In this document: positions 1 through 45,482 of the stretch, one piece after another
Position numbering within the stretch: the first letter of the stretch is position 1
How the letters are laid out: every line of letters starts with the position of its first letter
From: an uncultured Candidatus Saccharimonas sp.
GTDB taxonomy: Bacteria > Patescibacteriota > Saccharimonadia > Saccharimonadales > OMJO01
Length of the DNA stretch: 45,482 bases
Direction of reading: 5' to 3'
Assembly (NCBI GenBank): GCA_943353165.1
Contig: CALRAM010000001.1
Coordinates: 1 to 45,482 of the forward strand
Program-made: the position numbers and the translations under genes
The notes under the pieces: generated by a model
Told to the model about the DNA's origin: nothing
The model's input: the letters and a program-made list of their open reading frames with translations, nothing else
Databases searched by the model: none

Positions 1-548
1 CTAAAGCCCAGAGTTACGATTTTAAAATAACCACTACTCCAAAATTAGCATCAACTGTCACGCAGGCGCCTCTAGGATCTATTGGCATAATGATTTCCGG
101 CTCAGTTCTATTTAATCCCTACGAAGGTGACGGTAAAACAGTCGCTATGTCTAGTAATTTTTATCTTACAGACAAAAACGGTAATAAAGTTTGGTTTGTA
201 GATTCATGTAGCGGACACCCGACTCCAAATCAAGGAGAGTATCATTACCATGCACTATCTAATTGCGTTACGTCTGAAGTAGACGCAGATAAGGGCCCGT
301 CACATATCACAGGTATAGCAATGGATGGATTTCCAATTTATGGAAACAGGGACATTAACGGTAATGTAATAGGCATATCAATGCTCGACGAGTGTAATGG
401 GATTAATAGCCCGACTCCAGAATTTCCTGCAGGAATCTATCATTATGTACTTCCAGGCACAAACGACGCCACGTCCTCAATCAGATGCTTTAAGGGCATA
501 GTCGATATGAAGCAGCTTATTACGATGCCATCAATGAACCGCCAATAA
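1..548 (+). CDS. YHYH-domain protein, 5'-truncated by window edge
   Basis: Frame is open upstream of the listed ATG at 90 to the window edge; motif GEYHYHALSNC...GIAMDGFPIYG is typical of YHYH-domain proteins. Confidence 0.75.
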   Translation, partial: KAQSYDFKITTTPKLASTVTQAPLGSIGIMISGSVLFNPYEGDGKTVAMSSNFYLTDKNGNKVWFVDSCSGHPTPNQGEYHYHALSNCVTSEVDADKGPSHITGIAMDGFPIYGNRDINGNVIGISMLDECNGINSPTPEFPAGIYHYVLPGTNDATSSIRCFKGIVDMKQLITMPSMNRQ

Positions 549-582
549 AAATAGCCGACTAACGTCGACTATTTTTATTGGC
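541..582. terminator. Bidirectional rho-independent terminator
   Basis: Long inverted repeat gccaataaaaatagccgac-taac-gtcgactatttttattggc with A/T runs between convergent genes. Confidence 0.8.
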
Positions 583-596
583 TAAACGCTTAGCTA

Positions 597-788
597 CTAG
601 TAAGCTTTTGTTGCGCCGTCTTTTATTGCTTTTTCAGCGTTGTCTTTAGACATCATTGCGCAAACAGTTGTTCCGCATTTCTGGTGCTTTCCTTTGGCCA
701 TGAAACCACCTCTTTTAGTCTGATGAATTTCTGGTGCTGATAATTCAACGCCTTTTTCTTTGCATTTAACGCAGTATCCTGTAACCAT
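597..788 (-). CDS. Small zinc-ribbon-like protein (DUF5679-like)
   Basis: 63 aa; GYCVKCKEK...GGFMAKGKHQKCGTTV with paired CxxC/CG motifs. Confidence 0.6.
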   Translation of the reverse strand: MVTGYCVKCKEKGVELSAPEIHQTKRGGFMAKGKHQKCGTTVCAMMSKDNAEKAIKDGATKAY

Positions 789-922
789 TTCTTTTTACCC
801 CTTCATATTAGTTGATATAACACTAAGCATTATACCGCTTTTTAGTGTATTCATAAAATAAAAGTAAATATTACAAAGATGATTATCATTCGTAAAGTCT
901 TTGCAGGGTATAATATTAGTAC

Positions 923-1489
923 ATGGCAATTGAAACACCGAAGTATAAAGTTTTAGATAAAGAAGGGCATATAGAGCTGAGGAAATACGACGGCTACATA
1001 ACAGCAAATATAGAAATTAAAGCCGATACCTATAAATCTGCCGGCAGTAGGGCATTTGGTGTTTTAGCCGATTATATCTTTGGGAATAATACGAAAAATT
1101 CAAAGATAGCGATGACTGCTCCAGTTATTAGTCAAAAGCCTGCTACTTCTGAAAAGATAGCAATGACAGCCCCTGTAACTACAGCTAAACTTGACAATCA
1201 AAAGTACGTAATTTCATTTACAATGCCAGCTAGTTATTCATTGGAAGATTTACCTAAACCAAATAACGAAGATGTAATTATCAAAACTACGCCTTCGCAC
1301 AAAGTAGTTGCTATTAGATTTTCGGGGTATACATCGGAAGGTGATATTGAAAAGAAGTCTGCTGAACTCAGAGAGTGGGCTAATAAAAAAGAAATAAAGC
1401 TAGGCATTCAGCCGTCTGTATTGAGATATGATCCACCTTGGAAGCCAGGGATTATGCGAAGGAATGAAGTTTGTTATAGTGTTGTTTAG
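923..1489 (+). CDS. SOUL family heme-binding protein
   Basis: IETPKYKVLDKEGHIELRKYDGYITA... KIAMTAPV repeats and RRNEVCY C-terminus characteristic of SOUL/HEBP proteins. Confidence 0.85.
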   Translation: MAIETPKYKVLDKEGHIELRKYDGYITANIEIKADTYKSAGSRAFGVLADYIFGNNTKNSKIAMTAPVISQKPATSEKIAMTAPVTTAKLDNQKYVISFTMPASYSLEDLPKPNNEDVIIKTTPSHKVVAIRFSGYTSEGDIEKKSAELREWANKKEIKLGIQPSVLRYDPPWKPGIMRRNEVCYSVV

Positions 1490-1565
1490 AATGTCTATAA
1501 TCTCCCTTGCTAATAATAAAAGTGGTGTTGACATTAAGCTTTAGTCACTTGGATTGTAATATAAA

Positions 1566-1591
1566 TGGCTGGGGATGTCGGTTCAGAACCC
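1566..1591 (-). pseudogene. tRNA-Gln 3'-end fragment (T-arm/acceptor/CCA)
   Basis: Reverse complement GGGTTCTGAACCGACATCCCCAGCCA matches 21/26 nt of the 3' end of the intact tRNA-Gln at 3939-4012, including CATCCCCAGCCA. Confidence 0.6.
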
Positions 1592-1616
1592 TTCGGACTC
1601 ACTAAACAATGAGGTG

Positions 1617-2570
1617 TTAGGCTGGTCGAAAGCTGTCCAACAAGTCGGAAACCAGCCCACCCAGATCGGCAATGTTATATCCACCTTCCTGAATGATAAG
1701 TGTCGGTAAATTCATGTCCCGTATATGGCGCCCGATTCGGCGATATGCCCCTTTCGTTAGGTGTAAGCCACCTATAGGGTCATTAACATAAGTATCAAAT
1801 CCGGCAGACAGCACCAAAAAGCGAGGCTGGAAATTCTCGATTTCCTTGATCGCTCCACGTAGCACAGTACTGTAGCTTTCGGTGTCGGTGGTTTTGGGCA
1901 ACGGTATGTTGATATTGTAGCCTTTACCCGAGCCTCGGCCATTTTCGTCAGCAAAACCAGTAGTGTAGGGGTAATTCGTGTTTGGGTCAGCATGCAGCGA
2001 CACATACAAAACATCGGCACGCTCATAGAAAGCCTCCTGTGTTCCGTTGCCGTGATGATAGTCTATATCCAAAATCGCGACTGACCCGTAGTGGCTCAAA
2101 TAATGGGCGGCGATGGCCGCATTATTAAAGTAACAGTAGCCGCCCATACTATGATGCGCGGCGTGGTGCCCCGGAGGGCGGCAAAGACTATACACAACAG
2201 GTTCACCAGCAGCAATTTGTTTTGCTCCGGTTAGCGCGGTGTTAACCGCGGCAACCGACGCCTGAAATGTGCCTTTTGTTACTGGCGCATAGCTGTCGGT
2301 TATGAAGTCTGAGGGATATATCTGTTGATCTTCCGGGACTGCTGCTGACTTTTTCTTGAGAAAATCCACATAATTTTTATTATGTATCGCCAAAATATGG
2401 CTTATCGAGAAAACTTCGGGTTCCTGTAGTGGTTCAAAATCGTGCGCTTGAAGAGCCTGTACTATTGAGTCAACTCGAGCAGCCGTTTCGGCATAAGGAA
2501 CGTCCTTTCCGTCATAGCGTTCAAATTGTGGTTGATGCAAATTATGCGCATCAGAGTAAATAATGTTCAT
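1617..2570 (-). CDS. Histone deacetylase/AcuC/AphA-family deacetylase
   Basis: CRPPGHHA, DIDYHHGNGT, SAGFDTYVNDPIGGL zinc-binding/catalytic motifs. Confidence 0.92.
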   Translation of the reverse strand: MNIIYSDAHNLHQPQFERYDGKDVPYAETAARVDSIVQALQAHDFEPLQEPEVFSISHILAIHNKNYVDFLKKKSAAVPEDQQIYPSDFITDSYAPVTKGTFQASVAAVNTALTGAKQIAAGEPVVYSLCRPPGHHAAHHSMGGYCYFNNAAIAAHYLSHYGSVAILDIDYHHGNGTQEAFYERADVLYVSLHADPNTNYPYTTGFADENGRGSGKGYNINIPLPKTTDTESYSTVLRGAIKEIENFQPRFLVLSAGFDTYVNDPIGGLHLTKGAYRRIGRHIRDMNLPTLIIQEGGYNIADLGGLVSDLLDSFRPA

Positions 2571-3514
2571 CGCAAATCCTCCAAAATGTGGACAGGTAGA
2601 TACATAAAGGTAAAATCACGTAAACCTTTCTCTAAAATATTGTCTCCGACGGCCACGTTCTGCACGAGGATTTGAGCGGCATAGTCACGCGACGGTATGC
2701 GAAACCCCGACCTATAACCAGCCCGATCAGAACGGCTGGTAAAGTTGCACTCCGCATAGACCAGTGGCGGCTGACTATAGTCGGCTGTATCGGTAGCTAT
2801 TTGCTGATTTAAATAGCGAAGCGTTGTTGGCATCAGTCCTTTATCTTCGAGTGATCGCCACTCCGTACTTTCAATCAGCGTCAAGTTGCCAGAGAATCCA
2901 GGCAAGTCGAGGCGTTCTGCCATCGCCGCCGATGTCAAAACTCCATTATTGAGCACAAGACCACTGAACCACAATGATCTTTTATCTGTGCCTTGAGTCT
3001 CCATTTTTTCACGTAATGCGGTGACCTCCTCAAGACTCCAGCCAAATGTTTCTGACCACAGGATGTGTAGCTGTGGCAATATTGCGTTGTCGATAGCAGA
3101 CCGGTAGTCCACAACTTCATTAGCTGCGGCTCTGGGTTCTGGCACACTTGAAGTAGCACTAATCATCTCAGGAATTGCCTTGAGAGGATTGCTACGCCGA
3201 CCATTGTTACAAGCCAAATAGATTAACCAGCCGTCTTGCCCGTATTCCGCAAGCGGCATGGCGACTTCAAGTTGTATTCCAAGCTCGCTTTCACGAATAT
3301 CTTGAAAGGCGCTATCACTCACGATTCCGCGAAAAACGATTCTGCTTATATCTTTCTGTAAGTCCGCTTCTTTGCTGAGATCCTGATAAACTTCAGCAAC
3401 ATCCGCCGCTTTTTCGTAAGCGGTTTCAGCGTTATGATATAGTCTCTCGTCTTGCCGCCTGCTCGTGCCAAGATCTCCCGTGCTTGTAAATATTTGTGAT
3501 TCATTAGTATTCAT
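2567..3514 (-). CDS. Hypothetical protein, operon partner of the deacetylase
   Basis: Long ORF; ATG at 3514 preceded by AAAGGAC RBS (ORF track starts at 3529); stop overlaps the start of the downstream gene (ATGA-type overlap). Confidence 0.7.
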   Translation of the reverse strand: MNTNESQIFTSTGDLGTSRRQDERLYHNAETAYEKAADVAEVYQDLSKEADLQKDISRIVFRGIVSDSAFQDIRESELGIQLEVAMPLAEYGQDGWLIYLACNNGRRSNPLKAIPEMISATSSVPEPRAAANEVVDYRSAIDNAILPQLHILWSETFGWSLEEVTALREKMETQGTDKRSLWFSGLVLNNGVLTSAAMAERLDLPGFSGNLTLIESTEWRSLEDKGLMPTTLRYLNQQIATDTADYSQPPLVYAECNFTSRSDRAGYRSGFRIPSRDYAAQILVQNVAVGDNILEKGLRDFTFMYLPVHILEDLR

Positions 3515-3534
3515 AGTTTGTCCTTTCATGCCAT

Positions 3535-3561
3535 TAAAAAAGCCCCTCTGTCGAGGGGCTT
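3535..3561 (-). terminator. Rho-independent terminator or attenuator in the leader of 2567-3514
   Basis: Minus strand AAGCCCCT-CGACAG-AGGGGCTTTTTTAAT, about 20 nt before the start codon. Confidence 0.75.
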
Positions 3562-3737
3562 AAGTTTTGGCGATTGTTATTTAATTATACAAAAGCAAAG
3601 CTAAACCCCTTGGTGGTTTTCTTTGCTTTAGAATTGTTCACTGTAATATGCGCTTGCATAGCAATGATAATAGCAGAATTTGTATTAATAGTCAAAATAT
3701 TGGCTGGGGATGAGGCCCGGCCTGTCTGGCTGAGCCC

Positions 3738-3754
3738 CCTGTCGTTCCGACAGG
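3738..3754. repeat. GC-rich perfect hairpin 1
   Basis: CCTGTCG-TTC-CGACAGG. Confidence 0.8.
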
Positions 3755-3803
3755 AAGGCCAGGCAAGACGGACAGGGATTCGACCTACCTTTGGCGGAGG
3801 CCC

Positions 3804-3830
3804 GCCCGGCCTCCCTCGGGGAAGCCGGGC
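3804..3830. repeat. GC-rich hairpin 2
   Basis: GCCCGGC ... GCCGGGC. Confidence 0.75.
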
Positions 3831-3835
3831 CTTGC

Positions 3836-3855
3836 GATCCGCCAGCCGGCGGATC
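3836..3855. repeat. GC-rich perfect hairpin 3
   Basis: GATCCGCC-AGCC-GGCGGATC. Confidence 0.85.
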
Positions 3856-3895
3856 TCGCCTCGATCTTTTTTCGGGTGTTCAAATCCTTCATACT

Positions 3896-3938
3896 AAAAC
3901 AGGGTTGGCATAACACCGTAAAGGTGTCATAACAACCC
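3896..3938 (-). terminator. Terminator of tRNA-Gln
   Basis: Minus strand AGGGTTG-TTATGACACC-TTTAC-GGTGTTATGC-CAACCCT followed by GTTTTA, immediately 3' of the tRNA CCA. Confidence 0.75.
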
Positions 3939-4012
3939 TGGCTGGGGATGAGGGATTCGAACCCCCGATCGTGGAACCAGAATCCACTGCCTTACCACTT
4001 GGCCAATCCCCA
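3939..4012 (-). tRNA. tRNA-Gln (CTG anticodon), CCA encoded
   Basis: Cloverleaf: TGGGGAT/ATCCCCA acceptor, GCC/GGC D-stem, GTGGA-TTCTGGT-TCCAC anticodon arm, GGGGG-TTCGAAT-CCCTC T-arm, GCCA 3' end. Confidence 0.93.
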
Positions 4013-4059
4013 ATAGCTAGGTATATTTTACCTTATAATTAACTATAAATTGTAAAAGT
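4007..4059 (-). repeat. 53-bp perfect direct repeat, copy A (tRNA-Gln 5' end plus promoter region)
   Basis: tccccaatagctaggtatattttaccttataattaactataaattgtaaaagt, identical to 4191-4243. Confidence 0.95.
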
Positions 4060-4081
4060 ACTATACATAAAGTGGTAAGGT

Positions 4082-4186
4082 CTGCCTTGGCAAGCTTTGC
4101 CTGCCCACAGAATTTTGTGACTACAAACAAGTGTGTAATCAGAAAAGTTCTCTTGCAACCCGCCACAGGCGGCTTTCACACTTGGC
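4082..4186 (-). repeat. 105-bp structured repeat, copy 1
   Basis: 104/105 identical to 6920-7024 (single T/C difference at 4175 vs 7013), same orientation. Confidence 0.95.
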
Positions 4187-4190
4187 TTAG

Positions 4191-4243
4191 TCCCCAATAG
4201 CTAGGTATATTTTACCTTATAATTAACTATAAATTGTAAAAGT
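4191..4243 (-). repeat. 53-bp perfect direct repeat, copy B
   Basis: Identical to 4007-4059; lies upstream (minus strand) of the 105-bp element copy 1. Confidence 0.95.
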
Positions 4244-4423
4244 TATATTTGTACTCGGTCTTGCTTGCGGCATAATTAGTTTGCTGCAAGCATTTCGCGA
4301 GTCGTTAATAGCAAATAAGTCACACTTTACGGAGCTGGACATGACAGTGTCTGCTGACGACCCTTACTATAATACATTGGCGTCCTAATCCTTAAGGGTA
4401 ATCTAACTGATTAACTACCGTGG

Positions 4424-4975
4424 TTAGAAGGTGGTTTCGTATTTGCCTATTTGCCCTTGTGCAGGTTCATCCCGTTTCCGTGCCAAGCCAGAATCGACAA
4501 GCCACGTCCATATACGCTCACCATCTTCAGAAAGCATAGAATGCGAAACTAGGCCATAGTTTGCGGGAAGAGCCTTCAGTCCCTCTAGGTATAGGCGTTT
4601 ACCGAACCCCTTACCTCTATATTCGGGGAGGGCACTTACGTCAGTCGAAATGAGCTTTCCTGGAAGCGATGCGTCTTGGCCGTAGACCATAAATGCAACC
4701 GCATTATGGCTTTCAGGTTTGCGTAAGTATAATGATCCACTATTTCCGCTAAAAGGTGGATTAGACGGTAAGTTTCTCTCACACCGCTGCATATTACCAT
4801 CTAGTAAAACCACCTCGGCAACAGGTAATGAGCCGTCTGAGTTAAGCGTCTGATCTAGCCAAACGTTACGTTCGACTATTAACTGTTCCTCACTTAGTTC
4901 TTGTGATTGATCGGGGGCTGTTTCGTTTAAAACCATATCAGCTATTAGTGTATTACCAATAGAACAAGATGACAA
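4424..4975 (-). CDS. GNAT family N-acetyltransferase
   Basis: STDVSALPEYRGKGFGKRLYLEGL: acetyl-CoA binding motif of GNAT fold. Confidence 0.8.
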   Translation of the reverse strand: MSSCSIGNTLIADMVLNETAPDQSQELSEEQLIVERNVWLDQTLNSDGSLPVAEVVLLDGNMQRCERNLPSNPPFSGNSGSLYLRKPESHNAVAFMVYGQDASLPGKLISTDVSALPEYRGKGFGKRLYLEGLKALPANYGLVSHSMLSEDGERIWTWLVDSGLARKRDEPAQGQIGKYETTF

Positions 4976-4992
4976 CGTAGAAAGCGAGCCCT

Positions 4993-5628
4993 ATGACAAA
5001 TCAAAAGTACAAATTGCTTATCCTAGATTACGGTGGAGTTTATTCGTTTGACTATACTTCAGCGTACTTCAGCAAGATTCTATCGGATGCATTTGGTAAA
5101 TCTCCAAATGAAGAAGAGAGAAGAAAGATTATCGAAAAGTCACATACATTCGGAGAGGGTAAATTAACCACAAGTCAGTACATCTCATCAGTAACCAAAT
5201 TGCTAGAAGTTCCTGATTTTCCGACAGTAGAAAAGTTTGAAGGTATAACCATATCTGTGACTAATCCGCCATCTGATACAATGAAAAAGCTTGTCAAAAA
5301 CGTGCGGAAGGCGGGAATTAAAGTTTCCCTACTGTCAGATATGTATATGTTTGAGATTAAGAAGACAAGGCCAACGGGAAGATACAAAGGCTTTGATTAT
5401 ACTGCTTTCTCTGCTGAGTCGGGAATGACAAATCGTAACTCTGATTTTTTCAAACAAACGCTAGGGTACTTTAATATTGCTGCTGAAGATGCGTTATTTG
5501 TTGATGACGGCAAGGCTAATATTGAAGTTGCCCAATCTATTGGCTTGAATACGCTTTACGTCGACAAGCAGATATTCAATAGCGCAGAGCAGTTGGCACA
5601 AAGAATACGTGAGATTTTGCAGGGCTAA
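4993..5628 (+). CDS. HAD family hydrolase
   Basis: LLILDYGGVYSFD; LLSDMY; ALFVDDGKANIEVAQSIGLNTLYV. Confidence 0.8.
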   Translation: MTNQKYKLLILDYGGVYSFDYTSAYFSKILSDAFGKSPNEEERRKIIEKSHTFGEGKLTTSQYISSVTKLLEVPDFPTVEKFEGITISVTNPPSDTMKKLVKNVRKAGIKVSLLSDMYMFEIKKTRPTGRYKGFDYTAFSAESGMTNRNSDFFKQTLGYFNIAAEDALFVDDGKANIEVAQSIGLNTLYVDKQIFNSAEQLAQRIREILQG

Positions 5629-5719
5629 CTGCGCTTAGAAAACCACGATTCAAAGTATTCTTTCAGTTTTTGGCATTCCAATTACATGAGAGCTCTATGA
5701 ATAGTGTATAATCCAACTT

Positions 5720-6124
5720 ATGGAAGTTACGCTTACTACTCCAGCATTGTTGTTTCCCGCTATCGCAATTCTTATGCTTGGTTGGGTAAATAGATATTTA
5801 GGAACGGCAAATGTCATAAGAACGTTCAAAAAAGACTATGATACAGGGTACGCTCGTACAGAAATTGTGTCACAGCTCAACGTACTCAAGAAAAGAATTG
5901 AGCTTTCACGCTACATGATGACTTTCGGTGTAATAGCACTCATTCTTGCATGTATGTCCATGTTCTTGATTTTTGCTAATTTACAGCAAGCTGGAAAAAT
6001 TACCTTTGGTTTATCAATACTCGGAATGATAGTCAGCATGTTTTTATCACTATACGAGACATCTCTGTCTAACAAGGCATTAATACTTGAAATAGACGAT
6101 GTAATTGATAAAGAAATGAAATAG
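5720..6124 (+). CDS. DUF2721-like membrane protein
   Basis: LTTPALLFPAIAILMLGWVNRYLGTANVIR plus two predicted TM segments. Confidence 0.65.
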   Translation: MEVTLTTPALLFPAIAILMLGWVNRYLGTANVIRTFKKDYDTGYARTEIVSQLNVLKKRIELSRYMMTFGVIALILACMSMFLIFANLQQAGKITFGLSILGMIVSMFLSLYETSLSNKALILEIDDVIDKEMK

Positions 6125-6142
6125 CGACCCAGTAACAATTGA

Positions 6143-6703
6143 ATGAATATTTGTCTAGTACGCCATGGCCAAGACGAAGATAACGCCGCAGATATCCTAA
6201 ATGGGAGAAGAAATACTCCACTCACAAAACTCGGTGTTAGGCAGGCTAAGGCGGTCGCATCTCAAATTGATCGGGAGATTAGCGATGTAGCTGCAATCTA
6301 CACGTCCCCACTTCTGAGAGCACAACAGACGGCCAAAATAATTGCTGACAAGATCGGAGTTAATGCTGTCATCAACGAAGATGACCTGATCGAAAGAGAT
6401 TATGGGGTACTGTCTGGAAAATCAAGATCAGATATTCCGAAATACTCTTCAGATAACCTTGAAGTCGACGGGGTATTGTATTTTCTAAATGCAGAAAACG
6501 CCGAGACCTTCCCTGCAACCTACGAAAGAGCCAAAAGAATACTAAAGAAAATACAAGATTCGTATAACAGCACGGTCGTAATGGTTGCCCATAGAGACAT
6601 TTGTGTAATGATTCAAGCTGCTTACAACAACTGGGGCTGGGAAGAAGGCTTGCAGAGAGCTCATATGGACAATGCGACAATACTGCTGCTGAAACAGCAC
6701 TAG
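6143..6703 (+). CDS. Histidine phosphatase family protein
   Basis: MNICLVRHGQDEDN (RHG motif), YTSPLLRAQQTA, VMVAHRDI. Confidence 0.9.
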   Translation: MNICLVRHGQDEDNAADILNGRRNTPLTKLGVRQAKAVASQIDREISDVAAIYTSPLLRAQQTAKIIADKIGVNAVINEDDLIERDYGVLSGKSRSDIPKYSSDNLEVDGVLYFLNAENAETFPATYERAKRILKKIQDSYNSTVVMVAHRDICVMIQAAYNNWGWEEGLQRAHMDNATILLLKQH

Positions 6704-6755
6704 CTTTCAACGCTTTTCCTAGACTTCCACCCCCGTTGCGGTAACTTGTCCTTAT

Positions 6756-6863
6756 ATGGAAAAGCGACCAATAAAATACTGTCTTTATGCCCGCAAATCG
6801 ACGGAAAGTGACGAACGGCAGGTTAAAGAGGACGCTCCTCCAGCTCCTGGTTTTGAAGAGTAG
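6756..6863 (+). pseudogene. Truncated serine recombinase (resolvase N-terminus)
   Basis: MEKRPIKYCLYARKSTESDERQVKEDAPPAPGFEE*: LYARKSTESDERQ is the catalytic N-terminus of large serine recombinases; stops after 35 codons. Confidence 0.7.
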
Positions 6864-6864
6864 G

Positions 6865-7031
6865 TTTCCTTGCATATTGCCACAGGCAATCTTCACCCCG
6901 ATCGTGGAACCATAATCCACTGCCTTGGCAAGCTTTGCCTGCCCACAGAATTTTGTGACTACAAACAAGTGTGTAATCAGAAAAGTTCTCTTGCAACCCG
7001 CCACAGGCGGCTCTCACACTTGGCCACACCC
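6865..7031 (-). pseudogene. tRNA-Gln-like sequence with an insertion in the D-loop and loss of the T-arm
   Basis: Minus strand: TGGGTGTGGCCAAGTG-[~85 nt]-AAGGCAGTGGATTATGGTTCCACGATCGGGG matches tRNA-Gln on both sides of the insert; anticodon CTG changed to ATG. Confidence 0.7.
6920..7024 (-). repeat. 105-bp structured repeat, copy 2
   Basis: 104/105 identical to 4082-4186. Confidence 0.95.
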
Positions 7032-7061
7032 AATTGACAGGGGTAATTGTATCAAGTTTTT

Positions 7062-7086
7062 GACAAAATACCTAGCATGATACAAT
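7062..7086 (+). promoter_or_regulatory. Promoter of the riboswitch-metK transcript
   Basis: TTGACA with extended -10 TGATACAAT downstream (spacer slightly short). Confidence 0.5.
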
Positions 7087-7117
7087 GTTAATACGTTAAC
7101 AATTTAAAAAATATATA

Positions 7118-7285
7118 GAGTGCAGCGAGAGATCTAGCTCCGTGACCTGCCAGCAACCTGCCGTATTGGAATATGGAAGGTGGAATATAGAAAATGGTCT
7201 AATAGCCCAAATTCAAACTTCTATCTACTAACTTCTAAGCCGTAAGGTGCTCCGTCTAGACCGCTAATTGGCGGAAAGATATGAC
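7118..7285 (+). promoter_or_regulatory. SAM riboswitch (SAM-I/SAM-IV clan) upstream of metK
   Basis: GCGAGAGATCTAGCTCCGTGACCTGCCAGCAACCTGC ... AAGGTGCTCCGTCTAGACC...GGCGGAAAGATATGA resembles S-box core motifs (GCAACC, GGTGC, GAAAGAT); located directly before metK. Confidence 0.7.
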
Positions 7286-7333
7286 ATATTATATGTATCC
7301 TTTCTGTCGATATGGCAAAGAAAGGATTTTTTT

Positions 7334-8443
7334 ATGTCAAAAACTTTATTTACCAGCGAGTCAGTCTGTGCTGGGCATCCCGACAAAATTTGCGATGCAA
7401 TCAGCGATGCCTTGCTAGACGAAATACTAAGGCAGGACCCAAATGGACGTGGTGGGATCGAGGCTGTTGCTGGCGCAAACCAAGTTAGTTTATTTGGCGA
7501 GGTCAATACAACGGCAAAGCTGGACTATAAAAAAATTGTGTTTGGCCTGATAAAGAAATTTGGCTACACAAACCCAGATTGGGGTTTTTCGGCAGAGTCT
7601 GTATTTAGCAATTTTATCCACGAACAGTCACCAGAAATTTCCCAAGGTGTAGATGAAGATGGCGCTGGTGATCAAGGCATGATGTTTGGTTACGCTTGTA
7701 ACGATACGCCAGAACTAATGCCTATGCCGATAACTCTGGCACACTCGTTGACAAAGCGAATAGATGAAGCAAGGAAGAGTGGTGAATTGAAATGGTTGCG
7801 ACCTGACGGCAAAGCTCAGGTTACAATAGAGTACGAAGACGGCAAACCTACCAGCGTGGTCAAGGTGGTGGCCGCTGTAGCCCACAGCGAAGATACTAGT
7901 GCAGAGGATGTCAGAACAGGGATAATCCATAAAGTCATACAACCGATATTGGAAAAGTATAATTTTAAACTACCCGCAGATAAAGATATTGTCATAAATG
8001 GTACGGGGGCGTGGTACATCCCAGGTCCAGAAAGTGATGCTGGGCTGACCGGACGCAAGATAGTGGTTGATGGTTATGGTGGCTATGCCCGGGTGGGTGG
8101 TGGCGCATTTAGCGGCAAAGACCCTAGTAAAGTAGACCGTTCTGGCGCGTATGCTGCCCGATATATTGCCAAAAATATTGTAGCAGCGGGCTTGGCCGAC
8201 AGGTGCGAAGTAGGTCTGGCATATGTGATAGGTCAGCCAGAGCCCCTAATGCAGACAATTGAAACTTTTGGTACGGCTACCGTGTCCGAAACAGAGCTCT
8301 ACGCTTTCAAAGATAAATTGATAGACACATCCGTGAAAGGCATCATAAAAAAGCTAGACCTGCGACGACCAATTTATAGCCAAACCAGTGCATATGGGCA
8401 TTTTGGCAAGGCCGAGTTGCCTTGGGAAAAAGTAGTGGCATAG
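7334..8443 (+). CDS. metK: S-adenosylmethionine synthetase
   Basis: MSKTLFTSESVCAGHPDKICDAISDALLD...GAGDQGMMFGYA; start at 7334 after AAAGAAAGGA RBS rather than 7268. Confidence 0.96.
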   Translation: MSKTLFTSESVCAGHPDKICDAISDALLDEILRQDPNGRGGIEAVAGANQVSLFGEVNTTAKLDYKKIVFGLIKKFGYTNPDWGFSAESVFSNFIHEQSPEISQGVDEDGAGDQGMMFGYACNDTPELMPMPITLAHSLTKRIDEARKSGELKWLRPDGKAQVTIEYEDGKPTSVVKVVAAVAHSEDTSAEDVRTGIIHKVIQPILEKYNFKLPADKDIVINGTGAWYIPGPESDAGLTGRKIVVDGYGGYARVGGGAFSGKDPSKVDRSGAYAARYIAKNIVAAGLADRCEVGLAYVIGQPEPLMQTIETFGTATVSETELYAFKDKLIDTSVKGIIKKLDLRRPIYSQTSAYGHFGKAELPWEKVVA

Positions 8444-8496
8444 TTCTTTGCAAAAGAACCAAACTATTGTTCCATTTTGCTTTTCCAAAACGGAAC
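8443..8496. repeat. Two adjacent hairpins overlapping the metK stop
   Basis: gttcttt-gca-aaagaac (8443-8459) and gttccattttg...caaaacggaac (8469-8496). Confidence 0.7.
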
Positions 8497-8538
8497 CCAA
8501 AAAGGACACAGGCGATGAAAAACACGAAAGTCGTTCGC

Positions 8539-8613
8539 GATACTACTATTCGGATACTGCGGGACTCCTTTCAGTCGGTCTAAAGACTGGTCCTCGTATC
8601 ACGAAATAGTATT
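8539..8613. repeat. Large imperfect hairpin
   Basis: gatactactattcggatactgcgggac...cagtc / gactggtcctcgtatcacgaaatagtatt arms pair imperfectly over about 25 nt. Confidence 0.6.
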
Positions 8614-8695
8614 CTTCACTCACTTCTTCGGTTTTTCAGAGCCTGAAAACAAGATACTTGACAATATCACTTTACTTTGATAAAGTAATTCCATT

Positions 8696-9025
8696 ATGAA
8701 AGAAAATATTGCCACAATTTGGGAATCTAAAACCGCCCAGCAGTTATCTAAGACTTTGGTTGGTATTGATGATGCCCAAACTATGGAGAAGTTCCTTAGA
8801 GACGTTATGACTGAAAAAGAAATAATTGAGGTTAGTTCCCGTCTGGAAGCAGCTCGCATGCTCAAGGCAGGTATCAAATACAGCGACATAATTGAAAAGA
8901 CAAAACTTAGTAGTCGAACAGTTGCCCGTATTAGTGATTGGATGCAAAACGGTAGCGGTGGCTACGAAGCAGTTCTGGGTCAAATTAGTGACCATAGCCA
9001 TATATCGCCAGCCAGTGCTGACTAA
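8696..9025 (+). CDS. TrpR/YerC/YecD-family transcriptional regulator
   Basis: FLRDVMTEKEIIEVSSRLEAARMLKAGIKYSDIIEKTKLSSRTVARISDWMQNGSGGY. Confidence 0.85.
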   Translation: MKENIATIWESKTAQQLSKTLVGIDDAQTMEKFLRDVMTEKEIIEVSSRLEAARMLKAGIKYSDIIEKTKLSSRTVARISDWMQNGSGGYEAVLGQISDHSHISPASAD

Positions 9026-9051
9026 CTAGTTATTCGTTTGAAATAGCAGAT

Positions 9052-9077
9052 CGCCAGCACATCGCTGGCGTTTTTTT
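9052..9077 (+). terminator. Rho-independent terminator
   Basis: cgccagc-acat-cgctggcg followed by ttttttt. Confidence 0.85.
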
Positions 9078-9107
9078 GCGCGATATTAATTTGAAAGGAG
9101 AAATACG

Positions 9108-9476
9108 ATGAATATTAGAAAATTTGAATTTGAAGCTGTAGATTTTACAAAACTACTGTCGGCCACGGGAGAACAATTAGTTCCAGCCGTGGTAGTTGAT
9201 AGTGCTGAAATGGCAACTGATGGCCTGGCCTCAGTTCTAATGGTTGGTTTTATGAACCGACTAGCCCTAGAAGCTACTATCGACAGCGGTAATGTCACTT
9301 TTTACTCCCGCACCAGCCAAGCGCTGTGGGAAAAGGGAACAACTAGTGGCAACTATCTAAAAGTGAGAAATATTTTTACAGATTGTGATAATGACAGTCT
9401 ATTAATCGATGCGGAACCCTTGGGACCGACGTGTTGCCAAGGTACGCAGTCATGCTTTGAGGAGGAAATACAATGA
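9108..9476 (+). CDS. hisI: Phosphoribosyl-AMP cyclohydrolase
   Basis: [55 protein letters not shown] (DxDxD metal motif). Confidence 0.9.
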
Positions 9477-10144
9477 GTAATTTCGAAAAGGTATTGTTGG
9501 AGTCGGCCGATACAATTTATTTGCCGAACAGATACCTAGAACCCTTTATGGATGCGGTTGGCAATATAACAAATATTGAGATACCTGACCTGAAAGAGAG
9601 AAAACTTAGCGTTAAATCCAATGGTCAGACATTTCGCTGGGTACGTGGACGAGATGTGGCTAAGATTGTTGCTAGTGTCCAAGCAGCTCAACCAGAGAAA
9701 AGAGTCGTTGGCCTAAGCGGTAGCGAATGGTGCGATGAATACATGTTGGGCGAGTTGACTGGTCGGGTAACTGCAGATCGAAGGATAGAGTACTACAACA
9801 TACCGAGCGCCAAACTTATGGGGCGAGTTGCCATCATCGCTCCACCTAGCCTAGACGCTGATCAAATGCGAGACAAGATTAGGCCTGGGCGGGAACAGCT
9901 TGTTCCTGTGGTTACTGTCTATCCAAACCTGGCTACAGCATCCAAATCCAACCTTTCTATAACAACTAGCCTGGAGTTTACTCTTAATGGCAGTGTGGAA
10001 ACGGTATCAGATGATCTAGGTATGTTAGCTTTAGATTTAGTCTGCACAGGTGGTACCGTTATACAAAATAACTTTACCATACTAGCAGAATTGCAAGAGG
10101 TATATCCGGCTATTGTAGTGGCGGCTGGCACTAATACTGTTTAG
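9473..10144 (+). CDS. HisG-like ATP phosphoribosyltransferase (divergent)
   Basis: [55 protein letters not shown] resemble the HisG PRPP-binding region; overlaps hisI by 4 nt. Confidence 0.65.
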
Positions 10145-10662
10145 GATTTTTGGATTTTGCCGCAGGCTAGGCGGGGGCCACCGCTGTGGCCAGAACCAGT
10201 TTCGCCCGGTGTGTGTGGATCTTCGTTAGCATGCACCATGATTGAAGTGCCTTCTGCTGGCTGTAAAATGGAAACTGGACCGTCAGACAGTGTTATGCGA
10301 GTGGAAATGGTTTCTAGTTCGCCGTGTCCTTTTGCGTCTATGACTATGTTTGGCAAATCGCCAGCGTGGTAGCCGTGGTTGGCATCTGGGTCGGTATTGC
10401 CGCTAGGGCCTGGGTCAAAGTGCCCGCCAGCACATTTGAAGCCTTCGCATTCGCAGTCTCCCTTTTCGTGTATATGAACAGCGTGTCGTCCTGGAATCAG
10501 AGTGGCGGGGTCGCCTTTTAGGGTCAATCGCAAGTGTACATATTTCCAGCCATCAACATCGTATTCTGTAAAAATGGCCAGTCCAGACACATTTGGGCCA
10601 GAAACTTCCGCCCTAGCTAGATTGGTGACTTTTTTGCTATCTGCATTTAGGCTAACTTTCAT
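10141..10662 (-). CDS. Cu/Zn superoxide dismutase family protein
   Basis: HAVHIHEKGDC, GGHFDP, NHGYHAGDLPNI, IMVHANEDPHTP, GGPRLACG. Confidence 0.9.
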   Translation of the reverse strand: MKVSLNADSKKVTNLARAEVSGPNVSGLAIFTEYDVDGWKYVHLRLTLKGDPATLIPGRHAVHIHEKGDCECEGFKCAGGHFDPGPSGNTDPDANHGYHAGDLPNIVIDAKGHGELETISTRITLSDGPVSILQPAEGTSIMVHANEDPHTPGETGSGHSGGPRLACGKIQKS

Positions 10663-10756
10663 ATTTTTTCCTTTTTATGAGTTTATTGTAACACGGATGC
10701 TCTTATGTTATAATTGCTGGGAAGGAAGCGCTAAAAACGCGCTTTATTTTATTATT

Positions 10757-12583
10757 ATGACCAAACTACAAGACCCGACCAAAATTCGGAACATAGCCAT
10801 TATCGCTCATGTTGACCATGGCAAGACCACCTTAGTTGATGGTCTGTTAAAGCAGTCCCAAACTTTCAGAGACAATCAAGCAGAGATGACCCAAGACCTT
10901 ATCATGGATAGCGGCGACCAAGAGCGCGAACGCGGCATAACAATTACCGCCAAAGTTACTGCAGTACAGCACAATGATTACCGCGTAAATATCATAGACA
11001 CACCAGGTCATGCCGATTTTAGCGGTGAAGTAGAGCGAACGCTGAATATGGCCGATGGTTGTTTGCTAATTGTTGACGCCCAGGAAGGACCGATGCCGCA
11101 GACAAAATTTGTGCTCGGGAAAGCACTGGCTGCCGAATTGAAGCCCATAGTTATTATCAACAAAATAGACAAACAGGGCAGTCGCCTAGCCGAAGTAGAA
11201 GACGAATTAGCTGATTTATTCTTAGAATTAGCCGTACATGAAGACCAGCTGCATTATCCAATATATTACGCCGTTGGTAGAGCCGGAAAAGCATGGCTTA
11301 AACCGCCAGCTGATCCAGATGCCGAAGGCGACCTAGAGGTTATATTTGACGCAATTATAAAAGACATACCAGCACCAAAGATAGAACTGGACAAACCTTT
11401 TCAGATGCTTGTTACTGCTTTGTCGTGGGATAGTTTCAAGGGCAAATACGCCATCGGCCGTATAACTCGGGGTAAAATCGGCGCCGGCAACCCTGTAGCT
11501 GTCTGCAAAAAAGATGGAACTATTACCAAGGCAAAAGTAGACTTGGTGTTCATGAGTCATGGAGTTAGCCGTTTTGAGGTTCCAGGTGGCGTAGCAGGCG
11601 ACATCGTCCAATTAACCGGAATTTCTGACGTTCAAATAGGCGAGACCTTGGCAGACGCCGATAAGCCAGAAGCTTTGCCGGTATTAGAGATAGAGGCACC
11701 AACCCTAAAAATTTATCTGGGCCCAAACACCAGCCCAGTCAAAGGTTTGGAAGGCGAATTTACCACCAGCCGCCAAATTGGAGACAGGCTCCAAAAAGAG
11801 CTTGAAACAAATGTTGGCCTGAGAGTAGAAGATGATGGAATAGGTTTTTTGGTTTCTGGTCGCGGCGAACTACATCTGAGCGTATTGATAGAAACTATTC
11901 GTCGTGAAGGATACGAGTTTGAGGTAGGTCGCCCGCAAGTTGTAACCCGCGAAAAAGACGGCAAAACAGAAGAACCAATAGAAGAGCTACTGATTGAAAT
12001 CCCTGCCGAGCATGTTGGAGCGGTTCAGATGGAATTGGGGCAACGTCGAGCAACATTGATTGAACAGTTTGCTAGCCCAAAAGGAGTAACAAAGTTAGTT
12101 TATAAACTGCCAACCAGAGCATTGCTAGGGCTGCGCAATATTATGATGACAAACACCAAAGGCACCATAATAATGAACAGCTTGATGATTGGCTACGAGC
12201 CTATGGGCACCGTCCTGCAACAACTACGCAACGGGGTTTTGATAGCATACGAAGCAGGCGTGACTACTCCGTATTCATTGCAGAACGCTGAAGCCAGAGG
12301 AACGACTTTTGTCGGTCCAGCAGAAAAGGTTTATGCCGGTCAAATAGTCGGTTTGAATAGTCGTAGCGAAGATATGGAGATAAATGTCTGCAAAGCAAAA
12401 CACTTGACCAATATGCGTAGTTCTAGCAGTGATGGTGTTGTCCAGCTAACCCCACCCACAATATTCAGCCTAGAAGAGTGTTTGGACTTTATAGAAAATG
12501 ACGAATTTCTAGAAGTTACCCCAAAGAGCCTGAGATTACGCAAAAAAGAATTAGACCCAAACAAAAGAAAAAGAAATAAATAA
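10757..12583 (+). CDS. typA: Translational GTPase TypA/BipA
   Basis: RNIAIIAHVDHGKTTLVDGLL...DSGDQERERGITI; start 10757 (MTKLQDPTKIRN) rather than 10502. Confidence 0.95.
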   Translation: MTKLQDPTKIRNIAIIAHVDHGKTTLVDGLLKQSQTFRDNQAEMTQDLIMDSGDQERERGITITAKVTAVQHNDYRVNIIDTPGHADFSGEVERTLNMADGCLLIVDAQEGPMPQTKFVLGKALAAELKPIVIINKIDKQGSRLAEVEDELADLFLELAVHEDQLHYPIYYAVGRAGKAWLKPPADPDAEGDLEVIFDAIIKDIPAPKIELDKPFQMLVTALSWDSFKGKYAIGRITRGKIGAGNPVAVCKKDGTITKAKVDLVFMSHGVSRFEVPGGVAGDIVQLTGISDVQIGETLADADKPEALPVLEIEAPTLKIYLGPNTSPVKGLEGEFTTSRQIGDRLQKELETNVGLRVEDDGIGFLVSGRGELHLSVLIETIRREGYEFEVGRPQVVTREKDGKTEEPIEELLIEIPAEHVGAVQMELGQRRATLIEQFASPKGVTKLVYKLPTRALLGLRNIMMTNTKGTIIMNSLMIGYEPMGTVLQQLRNGVLIAYEAGVTTPYSLQNAEARGTTFVGPAEKVYAGQIVGLNSRSEDMEINVCKAKHLTNMRSSSSDGVVQLTPPTIFSLEECLDFIENDEFLEVTPKSLRLRKKELDPNKRKRNK

Positions 12584-12589
12584 AAAAGC

Positions 12590-12710
12590 TTGACACGCCG
12601 ATACTACAGGCGTACATTTGTATTTAGTCACTGTGAGGTGATTAGCAATTACTCTAGCAATAGAATAAGAGCGAACAAAAAAGAAGCCCTCAAAAGCTTC
12701 TTTTTTGTTT
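12590..12710 (+). ncRNA. Candidate small RNA gene between typA and the repeat protein
   Basis: TTGACA-17 nt-TACATT promoter at 12590-12618 and terminator caaaaaagaagc-cctcaaaa-gcttcttttttg at 12676-12707 with no ORF between. Confidence 0.45.
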
Positions 12711-12712
12711 TA
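12676..12712 (+). terminator. Rho-independent terminator
   Basis: caaaaaagaagc/gcttcttttttg stem with T-run. Confidence 0.85.
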
Positions 12713-12825
12713 TAAAGCATAATTATCTGACCGATCACAAGGTAGCTAGATGTATGTATTGCAATTATATTGAAATAACATTACTATGGTTTTGTAATAA
12801 ACAATATATAAAAGGAGAATGAATT

Positions 12826-13071
12826 ATGGATCCAAATACAACAACCCCAACAGACCCAGTAGCACCAGCTTATCCTGCTGCAGACCCAGTAGCACCAGCT
12901 TATCCTGCTGCAGACCCAGTAGCACCTGCTGCAGACCCAACGGTAGCACCAGCCTATCCTGCAGTTGACCCAGTAGCACCAGCTACTGATCCAGCAGATG
13001 CTCCTGCACCAGAAGAAGCACCAGCGCCTGAAGTAGCACCAGCTACCGACCCAGCTGAACCAGCAATGTAA
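12826..13071 (+). CDS. Low-complexity DPVAPAYPA-repeat protein
   Basis: 81 aa with AAAGGAG RBS and a downstream terminator; Pro/Ala/Asp repeats. Confidence 0.75.
   Translation: MDPNTTTPTDPVAPAYPAADPVAPAYPAADPVAPAADPTVAPAYPAVDPVAPATDPADAPAPEEAPAPEVAPATDPAEPAM
12853..12933 (+). repeat. In-frame 30-bp tandem repeat
   Basis: gacccagtagcaccagcttatcctgctgca repeated twice exactly, then a shortened third unit. Confidence 0.9.
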
Positions 13072-13097
13072 TATATTTTGTTGGACGGAGTACAGAA

Positions 13098-13125
13098 GGT
13101 CAGCCTATCGTGGCTGACCTTTTTT
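13098..13125 (+). terminator. Rho-independent terminator
   Basis: aaggtcagcc-tatcgt-ggctgacctttttt. Confidence 0.85.
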
Positions 13126-13161
13126 GTTTTATAGGTAAAGCGTTTATGTTATTATCAGCGT

Positions 13162-13929
13162 ATGACTAAATCTATAAAACTATCAAAACTACGCAAATTC
13201 AATCTAAAAATGGCTGCCTTGCATGCAGTTCAGGGGGCAGCGGTTCTAATTTTGGCAAACAATTTTAGTCTACCGATAACTACTAACTATCTATCTTTTG
13301 ATAAAGCGACAGAAAAGCTTACTTCCGCCCAGCAAAACCTGTTTACTATTAGGTTTGCCTGGCTCATAGCTGCATTCCTATTTGTTTCTGCCATTGCTCA
13401 CCTGACTATAGCAACTGTCTACAATAAAAATTACAACAGCAATTTGGAAAAAGGCCTAAACAAAGCCAGGTGGTTTGAGTATTCTATTTCTGCATCTATC
13501 ATGATGGTGGCCATCGCAATGTTGTCTGGTATTTATGACATTTCAAGTTTATTGATGATATTTGGTCTAGTAGCTATCATGAATTTGATGGGTCTAGTCA
13601 TGGAAGTACACAATCAGATCACCACCAAAACAAGCTGGCTTAGCTACTATATAGGTTGTTTAGCTGGAATTATTCCATGGGTTGCTATAGGAATCTATTT
13701 TTGGGCTGGAGTAAATAATGGTTCTGCTCCGCCGACTTTTGTCTACGGCATATTTTTTACGCTATTTTTGATGTTCAACAGTTTTGCTATAAATATGATT
13801 CTACAGTACAAAAAAGTTGGAAAGTGGAAGGATTATCTTTACGGAGAGAGAGTTTATATTATTTTGAGTTTGGTTGCAAAGTCATTGTTAGCATGGCAAG
13901 TATTCGGTGGCACTTTACGCCCAAATTGA
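13162..13929 (+). CDS. Heliorhodopsin
   Basis: Seven-TM profile; NLKMAALHAVQGAAVL, RWFEYSISASIMMVAIAMLSGIYD, PWVAIGIYF, LQYKKVGKWKDYLYGERVYIILSLVAKSLLAWQVFGGTLRP (retinal Schiff-base Lys in TM7). Confidence 0.92.
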   Translation: MTKSIKLSKLRKFNLKMAALHAVQGAAVLILANNFSLPITTNYLSFDKATEKLTSAQQNLFTIRFAWLIAAFLFVSAIAHLTIATVYNKNYNSNLEKGLNKARWFEYSISASIMMVAIAMLSGIYDISSLLMIFGLVAIMNLMGLVMEVHNQITTKTSWLSYYIGCLAGIIPWVAIGIYFWAGVNNGSAPPTFVYGIFFTLFLMFNSFAINMILQYKKVGKWKDYLYGERVYIILSLVAKSLLAWQVFGGTLRPN

Positions 13930-13936
13930 ACCAAGT

Positions 13937-14530
13937 ATGAAAAAGATAAGGCAGCAAAAAATATTATTAGCTGTATTGATCTGCGTTGTTTTAATTTTAT
14001 CTTTCTACGTTCATTTTGCTAAATATACGAGCTGGGAATCTAATTTCTTTCAACGTTTCTATGACATGCCCTTGGCCTGGAAAAGTATCATGCAGGTCAT
14101 CACTATGAGTGGCAGCATTTTGATGGTTATGTTGGTCGTAGCAGGCTTATATACAAGACAAAAAATCAAATTAGCGCGATTTGTAACAGTATTAGCTTTG
14201 GCTACTTTTGGCATTACGGAATTGCTAAAGATTCTAGTTGCTAGGCCTAGACCTTTCAATGGTTTAAATGATGTAATTTCTCGCGAAGGAATAGTTGCTG
14301 GAATGGGATATCCTTCGGGGCACACAGCGATAGTAACTGCAATAGGTTTGTCTCTGTCATTTTTATTGCCTAAAAATATTAGGTGGCTAGTATTTGTCTG
14401 GATAGGTTTGGTCGGTATTTCTCGTATGTATCTGGGAGTACATGCTCCATTGGATATTGTTGGCGGTATTTTACTGGGCACAATAGTGTTTCTAATTGCC
14501 AAAATAACTAGGCCTAAATACTTTGCCTAA
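13937..14530 (+). CDS. PAP2 family phosphatase
   Basis: KILVARPRPF, YPSGHTA, SRMYLGVHAPLDIVGG. Confidence 0.92.
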   Translation: MKKIRQQKILLAVLICVVLILSFYVHFAKYTSWESNFFQRFYDMPLAWKSIMQVITMSGSILMVMLVVAGLYTRQKIKLARFVTVLALATFGITELLKILVARPRPFNGLNDVISREGIVAGMGYPSGHTAIVTAIGLSLSFLLPKNIRWLVFVWIGLVGISRMYLGVHAPLDIVGGILLGTIVFLIAKITRPKYFA

Positions 14531-14607
14531 ATAAAGTCTGTTTAAAAAAAACTTGATAACTGCAAATAATAGGCTTATGATTAAATCGGAAGCGAGAGAC
14601 TTCCATA

Positions 14608-14634
14608 AACCCCGAGTATTTCTCGGGGTTTAAA
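14608..14634 (+). terminator. Terminator-like hairpin
   Basis: aaaccccgag-tattt-ctcggggttt. Confidence 0.7.
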
Positions 14635-14705
14635 GTTTTCAGCACAAACAAATACATTGCCCGGGAGTATATGACTAGTGTAGAATAGTATAAAGGAACA
14701 AAAAA

Positions 14706-15470
14706 ATGGCAAATTACGGGCATATAATATTTTATTCATTAGTAGGTGGAATTTTGTCGCTAGCAGGCGCAATCATTTTTTTGGTGTTGATGAGAAAAAA
14801 AAACTTTGCCGATAAAATAATTATATATGCTACTCCTTTTGCTGCTGGGGCACTGCTGGCAGCTGTTTTTTTGGATTTGCTAAAAGAAGGACTAGCAGAA
14901 TCAAGCGCTGACAGCGTTTTTGCAGCTGTGCTAGTTGGTATCATAGTGTTCTTTTTTGCAGAGAAGTTTTTGAGGTGGTTTCATCATCACCATCAACATG
15001 GCGATGATAAACCGGCAATTTCGCTCATAATTGCTGGCGATACCATTCATAATGCTATGGACGGTATAGCGATAGCATCTGCTTTTTTGATAAATGTACC
15101 AACTGGGATCGTTACTGCACTGGCAGTGGCAGCTCACGAAATACCACAAGAGATTGGAGATTTTGGCTTGTTACTATCGCGTGGTATGAGCAAAGCAAAG
15201 GTATTATGGGTAAACATTACGAGTGCTCTGGCTACTACGCTGTTGGCGGTTATTACTTTTGCATTGGGAAGTTCAAATAAATTGCCTGTTGGACCGTTAT
15301 TGGGGCTGAGTGCAGGGTTTTTGTTGTATATAGCCATGAGCGATATTATCCCTGAAATACACGAGCGTAGCCCAAAAAAGAAACTATTTGATATTCAACC
15401 ATTATTGCTTTTGACAGGAGTTGCAGTTGTCGCAGTTTCTATTCAATTGGTACATCACTTTGTAGGCTAG
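14706..15470 (+). CDS. ZIP family metal transporter
   Basis: HHHHQHGDD loop; GDTIHNAMDGIAIASAF and AVAAHEIPQEIGDFGLLLSRG. Confidence 0.92.
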   Translation: MANYGHIIFYSLVGGILSLAGAIIFLVLMRKKNFADKIIIYATPFAAGALLAAVFLDLLKEGLAESSADSVFAAVLVGIIVFFFAEKFLRWFHHHHQHGDDKPAISLIIAGDTIHNAMDGIAIASAFLINVPTGIVTALAVAAHEIPQEIGDFGLLLSRGMSKAKVLWVNITSALATTLLAVITFALGSSNKLPVGPLLGLSAGFLLYIAMSDIIPEIHERSPKKKLFDIQPLLLLTGVAVVAVSIQLVHHFVG

Positions 15471-15493
15471 CCGCAAACAGTTACAATGTATAT

Positions 15494-16558
15494 ATGATAG
15501 TGATAATTATAATTTTGGGAGTTGTAAACGCACTCTTGGTATTTTATTTTCTACGCAAACAAACCCCAACTGCCGATACTGGCAGTGCATTGCTACTAAA
15601 ACAAGATATAACTACGCTTAGTCAAAACGTATCAGATCTAAAAGACGGACTAAAAAACCATCTAACAGAACGCCTAGACAAAAGTAATGCTCAGATGCTA
15701 AAACAGTTCGAAACTAGCACCAACATCATAAAGGATGTTACTCAAAAGCTAACTCAACTAGAAAAAACTAATCAACAAGTTGGGGATATAGCAAATGAGC
15801 TAAAAAGCCTGCAAAACGTATTGGCAAATCCAAAACAGCGTGGTGTGCTGGGGGAGTTTTATTTAGAGCAGATCTTGCAAAACCTGTTGCCAGCTGGAAC
15901 TTATGAGTTGCAGTATCGGATGGGTGATGGGCTGATTGTTGATGCTGTGATATTTTTGGACGACAAGATATTGCCTATAGATAGCAAGTTTAGCCTAGAG
16001 AATTACAATAGATTAGTCGAAGCCAAAACAGCGGAAAAGCCGGCATTTGCAAAAGCGTTCAAAGAAGACCTAAAAAAACGCATAGACGAAACGGCCAAGT
16101 ATATTTTGCCAAAAAAGGGAACATTGGAGCAAGCATTGATGTTTATTCCTAGCGAAGCAATTTATTATGACCTGCTAGCAAACAAGGTTGGTGAAACTGG
16201 GATTAGTGGGAGAGATTTGATGCAGTACGCCGCCGTGGATAAACGCGTGACAGTAGTTGGCCCCAGCACGCTGAGCGCAATGTTACAGATTGTATCGCAA
16301 GGTTTAAAGAGCCTAGAAATTCAAAAAGATACAGAAGTTATTCGCAAAAATGTCGAGCAGTTGGGTAAACACCTAAATAATGTCGATGGATACTTTAAGC
16401 GGCTTGGCAACAGCCTGGGTGCCACAGTTGGGCACTTTAACAATACGCAAAAAGAGCTGGCTAGGGTAGACAAGGATATCGTCAAAATCGCTAATACCAA
16501 CCCTAGTGTAGAAGCTTTATTAATAGACAAACCGCAAAATGGAGATGACGACGAATAA
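15494..16558 (+). CDS. rmuC: DNA recombination protein RmuC
   Basis: RGVLGEFYLEQIL, LPIDSKFSLENYNRL, VVGPSTLSAMLQIVSQGLK. Confidence 0.93.
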   Translation: MIVIIIILGVVNALLVFYFLRKQTPTADTGSALLLKQDITTLSQNVSDLKDGLKNHLTERLDKSNAQMLKQFETSTNIIKDVTQKLTQLEKTNQQVGDIANELKSLQNVLANPKQRGVLGEFYLEQILQNLLPAGTYELQYRMGDGLIVDAVIFLDDKILPIDSKFSLENYNRLVEAKTAEKPAFAKAFKEDLKKRIDETAKYILPKKGTLEQALMFIPSEAIYYDLLANKVGETGISGRDLMQYAAVDKRVTVVGPSTLSAMLQIVSQGLKSLEIQKDTEVIRKNVEQLGKHLNNVDGYFKRLGNSLGATVGHFNNTQKELARVDKDIVKIANTNPSVEALLIDKPQNGDDDE

Positions 16559-16568
16559 AAAAAGACGA

Positions 16569-17897
16569 CTAGGTTTTTAACAAATCAATCACTAGGGCTG
16601 CGGTCCAGCTGAAATTTTTTGCACCTGCTGCTTCGCCTGTTAAGGGATTGAAATATTCGCTAAAACCAGAACGCTTTACCATTTCTATGGTCGATTCCTT
16701 TAGTGCATTTGCATGATCATGAAATCCATTTCTTTCTAGTCCGTCGATGATTAGCCAGTTCATATTTACCCATGTTGGCCCCTGCCAGTAAAGCGTTGGT
16801 TTGAACCAGCTAGAGTTTACGGGTACTGACGGAATAGGATAACTGGGTCCAAAAAAATGTTCATTTTCTAACATTTTTACTAATTTTTTTGCTCGTTCTT
16901 TGCTGATGGAACCTGCATATAGAGGCATAAGTGTTGCTATACTGGATTCTTTTAGGAGCCTGTGAGTTACGAAATTACGTGAATAATACTGGTTGGTGTA
17001 TGGGTCCCAAAGCTCTTCCAGAGTTGACTGTGTTTTTTTGATATTGTTCAGCAGCTCGTCGGAGAGCTTTGTGTTTATAAAGCTAGCTATATCTATGAGA
17101 TGTTGGTTTGCGCGGATAAATATGGCATTAAAGCTCAAATCTTCTACAGCAAATAGAGAGTGAGCTAAAATATTGTCTATGTCGTAATTCTTTCTGCGCA
17201 AACGTCGCTGGGTGCTGTACAAAACTAACGCATCTATGGCATCTAGGCGTTCAGCAGATGGTATTCTCAGGGTGTCCCTACGAAATATATTAATAAGTGG
17301 CGACATGTGGGCTTTTTCTAGTAGGCTAATCCATAGGGGCAGCGAATGCTCGCGAATTTCATTCATCCAAGGAGGCGTATTGTCTAATCCTGTTTCCCAG
17401 GGGTGAATTTGCAGCACTAGGCCTTCGTTGTGCGGGTCGCGTTCGCGGTAGAGCCATTCGTGGTAAGCCAATAATGCAGGGAACACTGTTTGATACCAAC
17501 TACGACGTTCGGTTTTATTCATGCGGTCGCCTAATTTGACAATAGCTTCGGCTAGTAGAGGCGGTTGCGTGATACCGCTGGTCACCAATTCGTCAGGCGA
17601 GTTTGGGTTTAGCCAACTTTTCCATATACGGTAAGCAGGGCTACGGCGATTTAGGAAAGTATTATCGCCTAGAATCATATTTGGTAACATCCCGTTCGCC
17701 CATTGTCCACGCAATAGGCTGAGTATCTCTGTCTGGGCTCTGTCTAGGTCTGTGTGACGAAGTCCAATAGCTATGAAACAACTATCCCAAAGCCACTGGT
17801 GCGGGTATAGGCCTTCTGCTGGTATGGTAAAGTTTTCTCTGTCATTTTCTTTTAGAACTTTTTGGGCTGCGTCTGCTAAATCGGTAGTTTCTTCCAT
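16569..17897 (-). CDS. MGH1/trehalase-like (alpha/alpha)6 glycoside hydrolase
   Basis: GLYPHQWLWDSCFIAIGLRH, RGQWANGMLPNMIL, YWQGPTWVNMNWLI, EYFNPLTGEAAGAKNFSWTAAL. Confidence 0.85.
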   Translation of the reverse strand: MEETTDLADAAQKVLKENDRENFTIPAEGLYPHQWLWDSCFIAIGLRHTDLDRAQTEILSLLRGQWANGMLPNMILGDNTFLNRRSPAYRIWKSWLNPNSPDELVTSGITQPPLLAEAIVKLGDRMNKTERRSWYQTVFPALLAYHEWLYRERDPHNEGLVLQIHPWETGLDNTPPWMNEIREHSLPLWISLLEKAHMSPLINIFRRDTLRIPSAERLDAIDALVLYSTQRRLRRKNYDIDNILAHSLFAVEDLSFNAIFIRANQHLIDIASFINTKLSDELLNNIKKTQSTLEELWDPYTNQYYSRNFVTHRLLKESSIATLMPLYAGSISKERAKKLVKMLENEHFFGPSYPIPSVPVNSSWFKPTLYWQGPTWVNMNWLIIDGLERNGFHDHANALKESTIEMVKRSGFSEYFNPLTGEAAGAKNFSWTAALVIDLLKT

Positions 17898-17915
17898 AGT
17901 GTGTATTATATCCCG

Positions 17916-18413
17916 TTAACGGTAGTTGGTAAAACTTACAGGAAAGTCAAAATCATTGGAATTTAATAGTTGCATGACTGCTTGAAGATCATTTTTGCTG
18001 GTGCTGCTGACTCTTATTTCATCGCCTTGGATTTGGGTTTTGACTTTGGGGGCAGAGTCGCGGATTAGGCTAGTTATTTTCTTTGCCTTTTCCTGGTCTA
18101 AGCCTTTTTTGAAGAGTACATCTTTTGTTGTTTTCAGGTTACTCGTGACCGATTCTTTGCTGGTGTCTAAAAGTTTTTGGCTCTGACCTCTAGTAGCCAG
18201 TTTTTTGCGGACAATGTCTAATATAGCGTCAATCTGCCAGTCACCGTTGCCAGTTATTTTTAGGCCGTTTTTGTCGGAGTCCAACCACTCTATTAGGGCT
18301 GGTGTACCCTTGAAGTCATAACGGTTGTCTATCTCGCGTTGGGCTTGGTCAAATACATTATTCATCTCGGCCTTGTCAAAGTCGCTGACTATATCAAATG
18401 AAAAGTTTGCCAT
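17916..18413 (-). CDS. yajQ: YajQ family nucleotide-binding protein
   Basis: MANFSFDIVSDFDKAEMNNVFDQAQREIDNRYDFKGT; start at 18413. Confidence 0.93.
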   Translation of the reverse strand: MANFSFDIVSDFDKAEMNNVFDQAQREIDNRYDFKGTPALIEWLDSDKNGLKITGNGDWQIDAILDIVRKKLATRGQSQKLLDTSKESVTSNLKTTKDVLFKKGLDQEKAKKITSLIRDSAPKVKTQIQGDEIRVSSTSKNDLQAVMQLLNSNDFDFPVSFTNYR

Positions 18414-18510
18414 ATGTATTATTATACCTCGTACAAAGTTTTTTGTTGGCATATATCGTAACCGTTACCTATACTGCGTTCATAGTAAAAGAGTTTGCTA
18501 TAATTGGTAG

Positions 18511-19551
18511 GTGACTAATTACAAAAATAAAAGAGTAAATGAAGTTGCGGTTATACTGCTCGATCGTTTGGCCTCTTTGGAGGACAAACCTAGCATTCTT
18601 CGGGCTGTTGAATTAAAGGCACTGTATGCCGAAATACCTCTATTGCCAGATTCTGAAAAAGGTTTGTTTGGCAAAGAAATCAATGCCTTAAAAATGCATC
18701 TAGCCGAATTAGTCGCCGCCCATAAAGACGATACCGAAAAACTGCCAGCCATTGATGTTACAGCGCCGATTGACATAAATGTTCAGACGGATAAAACACC
18801 CAGATTGTTATCTAGCCAATTTGGCAGCCAGCATCCACTGGTGAGCGAGATTCAATATGTGTGCGAGATTTTTTACAGTATGGGCTTTAATGTTGAAATG
18901 TCGCGTCAAATAGACGATGACTATCATATGTTCGACAGCTTGAACTTTCCAAAAGATCATCCGGCTCGTGACGATTATGATACTTTTATGACAACAGAAG
19001 GTTTTGTTGCGCCGGCCCACACCAGTACGATGCAAAACCGAATGTTAAAAAAGTACAAAGATAATTTAAGCCTAAAAAAACCTATTGCAGTAATGATTGT
19101 TGACAGAGTGTTTAGGAACGAAGACTTGGACGCGCGGCACGAGCACACCTTTTACCAGGCAGAAGGCGTTTATGTTGATAAGGGCGTGAACGTAGGGAAC
19201 TTATTGGCGACATTAAAAACATTTCTGGGCAGGTATTACCATCAGGATATAGAAATAAAAACACAACCAAGTTATTTCCCTTTTACGGAACCTAGTTTTG
19301 AGATTGCCCTGAGCTGTCCTTTTTGCAAAAAAGAGGGCTGCAATATATGTAGTTATAGCGGCTGGATAGAGTTAATGGGCTGCGGCTTGATACACCCAAA
19401 TGTTCTAAAAATGGCTGGGATTGATCCAGTTGAATACACTGGATTTGCTTGGGGCGGTGGAATCGAAAGGTTAGTGATGATGAAATATGATATAGAAGAT
19501 ATTCGATATTTTGAAGCAGGAAAGCTAGAATTTTTGAGGCAATTTAAATGA
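18511..19551 (+). CDS. pheS: Phenylalanine-tRNA ligase alpha subunit
   Basis: HPLVSEIQYVCEIFYSMGF, RHEHTFYQAEGVYVD, GGGIERLVMMKYDIEDIR; GTG start. Confidence 0.95.
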   Translation: MTNYKNKRVNEVAVILLDRLASLEDKPSILRAVELKALYAEIPLLPDSEKGLFGKEINALKMHLAELVAAHKDDTEKLPAIDVTAPIDINVQTDKTPRLLSSQFGSQHPLVSEIQYVCEIFYSMGFNVEMSRQIDDDYHMFDSLNFPKDHPARDDYDTFMTTEGFVAPAHTSTMQNRMLKKYKDNLSLKKPIAVMIVDRVFRNEDLDARHEHTFYQAEGVYVDKGVNVGNLLATLKTFLGRYYHQDIEIKTQPSYFPFTEPSFEIALSCPFCKKEGCNICSYSGWIELMGCGLIHPNVLKMAGIDPVEYTGFAWGGGIERLVMMKYDIEDIRYFEAGKLEFLRQFK

Positions 19552-22100
19552 AAGTAAGTTTAAACTGGGTAAAAGAATATGCAAATATCAAGGGTTCTGC
19601 TGATGATATTGCCAAAAAGATAGGCTCTCAGCTAGGAGAAGTAGAATCAGTTCAAAATTTAGGTTCAAAATATGACGGAATCGTGGTTGTCCGGGTCGTT
19701 AGTTGTCAAAAACATCCAAATGCCGACAAGCTGAGTTTGTGTATGGTAGATGACAACAAGGTTGTCAAGGGTATTTCTCGTGACAGCAGTGGTTATGTTC
19801 AGGTTGTATGTGGCGCACCAAATGTTCGCGACGGTATGTTCGCTGCGTGGATACCGCCTGGAGTTACAGTACCTAGCACAGTAGACAAAGACCCTTTTGT
19901 ATTAGAACAAAGAGAATTACGAGGCCAAGTCAGTAACGGTATGCTAGCAAGCCTACGAGAGCTGGCCATTAGCGACGAGCACGAAGGAATATTGGATATA
20001 AACCCAGAAGAAGTTGGCAAGGATTTGTCACGACCCGGAACACCTCTAAAAAAATTGTACGGGCTGGACGACGACATCATAGACATAGAAAATAAAATGT
20101 TCACTCATAGACCGGATTGTTTTGGACAACTAGGCATCGCCAGAGAAATTGCTGGAATTACACACAAACAATTCAAATCTCCAGAATGGTACCTAAAAAA
20201 CATAGCAGAAAAAACAGAAAATAAAACCTCAAAATCCTTGTCAGTAGACAACAGAATACCTGACGTCTGTAAACGCTACATGGCAGTAGAAATCAGTGGT
20301 GTCATCATAAAACCCAGCCCCGTGTGGATGCAGTCCGCGTTGTCCAGGATAGGAATAAGGCCCATAAACAACATAGTTGATATAACAAATTATATGATGA
20401 TGTTAACCGGTCAGCCCTTGCATGCCTTTGATTTTGACAAAGTTGCCCATAACGGAACGGCCAAGATTGTCATCAGAAAACCAAAAAAAGATGAAAAAAT
20501 GACACTGTTAGATGGTGGCGAAACAAGTCCTCGTGCCGACGCTGTGCTAATTTGTAACCAAGATGTTCCTATAGCACTCGGTGGTGTTATGGGGGGCAAT
20601 AATTCAGAAATAGATAGCACTACAAAAAACATCATAGTCGAATGTGCAAATTTTGATATGTACAATATTAGGCGCACAGCTATGGAACATGGATTGTTCA
20701 CCGATTCCGTAACTAGGTTCAACAAAGGTCAGTCTGCCGATCAATGTTCGCCGGTTTTGGACAAAACCATCTCTCTAATTATTCAACAGTGCAACGGAGC
20801 CAAAATATCTGGCAATGTTATAGATTGTTATCCTGGAAAAAAACAAAACAATAGCGTGGCAATTAGCGCAGAATTTGTTAATACACGGCTGGGTAGCAAG
20901 TTGGGTCTAAAAGATATATCCAGACTGCTAGAAAACGTAGAATTCCAGATAAAATCAGTACCAGCTGACAAAAATAGATTACATGTAAAAGCCCCTTTTT
21001 GGAGAACAGATATAGAAATACCAGAAGACTTAGTAGAAGAAATTGGGCGACTTTATGGTTACGATAATTTGCCAGCTGAACTGCCCAGTAGGAGCATATC
21101 TCCAGTCGAGCGCAACAATTTGATGGATTTGAAGAACAAGATACGGAATGTTTTAGCAAAGTCAGGGGCAAATGAACTATTAACCTATACTTTTGTCCAT
21201 GGAAATTTGCTAGAAAAAGTAGGCCAAGACAAAAACGAAGCTTTTCAGTTGAGTAATGCGCTCAGCCCAGACCTTCAGTACTATAGACTTAGTTTGTTGC
21301 CCAGTTTGCTAGAAAAAGTACACACTAACCTAAAGAGTGATCGTATCCGTGGCGACGATAACGAATTTGCGTTGTTTGAAATAAACCCTGTACACTCAAA
21401 GGAATTTGTCGACGAAGATGGACTCCCCATCGAAGATCTACGACTGGCTTTCGTGTTTGCTGCTGACGTTAAAACAGCTCTTAGGAAATATCAAGGTGCT
21501 GCTTATTTTGCAGCAGTAAAATACGTGAATGAGTTATTAGAAGAATTAGGTATTAGTGCGGTGTTCACCTCTGCAAAAGGCCACAAGCCAGAGGCTACTA
21601 TCAGCAAAGCGGCAATCGCGCCTTTTGATGCCGATAGATATGCCCTCCTAAAAACTACTGATGGCAAATTTTTGGGAGAAATTGGAGAATTTAGTCCTAG
21701 CACTCGGCGCAACCTCAAGCTACCTGACTTTGTAGCTGGATTTGAGCTAGATGTTACCCAACTATTGAAATCACTCGACACGAATAACCAATACATACCG
21801 CTGCCTCGCTATCCAAAAGTTATGCAAGACATTACTCTGAAAGTTCCAATTCATCTAGCCTATAACGAACTAAAGGACTTTTTGGATAAACACATAATAG
21901 AGCACAAACCAGATAATTCGTTTTTTCAACTAGGAATGCCACGTATTTACCAGTCAGAGGATGATGCAAAGCACAAAAACATAACCCTACGGCTATGGAT
22001 TAGCCACTATGACAGAACTCTAAAGACCGATGAAGTAAATAAACTGCTAGACGATATCTCTGTCAGCGCTAACCAGATTTATGGAGCAGAAAGGGGCTAG
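19548..22100 (+). CDS. pheT: Phenylalanine-tRNA ligase beta subunit
   Basis: MKVSLNWVKEYANIKG, tRNA-binding domain, B3/B4/B5 domains; overlaps pheS by 4 nt. Confidence 0.96.
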   Translation: MKVSLNWVKEYANIKGSADDIAKKIGSQLGEVESVQNLGSKYDGIVVVRVVSCQKHPNADKLSLCMVDDNKVVKGISRDSSGYVQVVCGAPNVRDGMFAAWIPPGVTVPSTVDKDPFVLEQRELRGQVSNGMLASLRELAISDEHEGILDINPEEVGKDLSRPGTPLKKLYGLDDDIIDIENKMFTHRPDCFGQLGIAREIAGITHKQFKSPEWYLKNIAEKTENKTSKSLSVDNRIPDVCKRYMAVEISGVIIKPSPVWMQSALSRIGIRPINNIVDITNYMMMLTGQPLHAFDFDKVAHNGTAKIVIRKPKKDEKMTLLDGGETSPRADAVLICNQDVPIALGGVMGGNNSEIDSTTKNIIVECANFDMYNIRRTAMEHGLFTDSVTRFNKGQSADQCSPVLDKTISLIIQQCNGAKISGNVIDCYPGKKQNNSVAISAEFVNTRLGSKLGLKDISRLLENVEFQIKSVPADKNRLHVKAPFWRTDIEIPEDLVEEIGRLYGYDNLPAELPSRSISPVERNNLMDLKNKIRNVLAKSGANELLTYTFVHGNLLEKVGQDKNEAFQLSNALSPDLQYYRLSLLPSLLEKVHTNLKSDRIRGDDNEFALFEINPVHSKEFVDEDGLPIEDLRLAFVFAADVKTALRKYQGAAYFAAVKYVNELLEELGISAVFTSAKGHKPEATISKAAIAPFDADRYALLKTTDGKFLGEIGEFSPSTRRNLKLPDFVAGFELDVTQLLKSLDTNNQYIPLPRYPKVMQDITLKVPIHLAYNELKDFLDKHIIEHKPDNSFFQLGMPRIYQSEDDAKHKNITLRLWISHYDRTLKTDEVNKLLDDISVSANQIYGAERG

Positions 22101-22135
22101 GCCGTAAACATAAAAACGAGTCTAGAATAATTATT

Positions 22136-23905
22136 ATGAAAAATATATTTAGAATATTGGGTTCTGCTAAACAACTTTGGAGATACTATGTTGTCATTAG
22201 TATTTTTACTATATTGGTCAGTATTACGGGACTTTTATATCCACTTTTGTCTGGATGGGCAATAGATGAAATTCGCAAAGGGAGTGGGGCCAGTATCATG
22301 TACGTTTCCGTAATAGCGGGCGCAATCTTTGCGCTAGATTTACTGGGTAATATTTTTAGTAATATTGGAGGATATCTAGGCGACCAGATGACAACCAAGT
22401 TAAACAAAATTTTGTCGCTAAGGTATTACGAACATTTGATGATTTTGCCTCAAAGGTATTTTGATACTGAGCTTTCTGGGAAAATTATAAATCGACTAAA
22501 CCGATCAATTACTCAGATTACAAATTTTATGCAGATGATGAGCAATAATTTCCTACAGTTTATTTTTAGCACTATATTTGCATTAATTATAGTTGCTTTT
22601 TACAGCGTGCCTATCGCACTGCTTTTGCTAAGCATATACCCAGTGTATATATGGATGACTTTTCGTAGTAGTAGTAAATGGCAAAAGTATCAGAAAAAAA
22701 AGAATTTACACATAGACATTGCCAGCGGTAGATTTGCCGAAGCTATTAGCCAGGTCAAAGTTGTAAAGAGCTTTATCCAAGAAAAAAGAGAATTGAAGTT
22801 TTTTGATCAACAGATGACTACTGTAGTTGATACGAACAAACCGCAATCTAGTTTCTGGCACCGTAGAGATGCAGAGCGTAGAGTGGTACTGAGTTTGATA
22901 TTTTTGGCCGTGTATATGTATATTTTTATACTTGGGGCAAATGGGAGCTTGTCCCCAGGACAAGTTGTAGCATTGATTTTATATGCTATGCAGATCAGGA
23001 TACCTATATTTACCATTAGTTTCATGGTCGAAAACACTCAGAGAGCTATAGCCGATAGTAATGACTATTTTGAAATTATGTCATTAGAACCACAGATAGA
23101 GGACGTTGATAATGCAACAGATTTGGTCGTCAGCAAGGGAGATATACAGTTCAAAGATGTCAGCTTTGCGTACGATAAAAATAGTGTGCTATCTGGAATT
23201 AATCTAACAATTGCACCAAATACAAAAATCGCACTAGTCGGAGAGAGCGGCGAGGGTAAAACAACTATTACTAATTTGCTTATGCGTCTGTATGAGCCAC
23301 AAGAAGGTCAGATATTTATAGACGATCAACCGATTGATTCCGTCACCCAGAACTCGCTTCGCAAAAATATAGCAGTTGTGTTTCAGGACCCAGCTTTATT
23401 TAGCGGGACAATTTATGAAAACATAACTTACTCTAATCCAAATTCATCACAGGAAAATGTTGAAAGGGTTGCCAAAGCGGCTAACGCACACGAATTTATC
23501 AGTAAATTAGAAAAAGGCTATATGACAGAAATAGGCGAGCATGGTTTAAAACTTTCTGGAGGTCAAAAACAGCGTATAGCTATAGCTAGGGCTTTGCTAA
23601 AGGATGCTCCGATTCTAATATTGGACGAGGCTACTAGTAGTTTGGACAGCAAGAGCGAAGCTATGGTTCAGGACGCCCTGAAGCGCCTAATGAAAGGCAG
23701 GACTACTATAATTATTGCCCATAGACTTAGTACTATTCAACATGTAGACCAAATCATAACTATCGCCAACGGCAAAGTTGGCGAGGTTGGTAGCCCAGAA
23801 GAGCTGGCTATCAGCGGGGGTATTTATGAACAACTATTAAATCTACAAATGGGAGACCCTGATACTAGGAAAAAACGTCTAAGAGAATATGAAATAGCTG
23901 GCTAA
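22136..23905 (+). CDS. ABC transporter permease/ATP-binding protein
   Basis: N-terminal TM domain; Walker A GESGEGKTT, LSGGQKQR signature, ILDEATSSLD, AHRLST. Confidence 0.95.
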   Translation: MKNIFRILGSAKQLWRYYVVISIFTILVSITGLLYPLLSGWAIDEIRKGSGASIMYVSVIAGAIFALDLLGNIFSNIGGYLGDQMTTKLNKILSLRYYEHLMILPQRYFDTELSGKIINRLNRSITQITNFMQMMSNNFLQFIFSTIFALIIVAFYSVPIALLLLSIYPVYIWMTFRSSSKWQKYQKKKNLHIDIASGRFAEAISQVKVVKSFIQEKRELKFFDQQMTTVVDTNKPQSSFWHRRDAERRVVLSLIFLAVYMYIFILGANGSLSPGQVVALILYAMQIRIPIFTISFMVENTQRAIADSNDYFEIMSLEPQIEDVDNATDLVVSKGDIQFKDVSFAYDKNSVLSGINLTIAPNTKIALVGESGEGKTTITNLLMRLYEPQEGQIFIDDQPIDSVTQNSLRKNIAVVFQDPALFSGTIYENITYSNPNSSQENVERVAKAANAHEFISKLEKGYMTEIGEHGLKLSGGQKQRIAIARALLKDAPILILDEATSSLDSKSEAMVQDALKRLMKGRTTIIIAHRLSTIQHVDQIITIANGKVGEVGSPEELAISGGIYEQLLNLQMGDPDTRKKRLREYEIAG

Positions 23906-23959
23906 AGATCCTACAGTTGGTTATAATTAAGATTAATAAAAAGAGGAGACAACTGAGAA

Positions 23960-24508
23960 ATGACAAAAATACACCAAAGAGTGTTTGCTACTATTGCTGC
24001 TGTAACGTTTTTGGGCACATCGTTGGCCGGAAGTGGTTTCGTAATATGGCAGCTAGTACAGGACAACAAATCAAAGAAGAATAGCGAAAAAGCTCAAAAT
24101 GATACAAAATCAACCAATAAAGAAAAGGGGACGAACATGTTAGAAGGCACAAAATTAGCGGGATTTACACCAGTTGATACGGTAGGCAAACTAGAAATAC
24201 AAGACCTAAAAGTAGGCACAGGCGAAGAGGCTTCAGCAGGTAGCACAGTAACTGCGCACTACACTGGAGCATTGGCAAAGGATGGGACTATTTTTCAGAG
24301 CTCGCTTGATAACGGTGGACAACCTTTCACTTCGCCACTTTCTGGCCTAATCGCTGGTTGGCAAACAGGAATACCTGGCATGAAAGTAGGCGGAGTTCGT
24401 AGACTGCTAATTCCTGCTGCAGAAGCTTATGGTGCTAATGCCCAAAATGGTATCCCTGCCAACTCAAATTTGGTGTTTGATATAGAGCTTTTGGCCTTGA
24501 AACAATAA
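23960..24508 (+). CDS. Membrane-anchored FKBP-type peptidyl-prolyl isomerase
   Basis: N-terminal TM helix; VTAHYTGALAKDGTIFQSS, LIAGWQTGIPGMKVGGVRRLLIPAAEAYG. Confidence 0.93.
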   Translation: MTKIHQRVFATIAAVTFLGTSLAGSGFVIWQLVQDNKSKKNSEKAQNDTKSTNKEKGTNMLEGTKLAGFTPVDTVGKLEIQDLKVGTGEEASAGSTVTAHYTGALAKDGTIFQSSLDNGGQPFTSPLSGLIAGWQTGIPGMKVGGVRRLLIPAAEAYGANAQNGIPANSNLVFDIELLALKQ

Positions 24509-24592
24509 ATAACACAACATATAGCGTATTGTAAAAGTAGATACCACCATATACTATAAATACTGATAAGAAAAAATATTAAAAGGAAATAA

Positions 24593-24841
24593 ATGGTCAA
24601 AAACATAACTATATTTACCACAAACACTTGCGCCTACTGTGTTATGGTAAAAAAATATTTAGGCTCTAAAAATATGACATATGAAGAGGTAAATTTAGAC
24701 GATCAGCCAGAACGACAAGCCGAGGCATTCAAATTAAGCGGTGCACTGACAGTTCCAGTGACTCTAATAACTAAAGACGACGACACCCAAGACGTAGTTG
24801 TAGGCTACAACCTTTCCAAACTAGCCAGTGCTATAGCTTAG
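24593..24841 (+). CDS. Glutaredoxin-like protein
   Basis: ITIFTTNTCAYCVMVKKYL (CxxC), TVPVTLI. Confidence 0.9.
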   Translation: MVKNITIFTTNTCAYCVMVKKYLGSKNMTYEEVNLDDQPERQAEAFKLSGALTVPVTLITKDDDTQDVVVGYNLSKLASAIA

Positions 24842-24938
24842 TTTTTTGATAGTTATATAATTTGTGCCTTAACTTTACGGATAAATTTTTCATCAAAACA
24901 AAACATTACATATAATTTGAGGTATAATATAAATAAAT

Positions 24939-25892
24939 ATGGGTACAAAAAAAGAAATTCATGATGTAGTTATGATCGGAGCAGGGCCTGCCGCTCTCTC
25001 TGCGGCTATCTACACAACTAGGGAAGACATAGACACTGTATTGTTTGAAAAAGGTGTAATTGGTGGCTTAGCGGCCGTAACTGCCTGGGTTGATAATTAT
25101 CCAGGATTTATAAAAGGCGTTGCAGGTTTAGAATTATCGGATAGTCTACAGAAGCAAGCTGAAAGATTTGGCGCTGATATACGATTAGGCGAAGTTACAA
25201 AGATAGAAATTGATGGCAAGCTGAAAAAATTGACGACAAGCGAAGGGGATATTTATGCAAAAGCTGTTCTGATTGCAACAGGAAGCGACTACAGAAAACT
25301 TGGAATTCCAGGCGAAGAAACTTTTTATGGCAAGGGCGTACACTATTGTGCTACCTGCGACGGTGCATTTTATAGAGAAAAAAAACTAGTTGTAGTTGGC
25401 GGTGGAAATTCTGCTGTACAGGAATCTATTTTTTTGACAAAATTTGCTACACACATTGATCTGTTGGTTAGAGGAGACAGTATGAGAGCTTCAGAAATAC
25501 TTCAGCACGAGCTAGCTAAACACAAAGATAAGATAACAGTTCATATGAACACAGTAACAAACGAAATTGTCGGAGAAAACGGAAAGGTCGTCAAAGTTTT
25601 AGCCAAAAATGTCAAAACCGGAAAAATAATATCATACAAAACAGACGGAGTTTTTGTTTTTATAGGTTTGATACCAAATACTCAATTTTTAAAAGATTCC
25701 AAAATCGAACTAGATAACATAGGTATGATAAAGACAAAAAGCAACATGGAAACAAGTATGGACGGGGTTTTTGCTGCAGGAGACGTTAGAAGCGGTGCCA
25801 CAATGCAGATTGCTAGTGCCACCGGCGAAGGGGCTACCGCAGCACTTATGATCCGTAAATATATGGACCCACATGCCAGCACGGGTTATTAA
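24939..25892 (+). CDS. trxB: Thioredoxin reductase family protein
   Basis: GAGPAALSAAIYTTRE, YCATCDGAFYREKKLVVVGGGNSAVQE, GVFAAGDVRSG. Confidence 0.93.
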   Translation: MGTKKEIHDVVMIGAGPAALSAAIYTTREDIDTVLFEKGVIGGLAAVTAWVDNYPGFIKGVAGLELSDSLQKQAERFGADIRLGEVTKIEIDGKLKKLTTSEGDIYAKAVLIATGSDYRKLGIPGEETFYGKGVHYCATCDGAFYREKKLVVVGGGNSAVQESIFLTKFATHIDLLVRGDSMRASEILQHELAKHKDKITVHMNTVTNEIVGENGKVVKVLAKNVKTGKIISYKTDGVFVFIGLIPNTQFLKDSKIELDNIGMIKTKSNMETSMDGVFAAGDVRSGATMQIASATGEGATAALMIRKYMDPHASTGY

Positions 25893-26352
25893 TGTAGTAG
25901 TAGGCGGCAAAGAGCCTCCCCTAATCGGTATATCTAAAAAACGTTCACCCTTTGAAAGCTGTTTATCGCTAACGCGGTCTGATAGAGCGTTTAGACTCTG
26001 TGTTTCTGGGGCACTCAAGCCGTTAAAATTAAGTGTGATGCATTGGCTATTATTGGGTTGTGTTAACCAGGGCGCTGACGATGGAGCTAGCCATTCTATA
26101 TTGGCCAAAAAATTAGGAGTTTCTGCGCCTCAGATTACAGTTCTTGTAACATTTCTGATAAAAAATCGGCTAATAAAACAAAAAACATCTAGATTGGATC
26201 AAAGACAACGGCGTGTATATCTGACTATAAAAGGCCAGACAATAGTAGAGGATGCCGATTCTTTTGTGGCCACAGCATTGACTGAATTTTGGCGGACCGT
26301 ACCAGAAAGCTATCTATCTTTTTACGAACGTGTTTCGTTTCATTTAGGCTAG
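25873..26352 (+). CDS. MarR family transcriptional regulator
   Basis: LAKKLGVSAPQITVLVTFLIKNRLIKQKTSRLDQRQRRVYLTIKGQ. Confidence 0.85.
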   Translation: MPARVINVVVGGKEPPLIGISKKRSPFESCLSLTRSDRAFRLCVSGALKPLKLSVMHWLLLGCVNQGADDGASHSILAKKLGVSAPQITVLVTFLIKNRLIKQKTSRLDQRQRRVYLTIKGQTIVEDADSFVATALTEFWRTVPESYLSFYERVSFHLG

Positions 26353-26396
26353 ATCGTAGTGGCAGTGATATATTAATAGTATAAAAGGTAAAAATC

Positions 26397-26789
26397 ATGA
26401 AAAAATTAAGCATTTTAATTATAATAATTCTAATAATTTTTGGTAGTTTTTTAGTCTTGAAACCCAAGGCTAAAAAGACAGAGATACCAGCACAAACAAA
26501 AGTTATTAATTCTAGCGTAGAAAAATCAACTTTAAAAGAAGTATCAATTTCCAATTATTCATATAGCCCGTCCAAGCTGACAATAAAAAAAGGTCAGTCC
26601 GTTAAATGGACTAACTACGACTCTGTGAAACACGATGTTATGCCAGATAACCAAACCAGTGTTTTTGCGGCAAGCGAACTACTGGCAAAAAACGAATCGT
26701 ACACCACTACATTTGACACTGTAGGATTATTCTCTTATCACTGCACGCCTCACCCTGATATGAAGGGTACTATTGAAGTTACAGAATAA
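26397..26789 (+). CDS. Amicyanin-like cupredoxin, membrane anchored
   Basis: N-terminal hydrophobic helix; VKWTNYDSVKHDV...FSYHCTPHPDMKGTIEV (type-1 Cu ligands H, C, H, M). Confidence 0.9.
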   Translation: MKKLSILIIIILIIFGSFLVLKPKAKKTEIPAQTKVINSSVEKSTLKEVSISNYSYSPSKLTIKKGQSVKWTNYDSVKHDVMPDNQTSVFAASELLAKNESYTTTFDTVGLFSYHCTPHPDMKGTIEVTE

Positions 26790-26790
26790 T

Positions 26791-27462
26791 TTAGATTTTT
26801 GAATATCCAGAAAAATAGTCGGTAACTAACTGATCTTCAGATATTGAAGTTTGTTTGAATTGCTCAACTATTGACTGAACGACAGGTTCTGGTCCAGAAA
26901 TATAAATTCTATGGCTATGGTTTGGCGAGGTTAGGTCTATTATGGTTTTGGCACTGAGTGGCTGGGCAATAAGTTTTATAATTTTTGTTCCATACGTTGA
27001 AAAAATATCCAGAAAAGCAAGCTCAGCTGAATCTTTTGCAGCGTATAGCAGGGTGATATCTCGAGGTATTTTAGAATCTAGCAAACTTTTGATCATACTC
27101 CTATACGGCGTTACGCCAATCCCGCCAGCTACAAATACGAGCGGTATGGTTGTGTCTTTAGGCAATACGAAATCCCCCATTGGATCAGATATGTTAATTT
27201 CTTGGTTAGGTTCTAGTTTTAGTAGTGTATTTTTAAAAGTACTGCAAGGTACAGAAAATTTAGTAGTTATGGAAATCAAATCTTCGGTGGGCGACGATGA
27301 CAATGTGAACCAGCGTTTTGTTCCTAGTTTATCAGGATTTGAATGGGGTAGGTTTATTTCTATAAATTGTCCTGGTAAATATTTTAGATTTTGGGGCGTT
27401 TTAAATAGAAAGGTAATGATATTTTTTGCAGTTTTTTCGGATCTAGTGTAGGTTATTTTCAT
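26791..27462 (-). CDS. Ferredoxin-NADP reductase-like FAD oxidoreductase
   Basis: LPGQFIEINLP, RWFTLSSSP, PLVFVAGGIGVTPYRSMI, YISGPEP. Confidence 0.9.
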   Translation of the reverse strand: MKITYTRSEKTAKNIITFLFKTPQNLKYLPGQFIEINLPHSNPDKLGTKRWFTLSSSPTEDLISITTKFSVPCSTFKNTLLKLEPNQEINISDPMGDFVLPKDTTIPLVFVAGGIGVTPYRSMIKSLLDSKIPRDITLLYAAKDSAELAFLDIFSTYGTKIIKLIAQPLSAKTIIDLTSPNHSHRIYISGPEPVVQSIVEQFKQTSISEDQLVTDYFSGYSKI

Positions 27463-28166
27463 TTTTTATCCTGTGCATTCTTTTGATTATTTGTTCTCAA
27501 GAATTGCATCTTGTCGGGTCTGTCTGTCGTGATTGAAGCGTGGGGATACAAAATGCTGATTATTCTAGCTATCCAAGGTTTGTTCACTGTGTATAAAATA
27601 ACATCTAGCTTCCTCCGCTGGCACAACCAATAGAATACAGGATTTAGTGTCCAGAAGTTTATGTCTACACCATCAAAATTAAATATCCTGGCATTGTTAA
27701 GAGCATCCATAGGATTATGGTTTTCTAGAATCATACATTTTGTTCCTTGGCTGAGACTATGAAAACTTTGCAACTCACCCAGATTAAATGAGATGACAGT
27801 AGCAAATTGTCTGGCAGGATGGTTTTGAAGTAGTTTAGACAGGGGCTTTGCCCAGCCGCCGCCTTTGCCCTCTATGAAGGTGGGGGTTGTGTTGGTTATG
27901 CCCAGAGCTTCTTTTAGGGTACATATAGAAAGTCCTTGGAGATCAAGTAGTTTATTTATGTGGTTAAGAGTTAATTTTGAAATTTTTTTGTCCAGAGAAT
28001 GAGTTCTCTTCAAATTATCATCGTGCAATAGAACCAATTGTCCATCCAGAGTCGTTCTGATATCAAACTCTACACCGTCTACGCCTATATCGATGGCTGT
28101 TTTTATGCTTTTGGCTGTATTTTCTGGTGCTAGCCCTGCCGCACCCCTATGTCCGATAACATTCAT
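27459..28166 (-). CDS. Glycerophosphodiester phosphodiesterase family protein
   Basis: NVIGHRGAAGLAPENT, DGVEFDIRTTLDGQLVLLHDDNLKRT; start likely 28166. Confidence 0.92.
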   Translation of the reverse strand: MNVIGHRGAAGLAPENTAKSIKTAIDIGVDGVEFDIRTTLDGQLVLLHDDNLKRTHSLDKKISKLTLNHINKLLDLQGLSICTLKEALGITNTTPTFIEGKGGGWAKPLSKLLQNHPARQFATVISFNLGELQSFHSLSQGTKCMILENHNPMDALNNARIFNFDGVDINFWTLNPVFYWLCQRRKLDVILYTVNKPWIARIISILYPHASITTDRPDKMQFLRTNNQKNAQDKK

Positions 28167-28221
28167 ATATAATGTAGTGTACAATAAATACATAAATATT
28201 AGTCTAAAATATGGAGAAAAC

Positions 28222-28752
28222 ATGGGTTACCCCTTTAATAAAATTGAGTACGGCAAAGACGGAGAATTCGTAAACACTGTCATAGAAATCCCCAAAGGGT
28301 CTATGCATAAAATAGAGTGGCGCAGGAATGAAGAGTACTTTGCTCTAGATAGAGTCGAACCTTCTATCTTTGCAAAACCAACAAATTATGGGTTTATTCC
28401 CCAAACACTAGACGAAGATGGCGACGAATTAGATACCTTGGTAGTAACAGCCGAACCGCTGCCGATGGGTGCTGTAGTAGAAGGACGAGTTATAGGAATG
28501 CTAGATTTTGAAGACGATGGCGAAAATGATCACAAGATCATCATAGTACCTATGGACGACCGACATTATGGAAAAATTACTGATTACAAGGAATTAGGTG
28601 AACAAGCTAAAAAACAGATAGAACACCATTTTGCGCATTACAAAGATCTAAAAAGTGGCGGTACTATAGTCAGAGGTTTTGCAGATGCTGAACAGGCTTG
28701 GAAAATTATCCGTGAGTGTTCTGAACGCGCTCAATCCAAAAAATGGTGGTAG
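28222..28752 (+). CDS. ppa: Inorganic pyrophosphatase
   Basis: VIEIPKGSMHKIEW, YGFIPQTLDEDGDELDTLV, DDRHYGKI; start 28222 after GGAG RBS. Confidence 0.94.
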   Translation: MGYPFNKIEYGKDGEFVNTVIEIPKGSMHKIEWRRNEEYFALDRVEPSIFAKPTNYGFIPQTLDEDGDELDTLVVTAEPLPMGAVVEGRVIGMLDFEDDGENDHKIIIVPMDDRHYGKITDYKELGEQAKKQIEHHFAHYKDLKSGGTIVRGFADAEQAWKIIRECSERAQSKKWW

Positions 28753-28847
28753 CATTTTTTTCGCCCAACAAGTTGCGAATATTTAACTAAAACCGTACAA
28801 TAAGTATCAGAAATGCTTATGTTAACGACTAAAGGGTGGGTATTATC

Positions 28848-29873
28848 ATGAAAATACGAGTAGCTATAAATGGTTTTGGCAGGATAGGACGTAATGCTTT
28901 TAAAATAGCTAACGACCGTAGTGATATAGAGGTTGTTGCCATAAATGACCTGACAGAAACTAAAACTTTGGCATATCTACTAAAGCACGACAGCAATTAT
29001 GGCAATTATGACAAGCCAGTTAGTTTTGACGAAAAACATTTGATAGTTGACGGTCACAAAATCATTGTAACAGCAGAAAAAGACCCAACATTGTTGCCGT
29101 GGAAAGAATTAAACGTAGACGTGGTCATTGAATCCACGGGTCGATTTACTAAAAAAGAAGACGCCGCTATGCACATAAAGGCAGGGGCCAAAAAAGTAGT
29201 TATATCAGCTCCTACAAAAAGTGCGGATGTTGAAACATTGGTAATAGGCGCAAATGAGGACAAGCTAGAGCATTCTGGCGACATTGTTAGTAATGCTAGT
29301 TGTACTACTAATTCTGTGGCTGCCGTCATGGCTATAATGGATGAATCTTTTGGTGTAGAGAAAGCAATGTTGACCACCATACACAGCTACACTGCCAGCC
29401 AAGTACTCCAAGACGGACCAGCAAAGGACCTCAGAGAAGCACGCGCTGCAGCCGAGAATATAGTGCCTACGACCACTGGTGCCGCCATAGCAGTTACGCT
29501 AGCATTGCCGCAGCTAAAGGATAAATTTGACGGACTTAGCATCAGAGTTCCAAGCCCAGTAGTCAGTCTGAGCGACATAACGTTATTGTTAAAAAAGAAC
29601 ACAACAAAAGAAGACATAAATGAGGTGTTTAAAAAAGCCGTCAAAGAACCGTATTATCAAGGTATCTTAGACGTAAGCGACGAACCTCTGGTTAGCAAAG
29701 ATTATGTAGGTAATAGCCATTCTGGTATCGTGGATTTGTTGTTGACAAATGTTGTATCTGGAAATCTAGCAAAAGTCGTGGCTTGGTACGACAACGAGTG
29801 GGGATACAGCAATCGATTGGTTGAGTTGGTGGCAGATATTGGCAAACTAGCCCATTCGGAGCCAAAAGTTTAG
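28848..29873 (+). CDS. gapA: Glyceraldehyde-3-phosphate dehydrogenase, type I
   Basis: MKIRVAINGFGRIGRN, SNASCTTNSVAAV, WYDNEWGYSNR. Confidence 0.96.
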   Translation: MKIRVAINGFGRIGRNAFKIANDRSDIEVVAINDLTETKTLAYLLKHDSNYGNYDKPVSFDEKHLIVDGHKIIVTAEKDPTLLPWKELNVDVVIESTGRFTKKEDAAMHIKAGAKKVVISAPTKSADVETLVIGANEDKLEHSGDIVSNASCTTNSVAAVMAIMDESFGVEKAMLTTIHSYTASQVLQDGPAKDLREARAAAENIVPTTTGAAIAVTLALPQLKDKFDGLSIRVPSPVVSLSDITLLLKKNTTKEDINEVFKKAVKEPYYQGILDVSDEPLVSKDYVGNSHSGIVDLLLTNVVSGNLAKVVAWYDNEWGYSNRLVELVADIGKLAHSEPKV

Positions 29874-29883
29874 TGCCCATAAT

Positions 29884-30330
29884 ATGAAAATTTATATTGG
29901 CGCCGACCATAACGGATATCAATTGAAGTCATCGCTCATTAAATATTTGAGTAATGCAGGCTATGATGTGGTTGATGAAGGCGATAAACGCAACAATCCA
30001 GAAGACGATTTTCCTATGTTTACTGCCAAAGTTATAAAAGATATGATGAATAGCAAAGATAGTGAACCGCGTGGGATATTAATATGTGGTAGTGGTCAGG
30101 GTATGTGTATGGCAGCCAACAGATATAAAGGTATAAGAGCTAGTTTGGGTTACGACAGGATATCGGCACAAGAATCTAGGAATGATGATGACAGCAACGT
30201 CTTGTGCTTGCCTGCAAGCGTACTAAAAAAAGACCAGGCGAACCAAATAGTTGAAATATGGTTGGAGACTCCGTTTGCAGCTGCACCCAGATTCGTCAGA
30301 AGAATAAAAGAAATAGACGATTTAATCTAA
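29884..30330 (+). CDS. rpiB: Ribose-5-phosphate isomerase B family
   Basis: IYIGADHNGYQLK, GILICGSGQGMCMAANRYKGIRA. Confidence 0.92.
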   Translation: MKIYIGADHNGYQLKSSLIKYLSNAGYDVVDEGDKRNNPEDDFPMFTAKVIKDMMNSKDSEPRGILICGSGQGMCMAANRYKGIRASLGYDRISAQESRNDDDSNVLCLPASVLKKDQANQIVEIWLETPFAAAPRFVRRIKEIDDLI

Positions 30331-30962
30331 TGTCTATAGTTTGCCCAACAGTTACGCCTATAGACGCTCACGAATTTCGTGAACAATTAGAGCGCGTAGC
30401 AATCTTTGCTAAAAGAATACATCTTGATTATATGGATGGAGAGCTAGCTCCTGTAAATTCCCCTCCAGTTGAAAGTGCGTGGTGGCCAAAAAATGTTCTG
30501 GCTGATCTGCACATTATGTACAAAAGACCTCAAGAACACCTAGCAAAGATAATTAGGCTAAAACCCAACCTGGTCATAGTTCATGCCGAAGCAGAAGGTC
30601 ACTTTGTAGGTATAGCCAAGGCTCTGCATGACGCAGGCATAAAAGCCGGAGTTGCACTTTTACCTGATACCGATGTTCAGATGATAGCTCCAAGCATTGA
30701 GTACATAGACCATGTGCTAATTTTTTCAGGGGATTTGGGGCATTTTGGTGGAGTTGCGGACACAAAGCTTCTTAGCAAAGTAGTCGAGGTCAAAAAACTA
30801 AAAAAAAGTATCGAGATTGGTTGGGACGGTGGCATCAACGATAGTAACGCCGTATTGCTGTCAAAATCTGGAGTCGATGTCTTAAACGTTGGAGGCTATA
30901 TACAAAACGCCAAGAATCCAGCGCATGCCTATGCTAAACTTAAAACATTAGTGGAAAAATAA
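30330..30962 (+). CDS. Ribulose-phosphate 3-epimerase-like protein (divergent)
   Basis: RIHLDYMDGELAP, DLHIM, VIVHAEAEGHF, IGWDGGINDSNAVLL; start 30330 overlapping rpiB stop. Confidence 0.8.
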   Translation: MSIVCPTVTPIDAHEFREQLERVAIFAKRIHLDYMDGELAPVNSPPVESAWWPKNVLADLHIMYKRPQEHLAKIIRLKPNLVIVHAEAEGHFVGIAKALHDAGIKAGVALLPDTDVQMIAPSIEYIDHVLIFSGDLGHFGGVADTKLLSKVVEVKKLKKSIEIGWDGGINDSNAVLLSKSGVDVLNVGGYIQNAKNPAHAYAKLKTLVEK

Positions 30963-30964
30963 AT

Positions 30965-31822
30965 ATGGAAACAAACTTTACAACTGAAGAGCTAGAATTA
31001 AAAGCAAACCAGATCAGACAAGACATAATAAAGATGCTAGTACATGCCGGTTCTGGGCATAGTGCAGGGCCATTGGGGCTGGCCGATATATTTACAGCTC
31101 TATATTTTAAAATACTAAAACACGATCCCAAAAAACCAAACTGGAGTCAGCGAGACATACTGTTGTTGAGTAATGGGCATTGCGTTCCAGTCAGGTACGC
31201 CGCCATGGCTAGAGCAGGATATTTTGAGGTGGACGAACTGTCTACTCTACGAAAAATCGGTAGCCGTCTGCAAGGGCACCCAGAAAGAAAAAGGCTCCCG
31301 GGCTTGGAGCACACAAGTGGGCCATTGGGTTGTGGTCTAAGCCAAGCTTGCGGCATGGCTCTGGCTATGAGGATGAACAAGGATTTTCATCGCTGGGTTT
31401 ATGTTGTTTTGGGGGATGGAGAATTAGACGAGGGTAATATTTGGGAAGCAGCAATGTTGGCAAAAAAGTACAAACTTAACAACGTTATAGCGATTATAGA
31501 CCGAAATAATATTCAGATAGACGGGCCTACAGAAATAGTTATGCCGCTAGAAGATTTAAAAGCCAAATGGGAAGCTTTTGGTTGGCACGTAATAGAAATA
31601 GACGGCAATAATGTAGAGGCAGTTATAGATGCCTGCTCTATGGGACGTGCAATTGTAGAAAAACCTGTCGTTATAATTGCACATACTATTCCTGGCAAGG
31701 GGGTAGATTTCATGGAGTATGATTTTCATTGGCACGGTTCGCCTCCTGATCACGATCAAGCCCAAAAAGCGCTGCGTCAACTCAGAACTCTAGGTGGAAA
31801 GATAAGGAGCGAACATGAATGA
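30965..31822 (+). CDS. Transketolase, N-terminal (TPP-binding) subunit
   Basis: GHSAGPLGLADIFTALYF, GPLGCGLSQACGMALA, VLGDGELDEGNIWEAAM. Confidence 0.94.
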   Translation: METNFTTEELELKANQIRQDIIKMLVHAGSGHSAGPLGLADIFTALYFKILKHDPKKPNWSQRDILLLSNGHCVPVRYAAMARAGYFEVDELSTLRKIGSRLQGHPERKRLPGLEHTSGPLGCGLSQACGMALAMRMNKDFHRWVYVVLGDGELDEGNIWEAAMLAKKYKLNNVIAIIDRNNIQIDGPTEIVMPLEDLKAKWEAFGWHVIEIDGNNVEAVIDACSMGRAIVEKPVVIIAHTIPGKGVDFMEYDFHWHGSPPDHDQAQKALRQLRTLGGKIRSEHE

Positions 31823-32789
31823 TTTACATCTAGTTCCCGACGTAATGTCTGATAAGTTGGTAGTGGAACCAATTCGCAAAGGCTTTGGCAAAGGTTTGGT
31901 AACAGCAGGAAAACTAAACGAACAGATAGTCGCCGCATGTGCAGACCTGACGGAATCTACCCAAATGCATTTATTTAGGGATGCATTTCCTGACAGGTAT
32001 ATAGAGATTGGCGTGGCTGAGCAAAATCTCGTAACAGTAGCCTCAGGCTTGGCTGCAATGGGAAAAATCCCTTTCGTGTCTAGTTATGCAGCCTTTAGCC
32101 CGGGCAGAAACTGGGAGCAAATCAGAACAACAATTTGCCTAAACGACCGACCTGTAAAAATTATCGGTTCACATGCAGGTATTTCAGTTGGACCAGATGG
32201 CGCAACGCACCAGATGCTAGAAGACATAGCACTGATGAGAGTCCTGCCAAATATGGTAGTATTGGCACCTTGTGATAGCTTAGAAGCCGAAAAGTTAACT
32301 ATACTGATGGCATCGGACAGTAGGCCCAATTATATGAGAGTTGCCAGAGAAGGTACGCCTATTATTACCACTACTAGTACGCCTATAGAATTAGGCAAGG
32401 CCTACACCTTTGTTTCTGGAGACGATATAACTATCATAGCAACGGGTACAATGACATATCAGGCCATGGTTGCTGCAAAGCTACTAGCAAAAGAAGGTAT
32501 ATCTGCTGAAGTTTTGCATGTACCAACTATAAAACCGTTGGATTCAGTGACGATCCTAAGTAGCGTGCACAAAACAAAAAGAGTTATAACTGTAGAGGAA
32601 GCTCAAATAAATGGCGGGCTAGGCGGAGCTATTTGCGAATTACTATCAGAAGAATATCCAGTCCCTGTAAAAAGAATTGGTATGAGAGATCATTTTGGAG
32701 AATCAGGAACAACCAACGAGCTTCTAGAAAAGTTTGGTTTAACGAGCAGGCATATTGCCATTGAAGCAGAAAAACTTATCAAAGAGTAA
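31815..32789 (+). CDS. Transketolase, C-terminal subunit
   Basis: ADLTESTQM, RYIEIGVAEQNLVTVASGLAAMGKIPFVSSYAAF, AGISVGPDGATHQMLED. Confidence 0.94.
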   Translation: MNDLHLVPDVMSDKLVVEPIRKGFGKGLVTAGKLNEQIVAACADLTESTQMHLFRDAFPDRYIEIGVAEQNLVTVASGLAAMGKIPFVSSYAAFSPGRNWEQIRTTICLNDRPVKIIGSHAGISVGPDGATHQMLEDIALMRVLPNMVVLAPCDSLEAEKLTILMASDSRPNYMRVAREGTPIITTTSTPIELGKAYTFVSGDDITIIATGTMTYQAMVAAKLLAKEGISAEVLHVPTIKPLDSVTILSSVHKTKRVITVEEAQINGGLGGAICELLSEEYPVPVKRIGMRDHFGESGTTNELLEKFGLTSRHIAIEAEKLIKE

Positions 32790-32798
32790 ATAACTGCA

Positions 32799-33437
32799 TT
32801 ATCCGAATATGCGTTTACGTAGGGTCAAAGATCGTAGCAATACTACTGCCGTATGAAGAGCAAGTATTTCTAGGATAATCCCTAAAAAACCGTAATATAA
32901 AGAAGCTATATTAGGCCATCTGGTTATGCTGGTTCTGAATGCTTCGCCAACGTAGGGCAGCAAAGCTCCTATCAAGATATTTATGTATAGGAAAAAAAGA
33001 CATAGAGCGACGAACTGGAAACTAATTCGAGACAACATATTCAATAGTGGAGAATGTGTGTCGATATTTTTCGGGTGGATATATTTGGTTACTGCTAAAT
33101 CGTTACCTAACTCTTCGGAAAAATTTATAGCTAGCCATATCAGCACATAAACTCCAGCACCTACTAATGCCCAAAAAAATGATACCACTCCAAAACGGGA
33201 CGCGTCTTCACCAAATATTTTTACCAATAAATTATTTATAGAGTTCAAAGTTGCAGTAGTTAACTGAAAATCTTTTGGAAGGTATAGTACGCTTTTTAGA
33301 AATGGAGCATTACTAAGTGTCAATGTTATAAAACTAAGTCCTGTAAACATAACTAGCTCTGTACCCGACGGTAAAATCCAGTACAATAGATTCATAAATT
33401 GTTTTTTATAATCGCGAGTTTTTGGGGGCATATGCAT
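32799..33437 (-). CDS. Polytopic membrane protein, unknown function
   Basis: 212 aa with several hydrophobic segments; no recognised motif. Confidence 0.65.
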   Translation of the reverse strand: MHMPPKTRDYKKQFMNLLYWILPSGTELVMFTGLSFITLTLSNAPFLKSVLYLPKDFQLTTATLNSINNLLVKIFGEDASRFGVVSFFWALVGAGVYVLIWLAINFSEELGNDLAVTKYIHPKNIDTHSPLLNMLSRISFQFVALCLFFLYINILIGALLPYVGEAFRTSITRWPNIASLYYGFLGIILEILALHTAVVLLRSLTLRKRIFG

Positions 33438-33481
33438 ATATTATATGCTATGATTGTAACCATAAGCAACGGTAAAAAATT

Positions 33482-34393
33482 ATGGCTCAAACACTACGTC
33501 AAATTCGACAAAACTGCACTTTAGCACGCGAGGCGATGGCCCGTGCAAGATCTGAAGGTTTTGCTCTGGGCGCATTTAATCTAGACAATCAGGACGTATT
33601 AAAAGCAGTGGCACAGGCGGCTGTCAAAAAAAATGCTCCAGTGCTAGTAGAGGTTAGTCAGGGTGAGGTAGATTCATTGGGGCTAGACAACATACGCGAC
33701 ATGGTTGATAACTACAAAGCGTATTATAAAATTGAAATGTATATCAATTTGGATCATTCACCATCTGTTGATTCTGCCATAGCAGGCATAGAGGCTGGCT
33801 ATGAATTTATCCATATAGACGTTTCGCAAGCAAATCATGACGCAACAGAACAAGACATAATAAACCAGACCAGCCAAGTAGTGGCTTATGCTCGTTTAAC
33901 GGGCGCTTTGGTGGAGAGCGAACCGCATTATTTTGGTGGAGGATCAAACGTTTTTACAACAGCTATTGACTACGAAGAAATTAAGAAAACATTCAGCACG
34001 CCAGAAGCTTCAAAGTCTTTTGTGGATGCTACGGGAATAGACACATACGCTGCGGCAATCGGAAATTTGCACGGACAATATCCGGTTCCAAAAATGTTAG
34101 ATTTAGAATTATTGAAACAAATTAGGGATTCTATTACATGCAATATCAGCCTTCACGGGGGTAGTGGTACCCCAGGGCATTATTTTGTTGATGCAGTAGA
34201 GATTGGTGTCAGCAAGGTTAATATCAATACAGATATGAGGGTTGCCTACCGCAAAACACTAGAAAAAGTGTTGGCTGAAAACCCGACAGAGTTTGCTGTC
34301 ATAAAGCTTATGGACAAAGTTACAGCTGCTGTTCAAGCCGTAGTCGAGGAAAAGCTAGATATGTTCAATTCAGCCGGAAAGGCCAAGGTTTAG
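33482..34393 (+). CDS. Class II fructose-bisphosphate aldolase family
   Basis: FALGAFNLDNQDVLKAV, YINLDHSPS, ESEPHYFGGG, ISLHGGSGTPGHYFVDAVEIGVSKVNINTD. Confidence 0.93.
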   Translation: MAQTLRQIRQNCTLAREAMARARSEGFALGAFNLDNQDVLKAVAQAAVKKNAPVLVEVSQGEVDSLGLDNIRDMVDNYKAYYKIEMYINLDHSPSVDSAIAGIEAGYEFIHIDVSQANHDATEQDIINQTSQVVAYARLTGALVESEPHYFGGGSNVFTTAIDYEEIKKTFSTPEASKSFVDATGIDTYAAAIGNLHGQYPVPKMLDLELLKQIRDSITCNISLHGGSGTPGHYFVDAVEIGVSKVNINTDMRVAYRKTLEKVLAENPTEFAVIKLMDKVTAAVQAVVEEKLDMFNSAGKAKV

Positions 34394-34458
34394 TAATTTA
34401 GGTGTTTTTGTACTATTTGTGCCACAATAAACTATAGCGGTATTAAGAAAGAGGTGGG

Positions 34459-35469
34459 ATGAGTCAAGATCAGGAAAAATTTGATGTAATCAGTGTAGGT
34501 GACATAGTAACTGACGCATTTATAAAACTATTGGATGATCAGGCACATGTTTCCAAGAACGAAGACGGCAAGTGGTTATCAATGCCTTTTGGACAAAAGA
34601 TACCATTCGATCATGCAGTTATCATAGAAGCAGTAGGCAATGCTCCAAATGCAGCAGTCAGTTTTGCTAGATTAGGCTTAAATAGCGGATTAATAGCTAA
34701 TGTTGGCGGCGATATGCACGGTCGGGATATGATAACTGCTTTGCACGGCAACAAGGTTGATAGCCGTTATGTCCACATAAATCCAAAACAAAATAGCAAT
34801 TATCATTACGTTCTTTGGTACAAGGAAGAACGTACCATTCTGATAAAACATGAAGAATATGATTATCATTGGCCGCATTTAAGACCAAAGGAAATACCCA
34901 AATGGATATACTTTAGTTCTATAAGCAAAAACGCCCTCGAAATGCATGACGATATAGCCGAATGGCTACTAAAAAACCCAGAAGTTAATTTGGCTTTTCA
35001 GCCAGGAACTTTTCAGATAGAAGCAGGAACTGAAAGATTAAAAAAACTTTATGAGGTTACGAAAGTTTTGATACTTAACCGCGAAGAAGCTGTAAAACTA
35101 TCTAAAGGCAGCTACGATAATATAAATGAATTGTTCGACAAACTTCATCGCCTAGGTCCAAAAGTTGTAGTCATAACAGACGGACCAGATGGTGCTTATG
35201 CTAGTGATGGGCAGGATAGATTCAAGATGCCTCCATATCCTGACCCAAAACCCCCTCTGGAGCGTACTGGAGCGGGAGACGCCTTCTCTGCGGCTTTTGT
35301 AGCAGCATTGATAAAAGGTAGCAATATAGAAGGTGCCCTGCAATGGGCCCCAATAAACTCTATGAGCGTAGTTCAAAAAGTTGGTGCACAGGAAGGACTT
35401 CTCAGCGAGTCACAGCTGAGTGCCTATCTAGAGAGGGCACCTAAATGGTACAAACCAGAAAAATTTTGA
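34459..35469 (+). CDS. PfkB family carbohydrate kinase
   Basis: VGNAPNAAVSFARLGLNSGLIANVGGDMHGRDM, VVVITDGPDGAY, ERTGAGDAFSAAFVAAL. Confidence 0.92.
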   Translation: MSQDQEKFDVISVGDIVTDAFIKLLDDQAHVSKNEDGKWLSMPFGQKIPFDHAVIIEAVGNAPNAAVSFARLGLNSGLIANVGGDMHGRDMITALHGNKVDSRYVHINPKQNSNYHYVLWYKEERTILIKHEEYDYHWPHLRPKEIPKWIYFSSISKNALEMHDDIAEWLLKNPEVNLAFQPGTFQIEAGTERLKKLYEVTKVLILNREEAVKLSKGSYDNINELFDKLHRLGPKVVVITDGPDGAYASDGQDRFKMPPYPDPKPPLERTGAGDAFSAAFVAALIKGSNIEGALQWAPINSMSVVQKVGAQEGLLSESQLSAYLERAPKWYKPEKF

Positions 35470-35529
35470 GCTTAATAAAAGGTTGCAACAAAAAGCATTA
35501 GCAGGTACATTTATGGCCTACAAAGTGCT

Positions 35530-36798
35530 ATGCTTATAAGGAATATGTCCAAAATAATATCTGAACTTTTAGGAGAAGCCAAGGCAGACTATGCTGCCAA
35601 AATATTAAAAATGGAGAATATAATCGGGAAAGACAGCTTAGATATCAGGCTAGGTGCCGATATAATAGGTAAAATTAACATTAAAATACGAGCTCTGGGA
35701 CTAAATAGTACAGATTCTAGCGGCCCAGAAATTTACTTTTCGCTAATGTCGACTGTCCGAATGCATGACGATTTTCTGATGAGACATTTAGGCGAAAACA
35801 GCAACACCGATACTAGCACACTGTTGTCCAAAATTGTGATCTTGGTTAAAAAAATTCGAATGCCTCGAAATGTTTGGGTCATAAAACATAGCGCAGCCAA
35901 AAAATTATTAAAAAACCAGCCACCAAAACATTTGATGAAGTTATTGGGCTACAGGTCATTAGAATCGTTACTAAAAAGGGAATCTATGGGACTGGTTTTT
36001 GCTGGCATACAGTTCGCCGAGTCTGCTGCTTGGCATAAGAAATTTAAACAAAGCTATAGTTTATTGCAGCCATCTGATTTTGAATCCAGAAAAATAGATA
36101 TTAGCTATGCAGGTAATGCTAGGTGGCAAAAAGCAACTGCCGAATTTGTAAAATCTACCCGAAATAATATTATCAGCTCCAAGGAAATGGGTTCAATTGT
36201 TGTGCTACCTTTGCCTGCTACTAAGCTTCGGGGGTTGACTATATACACTCTTACTCTTTTAATCCAAACTGTCACCGAACTCCGAACTTTTAGTTCTTTT
36301 ATAAAACTACGACAAGTCCAGCCAAATTTTGGCGATATTGTCAAAAGTGCAGTTTTGTCTGATGAATTAGGCGGGTTATCAAATGGCGGCTCAGAATTGC
36401 ATTGGCGGATAATTCAGCGACATTTCGGAGCTATTTCTAATTTGGCACACCCTGATGTTTTTGAGCCCCACTTGCAACCAGAAGATTTACAGTGGCGTAA
36501 GGCTGAAAATATATTGATAAACATTGAGCCTGCCCTACAATTTTGGGAAAATATGGATTATGTAGGTTTAATTAAAGACGGGCAGACAGTTAGTTTTAAT
36601 ATTTTAGATGCCGCTACAAACTATATAAACGACAGGACTTATGGCAACCAGGTTTATGGTCATATGCAGGCGTCTTTGCGAAACGAACTTTATTCTCAGT
36701 ATTATAGTCATCCAATTCTAGAGTCTAGAATGTTATTAAGTTTAGAAAACGAGATGTCGGGTGATAATAATAATTTTTATAGATTGGTCACTGCATGA
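35530..36798 (+). CDS. Hypothetical protein, 422 aa
   Basis: Long uninterrupted ORF, 4-nt overlap with the next gene; no recognised domain. Confidence 0.65.
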   Translation: MLIRNMSKIISELLGEAKADYAAKILKMENIIGKDSLDIRLGADIIGKINIKIRALGLNSTDSSGPEIYFSLMSTVRMHDDFLMRHLGENSNTDTSTLLSKIVILVKKIRMPRNVWVIKHSAAKKLLKNQPPKHLMKLLGYRSLESLLKRESMGLVFAGIQFAESAAWHKKFKQSYSLLQPSDFESRKIDISYAGNARWQKATAEFVKSTRNNIISSKEMGSIVVLPLPATKLRGLTIYTLTLLIQTVTELRTFSSFIKLRQVQPNFGDIVKSAVLSDELGGLSNGGSELHWRIIQRHFGAISNLAHPDVFEPHLQPEDLQWRKAENILINIEPALQFWENMDYVGLIKDGQTVSFNILDAATNYINDRTYGNQVYGHMQASLRNELYSQYYSHPILESRMLLSLENEMSGDNNNFYRLVTA

Positions 36799-37460
36799 GC
36801 TATTTATTTAAACAGAAAGTAAATGAAAAAGAAGAAAACGAAGAAAACGAACTTCGTTTTACTATCTGCGTTTCTGGTGCTGCTGGCGGAGACACAGTAG
36901 AGGAATCTGATGATTTGGCAGAAGAACTGGGAAAAGCTATCGCAGAAAGTGGCCACATTCTGACGACTGGCGCAACTGTAGGGTTGCCATTGTACGCTGC
37001 TAAAGGCGCTACTTTGGCTGGCGGCATGAGCATAGGTTTTTCGCCAGCTGGTAGTCTGAGGGAACATCTTCGAAAGTACAGATTACCTTATGAAAATTTT
37101 GATTTCATAAATTTTACTGGGTTAAACTATGTTGGTCGTGATCTGTATTTAGTGCAGTCAAGTGATGCCGTCATTACTGTAGGAGGTCGTTTTGGAAGTT
37201 TGCATGAGTTTACTTCTGCACTAGAATCGCACAAACCTTGCGGTGTTCTGTTAGGGTCAGGAGGAACTGCCGATATCATACCAATGCTTATAGAAACTTT
37301 AGATCCGTCGTTCCAAAAATACGTTGTTTATAGTACCGATCCGACTGAGCTAGTCGAAAAGGTTTGTAAAATATTAGACGAAGAATACCAGGACATAAAA
37401 AAGCAATATAAAACTGGAGACAACTTTTGGTTTTCAGAAAGGGGCAAAAAAAGAGGCTAA
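36795..37460 (+). CDS. SLOG/LOG-like Rossmann protein
   Basis: SGHILTTGATVGLPLYAAKGATLAGGMSIGFSPA; VITVGGRFGSLHEFTSAL resembles the LOG GGxGTxxE motif. Confidence 0.8.
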   Translation: MSYLFKQKVNEKEENEENELRFTICVSGAAGGDTVEESDDLAEELGKAIAESGHILTTGATVGLPLYAAKGATLAGGMSIGFSPAGSLREHLRKYRLPYENFDFINFTGLNYVGRDLYLVQSSDAVITVGGRFGSLHEFTSALESHKPCGVLLGSGGTADIIPMLIETLDPSFQKYVVYSTDPTELVEKVCKILDEEYQDIKKQYKTGDNFWFSERGKKRG

Positions 37461-37510
37461 TACATCTATAAATATAGTACAATGGTTATGTTATTTAAAG
37501 AAAGAAGTAA

Positions 37511-38188
37511 ATGAAAATTATAAAAGACGAAGAAGGTTTCAGTGTTATAGAGACAGTAATTGTGGTCGTTGTAGTTGCAGCACTTATATTTGCTGGTTGG
37601 TATGTTTACAATTCAAATAAAGTATCTAAAAACAAAGATACTCCTATGAAAGTCCAAAATTTAAAGAAACCTGCTGACAAAACAGAGGCTAAATCTACAG
37701 ATCTAGCTAGTAGCTGGTTATTATACAAACCGCCAGGTAGCGAATACGAGATTAGAATTCCTGACGGATGGAAACTAGAAAGATATCAATCCAGTTCGTC
37801 GGTATATTCTCTAGACAGTAGCGACATAAGCTATATCAAGGGAACTACTGCGACTGTAACTGAAGTTCAAGGTGGCAAAGATTTTAGTACAGTCTCCTTT
37901 TCACTTAGTATAGATAAAAACACTGAGCTACCCAATACAGATGCTATTTCCAAAGGAGTAAAACAGACTAGTCTGACTACCACGCAAGGCCTAGTTTTAG
38001 ACAAGTATTATTTTCTGACTACCACAGAGCCAGATATTATGGGACCACCAAAAGGCACAAAGCTTTATACTTATAGGGTAACCAAGGGTAATTACTCGAT
38101 TACTGTAAATCATGATGTTTTAGATATGCAAACGGATGATCTGACCTACCTAGAAAAGTCGATACAAACTATCAAATTCCTTAACTAG
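37511..38188 (+). CDS. Type IV pilin/pseudopilin-like protein
   Basis: Prepilin-like G/FSVIE followed by hydrophobic helix TVIVVVVVAALIFAGWYVY. Confidence 0.75.
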   Translation: MKIIKDEEGFSVIETVIVVVVVAALIFAGWYVYNSNKVSKNKDTPMKVQNLKKPADKTEAKSTDLASSWLLYKPPGSEYEIRIPDGWKLERYQSSSSVYSLDSSDISYIKGTTATVTEVQGGKDFSTVSFSLSIDKNTELPNTDAISKGVKQTSLTTTQGLVLDKYYFLTTTEPDIMGPPKGTKLYTYRVTKGNYSITVNHDVLDMQTDDLTYLEKSIQTIKFLN

Positions 38189-38275
38189 ACAAATGTCTAA
38201 CAAATGTTTCTAAGTTTATTGCGTATTTATTAATTTAAATACAGTTAATTAGCGTTGCGTTGTTACAATAGGAAT

Positions 38276-40243
38276 ATGAATAAGTTTCAGATAAAAAGTA
38301 TTTTTGATCCAACTGGTGACCAACCAGAAGCTATAGAGAAAATTACAAAAAATTTGTTGGCAGGTGTTAAGGAACAAACGCTATTGGGAGTTACTGGTTC
38401 TGGAAAAACATTTACTATGGCGAATGTTATAGAAAAGGTTCAAAAACCAACATTAATTCTTAGCCATAACAAGACATTAGCTGCCCAGCTATATAATGAA
38501 TTCAAGCATTTCTTTCCAAATAATGCGGTTCACTATTTTGTGAGTTATTTTGATTATTATCAACCCGAAGCTTACATCGCTAGGAGTGATACATTTATAG
38601 AAAAAGATAGCCAGATAAACGAGGAAATAGATAGGATGAGGCATGCTGCTACGGATGCTTTATTGACTCGAAAAGATGTAATCATAATTGCTAGTGTTAG
38701 TTGCATATACGGTATAGGCTCAGTAGAAGACTATGGAAACCTAGCACTCAAAGTTAAAAAAGGCGAGAGGAGGGTTCGCGACAAGCTTCTAAGGCAATTA
38801 ACCGACATACAGTACCAGCGAAACGATATAGATTTTCATCGTGGAGTATTTAGGGTAAGAGGCGATGTTGTAGATATATTTCCTGCTAGCGAAGAAGTGT
38901 CTTATCGTTTAGAGTTTTTTGGAGACGAAATAGAGCGTATCACAAAGCTAGACCCTTTGACTGGAGAGGTGCTGGATAATATGGAAACATTGACAGTCTT
39001 TCCGAGTAGTCATTATGTTACGCCGGAAAACAAGCTCAAACAAGCACTTGGAAACATTCAAACTGAAGTAGATATTCGTGTAAAACAATTTAAAAAATCA
39101 AACAAATTAATCGAAGCTCAACGAATACTGCAAAGAACAAACTTTGATATGGAAATGATGCAAGAAACCGGGTTCGTAAAAGGTATAGAAAACTATAGCC
39201 GTTATTTAACAAACCGAGAAATTGGGGAACAGCCAGCAACATTACTGGATTACTTTCCAGATGACTTTCTGATGTTTATAGACGAGTCCCATATGACTCT
39301 GCCACAAGTTAGAGGTATGTATAACGGCGACCGAGCAAGAAAAGAAGTATTGGTAGAGCATGGGTTTAGGTTGCCTAGCGCTTTAGATAATCGTCCTTTA
39401 ACATTTATGGAGTTTCAAAAGCACATAAATAAAGTAGTTTATGTTAGCGCCACTCCGGCAGATTATGAACTGACTCGTAGTAAAGAAATTGTCTCTCAGG
39501 TTATTAGGCCTACTGGGCTAGTTGATCCTGTTATTGAAATAAGACCTGTAGATGGCCAAGTTGATGATTTGATATCGGAGATTAGGACTACAGTTTTAAA
39601 AAAACAACGTGTTTTAGTAACTACTCTGACCAAACGAATGTCTGAAGATCTGACAGATTACCTTAAAGAACTTGGCATAAAGGTTACTTATTTGCATAGC
39701 GATGTAGACACGTTGGACAGAACAGATATACTGCGAGATTTGAGATTAGGCGTCTACGATGTCGTAGTTGGAATAAATTTACTAAGGGAAGGCTTGGATT
39801 TGCCAGAAGTAAGTTTAGTAGCGATACTGGACGCTGATAAAGAGGGTTTTTTGCGTAGCCAACAAGCGCTGACTCAGACAGTAGGCAGGGCTGCCCGACA
39901 TATAGAAGGCAGGGTTATAATGTATGCCAACACTGTCACAGGCAGTATGAAGCGTACTATTGAAGAAACAGACCGTCGAAGATCCATACAGAAAACGCAC
40001 AATAAGAAACACGGCATAATCCCGACAGGTATTAGTAAGTCAGTCCAAAAAGGCATGAAACCAGAATTGCCGTATGAAGCAAAGAACGCCAGGCTGAACT
40101 TGAATAAAATACCAAAAGACGAGTATGGTCATTTGATAAAAGACCTAACAGGCCAGATGGAGTTAGCTTCAGCCAATCTACAATATGAAAATGCTGCTGA
40201 ACTTAGAGATATTATAGAAGATATAAAAAAGAAACTAACCTAG
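38276..40243 (+). CDS. uvrB: Excinuclease ABC subunit B
   Basis: [63 protein letters not shown]-terminal UVR motif. Confidence 0.97.
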
Positions 40244-41230
40244 GTGTACTGTGGTGAAGTCTATATCGCTAGACTTCGTTCCTGCTTCTAGTTGATCTCG
40301 CAAAGCTGCCATCCTGCCCAGCTGTCTATTTCTAGTGTCTGGCCGGAGTAGCGACAAATGCCCTCCCGACTGTTCCTCTATAACTATTCCTCGTTTGTTT
40401 TCCAACAGTTGTCTGTATTTGTTTCTGTGATTGGCTATACTGCTTTTAAAAAATCTGATATGCATCATAGTATCGTCGGGCATGCCAGACGCTAATGCCC
40501 CAGCCTCTCCGCTTAGTAGTGGCAGTCCTGTTCGAGTCAGCTGTAATACTCCGTTTATACTAAGATCCAATGTTTTAGTATAAGTTGCAAATTCTGCACC
40601 GCTCAGGAGTATGTGACCCATTTGTTTGGTTGCGCAAACTATCTCATTTGGTAGCCCTAATACGGAATCAAGCACAGCCTTGGGGCTAGTAAAATTTATT
40701 TTTTCTGCATAGCAAGGATCGGTAATATCATAATAAACTCCGTGCCTATTATGTCGGTAATTGGATTGGCTGATACCAAAAGCAGTCATAGCGCCGCGAG
40801 ATTCACCTGTTATTATTACTTTTCTAGGTTCATGGTCTCCTTTTTCATCAAGTTTATTTAAAATAGTTTGAAAATTATGAACTGTATGAGACAAAGGTAA
40901 AGATGTACCAATTTCTGGACCAATTACGGCTACCCTGTAACCCAGTTCCATCAGTTTAGACGCTTCTAGTTTTGGCCTACCTTTTACTTGGGCGGCTAAA
41001 GGCGTGTTGTTTGCAGCTAGTATATCTACAGATAACTTTTTTGGATGCCCAATCATTACGTCATACTCGGTGCCATCATCCATGCGCCATCGGTCCAGCC
41101 ATAAAGTTCCACTATCAATGTGGTCGATTTCTGTCGGACGAACATGTGTATTTTCCACCATAGTAAAATACTCTGGTATTTGTGGTATCTGTTCAGAGTA
41201 TTCTTTGTTGTATGAATCTACTTCGTTCAT
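40235..41230 (-). CDS. Alpha/beta-hydrolase-like protein
   Basis: [15 protein letters not shown] (GxSxG-type nucleophile elbow); overlaps uvrB tail by 9 nt. Confidence 0.6.
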
Positions 41231-41323
41231 GATGTTTTGCCTTATCGTGCTTATACCTATCCTGCTCCAAGTTTGATTTATTGTAAAGACAATAGCTAGT
41301 GGTATCTGTTATAATTTGATGAA

Positions 41324-41617
41324 ATGGCAAAAATAACTAAAGAAGATGTATTAAGGCTGGCTCGCTTGTCTCGTTTGCATTTAACAGACGAAGAAGTCTC
41401 TAAATATAAAGTAGAGATTGAAGCCATGCTAGGTTATGTTGAACAGCTTAAAAGCGTAGACTTGGGTGATTTAGAGCCAACTAGTCAAGTGACTGGGCTC
41501 AAAAACGTAATGCGTCAAGATACAGAAAAGTCCTACGGAGCTAGCCCAGAACAATTATTAAAAAATTCGACCAGTATCGTAGAAGGACAAATAAAAGTTC
41601 GTAGGATGCTCCAATGA
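41324..41617 (+). CDS. gatC: Asp/Glu-tRNA amidotransferase subunit C
   Basis: VLRLARLSRLHLTDEEVSKYKVEIEAMLGYVEQL; upstream of gatA. Confidence 0.93.
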   Translation: MAKITKEDVLRLARLSRLHLTDEEVSKYKVEIEAMLGYVEQLKSVDLGDLEPTSQVTGLKNVMRQDTEKSYGASPEQLLKNSTSIVEGQIKVRRMLQ

Positions 41618-43053
41618 GCAGCGTCTTATCAAAAAGCCAATGGCCTAGCATTGCTTCTATCTCTACGGATGTACAAAATGGCAAAAGTAAGGCACTTGAT
41701 TTGGTTGAATTGGCATATAAAACCCTGGAAAACTCCAACGAATTTAACTCTGTCATTTCTACCACAAAAAAACGAGCCATAGGAATTGCCAAGGATATAG
41801 ATAGCAGAGTAAAAAAAGGTCAAAAAATAGGCAAACTCGCTGGAGTACCTTTTATAGCCAAAGATAATTTTTTGACCTTTGGAGGCGAAACAACAGCCGC
41901 CAGCAATATATTGAAGGGCTTTAACGCTCCATACCAGGCTACAGCTATAGAAAGACTAGAGGCTGAAGGTGCTATTTGTGTAGCAAAAGCAAATTTGGAT
42001 GCTTTTGGGCACGGTGCTAGTACAGAGAACAGTGATTTTTATACTACAAAAAACCCACATGACCAAAAACGTGTACCCGGCGGTTCTTCTGGCGGGTCAG
42101 CTGCTGCTGTTATATTGGATATAGTTCCATTTGCATTAGGCACTGACACGGGCGGTTCTATAAGATTACCGGCATCTTTTTGTGGGGCTGTAGGTTACAA
42201 ACCAACCTATGGCCTAGTATCCCGAAGCGGAGTTATAGCAATGGCTAGTAGTACAGACACTATTGGTCCACTGACTAGAAACATTGCCGATGCGGCACTA
42301 ATTTTGGATATTATTTCAGGCAAGGATGAATTAGACGGAACTACCATAGAAAAAGATAAGCTAGGCTACACCAACCTGCCGACCCACATAAAAGGTAAAA
42401 AAATAGGTATTGTCGCTGAATTTATGGGTAAGGGTGTAGACCCTGGCGTGCGCTCACGTATAGAGGACACCTTGAAAGAATTAAAAAATGCTGGAGCCGA
42501 ACTAGTAGAAGTAAGCATTCCTTCTATAAGTTTGGCCTTGGCTTGTTACTACATAATTTGTCCAGCAGAAGTCAGCAGTAATCTGTCGCGTTATGATGGA
42601 CAACGCTACGGGCATACTTCTAATATGTCTGGGAATATAGAGGATAGTTACAATTGGTCCAGAAGTGAAGGTTTTGGTTCAGAAGCTAAACGACGAATAT
42701 TAATAGGTACATATGTTCTGAGCAGCGGCTACTATGATGCGTACTATAAAAAAGCTCAAACTCTAAGGACAAAACTAATAAAAGAATTCAATGAAATATT
42801 TAACAAGGTAGATTTTTTGGCCGGTCCGGTTTCTCCTGTCACTGCATTCAAGATTGGCCAAAACATCAAAGACCCGTTACAAATGTGGTTAGTAGATATT
42901 TTAACTGTAGCTCCAAGCCTGACAGGTTCCCCGGCTGTTTCTGTACCTGCTGGGTATAGCGATGGAATGCCCGTAGGTATTCAGTTGATCGCTCCGACGG
43001 GAAAAGATCGTGACTTGCTGGCGCTAGCCAGCGTAACAGAGAAAGTTATCTAA
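41614..43053 (+). CDS. gatA: Asp/Glu-tRNA amidotransferase subunit A
   Basis: GVPFIAKDNFLTFG, RVPGGSSGGSAAAV, DTGGSIRLPASFCGAVGYKPTYG amidase signature. Confidence 0.96.
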   Translation: MSSVLSKSQWPSIASISTDVQNGKSKALDLVELAYKTLENSNEFNSVISTTKKRAIGIAKDIDSRVKKGQKIGKLAGVPFIAKDNFLTFGGETTAASNILKGFNAPYQATAIERLEAEGAICVAKANLDAFGHGASTENSDFYTTKNPHDQKRVPGGSSGGSAAAVILDIVPFALGTDTGGSIRLPASFCGAVGYKPTYGLVSRSGVIAMASSTDTIGPLTRNIADAALILDIISGKDELDGTTIEKDKLGYTNLPTHIKGKKIGIVAEFMGKGVDPGVRSRIEDTLKELKNAGAELVEVSIPSISLALACYYIICPAEVSSNLSRYDGQRYGHTSNMSGNIEDSYNWSRSEGFGSEAKRRILIGTYVLSSGYYDAYYKKAQTLRTKLIKEFNEIFNKVDFLAGPVSPVTAFKIGQNIKDPLQMWLVDILTVAPSLTGSPAVSVPAGYSDGMPVGIQLIAPTGKDRDLLALASVTEKVI

Positions 43054-43487
43054 TGGGTACAAATTTAGTAGTCATATACATCGGGGCATTGCTAATTACA
43101 ATTATATTTTTGTTTTATTTGCGATGGAAGCTACCATACCGATTAAAAATAAAACACTTCCTAGGAGACTGGAAAGATCTCCAAGAATTATGCAGAGACA
43201 AGTCCACCTGGAGATTGGCAATAGTAGATGCAGACAAGCTAGTTGAAAAAGCTCTAAAAAAAAGAAAACACAAGGGCAAAAGTATGGGCGAACGAATGGT
43301 TGATGCACAGAGAATTTTTACTGACAATCCAGGACTTTGGGAAGCCCATAATTTATGTAAAAAAATCGTTTCTAATCCAAAAAGAGTTCTCAGCGAATCG
43401 GTTGTAAAAAAGGCACTCATATCTTATCGTCAAGCACTTAAAGATTTAGGAGCATTACCAAATGCACATACTAAAAAAAGAAAATAA
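43053..43487 (+). CDS. Hypothetical membrane-anchored protein embedded in gat operon
   Basis: N-terminal TM helix, charged C-terminal region; overlaps gatA stop and gatB start. Confidence 0.7.
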   Translation: MGTNLVVIYIGALLITIIFLFYLRWKLPYRLKIKHFLGDWKDLQELCRDKSTWRLAIVDADKLVEKALKKRKHKGKSMGERMVDAQRIFTDNPGLWEAHNLCKKIVSNPKRVLSESVVKKALISYRQALKDLGALPNAHTKKRK

Positions 43488-44931
43488 TTATACAATCACA
43501 GTTGGCATAGAGTGTCATATACAGCTAAAGACCAAAACCAAATTGTTTGCAGCAGTCAGTAATGATGCTAGGAATGCAGAGCCAAACACCCTAATCAGTC
43601 ACATTTGCTTGGGAATGCCAGGAGCGCTACCCGTATTGAACGAAGAAGCTATACATTTAGCAGCCAAGGCAGCTTTTGCTTTGGGGACGGTTCCCCAAAA
43701 AAACAGCAAATTTGACAGAAAACATTATTTTTATCCTGATTTACCAAAAGGCTATCAAATAACGCAGTTCGATCAACCTATAATTTTGGGTGGCCACGTA
43801 AAGATAGCTAGCAATGGAGTAGCCAAAAATATAAATATAACTAGGGCTCATCTAGAAGAAGACGCAGGAAAGAGTACTCATCCTGCAGGCCAGGATTATA
43901 GCCTTGTAGATTTGAACAGAGCAGGGACACCTTTACTAGAAATTGTTTCGGAGCCTGAAATTCACAGTTCGGCAGAAGCAAAAGCCTATGCTAAAGAATT
44001 ATACTTACTCATGAGATATGCAGATGTCAGTGATGCAAACCTATTTTATGGCAATATGCGTTTTGATGTAAATGTCAGTGTCAGCAAAACTAATAAATTA
44101 GGCATTAGATCGGAAACAAAAAACCTAAACAGTTTTAAAAGCGTAGAAAAGGCGGTGGACTATGAGGCAAAGAGGCAAATAGATCTACTAGAAAAGGGCG
44201 ATAAAGTACTCCAAGAAACCAGAGGCTGGGACGATGCTAAACAAAAAACTTTTTCTCAAAGATCAAAGGAAGACTCACATGATTATCGTTATTTTCCAGA
44301 TCCAGATATTCCACCAGTTGAATTGAGCGATAAATACATCAAAAACATCCAAAAAGATTTGCCTACTATGCCAGAAGAGTGGCGCAAAATTCTTAATAGT
44401 TTAGAGCTGAACGACTCCCAGATAGATACGCTACTTATATCCGAAGTAGACTCTGACATTAAATATTTAAAAAATATAAATAAGCATTTGAACGATAAAC
44501 CAATGGCAAAGTTTTTGGCGGATTGGTATATCAACATAACTATTCCACAGGTTAACGACAATAATTTTGTATTAGAAAACTCCTTGCACCATAGCCTAGA
44601 ACTAGAAATTTACAGATTAATAAAAAGTAATAAATTAAGCTCTACGAACGCAAAAGCTTTGTACACAGAAATAACTAGAGGCACCAAGTTGCCTGCAAGT
44701 ATAGAAGACTATGCTAGAACCAAGGGTTATATACAGGTATCAGATGAAAAAGTTATATCAGAAATAGTAAAAAACGTATTGGCTCAGAATCCTAAGGCTG
44801 CCACAGATGTTGCCGGCGGAGAAATAAAGGCCATAGGTTATCTTGTGGGACAGATAATGGCCCAGTCTAAGGGTCAGGCAGATCCTGCTCTAGCCCAAAA
44901 ACTAATTAAAAAACAACTACATATAGAGTAG
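43462..44931 (+). CDS. gatB: Asp/Glu-tRNA amidotransferase subunit B
   Basis: TVGIECHIQLKTKTKLF, PDLPKGYQITQFDQPI, DLNRAGTPLLEIVSEPE, RSETKNLNSFKSVEKA. Confidence 0.96.
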   Translation: MHILKKENNYTITVGIECHIQLKTKTKLFAAVSNDARNAEPNTLISHICLGMPGALPVLNEEAIHLAAKAAFALGTVPQKNSKFDRKHYFYPDLPKGYQITQFDQPIILGGHVKIASNGVAKNINITRAHLEEDAGKSTHPAGQDYSLVDLNRAGTPLLEIVSEPEIHSSAEAKAYAKELYLLMRYADVSDANLFYGNMRFDVNVSVSKTNKLGIRSETKNLNSFKSVEKAVDYEAKRQIDLLEKGDKVLQETRGWDDAKQKTFSQRSKEDSHDYRYFPDPDIPPVELSDKYIKNIQKDLPTMPEEWRKILNSLELNDSQIDTLLISEVDSDIKYLKNINKHLNDKPMAKFLADWYINITIPQVNDNNFVLENSLHHSLELEIYRLIKSNKLSSTNAKALYTEITRGTKLPASIEDYARTKGYIQVSDEKVISEIVKNVLAQNPKAATDVAGGEIKAIGYLVGQIMAQSKGQADPALAQKLIKKQLHIE

Positions 44932-44972
44932 GTTTTATTATCTGTAAAAGCATAGGATGCTACAATAACAAT

Positions 44973-45482
44973 ATGAATAAAAAACCTGTAACCAAAGCGG
45001 TAATTGCTGCTGCAGGGTTTGGAACTCGTTTTTTGCCTCAAACAAAAGCTATGCCAAAGGAAATGCTGCCGTTAGTAGACAAACCTATCATCCAATATAT
45101 TGTCGAAGAATTAGTTGGAGCAGGGATTGAGGACATAGTTATTGTTACTGGTTACCATAAAAGAGCCATAGAAGATCATTTTGATTATATTAGTACAGAT
45201 TTAAGATTAAGCCTTAAAAATAGTGGGAAAATAGAACTTTTAGAGGCTACAAAACGTATTTCTGATCTAGCTAATTTTGCATATATTCGTCAGAAAGGTC
45301 CGTACGGAAACGCTACTCCTATACTAAATGCCGAGCACCTGATTGGTGATGAACCATTTATTTTTGCTTTTGCAGATGATTTCGTAGATGCCACTCCAAC
45401 ACGTTTCAAACAACTGGTATCAGCCTACGAACAACACGGAGGTATGATTTTGACCTGTGTAAGGGCAAATAACGACGCCGAT
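44973..45482 (+). CDS. galU: UTP-glucose-1-phosphate uridylyltransferase, 3'-truncated by window edge
   Basis: Read manually from ATG 44973: MNKKPVTKAVIAAAGFGTRFLPQTKAMPKEMLPLVDKPIIQYIVEELVGAGIEDIVIVTGYHKRAIEDHF, open to the window end. Confidence 0.93.
   Translation, partial: MNKKPVTKAVIAAAGFGTRFLPQTKAMPKEMLPLVDKPIIQYIVEELVGAGIEDIVIVTGYHKRAIEDHFDYISTDLRLSLKNSGKIELLEATKRISDLANFAYIRQKGPYGNATPILNAEHLIGDEPFIFAFADDFVDATPTRFKQLVSAYEQHGGMILTCVRANNDAD

Follow-up and report, generated by a model that had tools for sequence, protein, structure and literature searches.

A large family of ~95-nt folded inserts in the arms of partial tRNA copies of Saccharibacteria, with a likeness to RtT repeats

The closest described counterpart of the repeat reported here is the RtT element (RF00391) of the Escherichia coli tyrT/tyrV locus, where four units stand in tandem. 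Compared with tRNA-Tyr, a unit is composed of the reverse complement of bases 70–77, the reverse complement of bases 56–65, a forward copy of bases 59–67, a hairpin body of 67 nt and a forward copy of bases 67–85; the body starts ~89 nt past the tRNA. To our knowledge, no account exists of how these repeats behind E. coli tyrT came about. Release of RtT RNAs from tRNA operons has been reported, together with their detection by Northern blotting in A. pleuropneumoniae and a link to the stringent response (PMC4986893). Relatives of RtT reportedly occur beside tRNA-Asn and tRNA-Lys in Actinobacillus (PMC4986893), and rtT-like elements are contained in BIMEs (PMC2965389).

The window, i.e., the whole stretch of DNA that was analyzed (45,482 nt), belongs to a host genome of 639 kb in five contigs. 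In its preliminary description, two direct repeats of 105 nt, read on the minus strand, were placed in a context of tRNA-Gln sequence. The repeats are real (4082–4186 and 6920–7024, identical in 104 of 105 positions, 99%), both are read on the minus strand, which they share with the single tRNA gene of the window, and tRNA-Gln sequence surrounds both of them (Table 1). This context was treated as incidental in the preliminary description, so that the central point, placement inside an arm of a partial tRNA, was missed. The number of copies was also underestimated, since the window contains four of them, including a class A copy and a truncated one (copies 3 and 4, Table 1), and the host genome ~20 diverged ones.

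Table 1. Features of the tRNA-Gln region and of the repeat copies in the window
Feature	Position	Strand	Evidence
Intact tRNA-Gln(CTG), host tRNA gene	3939..4012	-	ARAGORN; Rfam tRNA 61.2 bits
Copy 1, class B (upstream of the intact tRNA): D-loop insert of a tRNA-Gln 5' fragment	4082..4186	-	repeat; R1 4083-4180, 91.6 bits
tRNA-Gln 5' fragment TTGGGGACTAAGCCAAG leading into copy 1	4181..4197	-	sequence
Duplicate of the tRNA-Gln upstream (promoter) region 4007-4064	4191..4248	-	direct repeat 97%
D-loop of tRNA-Gln in inverted orientation (AAGTGGTAAGGT on the + strand), located between the intact tRNA and copy 1	4070..4081	+	sequence
Copy 3, class A (78 nt downstream of the intact tRNA): T-loop insert of a tRNA-Gln 3' fragment	3776..3860	-	R1 32.8 bits, E 5e-6; R2 35 bits
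Copy 2, D-loop insert of a degenerate tRNA-Gln	6920..7024	-	repeat; R1 90.7 bits
Anticodon arm and T-stem 5' side of the degenerate tRNA-Gln	6896..6926	-	30/31 identical (97%) to 3963-3993
Copy 4, truncated, in the T-loop of the degenerate tRNA-Gln of copy 2	6863..6897	-	R1 20.6 bits, E 0.01; sequence GGTGAAGATTGCCTGTGGCAATATGCAAGG

The single intact tRNA-Gln has both a class B neighbor (copy 1) and a class A neighbor (copy 3), the latter immediately preceded by an inverted T-arm (GGATTTGAACACCC) recognized by sequence. The degenerate tRNA-Gln (6863–7036) carries inserts in its D-loop and T-loop alike, and two inserts in one tRNA copy are also present at C1:73373–73592 of the host genome. The region 3700–3870 of the window is GC-rich and contains the repeat CTGTC..GACAAGAAGGCCAGGCAGGACGGACAGG, which is also found beside other insert copies (e.g., C1:74078 and C2:96310).

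The element belongs to a large family, undescribed so far, of ~95-nt folded inserts in tRNA arms. A DNA search of the host genome with the 105-mer gave 16 hits, the weakest few of which were no better than chance. The covariance model R1, built from nine host-genome copies, gave 22 matches in the same genome at E ≤ 1. Across the order (61 genomes), homologs were detected by R1 in 30 genomes, with 0 to 19 matches per genome, and copy-free relatives were common. A second model, R2, was applied to 287 genomes across the phylum; its matches were confined to genomes of the order, with none in ~260 other Patescibacteria. The earlier statement that no known RNA family accounts for the repeat holds at both gathering and lax Rfam thresholds, at which tRNA was the sole family returned and no other matched the insert.

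The pattern of hairpin 3 followed by the 3' half of the T-loop was found in 71 stretches among 85,000 species genomes. These stretches belong to Saccharibacteria or MAG records and to Betaproteobacteria (Pandoraea, Herbaspirillum, Massilia, Noviherbaspirillum, Roseateles and others). The host of the window is accordingly most likely a Saccharibacterium. The 19-mer of hairpin 3 was absent from viral contigs, no convincing match to the element was present in phage collections, and the matches in plasmid collections were mostly located on Burkholderiales megaplasmids.

The body (~95 nt) consists of GGTGA, hairpin 1, the linker GCAAG, a two-part stem-loop and hairpin 3. The loop of hairpin 1 has 3 nt in 64 of 82 copies, and that of hairpin 3 is GAA in 68 of the 82. 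Covariation across homologs is present: in a set of 82 distinct copies taken from other genomes, pairing is seen in 95.4% of the predicted pair cells, two-sided changes occur in 26 of 28 pairs, and the covariation score is 0.550, compared with 0.168 after shuffling and 0.03–0.09 for slid partners. Fitting to the structure of the model biases alignments A3 and A4 in its favor; alignment A2 was not fitted in this way. A structure-blind MAFFT alignment of the nine host-genome copies has two-sided changes in 17 of 28 pairs. In the 82 copies, G-U cells outnumber A-C cells (41 and 16, respectively), G-U still being rarer than in tRNA stems, and one G.U pair of hairpin 3 is kept in 76 of them. The strand read here is predicted to fold, be it as RNA or as single-stranded DNA.

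Of four helices drawn in the preliminary description, GCCGCC-TGT-GGCGGG and GGCAA-AGC-TTGCC covary, whereas CAAGTGTG/CACACTTG and TTTGT-AGTC-ACAAA gained no support and are replaced by the two-part stem-loop of the middle part. The suggestion of a structured ncRNA or a small non-autonomous mobile element, made there, agrees with the structure, the family size and the lack of an Rfam match, although half of its helices were wrong and the tRNA arms were not part of it.

The inserts are accompanied by an intact tRNA. It lies on the same strand within 300 bp in 122 of 160 distinct copies, and one copy has a tRNA on the opposite strand alone. In class A, where the insert is downstream of the intact tRNA, the body mostly starts 65–89 nt past the tRNA, and its 3' flank repeats the same tRNA from C56 to CCA, sometimes also including the terminator (exact over as many as 63 nt); at many loci the C56-to-CCA copy is exact over 15–22 nt. 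In class B, where the insert is upstream, the body follows a copy of the same tRNA that extends from the first base to position 54 (up to 54 nt exact; 54/54 identical to the neighboring tRNA at locus L133), and the intact tRNA mostly starts 36–42 nt after the body. Between the intact and the interrupted tRNA stands an inverted copy of the T-arm. Its alignment score in class A is 9.1 (5.0 for shuffled sequences), and in class B it is exact in 15 of 24 cases (1.2% for shuffled sequences).

The T-arm is the arm of insertion in 94 of 118 assignable copies. These 94 copies retain G53, mostly have T at position 54 and, in 90 cases, retain C56; T55 has been replaced in 79 of them. Placements in the D-arm and the anticodon arm are rare, and both 105-nt copies of the window are D-arm cases. 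Most units are ~190–250 bp long and contain no gene. The host genome possesses an essentially complete set of intact tRNAs (41).

The order of parts is shared with RtT: a tRNA, an inverted T-arm, the 5' side of the T-stem, a hairpin-rich body in the T-loop, and the 3' half of the T-loop continued to CCA. The unit adjoins the tRNA in both cases, and its last part repeats the tRNA 3' end as far as CCA (19 nt in E. coli, 15–22 nt in class A). The tandem units of E. coli have the geometry of class A at a nearly equal distance, with another body. The RtT body of 67 nt enters at base 67 of tRNA-Tyr, whereas here a body of ~95 nt enters at position 54/56, reaches up to 19 copies per genome and occupies D and anticodon arms as well. 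RF00391 gave no match in the whole host genome at E ≤ 10, while E. coli was matched, and none in six element loci at E ≤ 5; R1 applied to E. coli tyrT gave nothing credible. The presence of RtT geometry in many copies, with unrelated bodies and in another phylum suggests a general habit of structured bodies to reside in T-loops of partial tRNAs, and such a habit makes origin and movement testable by comparison of strains.

A further relative is located behind tRNA genes of Betaproteobacteria (Burkholderiales), almost always tRNA-Leu. It shares the inverted T-arm and an identical 19-nt hairpin 3 (GGGGTCGCGGAACGTGACC) joined to the 3' half of the T-loop, and R1 matches it weakly (29–34 bits). 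It differs in its 1–2 copies per genome, in the missing 5' side of the T-stem and in one other hairpin that replaces hairpin 1 and stem 2. When the folds of single units, one per group, were predicted, all three had a multi-hairpin loop closed by a T-arm helix. In Pandoraea (L099, L134, L079/L081) several complete tRNA-Leu genes are found, each with its own terminator and hairpin element, and with 2.5–4.7 kb of genes between them. The genes between these copies are the same in different species, and the arrangement therefore looks like an old tRNA duplication rather than gene cassettes.

The repeat is best regarded as a member of a large family of RtT-type, structured, non-autonomous elements targeted to tRNA arms, a reading to which a probability of roughly 0.55 could be assigned. 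Body identity, with kinship ignored, is 0.672 for different tRNAs of the same genome, 0.622 for the same tRNA of other genomes and 0.623 when both genome and tRNA differ, and the effect of the genome label exceeds that in all 1000 shuffles. Since bodies of one genome are more alike than bodies of one tRNA, their relatedness does not track orthology of the tRNAs; given the small size of the effect, movement or conversion would be old or slow. Patchy occurrence together with relatedness by genome, not by tRNA, points to an element that moves or converts and leaves its host tRNA intact. No transposase linked to the copies was found, and no empty-site counterpart of an insertion was caught.

The element most likely uses tRNA arms as landing sites, folded as RNA or single-stranded DNA. 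We infer non-autonomous mobility with rebuilding of the intact tRNA, and release as RNA. The body could spread from one tRNA gene to another within a genome, via transposition or gene conversion, in the form of a folded single strand, and would land mostly in the T-loop of a partial tRNA copy, where the bodies are found between positions 54 and 56. Each event would leave one tRNA complete, its own promoter or terminator included, and thus would do little harm. By analogy with RtT, excision of the element as a stable, structured RNA would be expected once the tRNA operon is transcribed. A benefit to the host is possible, yet not required.

A bolder version is put forward tentatively, as the less probable case. 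According to it, the elements of Saccharibacteria and Betaproteobacteria, as well as RtT in Gammaproteobacteria, could represent a distinct class of mobile elements which enter specifically the arms of tRNA genes as a folded single strand, a complete tRNA being rebuilt beside them by a forward-inverted-forward rearrangement through the action of an enzyme.

Conservation of the structure at the divergence seen within and between genomes also fits a conserved host RNA. The inserts could be a family of small RNAs encoded in tRNA operons, released by RNase P/E/Z, regulating translation or the stringent response, with gene conversion and local duplication of tRNAs as the means of spread. Strong covariation at ~62% identity, the fixed geometry beside the tRNA and the G.U pair conserved in hairpin 3 argue for such a function, and so does the release of RtT RNAs, Northern-positive and tied to the stringent response (PMC4986893). 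However, half of the genomes of the order lack the element and the others differ widely in copy number (0 to 19 per genome across the order), the tRNA partner is not fixed, and degenerate and truncated copies exist (e.g., copy 4), so that this explanation appears rather unlikely.

Islands and satellites integrating at tRNA 3' ends likewise use the T-loop and directly repeat the 3' half of the tRNA. The body could be the attP core of islands inserted by a tyrosine or serine integrase, with the partial tRNAs as attL and attR halves; the tRNA 3' half is directly repeated here as at attR. Some copies do enclose gene-bearing segments, which measure 2.8 kb in the window and ~0.9 kb, with a single ORF, both in genome G000, that of the window, and in G042. 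In the window a 35-codon ORF on the plus strand (6756–6863, MEKRPIKYCLYARKSTESDERQ...) resembles the N-terminus of a large serine recombinase and stops where copy 4 starts. Most units, in contrast, are cargo-free, ~0.2 kb long and without an ORF, they have a folded conserved body, and an upstream class with the tRNA 5' half exists. No integrase was found in or next to a unit; in G000, PF00239 gave no match and PF00589 one Xer-like gene on another contig, and such a single gene is present in nearly all genomes. Resolvase genes are not associated with the element (21 of 30 positive genomes, 20 of 31 negative ones), conserved covariation over several hairpins is unexpected for double-stranded att cores, and the neighboring genes of the Pandoraea segments are the same across species. 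Remnants of attachment sites are improbable on these grounds, and partial tRNA copies around tRNA genes need not mean scars of islands.

Movement of a REP-type element by a RAYT (Y1 HUH) transposase acting on hairpins is to be considered as well, because REP/REPIN sequences are also short, hairpin-rich and non-coding, and hairpins with 3-nt loops suit HUH enzymes. Y1 transposases are more common in element-positive genomes (13 of 30, compared with 3 of 31 negative ones; Fisher p 0.004, uncorrected for the four families tested and with kinship ignored), and for the two that were scanned the best family, below its cutoff, was NCBIfam REP_Tyr_transpos. However, the host genome with its ~20 copies has no RAYT (PF01797 and an HMM from RAYTs of 20 relatives), and the element is absent nearby at 19 of 20 RAYT loci, the single exception being beside tRNA-Pro. 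Furthermore, the insert is restricted to tRNA arms instead of being dispersed, is longer than REP sequences and has three helices, and a RAYT-driven origin is hardly probable. Several Saccharibacteria (G042, G011, G033, G006, G020, G021) have 2–5 RAYT-like Y1 transposase genes per genome. A weak excess was noted for reverse transcriptase RVT_1 (8 of 30 positive and 2 of 31 negative genomes).

Introns, group I-like or endonuclease-spliced, would explain inserts inside tRNA loops, including the pairs in one tRNA copy, and are nonetheless extremely improbable, since the interrupted copies are partial and mostly lack base 55 (T55 replaced in 79 of 94), so that excision yields no tRNA, while the tRNA set is present intact and Rfam gives no group I or II match. 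MITEs were rejected because the body ends lack terminal inverted repeats and a short target duplication, one or two target bases being replaced and half of the tRNA duplicated. Integron attC sites were rejected as well, as there are three separate hairpins and GTTRRRY boxes were not seen.

A well-supported family of structured RNAs is thereby added to epibionts with tiny genomes. Some copies deviate from the common arrangement. Copies without a tRNA partner (G000:C1:215316–215385, locus L014, and L061:1501–1595) precede an RNA-like region with a long closing stem and without an Rfam match; tmRNA as the partner was rejected, being located elsewhere, and the gene preceding the L014 copy resembles peptidyl-tRNA hydrolase. 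At L154:5155–6157 and L251:326–1499, pairs of inserts of the same tRNA stand ~0.9–1.1 kb apart, each pair around one ORF antisense to the tRNA (198 and 205 aa, respectively).

Follow-up and report, generated by a model that had tools for sequence, protein, structure and literature searches.

A tRNA-Gln gene split by a 90-nt structured non-coding insert, probably a copy of a non-autonomous mobile element of tRNA genes in Saccharimonadales

The stretch of DNA analyzed here (45,482 nt; hereafter the window) belongs to an uncultured Candidatus Saccharimonas sp. (genome G000) and carries, on its minus strand at 6896–7032, a tRNA-Gln gene whose D-loop is split by a 90-nt insert (7016–6927), as read directly in the sequence. 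The gene includes (i) a 5′ part (7017–7032, minus strand, TGGGTGTGGCCAAGTG), composed of the acceptor 5′ strand, the D-stem, and the D-loop up to G18, which is collinear with an intact tRNA-Gln gene upstream of metK in genome G001; (ii) the insert itself (6927–7016, minus strand), which begins with TGAGAGCC, ends with CTTGCC, is matched by covariance model R1 at 6927–7019 (90 bits, E = 3.8e-20), and has a predicted fold of −33.6 kcal/mol (z = −2.5); and (iii) a middle part (6896–6926, minus strand, AAGGCAGTGGATTATGGTTCCACGATCGGGG), composed of the D-stem 3′ strand, the anticodon arm, the variable region, and the T-stem 5′ strand, of which 30 of 31 nt are identical to 3963–3993 in an intact tRNA-Gln(CTG) gene of the window. 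Compared with this intact gene, the GT at about positions 19–20 of the tRNA is replaced at the insertion point, and the anticodon reads ATG instead of CTG. A putative second copy of the inserted element, truncated (6850–6895, minus strand, starting with TGAAGATTGCCTGTGGCAATATGCAAGGAAACC), appears to begin in the T-loop at 6895 and to run into the remnant of a serine recombinase gene; the covariance-model match to it is weak (6828–6898, 18.7 bits, E = 0.06), and the copy was otherwise read by eye. The initial annotation of this DNA had described a D-loop insertion of ~85 nt, a change of the anticodon from CTG to ATG, and a replaced T-arm. The large D-loop insertion is real and the anticodon change is seen in the sequence, with the length of the insert corrected to 90 nt, and the T-arm is not simply replaced, as the truncated second copy seems to start in its loop.

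The gene metK (S-adenosylmethionine synthetase, Pfam), which lies at 7334–8443 on the plus strand, served as a syntenic marker. In G001, a genome of the same family, the metK orthologue (86% identical protein) stands beside a whole, divergently oriented tRNA-Gln(CTG) gene, and the metK–tRNA spacer aligns with that of the window up to the D-loop. Because the whole gene of G001 and its aligned spacer occupy the same place, synteny shows the split gene to be, as judged from the aligned sequences, the ancestral tRNA-Gln(CUG) gene, broken by the window copy. The tRNA-like flanks, for which unrelated sequence in relatives had been named as a refutation, are thus true tRNA-Gln, and a newly made partial copy as the origin of the tRNA fragments at 6865–7031 is ruled out by the synteny with the ancestral gene. 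The serine recombinase remnant (6756–6821, plus strand) comprises the first 22 codons (MEKRPIKYCLYARKSTESDERQ), and its full-length homologues elsewhere are 68–76% identical over the N-terminus. It probably once abutted the tRNA 3′ end. In G018 (locus L163), a serine recombinase gene ends in the tRNA-Gln(CTG) beside metK, an arrangement suggesting that the remnant goes back to an independent integration event at this tRNA. Large serine recombinase genes of the order were also observed to run into the antisense strand of tRNA 3′ ends, their C-termini being tRNA-antisense-encoded (endings such as DSNPRPTGPKPVALIR and LVLGKDAL), at loci L148 (3211–4944), L149, L151, L152, L156, L158–L163, and L165; the 3′ ends of tRNAs of many isotypes thus seem to serve them as integration sites.

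The intact tRNA-Gln(CTG) gene (3939–4012, minus strand; ARAGORN; Rfam tRNA 61.2 bits), presumed to be the copy in service, lies 3 kb from the split gene and has its own upstream unit (4070–4248) and downstream unit (about 3701–3893). The upstream unit is a partial extra tRNA-Gln that directly precedes the intact gene and contains a second full copy of the element (4089–4178, minus strand; 99% identical to copy 1; 90.3 bits with the covariance model; z = −3.0). This copy is preceded by a duplicated leader and 5′ end of tRNA-Gln (4179–4248, minus strand), seen as a 58-nt direct repeat of 97% identity (4191–4248 and 4007–4064), and is followed at 4070–4088 (minus strand) by a short tRNA 3′ flank (AAGGCAG) and an inverted D-arm fragment (CCTTACCACTT), which aligns in antisense to tRNA positions 13–23. 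The repeat of insert and tRNA flanks extends over 105 nt (4082–4186) at 99% identity to copy 1 with E = 1e-48; therefore, the resemblance is not due to chance. The 99% identity of the pair 4089–4178 and 6927–7016 could reflect gene conversion rather than movement. The downstream partial tRNA-Gln contains a weaker third member of the family (3783–3861, minus strand; 32.2 bits, E = 2.2e-5), located between an antisense T-arm and the sense T-arm 3′ strand. A sequence search of G000 with the insert returned the 99% copy and a dozen further places, and the covariance model gave 19 matches at E < 1e-4. For 15 of these 19, an intact tRNA gene is found no more than 300 nt away, and all 15 are on the tRNA strand (about 4% expected, P about 1e-17).

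The covariance model, which was built from nine copies, describes a conserved family fold of three hairpins. In an alignment of 116 distinct sequences, which was fitted to the model and so leans towards it, 95% of cells were paired (70% in shuffles, 25–45% when slid), two-sided compensatory changes occurred at 26 of the 28 pairs, and the covariation score was 0.67, compared with 0.20 in shuffles and less than 0.10 when slid. A structure-free alignment of nine sequences revealed compensatory changes at 17 of the 28 pairs. The sequence of hairpin 1 is typical of the genome (CCCGCCTGTGGCGGG in G000, for example), with a conserved foot of UGAG or UGAA; the tag is not GTAG. The element is non-coding and carries no gene. 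No Rfam family matched the insert at gathering or relaxed thresholds, no match to the element was found in phage and plasmid collections, the one viral-contig pattern tried gave none, and no description was found in the open-access literature. As far as Rfam 15 and the open-access literature show, the family is uncatalogued.

Across the order, 95 copies were found within 500 nt of a tRNA gene, and 93 of these 95 are on its strand. The adjoining genes are those of tRNA-Lys, Leu, Gln, Ala, Val, Ser, Arg, Gly, Trp, Met, Pro, Tyr, Phe, His, Glu, and Asn. The host of a copy is an extra, usually partial tRNA copy, and the intact gene is left unbroken; since this intact copy of the same tRNA is usually less than 300 nt away, the interrupted copy is dispensable. 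Upstream units (33) contain the leader and the 5′ part of the tRNA, and downstream units (60) contain the 3′ part, in many cases together with a terminator. When the units were matched to the intact tRNA, the insertion sites fell in the T-loop (54–56), in the D-loop (about 19–21), between the D and anticodon stems (25–27), and in the anticodon stem on its 3′ side; the insertions replace 1–3 nt of the tRNA and follow a purine-rich RRG. Alignment of the spacers to the intact tRNA revealed an inverted fragment of the same tRNA, typically spanning the insertion point. The 95% level of shuffles was exceeded by 79% of the downstream units and 52% of the upstream ones, and a stricter control (regions from other tRNA isotypes) by 62% and 33%, respectively; the loci for close study were drawn from the genomes with the most copies, which these percentages describe best.

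The orientation is not absolute, as one copy (L066) lies in the inverted arm. Nested copies, in which one element is inserted between hairpins 2 and 3 of another, were found at L118, L085, L086, and L088, and copies also form tandems; both arrangements could arise partly from unequal recombination. The element is also hosted by partial copies of another structured RNA-like gene, where it sits in hairpin 1 of that gene. The gene itself, which is a few hundred nucleotides long and conserved (AAAGAGnCnnnnAGAGGGGGTGGGCACCGC ... CACCCTTCAACCCACC ... TTAAAGGGGTTAGTTTGTTTTAGAACG ... GGAGGGTAACAAC), was observed at L020 (3444), L037, L067, L069, L105, L108, and L137, and had no Rfam match at E ≤ 0.5 at five loci.

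Of 196 genomes examined in the order, 65 contained the element, the highest number being 21 copies in one genome, and it was present in 31 of 61 close relatives; many of the genomes compared are draft assemblies. In a phylum sample of 287 genomes, all matches were within the same order and none outside it. Copy-rich genomes include G000 (19 copies), G366 (19), G040 (16), and G036 (15); G001 had no covariance-model match. Downstream units with an inverted tRNA fragment and a diverged structured insert, missed by the model, were observed in G001 at L193 (tRNA-Arg CCT) and L196 (tRNA-Glu CTC), and these diverged units suggest that the counts may understate the extent of the family. The nearest neighbor of a copy was in the same genome in 41% of cases, compared with a mean of 8% and a maximum of 19% in 2000 shuffles of the labels. 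It had the same tRNA identity in 8% (3% when shuffled, maximum 11%), and tRNA identity thus explains little.

Because the copies are closest to one another within a genome, the presence is patchy, an orthologous site is empty, and copies nest and form tandems, we consider it probable that this order harbors a short (~90 nt) mobile element, non-coding and non-autonomous, with tRNA genes as its targets, and that the insert is a copy of this element. The features by which non-autonomous elements are generally recognized (dispersed genome-related copies, patchiness, and an empty orthologous site) are all found here, the orthologous empty site having been shown for one locus, the tRNA-Gln beside metK in G001. 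In its behavior, it resembles a spreading element and not a housekeeping RNA. Two readings had been offered earlier for the insert, and a match to a known mobile element family had been named as a refutation; no Rfam family matched. The reading as a transposition footprint comes close, as a repeated element has been inserted, but the whole element is present and not a footprint of it. As for the reading as a structured RNA derived from tRNA, the insert does have a strong structure with covariation across genomes, but it does not derive from tRNA, since it belongs to a separate conserved family found at several positions in many tRNA isotypes. Chance, introns, and scars of serine integrases fit poorly as explanations.

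No mobilizing gene was found; at the thresholds used, RAYT, reverse transcriptase, and serine recombinase had no match in G000. In the proposed route, the element would insert into folded single-stranded tRNA sequence by means of an enzyme supplied in trans, and strand switching during repair or replication would duplicate part of the tRNA gene and leave an inverted fragment; the survivors would be only those insertions that leave one whole tRNA copy. We favor folded single-stranded DNA and strand switching because of the insertion into sense-strand loops, the sense–antisense arrangement, and the duplication, which includes promoter DNA; still, we hold this single-stranded DNA route with somewhat less than even confidence. 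More tentatively, the element may represent a distinct class of mobile element specialized on tRNA: as RNA or as single-stranded DNA, the 90-nt sequence with its three hairpins would enter tRNA loops, and each insertion would be coupled to a rescuing partial tRNA duplication and to an inverted fragment that bridges the insertion point, a route unlike known transposition or splicing.

A specific form of this best explanation would be a REP-like element moved in trans by a RAYT (Y1/HUH tyrosine transposase), its GC-rich hairpin with a 5′ purine-rich foot being recognized in single-stranded DNA and inserted into single-stranded tRNA hairpins. RAYTs act on single-stranded REP hairpins (PMC3733652), and both the strand specificity and the hairpin targets of the element agree with such an enzyme. 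Association tests with helper genes covered 61 and 196 genomes. Among the 196, with shared ancestry ignored, the element was present in 33 of 45 RAYT-bearing genomes and in 32 of the 151 others (odds ratio about 10, P = 3e-10); the smaller sample, likewise ignoring ancestry, gave P = 0.002–0.008. We nevertheless did not adopt RAYT as the mobilizer, because the RAYT genes of the order are flanked by their own, different palindromes, a RAYT match is absent from copy-rich G000, G366, G040, and G036, and the association takes no account of ancestry. In the model search, moreover, the element occurred near RAYT genes only where a tRNA was also there, and we regard this form as doubtful. The palindromes bracketing individual RAYT genes are near-identical to each other and different for each gene (for example TTTCCAAGACCTGGTCTTGGAAA), as seen at L223, L226, L227, L228, L231, L232, L236, and L239. 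Some RAYT genes elsewhere are also flanked by unrelated inverted repeats (PMC3733652).

Spread at the RNA level, in which the element RNA would enter tRNA transcripts in a manner resembling reverse splicing, be copied to DNA, and recombine, with the inverted fragments as fold-back cDNA, seems improbable to us. It would accord with the G-U wobble kept in 96 of 116 element sequences, with the CUUG-type loops, with the range of hosts (tRNAs, a further structured RNA-like gene, and copies of the element), and with the sense–antisense arrangement. However, the upstream copies carry 58 nt of duplicated promoter DNA, which is not expected of an RNA intermediate, and 1–3 nt of the target are lost; in addition, reverse transcriptase was not significantly associated with the element (P = 0.18) and was not found in G000. 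Quite unlikely in our judgment is a domesticated regulatory RNA, in which a hairpin of element and tRNA fragment would control transcription or processing of the neighboring tRNA. The conserved fold, the strong covariation, and the likeness among downstream units of tRNA-Lys, tRNA-Gln, and tRNA-Val genes across several families are consistent with such a role, but the host tRNAs differ between genomes, the element is missing from many genomes and from most tRNAs of G001, copies cluster by genome and not by tRNA, and decayed and nested copies are common.

That the element is a scar left at tRNA 3′ ends by integrating serine-integrase elements is a very remote prospect. The large serine recombinases of the order do end in tRNA 3′ ends, and a remnant adjoins the window copy, but the distribution largely contradicts this origin: serine recombinase presence was not associated with the element (P = 1.0), and model matches were found at 2 of 20 recombinase loci and were missing at the other 18. 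At the two loci with the element, its position is 5′ of the tRNA that the recombinase abuts (L148) or several kilobases away (L151), and elsewhere it occupies the D-loop, positions 25–27, the anticodon stem, and the element itself. A self-splicing or enzyme-spliced tRNA intron is hardly credible and is largely contradicted: although the insert is structured and lies within tRNA sequence, and bacteria of the candidate phyla radiation are known for tRNA introns and rRNA insertions (PMC8172020, PMC11270868), group I and II intron models had no match at gathering thresholds or at E ≤ 1, a core of either group would not fit into 90 nt, removal of the element leaves 1–3 nt missing and does not restore the host RNA, and most host tRNA copies are partial and could not yield a tRNA.

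Neither target-site duplications in the usual sense (1–3 nt are replaced, not duplicated) nor terminal inverted repeats of the MITE kind were found at the element copies, the ends of which are separate hairpins and not inverted repeats of each other. The Rickettsia palindromic elements are short, palindromic sequences inside genes of a reduced genome, largely in protein genes, where they are tolerated. The element described here resembles them as a short palindromic insertion within genes of a reduced genome; by contrast, it breaks the gene that hosts it, and an intact copy of the tRNA persists alongside. With the REP/RAYT and CGTC repeats (PMC3733652) it has in common that it is short, non-coding, hairpin-forming, multi-copy, patchy between species, and presumably moved in trans; these repeats are often transcribed, as the element may be as well. 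CGTC repeats are without a known transposase (PMC3733652). REP sequences lie between protein genes, whereas the element is a 90-nt sequence with three hairpins that lies in tRNA gene copies, replaces 1–3 nt of the tRNA, occurs together with partial tRNA copies and inverted ones, has no GTAG or CGTC tag, and does not flank RAYT genes. In the candidate phyla radiation, structured RNA genes are likewise interrupted, tRNA genes by group I introns and rRNA genes by insertion sequences (PMC8172020, PMC11270868), in presumably the same phylum, but the element is far shorter, with no ribozyme core detected, no precise exon junction, and no homing endonuclease. The tRNA-targeting retrotransposons of Dictyostelium and yeast (PMC5006619) also use tRNA genes as landing places in compact genomes; they insert in the vicinity of tRNA genes with enzymes that they encode themselves, whereas the element lands inside tRNA sequence and encodes nothing.

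In these tiny genomes, tRNA genes are essential and mostly single-copy; thus, an element specialized on tRNA genes beside a kept working copy would be a striking case of genomic parasitism. The family is common, occurring in about a third of the sampled genomes of the order. It would account for the many partial tRNA copies that accompany intact ones in the order and is a concrete source of false or fragmentary genes in tRNA annotation, and with it the spread of a gene-less 90-nt sequence becomes testable.

A second, unrelated GC-rich insert family was observed in the 3′ end of the downstream partial tRNA-Gln copy of the window (3717–3776, plus strand; 87% identical to the query from L017). 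Short inserts of this family (CCGCCTGTCTGACCGAGCCCCCTGTCTTTCTGACAAGAAGGCCAGGCAGGACGGACAGG) lie in or next to partial tRNA copies at L015 (4068–4117), L017 (4305–4363), L241, L243, L245, and L247 (all four in G033), and L242 (G340). Among the 196 genomes of the order, only 3 contain this family, a distribution suggesting that it spread horizontally. Elsewhere in the window, a repeat scan revealed a short ORF with tandem proline/alanine-rich repeats (DPVAPAYPAA) at 12826–13071.

Follow-up and report, generated by a model that had tools for sequence, protein, structure and literature searches.

A canonical heliorhodopsin and a heliorhodopsin line with repeated loss of the retinal lysine in Saccharimonadia

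We found three heliorhodopsin (HeR) genes in the genome of an uncultured Candidatus Saccharimonas sp. HeR1 is located in the window, which is the whole stretch of 45,482 nucleotides that was analyzed (contig 1, bases 1-45482). HeR3 belongs to a line that is bound to one locus and in which the retinal lysine has been lost repeatedly. We estimate a probability of about 0.8 for the joint explanation that HeR1 is a canonical heliorhodopsin with acquired retinal, and that the HeR3 line has lost its lysine repeatedly and works without retinal. The assembly consists of 639,318 bases in five contigs and is 96.5% complete, which agrees with the first-pass annotation of a small-genome bacterium. The genome was covered by stretches of its sequence and by family searches.

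HeR1 and its surroundings

HeR1 matched the family profile PF18761 over its entire length (positions 1-242 of 242) with 341 bits (cut-off 26.7), and the NCBIfam HeR equivalog NF038020 with 347 bits (cut-off 100). Its best relatives in the Protein Data Bank (PDB) are the solved heliorhodopsins 6IS6 and 7U55 (E 6.7e-81); 48C12 is more remote (E 5.6e-57). The gene had been called a full-length heliorhodopsin from its letters, and these matches bear this out. For HeR1, HeR2, and HeR3 the Pfam search reported only PF18761 and not PF01036, the type-1 rhodopsin family. The motifs RWFEY (with Glu106) and SLVAK (with Ser236 and Lys240) align to Glu107, Ser237, and Lys241 of 48C12. This confirms both the TM3 counterion region (WFEY) and the TM7 retinal lysine that had been proposed earlier. 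Both conserved histidines are present in the alignment (His23 and His80). HeR1 has seven hydrophobic segments, and positive charge is found at the N-terminus and in the TM2-3 and TM6-7 loops. The number of segments and the charge bias of the loops agree with the predicted inverted (N-in) topology. Judged from its sequence, HeR1 is a complete, intact, and canonical heliorhodopsin (Table 1).

Table 1. Features of the HeR1 region and position of HeR3. Positions refer to the window unless another sequence is named.
Feature	Position	Strand	Evidence
HeR1, canonical heliorhodopsin, 255 aa	13162..13929	+	PF18761, NCBIfam HeR, and 6IS6 matches
Codon of Glu106, at the position of the Schiff-base counterion (Glu107 in 48C12)	13477..13479	+	Alignment
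Codon of Lys240, at the position of the retinal Schiff-base lysine (Lys241 in 48C12)	13879..13881	+	Alignment
Lipid phosphatase of the PAP2 family with its likely ATG start; putatively the second gene in a HeR1-PAP2 unit	13937..14530	+	PF01569, E 7e-20
Intrinsic-terminator-like stem-loop, parting HeR1 from the upstream small ORF	13094..13123	+	Consensus scan only
Promoter-like site that ends just ahead of the HeR1 start codon, TTTATA-16-TATTAT with TG preceding the second hexamer	13128..13155	+	Consensus scan only
HeR3 (own genome, contig 1, 258.5 kb)	L005:9528-10373	-	PF18761, 129 bits

TaHeR (6IS6, Thermoplasmatales) and 48C12 (6SU3) share with HeR1 the full-length family match, the Glu/Ser/Lys set, both histidines, and the sequence SLVAKS in TM7. 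They differ from it in organism and operon, as HeR1 has a PAP2 gene downstream. By itself, HeR1 is an ordinary member of the family, and heliorhodopsins of Saccharibacteria have already been published. One survey reported 80 of them in Saccharimonadia, with SLVAK among the commonest motifs (PMC9166423). These come from the same bacterial class as HeR1. Unlike that set, our genome has three copies, and the lysine-less proteins described below fall outside a collection that was checked for the motif.

The PAP2 protein has the undecaprenyl-diphosphatase SepP as its best NCBIfam match, at 57 bits and below the cut-off of 250. According to the first-pass annotation, HeR1 overlaps the 5' end of this gene. 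This is true of the reading frame as annotated, which needs a GTG start at 13907, and we regard the overlap as a start-codon artefact; the likely ATG start leaves a gap of 7 bases after the HeR1 stop codon. A PAP2 gene is also located 10 nt downstream of a HeR gene in L087 and L097 (two genomes of another family). Since these share the gene order, it is plausible that HeR1 and PAP2 form one bicistronic unit. The adjacency was found in three genomes only.

The promoter-like site comes from a consensus scan in which 17 sites were found and 8.7 were expected by chance. Directly upstream of HeR1 is an ORF of 81 aa (12826-13071, + strand), which is Pro/Ala-rich with AYPAADPVAP-like repeats, has a terminator-like stem-loop of its own, and gave no Pfam match. 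No RNA elements were found near HeR1, and the sole RNA match in the window is a tRNA elsewhere. A ZIP transporter was considered as a partner of HeR1 and rejected; it forms a separate unit past an intergenic inverted repeat, with no conserved linkage among the compared loci.

Other genes in the window deserve mention. Consecutive genes at 8696-10144 (+ strand) encode a TrpR-related YerC/YecD protein, a HisI-like phosphoribosyl-AMP cyclohydrolase, and a protein with weak similarity to HisG, an odd set for a bacterium in which one would not expect histidine synthesis. A Cu/Zn superoxide dismutase family protein (PF00080) is encoded at 10141-10662 (- strand) in this Saccharibacteria genome. The product of 16569-17897 (- strand) is a glycoside hydrolase resembling glucosylglycerate hydrolase, with a score of 287 bits that does not reach the equivalog cut-off (550).

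Gene content and retinal supply

There is at least one HeR match in 100 of the 392 genomes of the class; three copies are present only in our genome and in G267. HeR2 is on contig 1 at 111.6 kb (271 bits). At L004:9185-10357 its gene is arranged divergently to one for a small potassium-channel-like protein (Ion_trans_2, PF07885), and an Ion_trans_2 neighbor also occurs at the HeR2 relatives in L046, L049, L050, and L051.

A search with PF01036 found no type-1 rhodopsin in our genome; as a control, the same model gave seven matches over the cut-off in the 392 class genomes. No blh/BCD gene was found in our genome, and 384 Saccharimonadia likewise gave no match over the cut-off, using a model that had no positive control. 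No phytoene synthase was recognizable in our genome by a search that was positive in seven control genomes. Because BCD/blh and phytoene synthase are absent, de novo retinal synthesis appears unlikely, and the pattern of absent genes would fit retinal scavenging. The first-pass annotation had seen no blh in the window and had suggested that retinal may be scavenged; the absence now extends to the whole genome. Uptake of retinal from hosts has been proposed for the type-1 rhodopsins of Saccharibacteria (SacR; PMC9296517). As in our genome, retinal synthesis genes are lacking there and scavenging was put forward. However, SacR are proton pumps, and it is type-1 rhodopsins that are missing here. 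Photolyase and glutamine synthetase are both absent from our genome (controls positive), which makes these two published HeR partner mechanisms unlikely in it.

The heliorhodopsin line of the msrA-rsmE-serS locus

HeR3 is found in the gene order proS, greA, lysS, ABC transporter, msrA, HeR3, rsmE, PD-(D/E)XK protein, serS, hpf, and secA (msrA, rsmE, and PD-(D/E)XK were named from Pfam, the remaining neighbors from their sequences). As called, the HeR3 reading frame overlaps msrA; an ATG at L005:10304 would give a gap of about 38 bases instead. The HeR3-type genes of other genomes (around 40) are all in the same slot, and in many genomes msrA immediately precedes the HeR3 gene.

We compared 43 HeRs from this slot with 60 HeRs from elsewhere in the class. 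Glu107 and Lys241 (48C12 numbering) are both kept in all 60 proteins from outside the locus, and also in all complete HeRs examined from outside Saccharimonadia. At the locus, only 17 of the 43 are canonical in this sense and 26 are altered. The retinal lysine is missing in 16 locus HeRs, where it is replaced by R, A, S, V, Q, L, E, or I. In the other 10 the lysine is kept but Glu107 is changed to Asp or a neutral residue. No displaced TM7 lysine that could replace Lys241 was found in the lysine-less locus HeRs; the few lysines of this segment are at the cytoplasmic start of TM7. HeR3 itself has Asp at position 107 and Lys at position 241, and in the alignment its sister-genus orthologue has Asp and Arg. 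HeR3 may still be a photoreceptor with its lysine and an Asp counterion, because the lysine is kept and an Asp mutant of TaHeR was crystallized as a heliorhodopsin (PDB ID: 7CLJ). The PF18761 cut-off is passed by 25 of the 26 altered members; the exception (G016) is a marginal match at 20.8 bits and calls for caution. No other HeR match is present in 21 of the 26 genomes with an altered locus copy. Type-1 rhodopsins over the cut-off are absent from all 26; this absence is not significant (P 0.11). When a profile of the locus line was used to look for more divergent HeRs, practically no full-length genes were added to the set.

The altered genes are full-length open frames in their 26 genomes. 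In pairs of lysine-less genes the third codon position is the most variable (0.54/0.37/0.67 in L077/L080, both with Gln), and these genes are under purifying selection. Conserved RW, G, and D residues remain in the lysine-less locus HeRs. The lysine-less orthologue in G001, a genome of the same family as ours, was modeled with AlphaFold2 (L144; pLDDT 79.8 from an alignment of seven sequences). The model superposed on 6IS6 with Z 29.8 and an rmsd of 2.2 over 248 residues; among type-1 rhodopsins the highest Z was 21.4. The TM1-TM2 hairpin is kept in the model (strands 37-47 and 58-69). The heliorhodopsin fold is therefore predicted to be retained in the lysine-less line, of which this one member was modeled. 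The lysine-less locus proteins are heliorhodopsin homologues by descent and fold, and not retinal rhodopsins. Lysine-less type-1 rhodopsins (Rh-noK; freshwater FArhodopsins) are already known (PMC10308929). They are likewise paralogues that are retained without the retinal lysine, which Q, T, L, or R replaces in that report. Unlike the locus HeRs they are type-1 proteins at other loci (flotillin), and the L144 model is nearer to heliorhodopsins than to type-1 rhodopsins.

The N-terminal tails of the locus HeRs have a median length of 27 residues in canonical and 53 in altered members, against 10 elsewhere. Their mean net charge is +10.5 (canonical) and +12.1 (altered), against +2.6 elsewhere. 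Lys/Ala/Thr-rich tails of 64 to 127 residues occur in L104, L105, L106, L110, L112, L114, L064, L067, and L072, among both canonical and altered copies.

A phylogenetic tree was built without the trait columns. A 100/99 branch separates all locus copies from the whole remainder of the HeRs, among them TaHeR and 48C12. Because this branch parts the two sets, the best reading is that the canonical and lysine-less copies of the slot are one lineage, separate and vertically inherited. The lysine has changed at least nine times on the tree. A single clade of all lysine-less sequences was rejected (p 4e-27), and a single loss of Glu107 was not (p 0.24). One copy (G040, Gly/Val) is nested at 100/100 among the canonical copies of its own family, f8, and is a clear recent loss. 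The picture is one in which the counterion was lost first, at least once, and the lysine then eroded repeatedly, with HeR3 of our genome midway. The deep order within the divergent clade is uncertain because of long branches.

Proposed function and its alternatives

We propose that HeR1 is an inverted seven-helix protein that would bind retinal as a Schiff base on Lys240 and change its shape upon light. The retinal would have to come from neighbors or from a host. HeR1 and the PAP2 lipid phosphatase are probably produced together, and the likeliest role of HeR1 would be the light-dependent modulation of a membrane partner. PAP2 is the best candidate for this partner, although we find this specific assignment doubtful. 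The HeR3 line retained its protein through one or more losses of the counterion and many losses of the retinal lysine. Since the lysine was lost while the protein was kept under purifying selection, the selected function of the lysine-less members should be retinal-independent. Our leading candidate for this locus is that the scaffold acts constitutively in the membrane, for example by scrambling lipids. A paper that makes no mention of heliorhodopsins describes phospholipid scrambling by type-1 and animal opsins that requires neither light nor retinal (PMC12805836). By analogy, the locus HeRs perhaps scramble lipids as well, which would suit a cell unable to make retinal. We hold only tentatively the wider idea that the lineage of the fixed slot gave up retinal and light in many species and has a conserved task in the membrane that needs no light, which would be a basal role of the scaffold and also operate in apo-HeR1.

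All three HeRs could instead be light sensors against photo-oxidative stress, with HeR3 signaling via the methionine sulfoxide reductase (msrA) of its operon and the lysine-less copies being local losses in dark habitats. The position of msrA directly before HeR3 in many genomes would agree with this, as would the 17 fully canonical locus copies and the link between HeRs and oxidative-stress protection in monoderms (PMC8612252, as given in PMC9166423). We nevertheless consider it rather unlikely, given that the photochemical residues are altered in more than half of the locus copies, mostly in genomes with no other HeR match and in none with a type-1 rhodopsin over the cut-off. Purifying selection on lysine-less genes also implies that something besides light sensing is selected. 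It is unlikely, too, that HeR1 and the other HeRs are mainly retinal-independent phospholipid scramblases for single-membrane growth, with light secondary and PAP2 as a companion in the lipid cycle. The scrambling by opsins, the lack of retinal synthesis in our genome, the adjoining lipid phosphatase, and a sibling line that lost the lysine and kept the fold all point this way. However, the opsin study is silent on heliorhodopsins, and the strict conservation of Lys and Glu outside the locus shows the importance of retinal chemistry in genes of the HeR1 type.

The long and basic tails, together with neighbors that work in translation and secretion (rsmE, serS, hpf, and secA), could also describe a tether facing the cytoplasm, whose Lys/Ala/Thr-rich N-terminus binds ribosomes or nucleic acid. 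We judge this improbable: HeR3 of our genome and the G001 orthologue have short tails, small genomes can conserve gene order without functional coupling, and basic tails may merely fix the topology. That the lysine-less genes are decaying remnants, uninformative on function, is highly improbable. Their fast branches and lost photochemical residues could be read as decay, but the full-length frames are open and nearly all pass the Pfam cut-off, the third-position bias is strong, and the RW, G, and D residues and the fold are retained.

We thus prefer the reading in which HeR1 uses acquired retinal and the HeR3 line works without it. No report of lysine-less heliorhodopsins was found in the literature covered (open-license PMC papers). 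One survey kept only sequences with the TM7 lysine (PMC9601134) and another checked the retinal-binding motif (PMC9166423), which would explain this gap; surveys that demand the lysine miss a part of the family. The value of HeR1 itself is modest, as a well-supported case of scavenging with PAP2 as a candidate partner. The function of heliorhodopsins is still debated. Orthologues in one slot, canonical or lysine-less depending on the species, are a natural experiment, in which a shared function cannot need retinal. The repeated loss of the lysine in the HeR3 line suggests that heliorhodopsins also do a job that is free of light.
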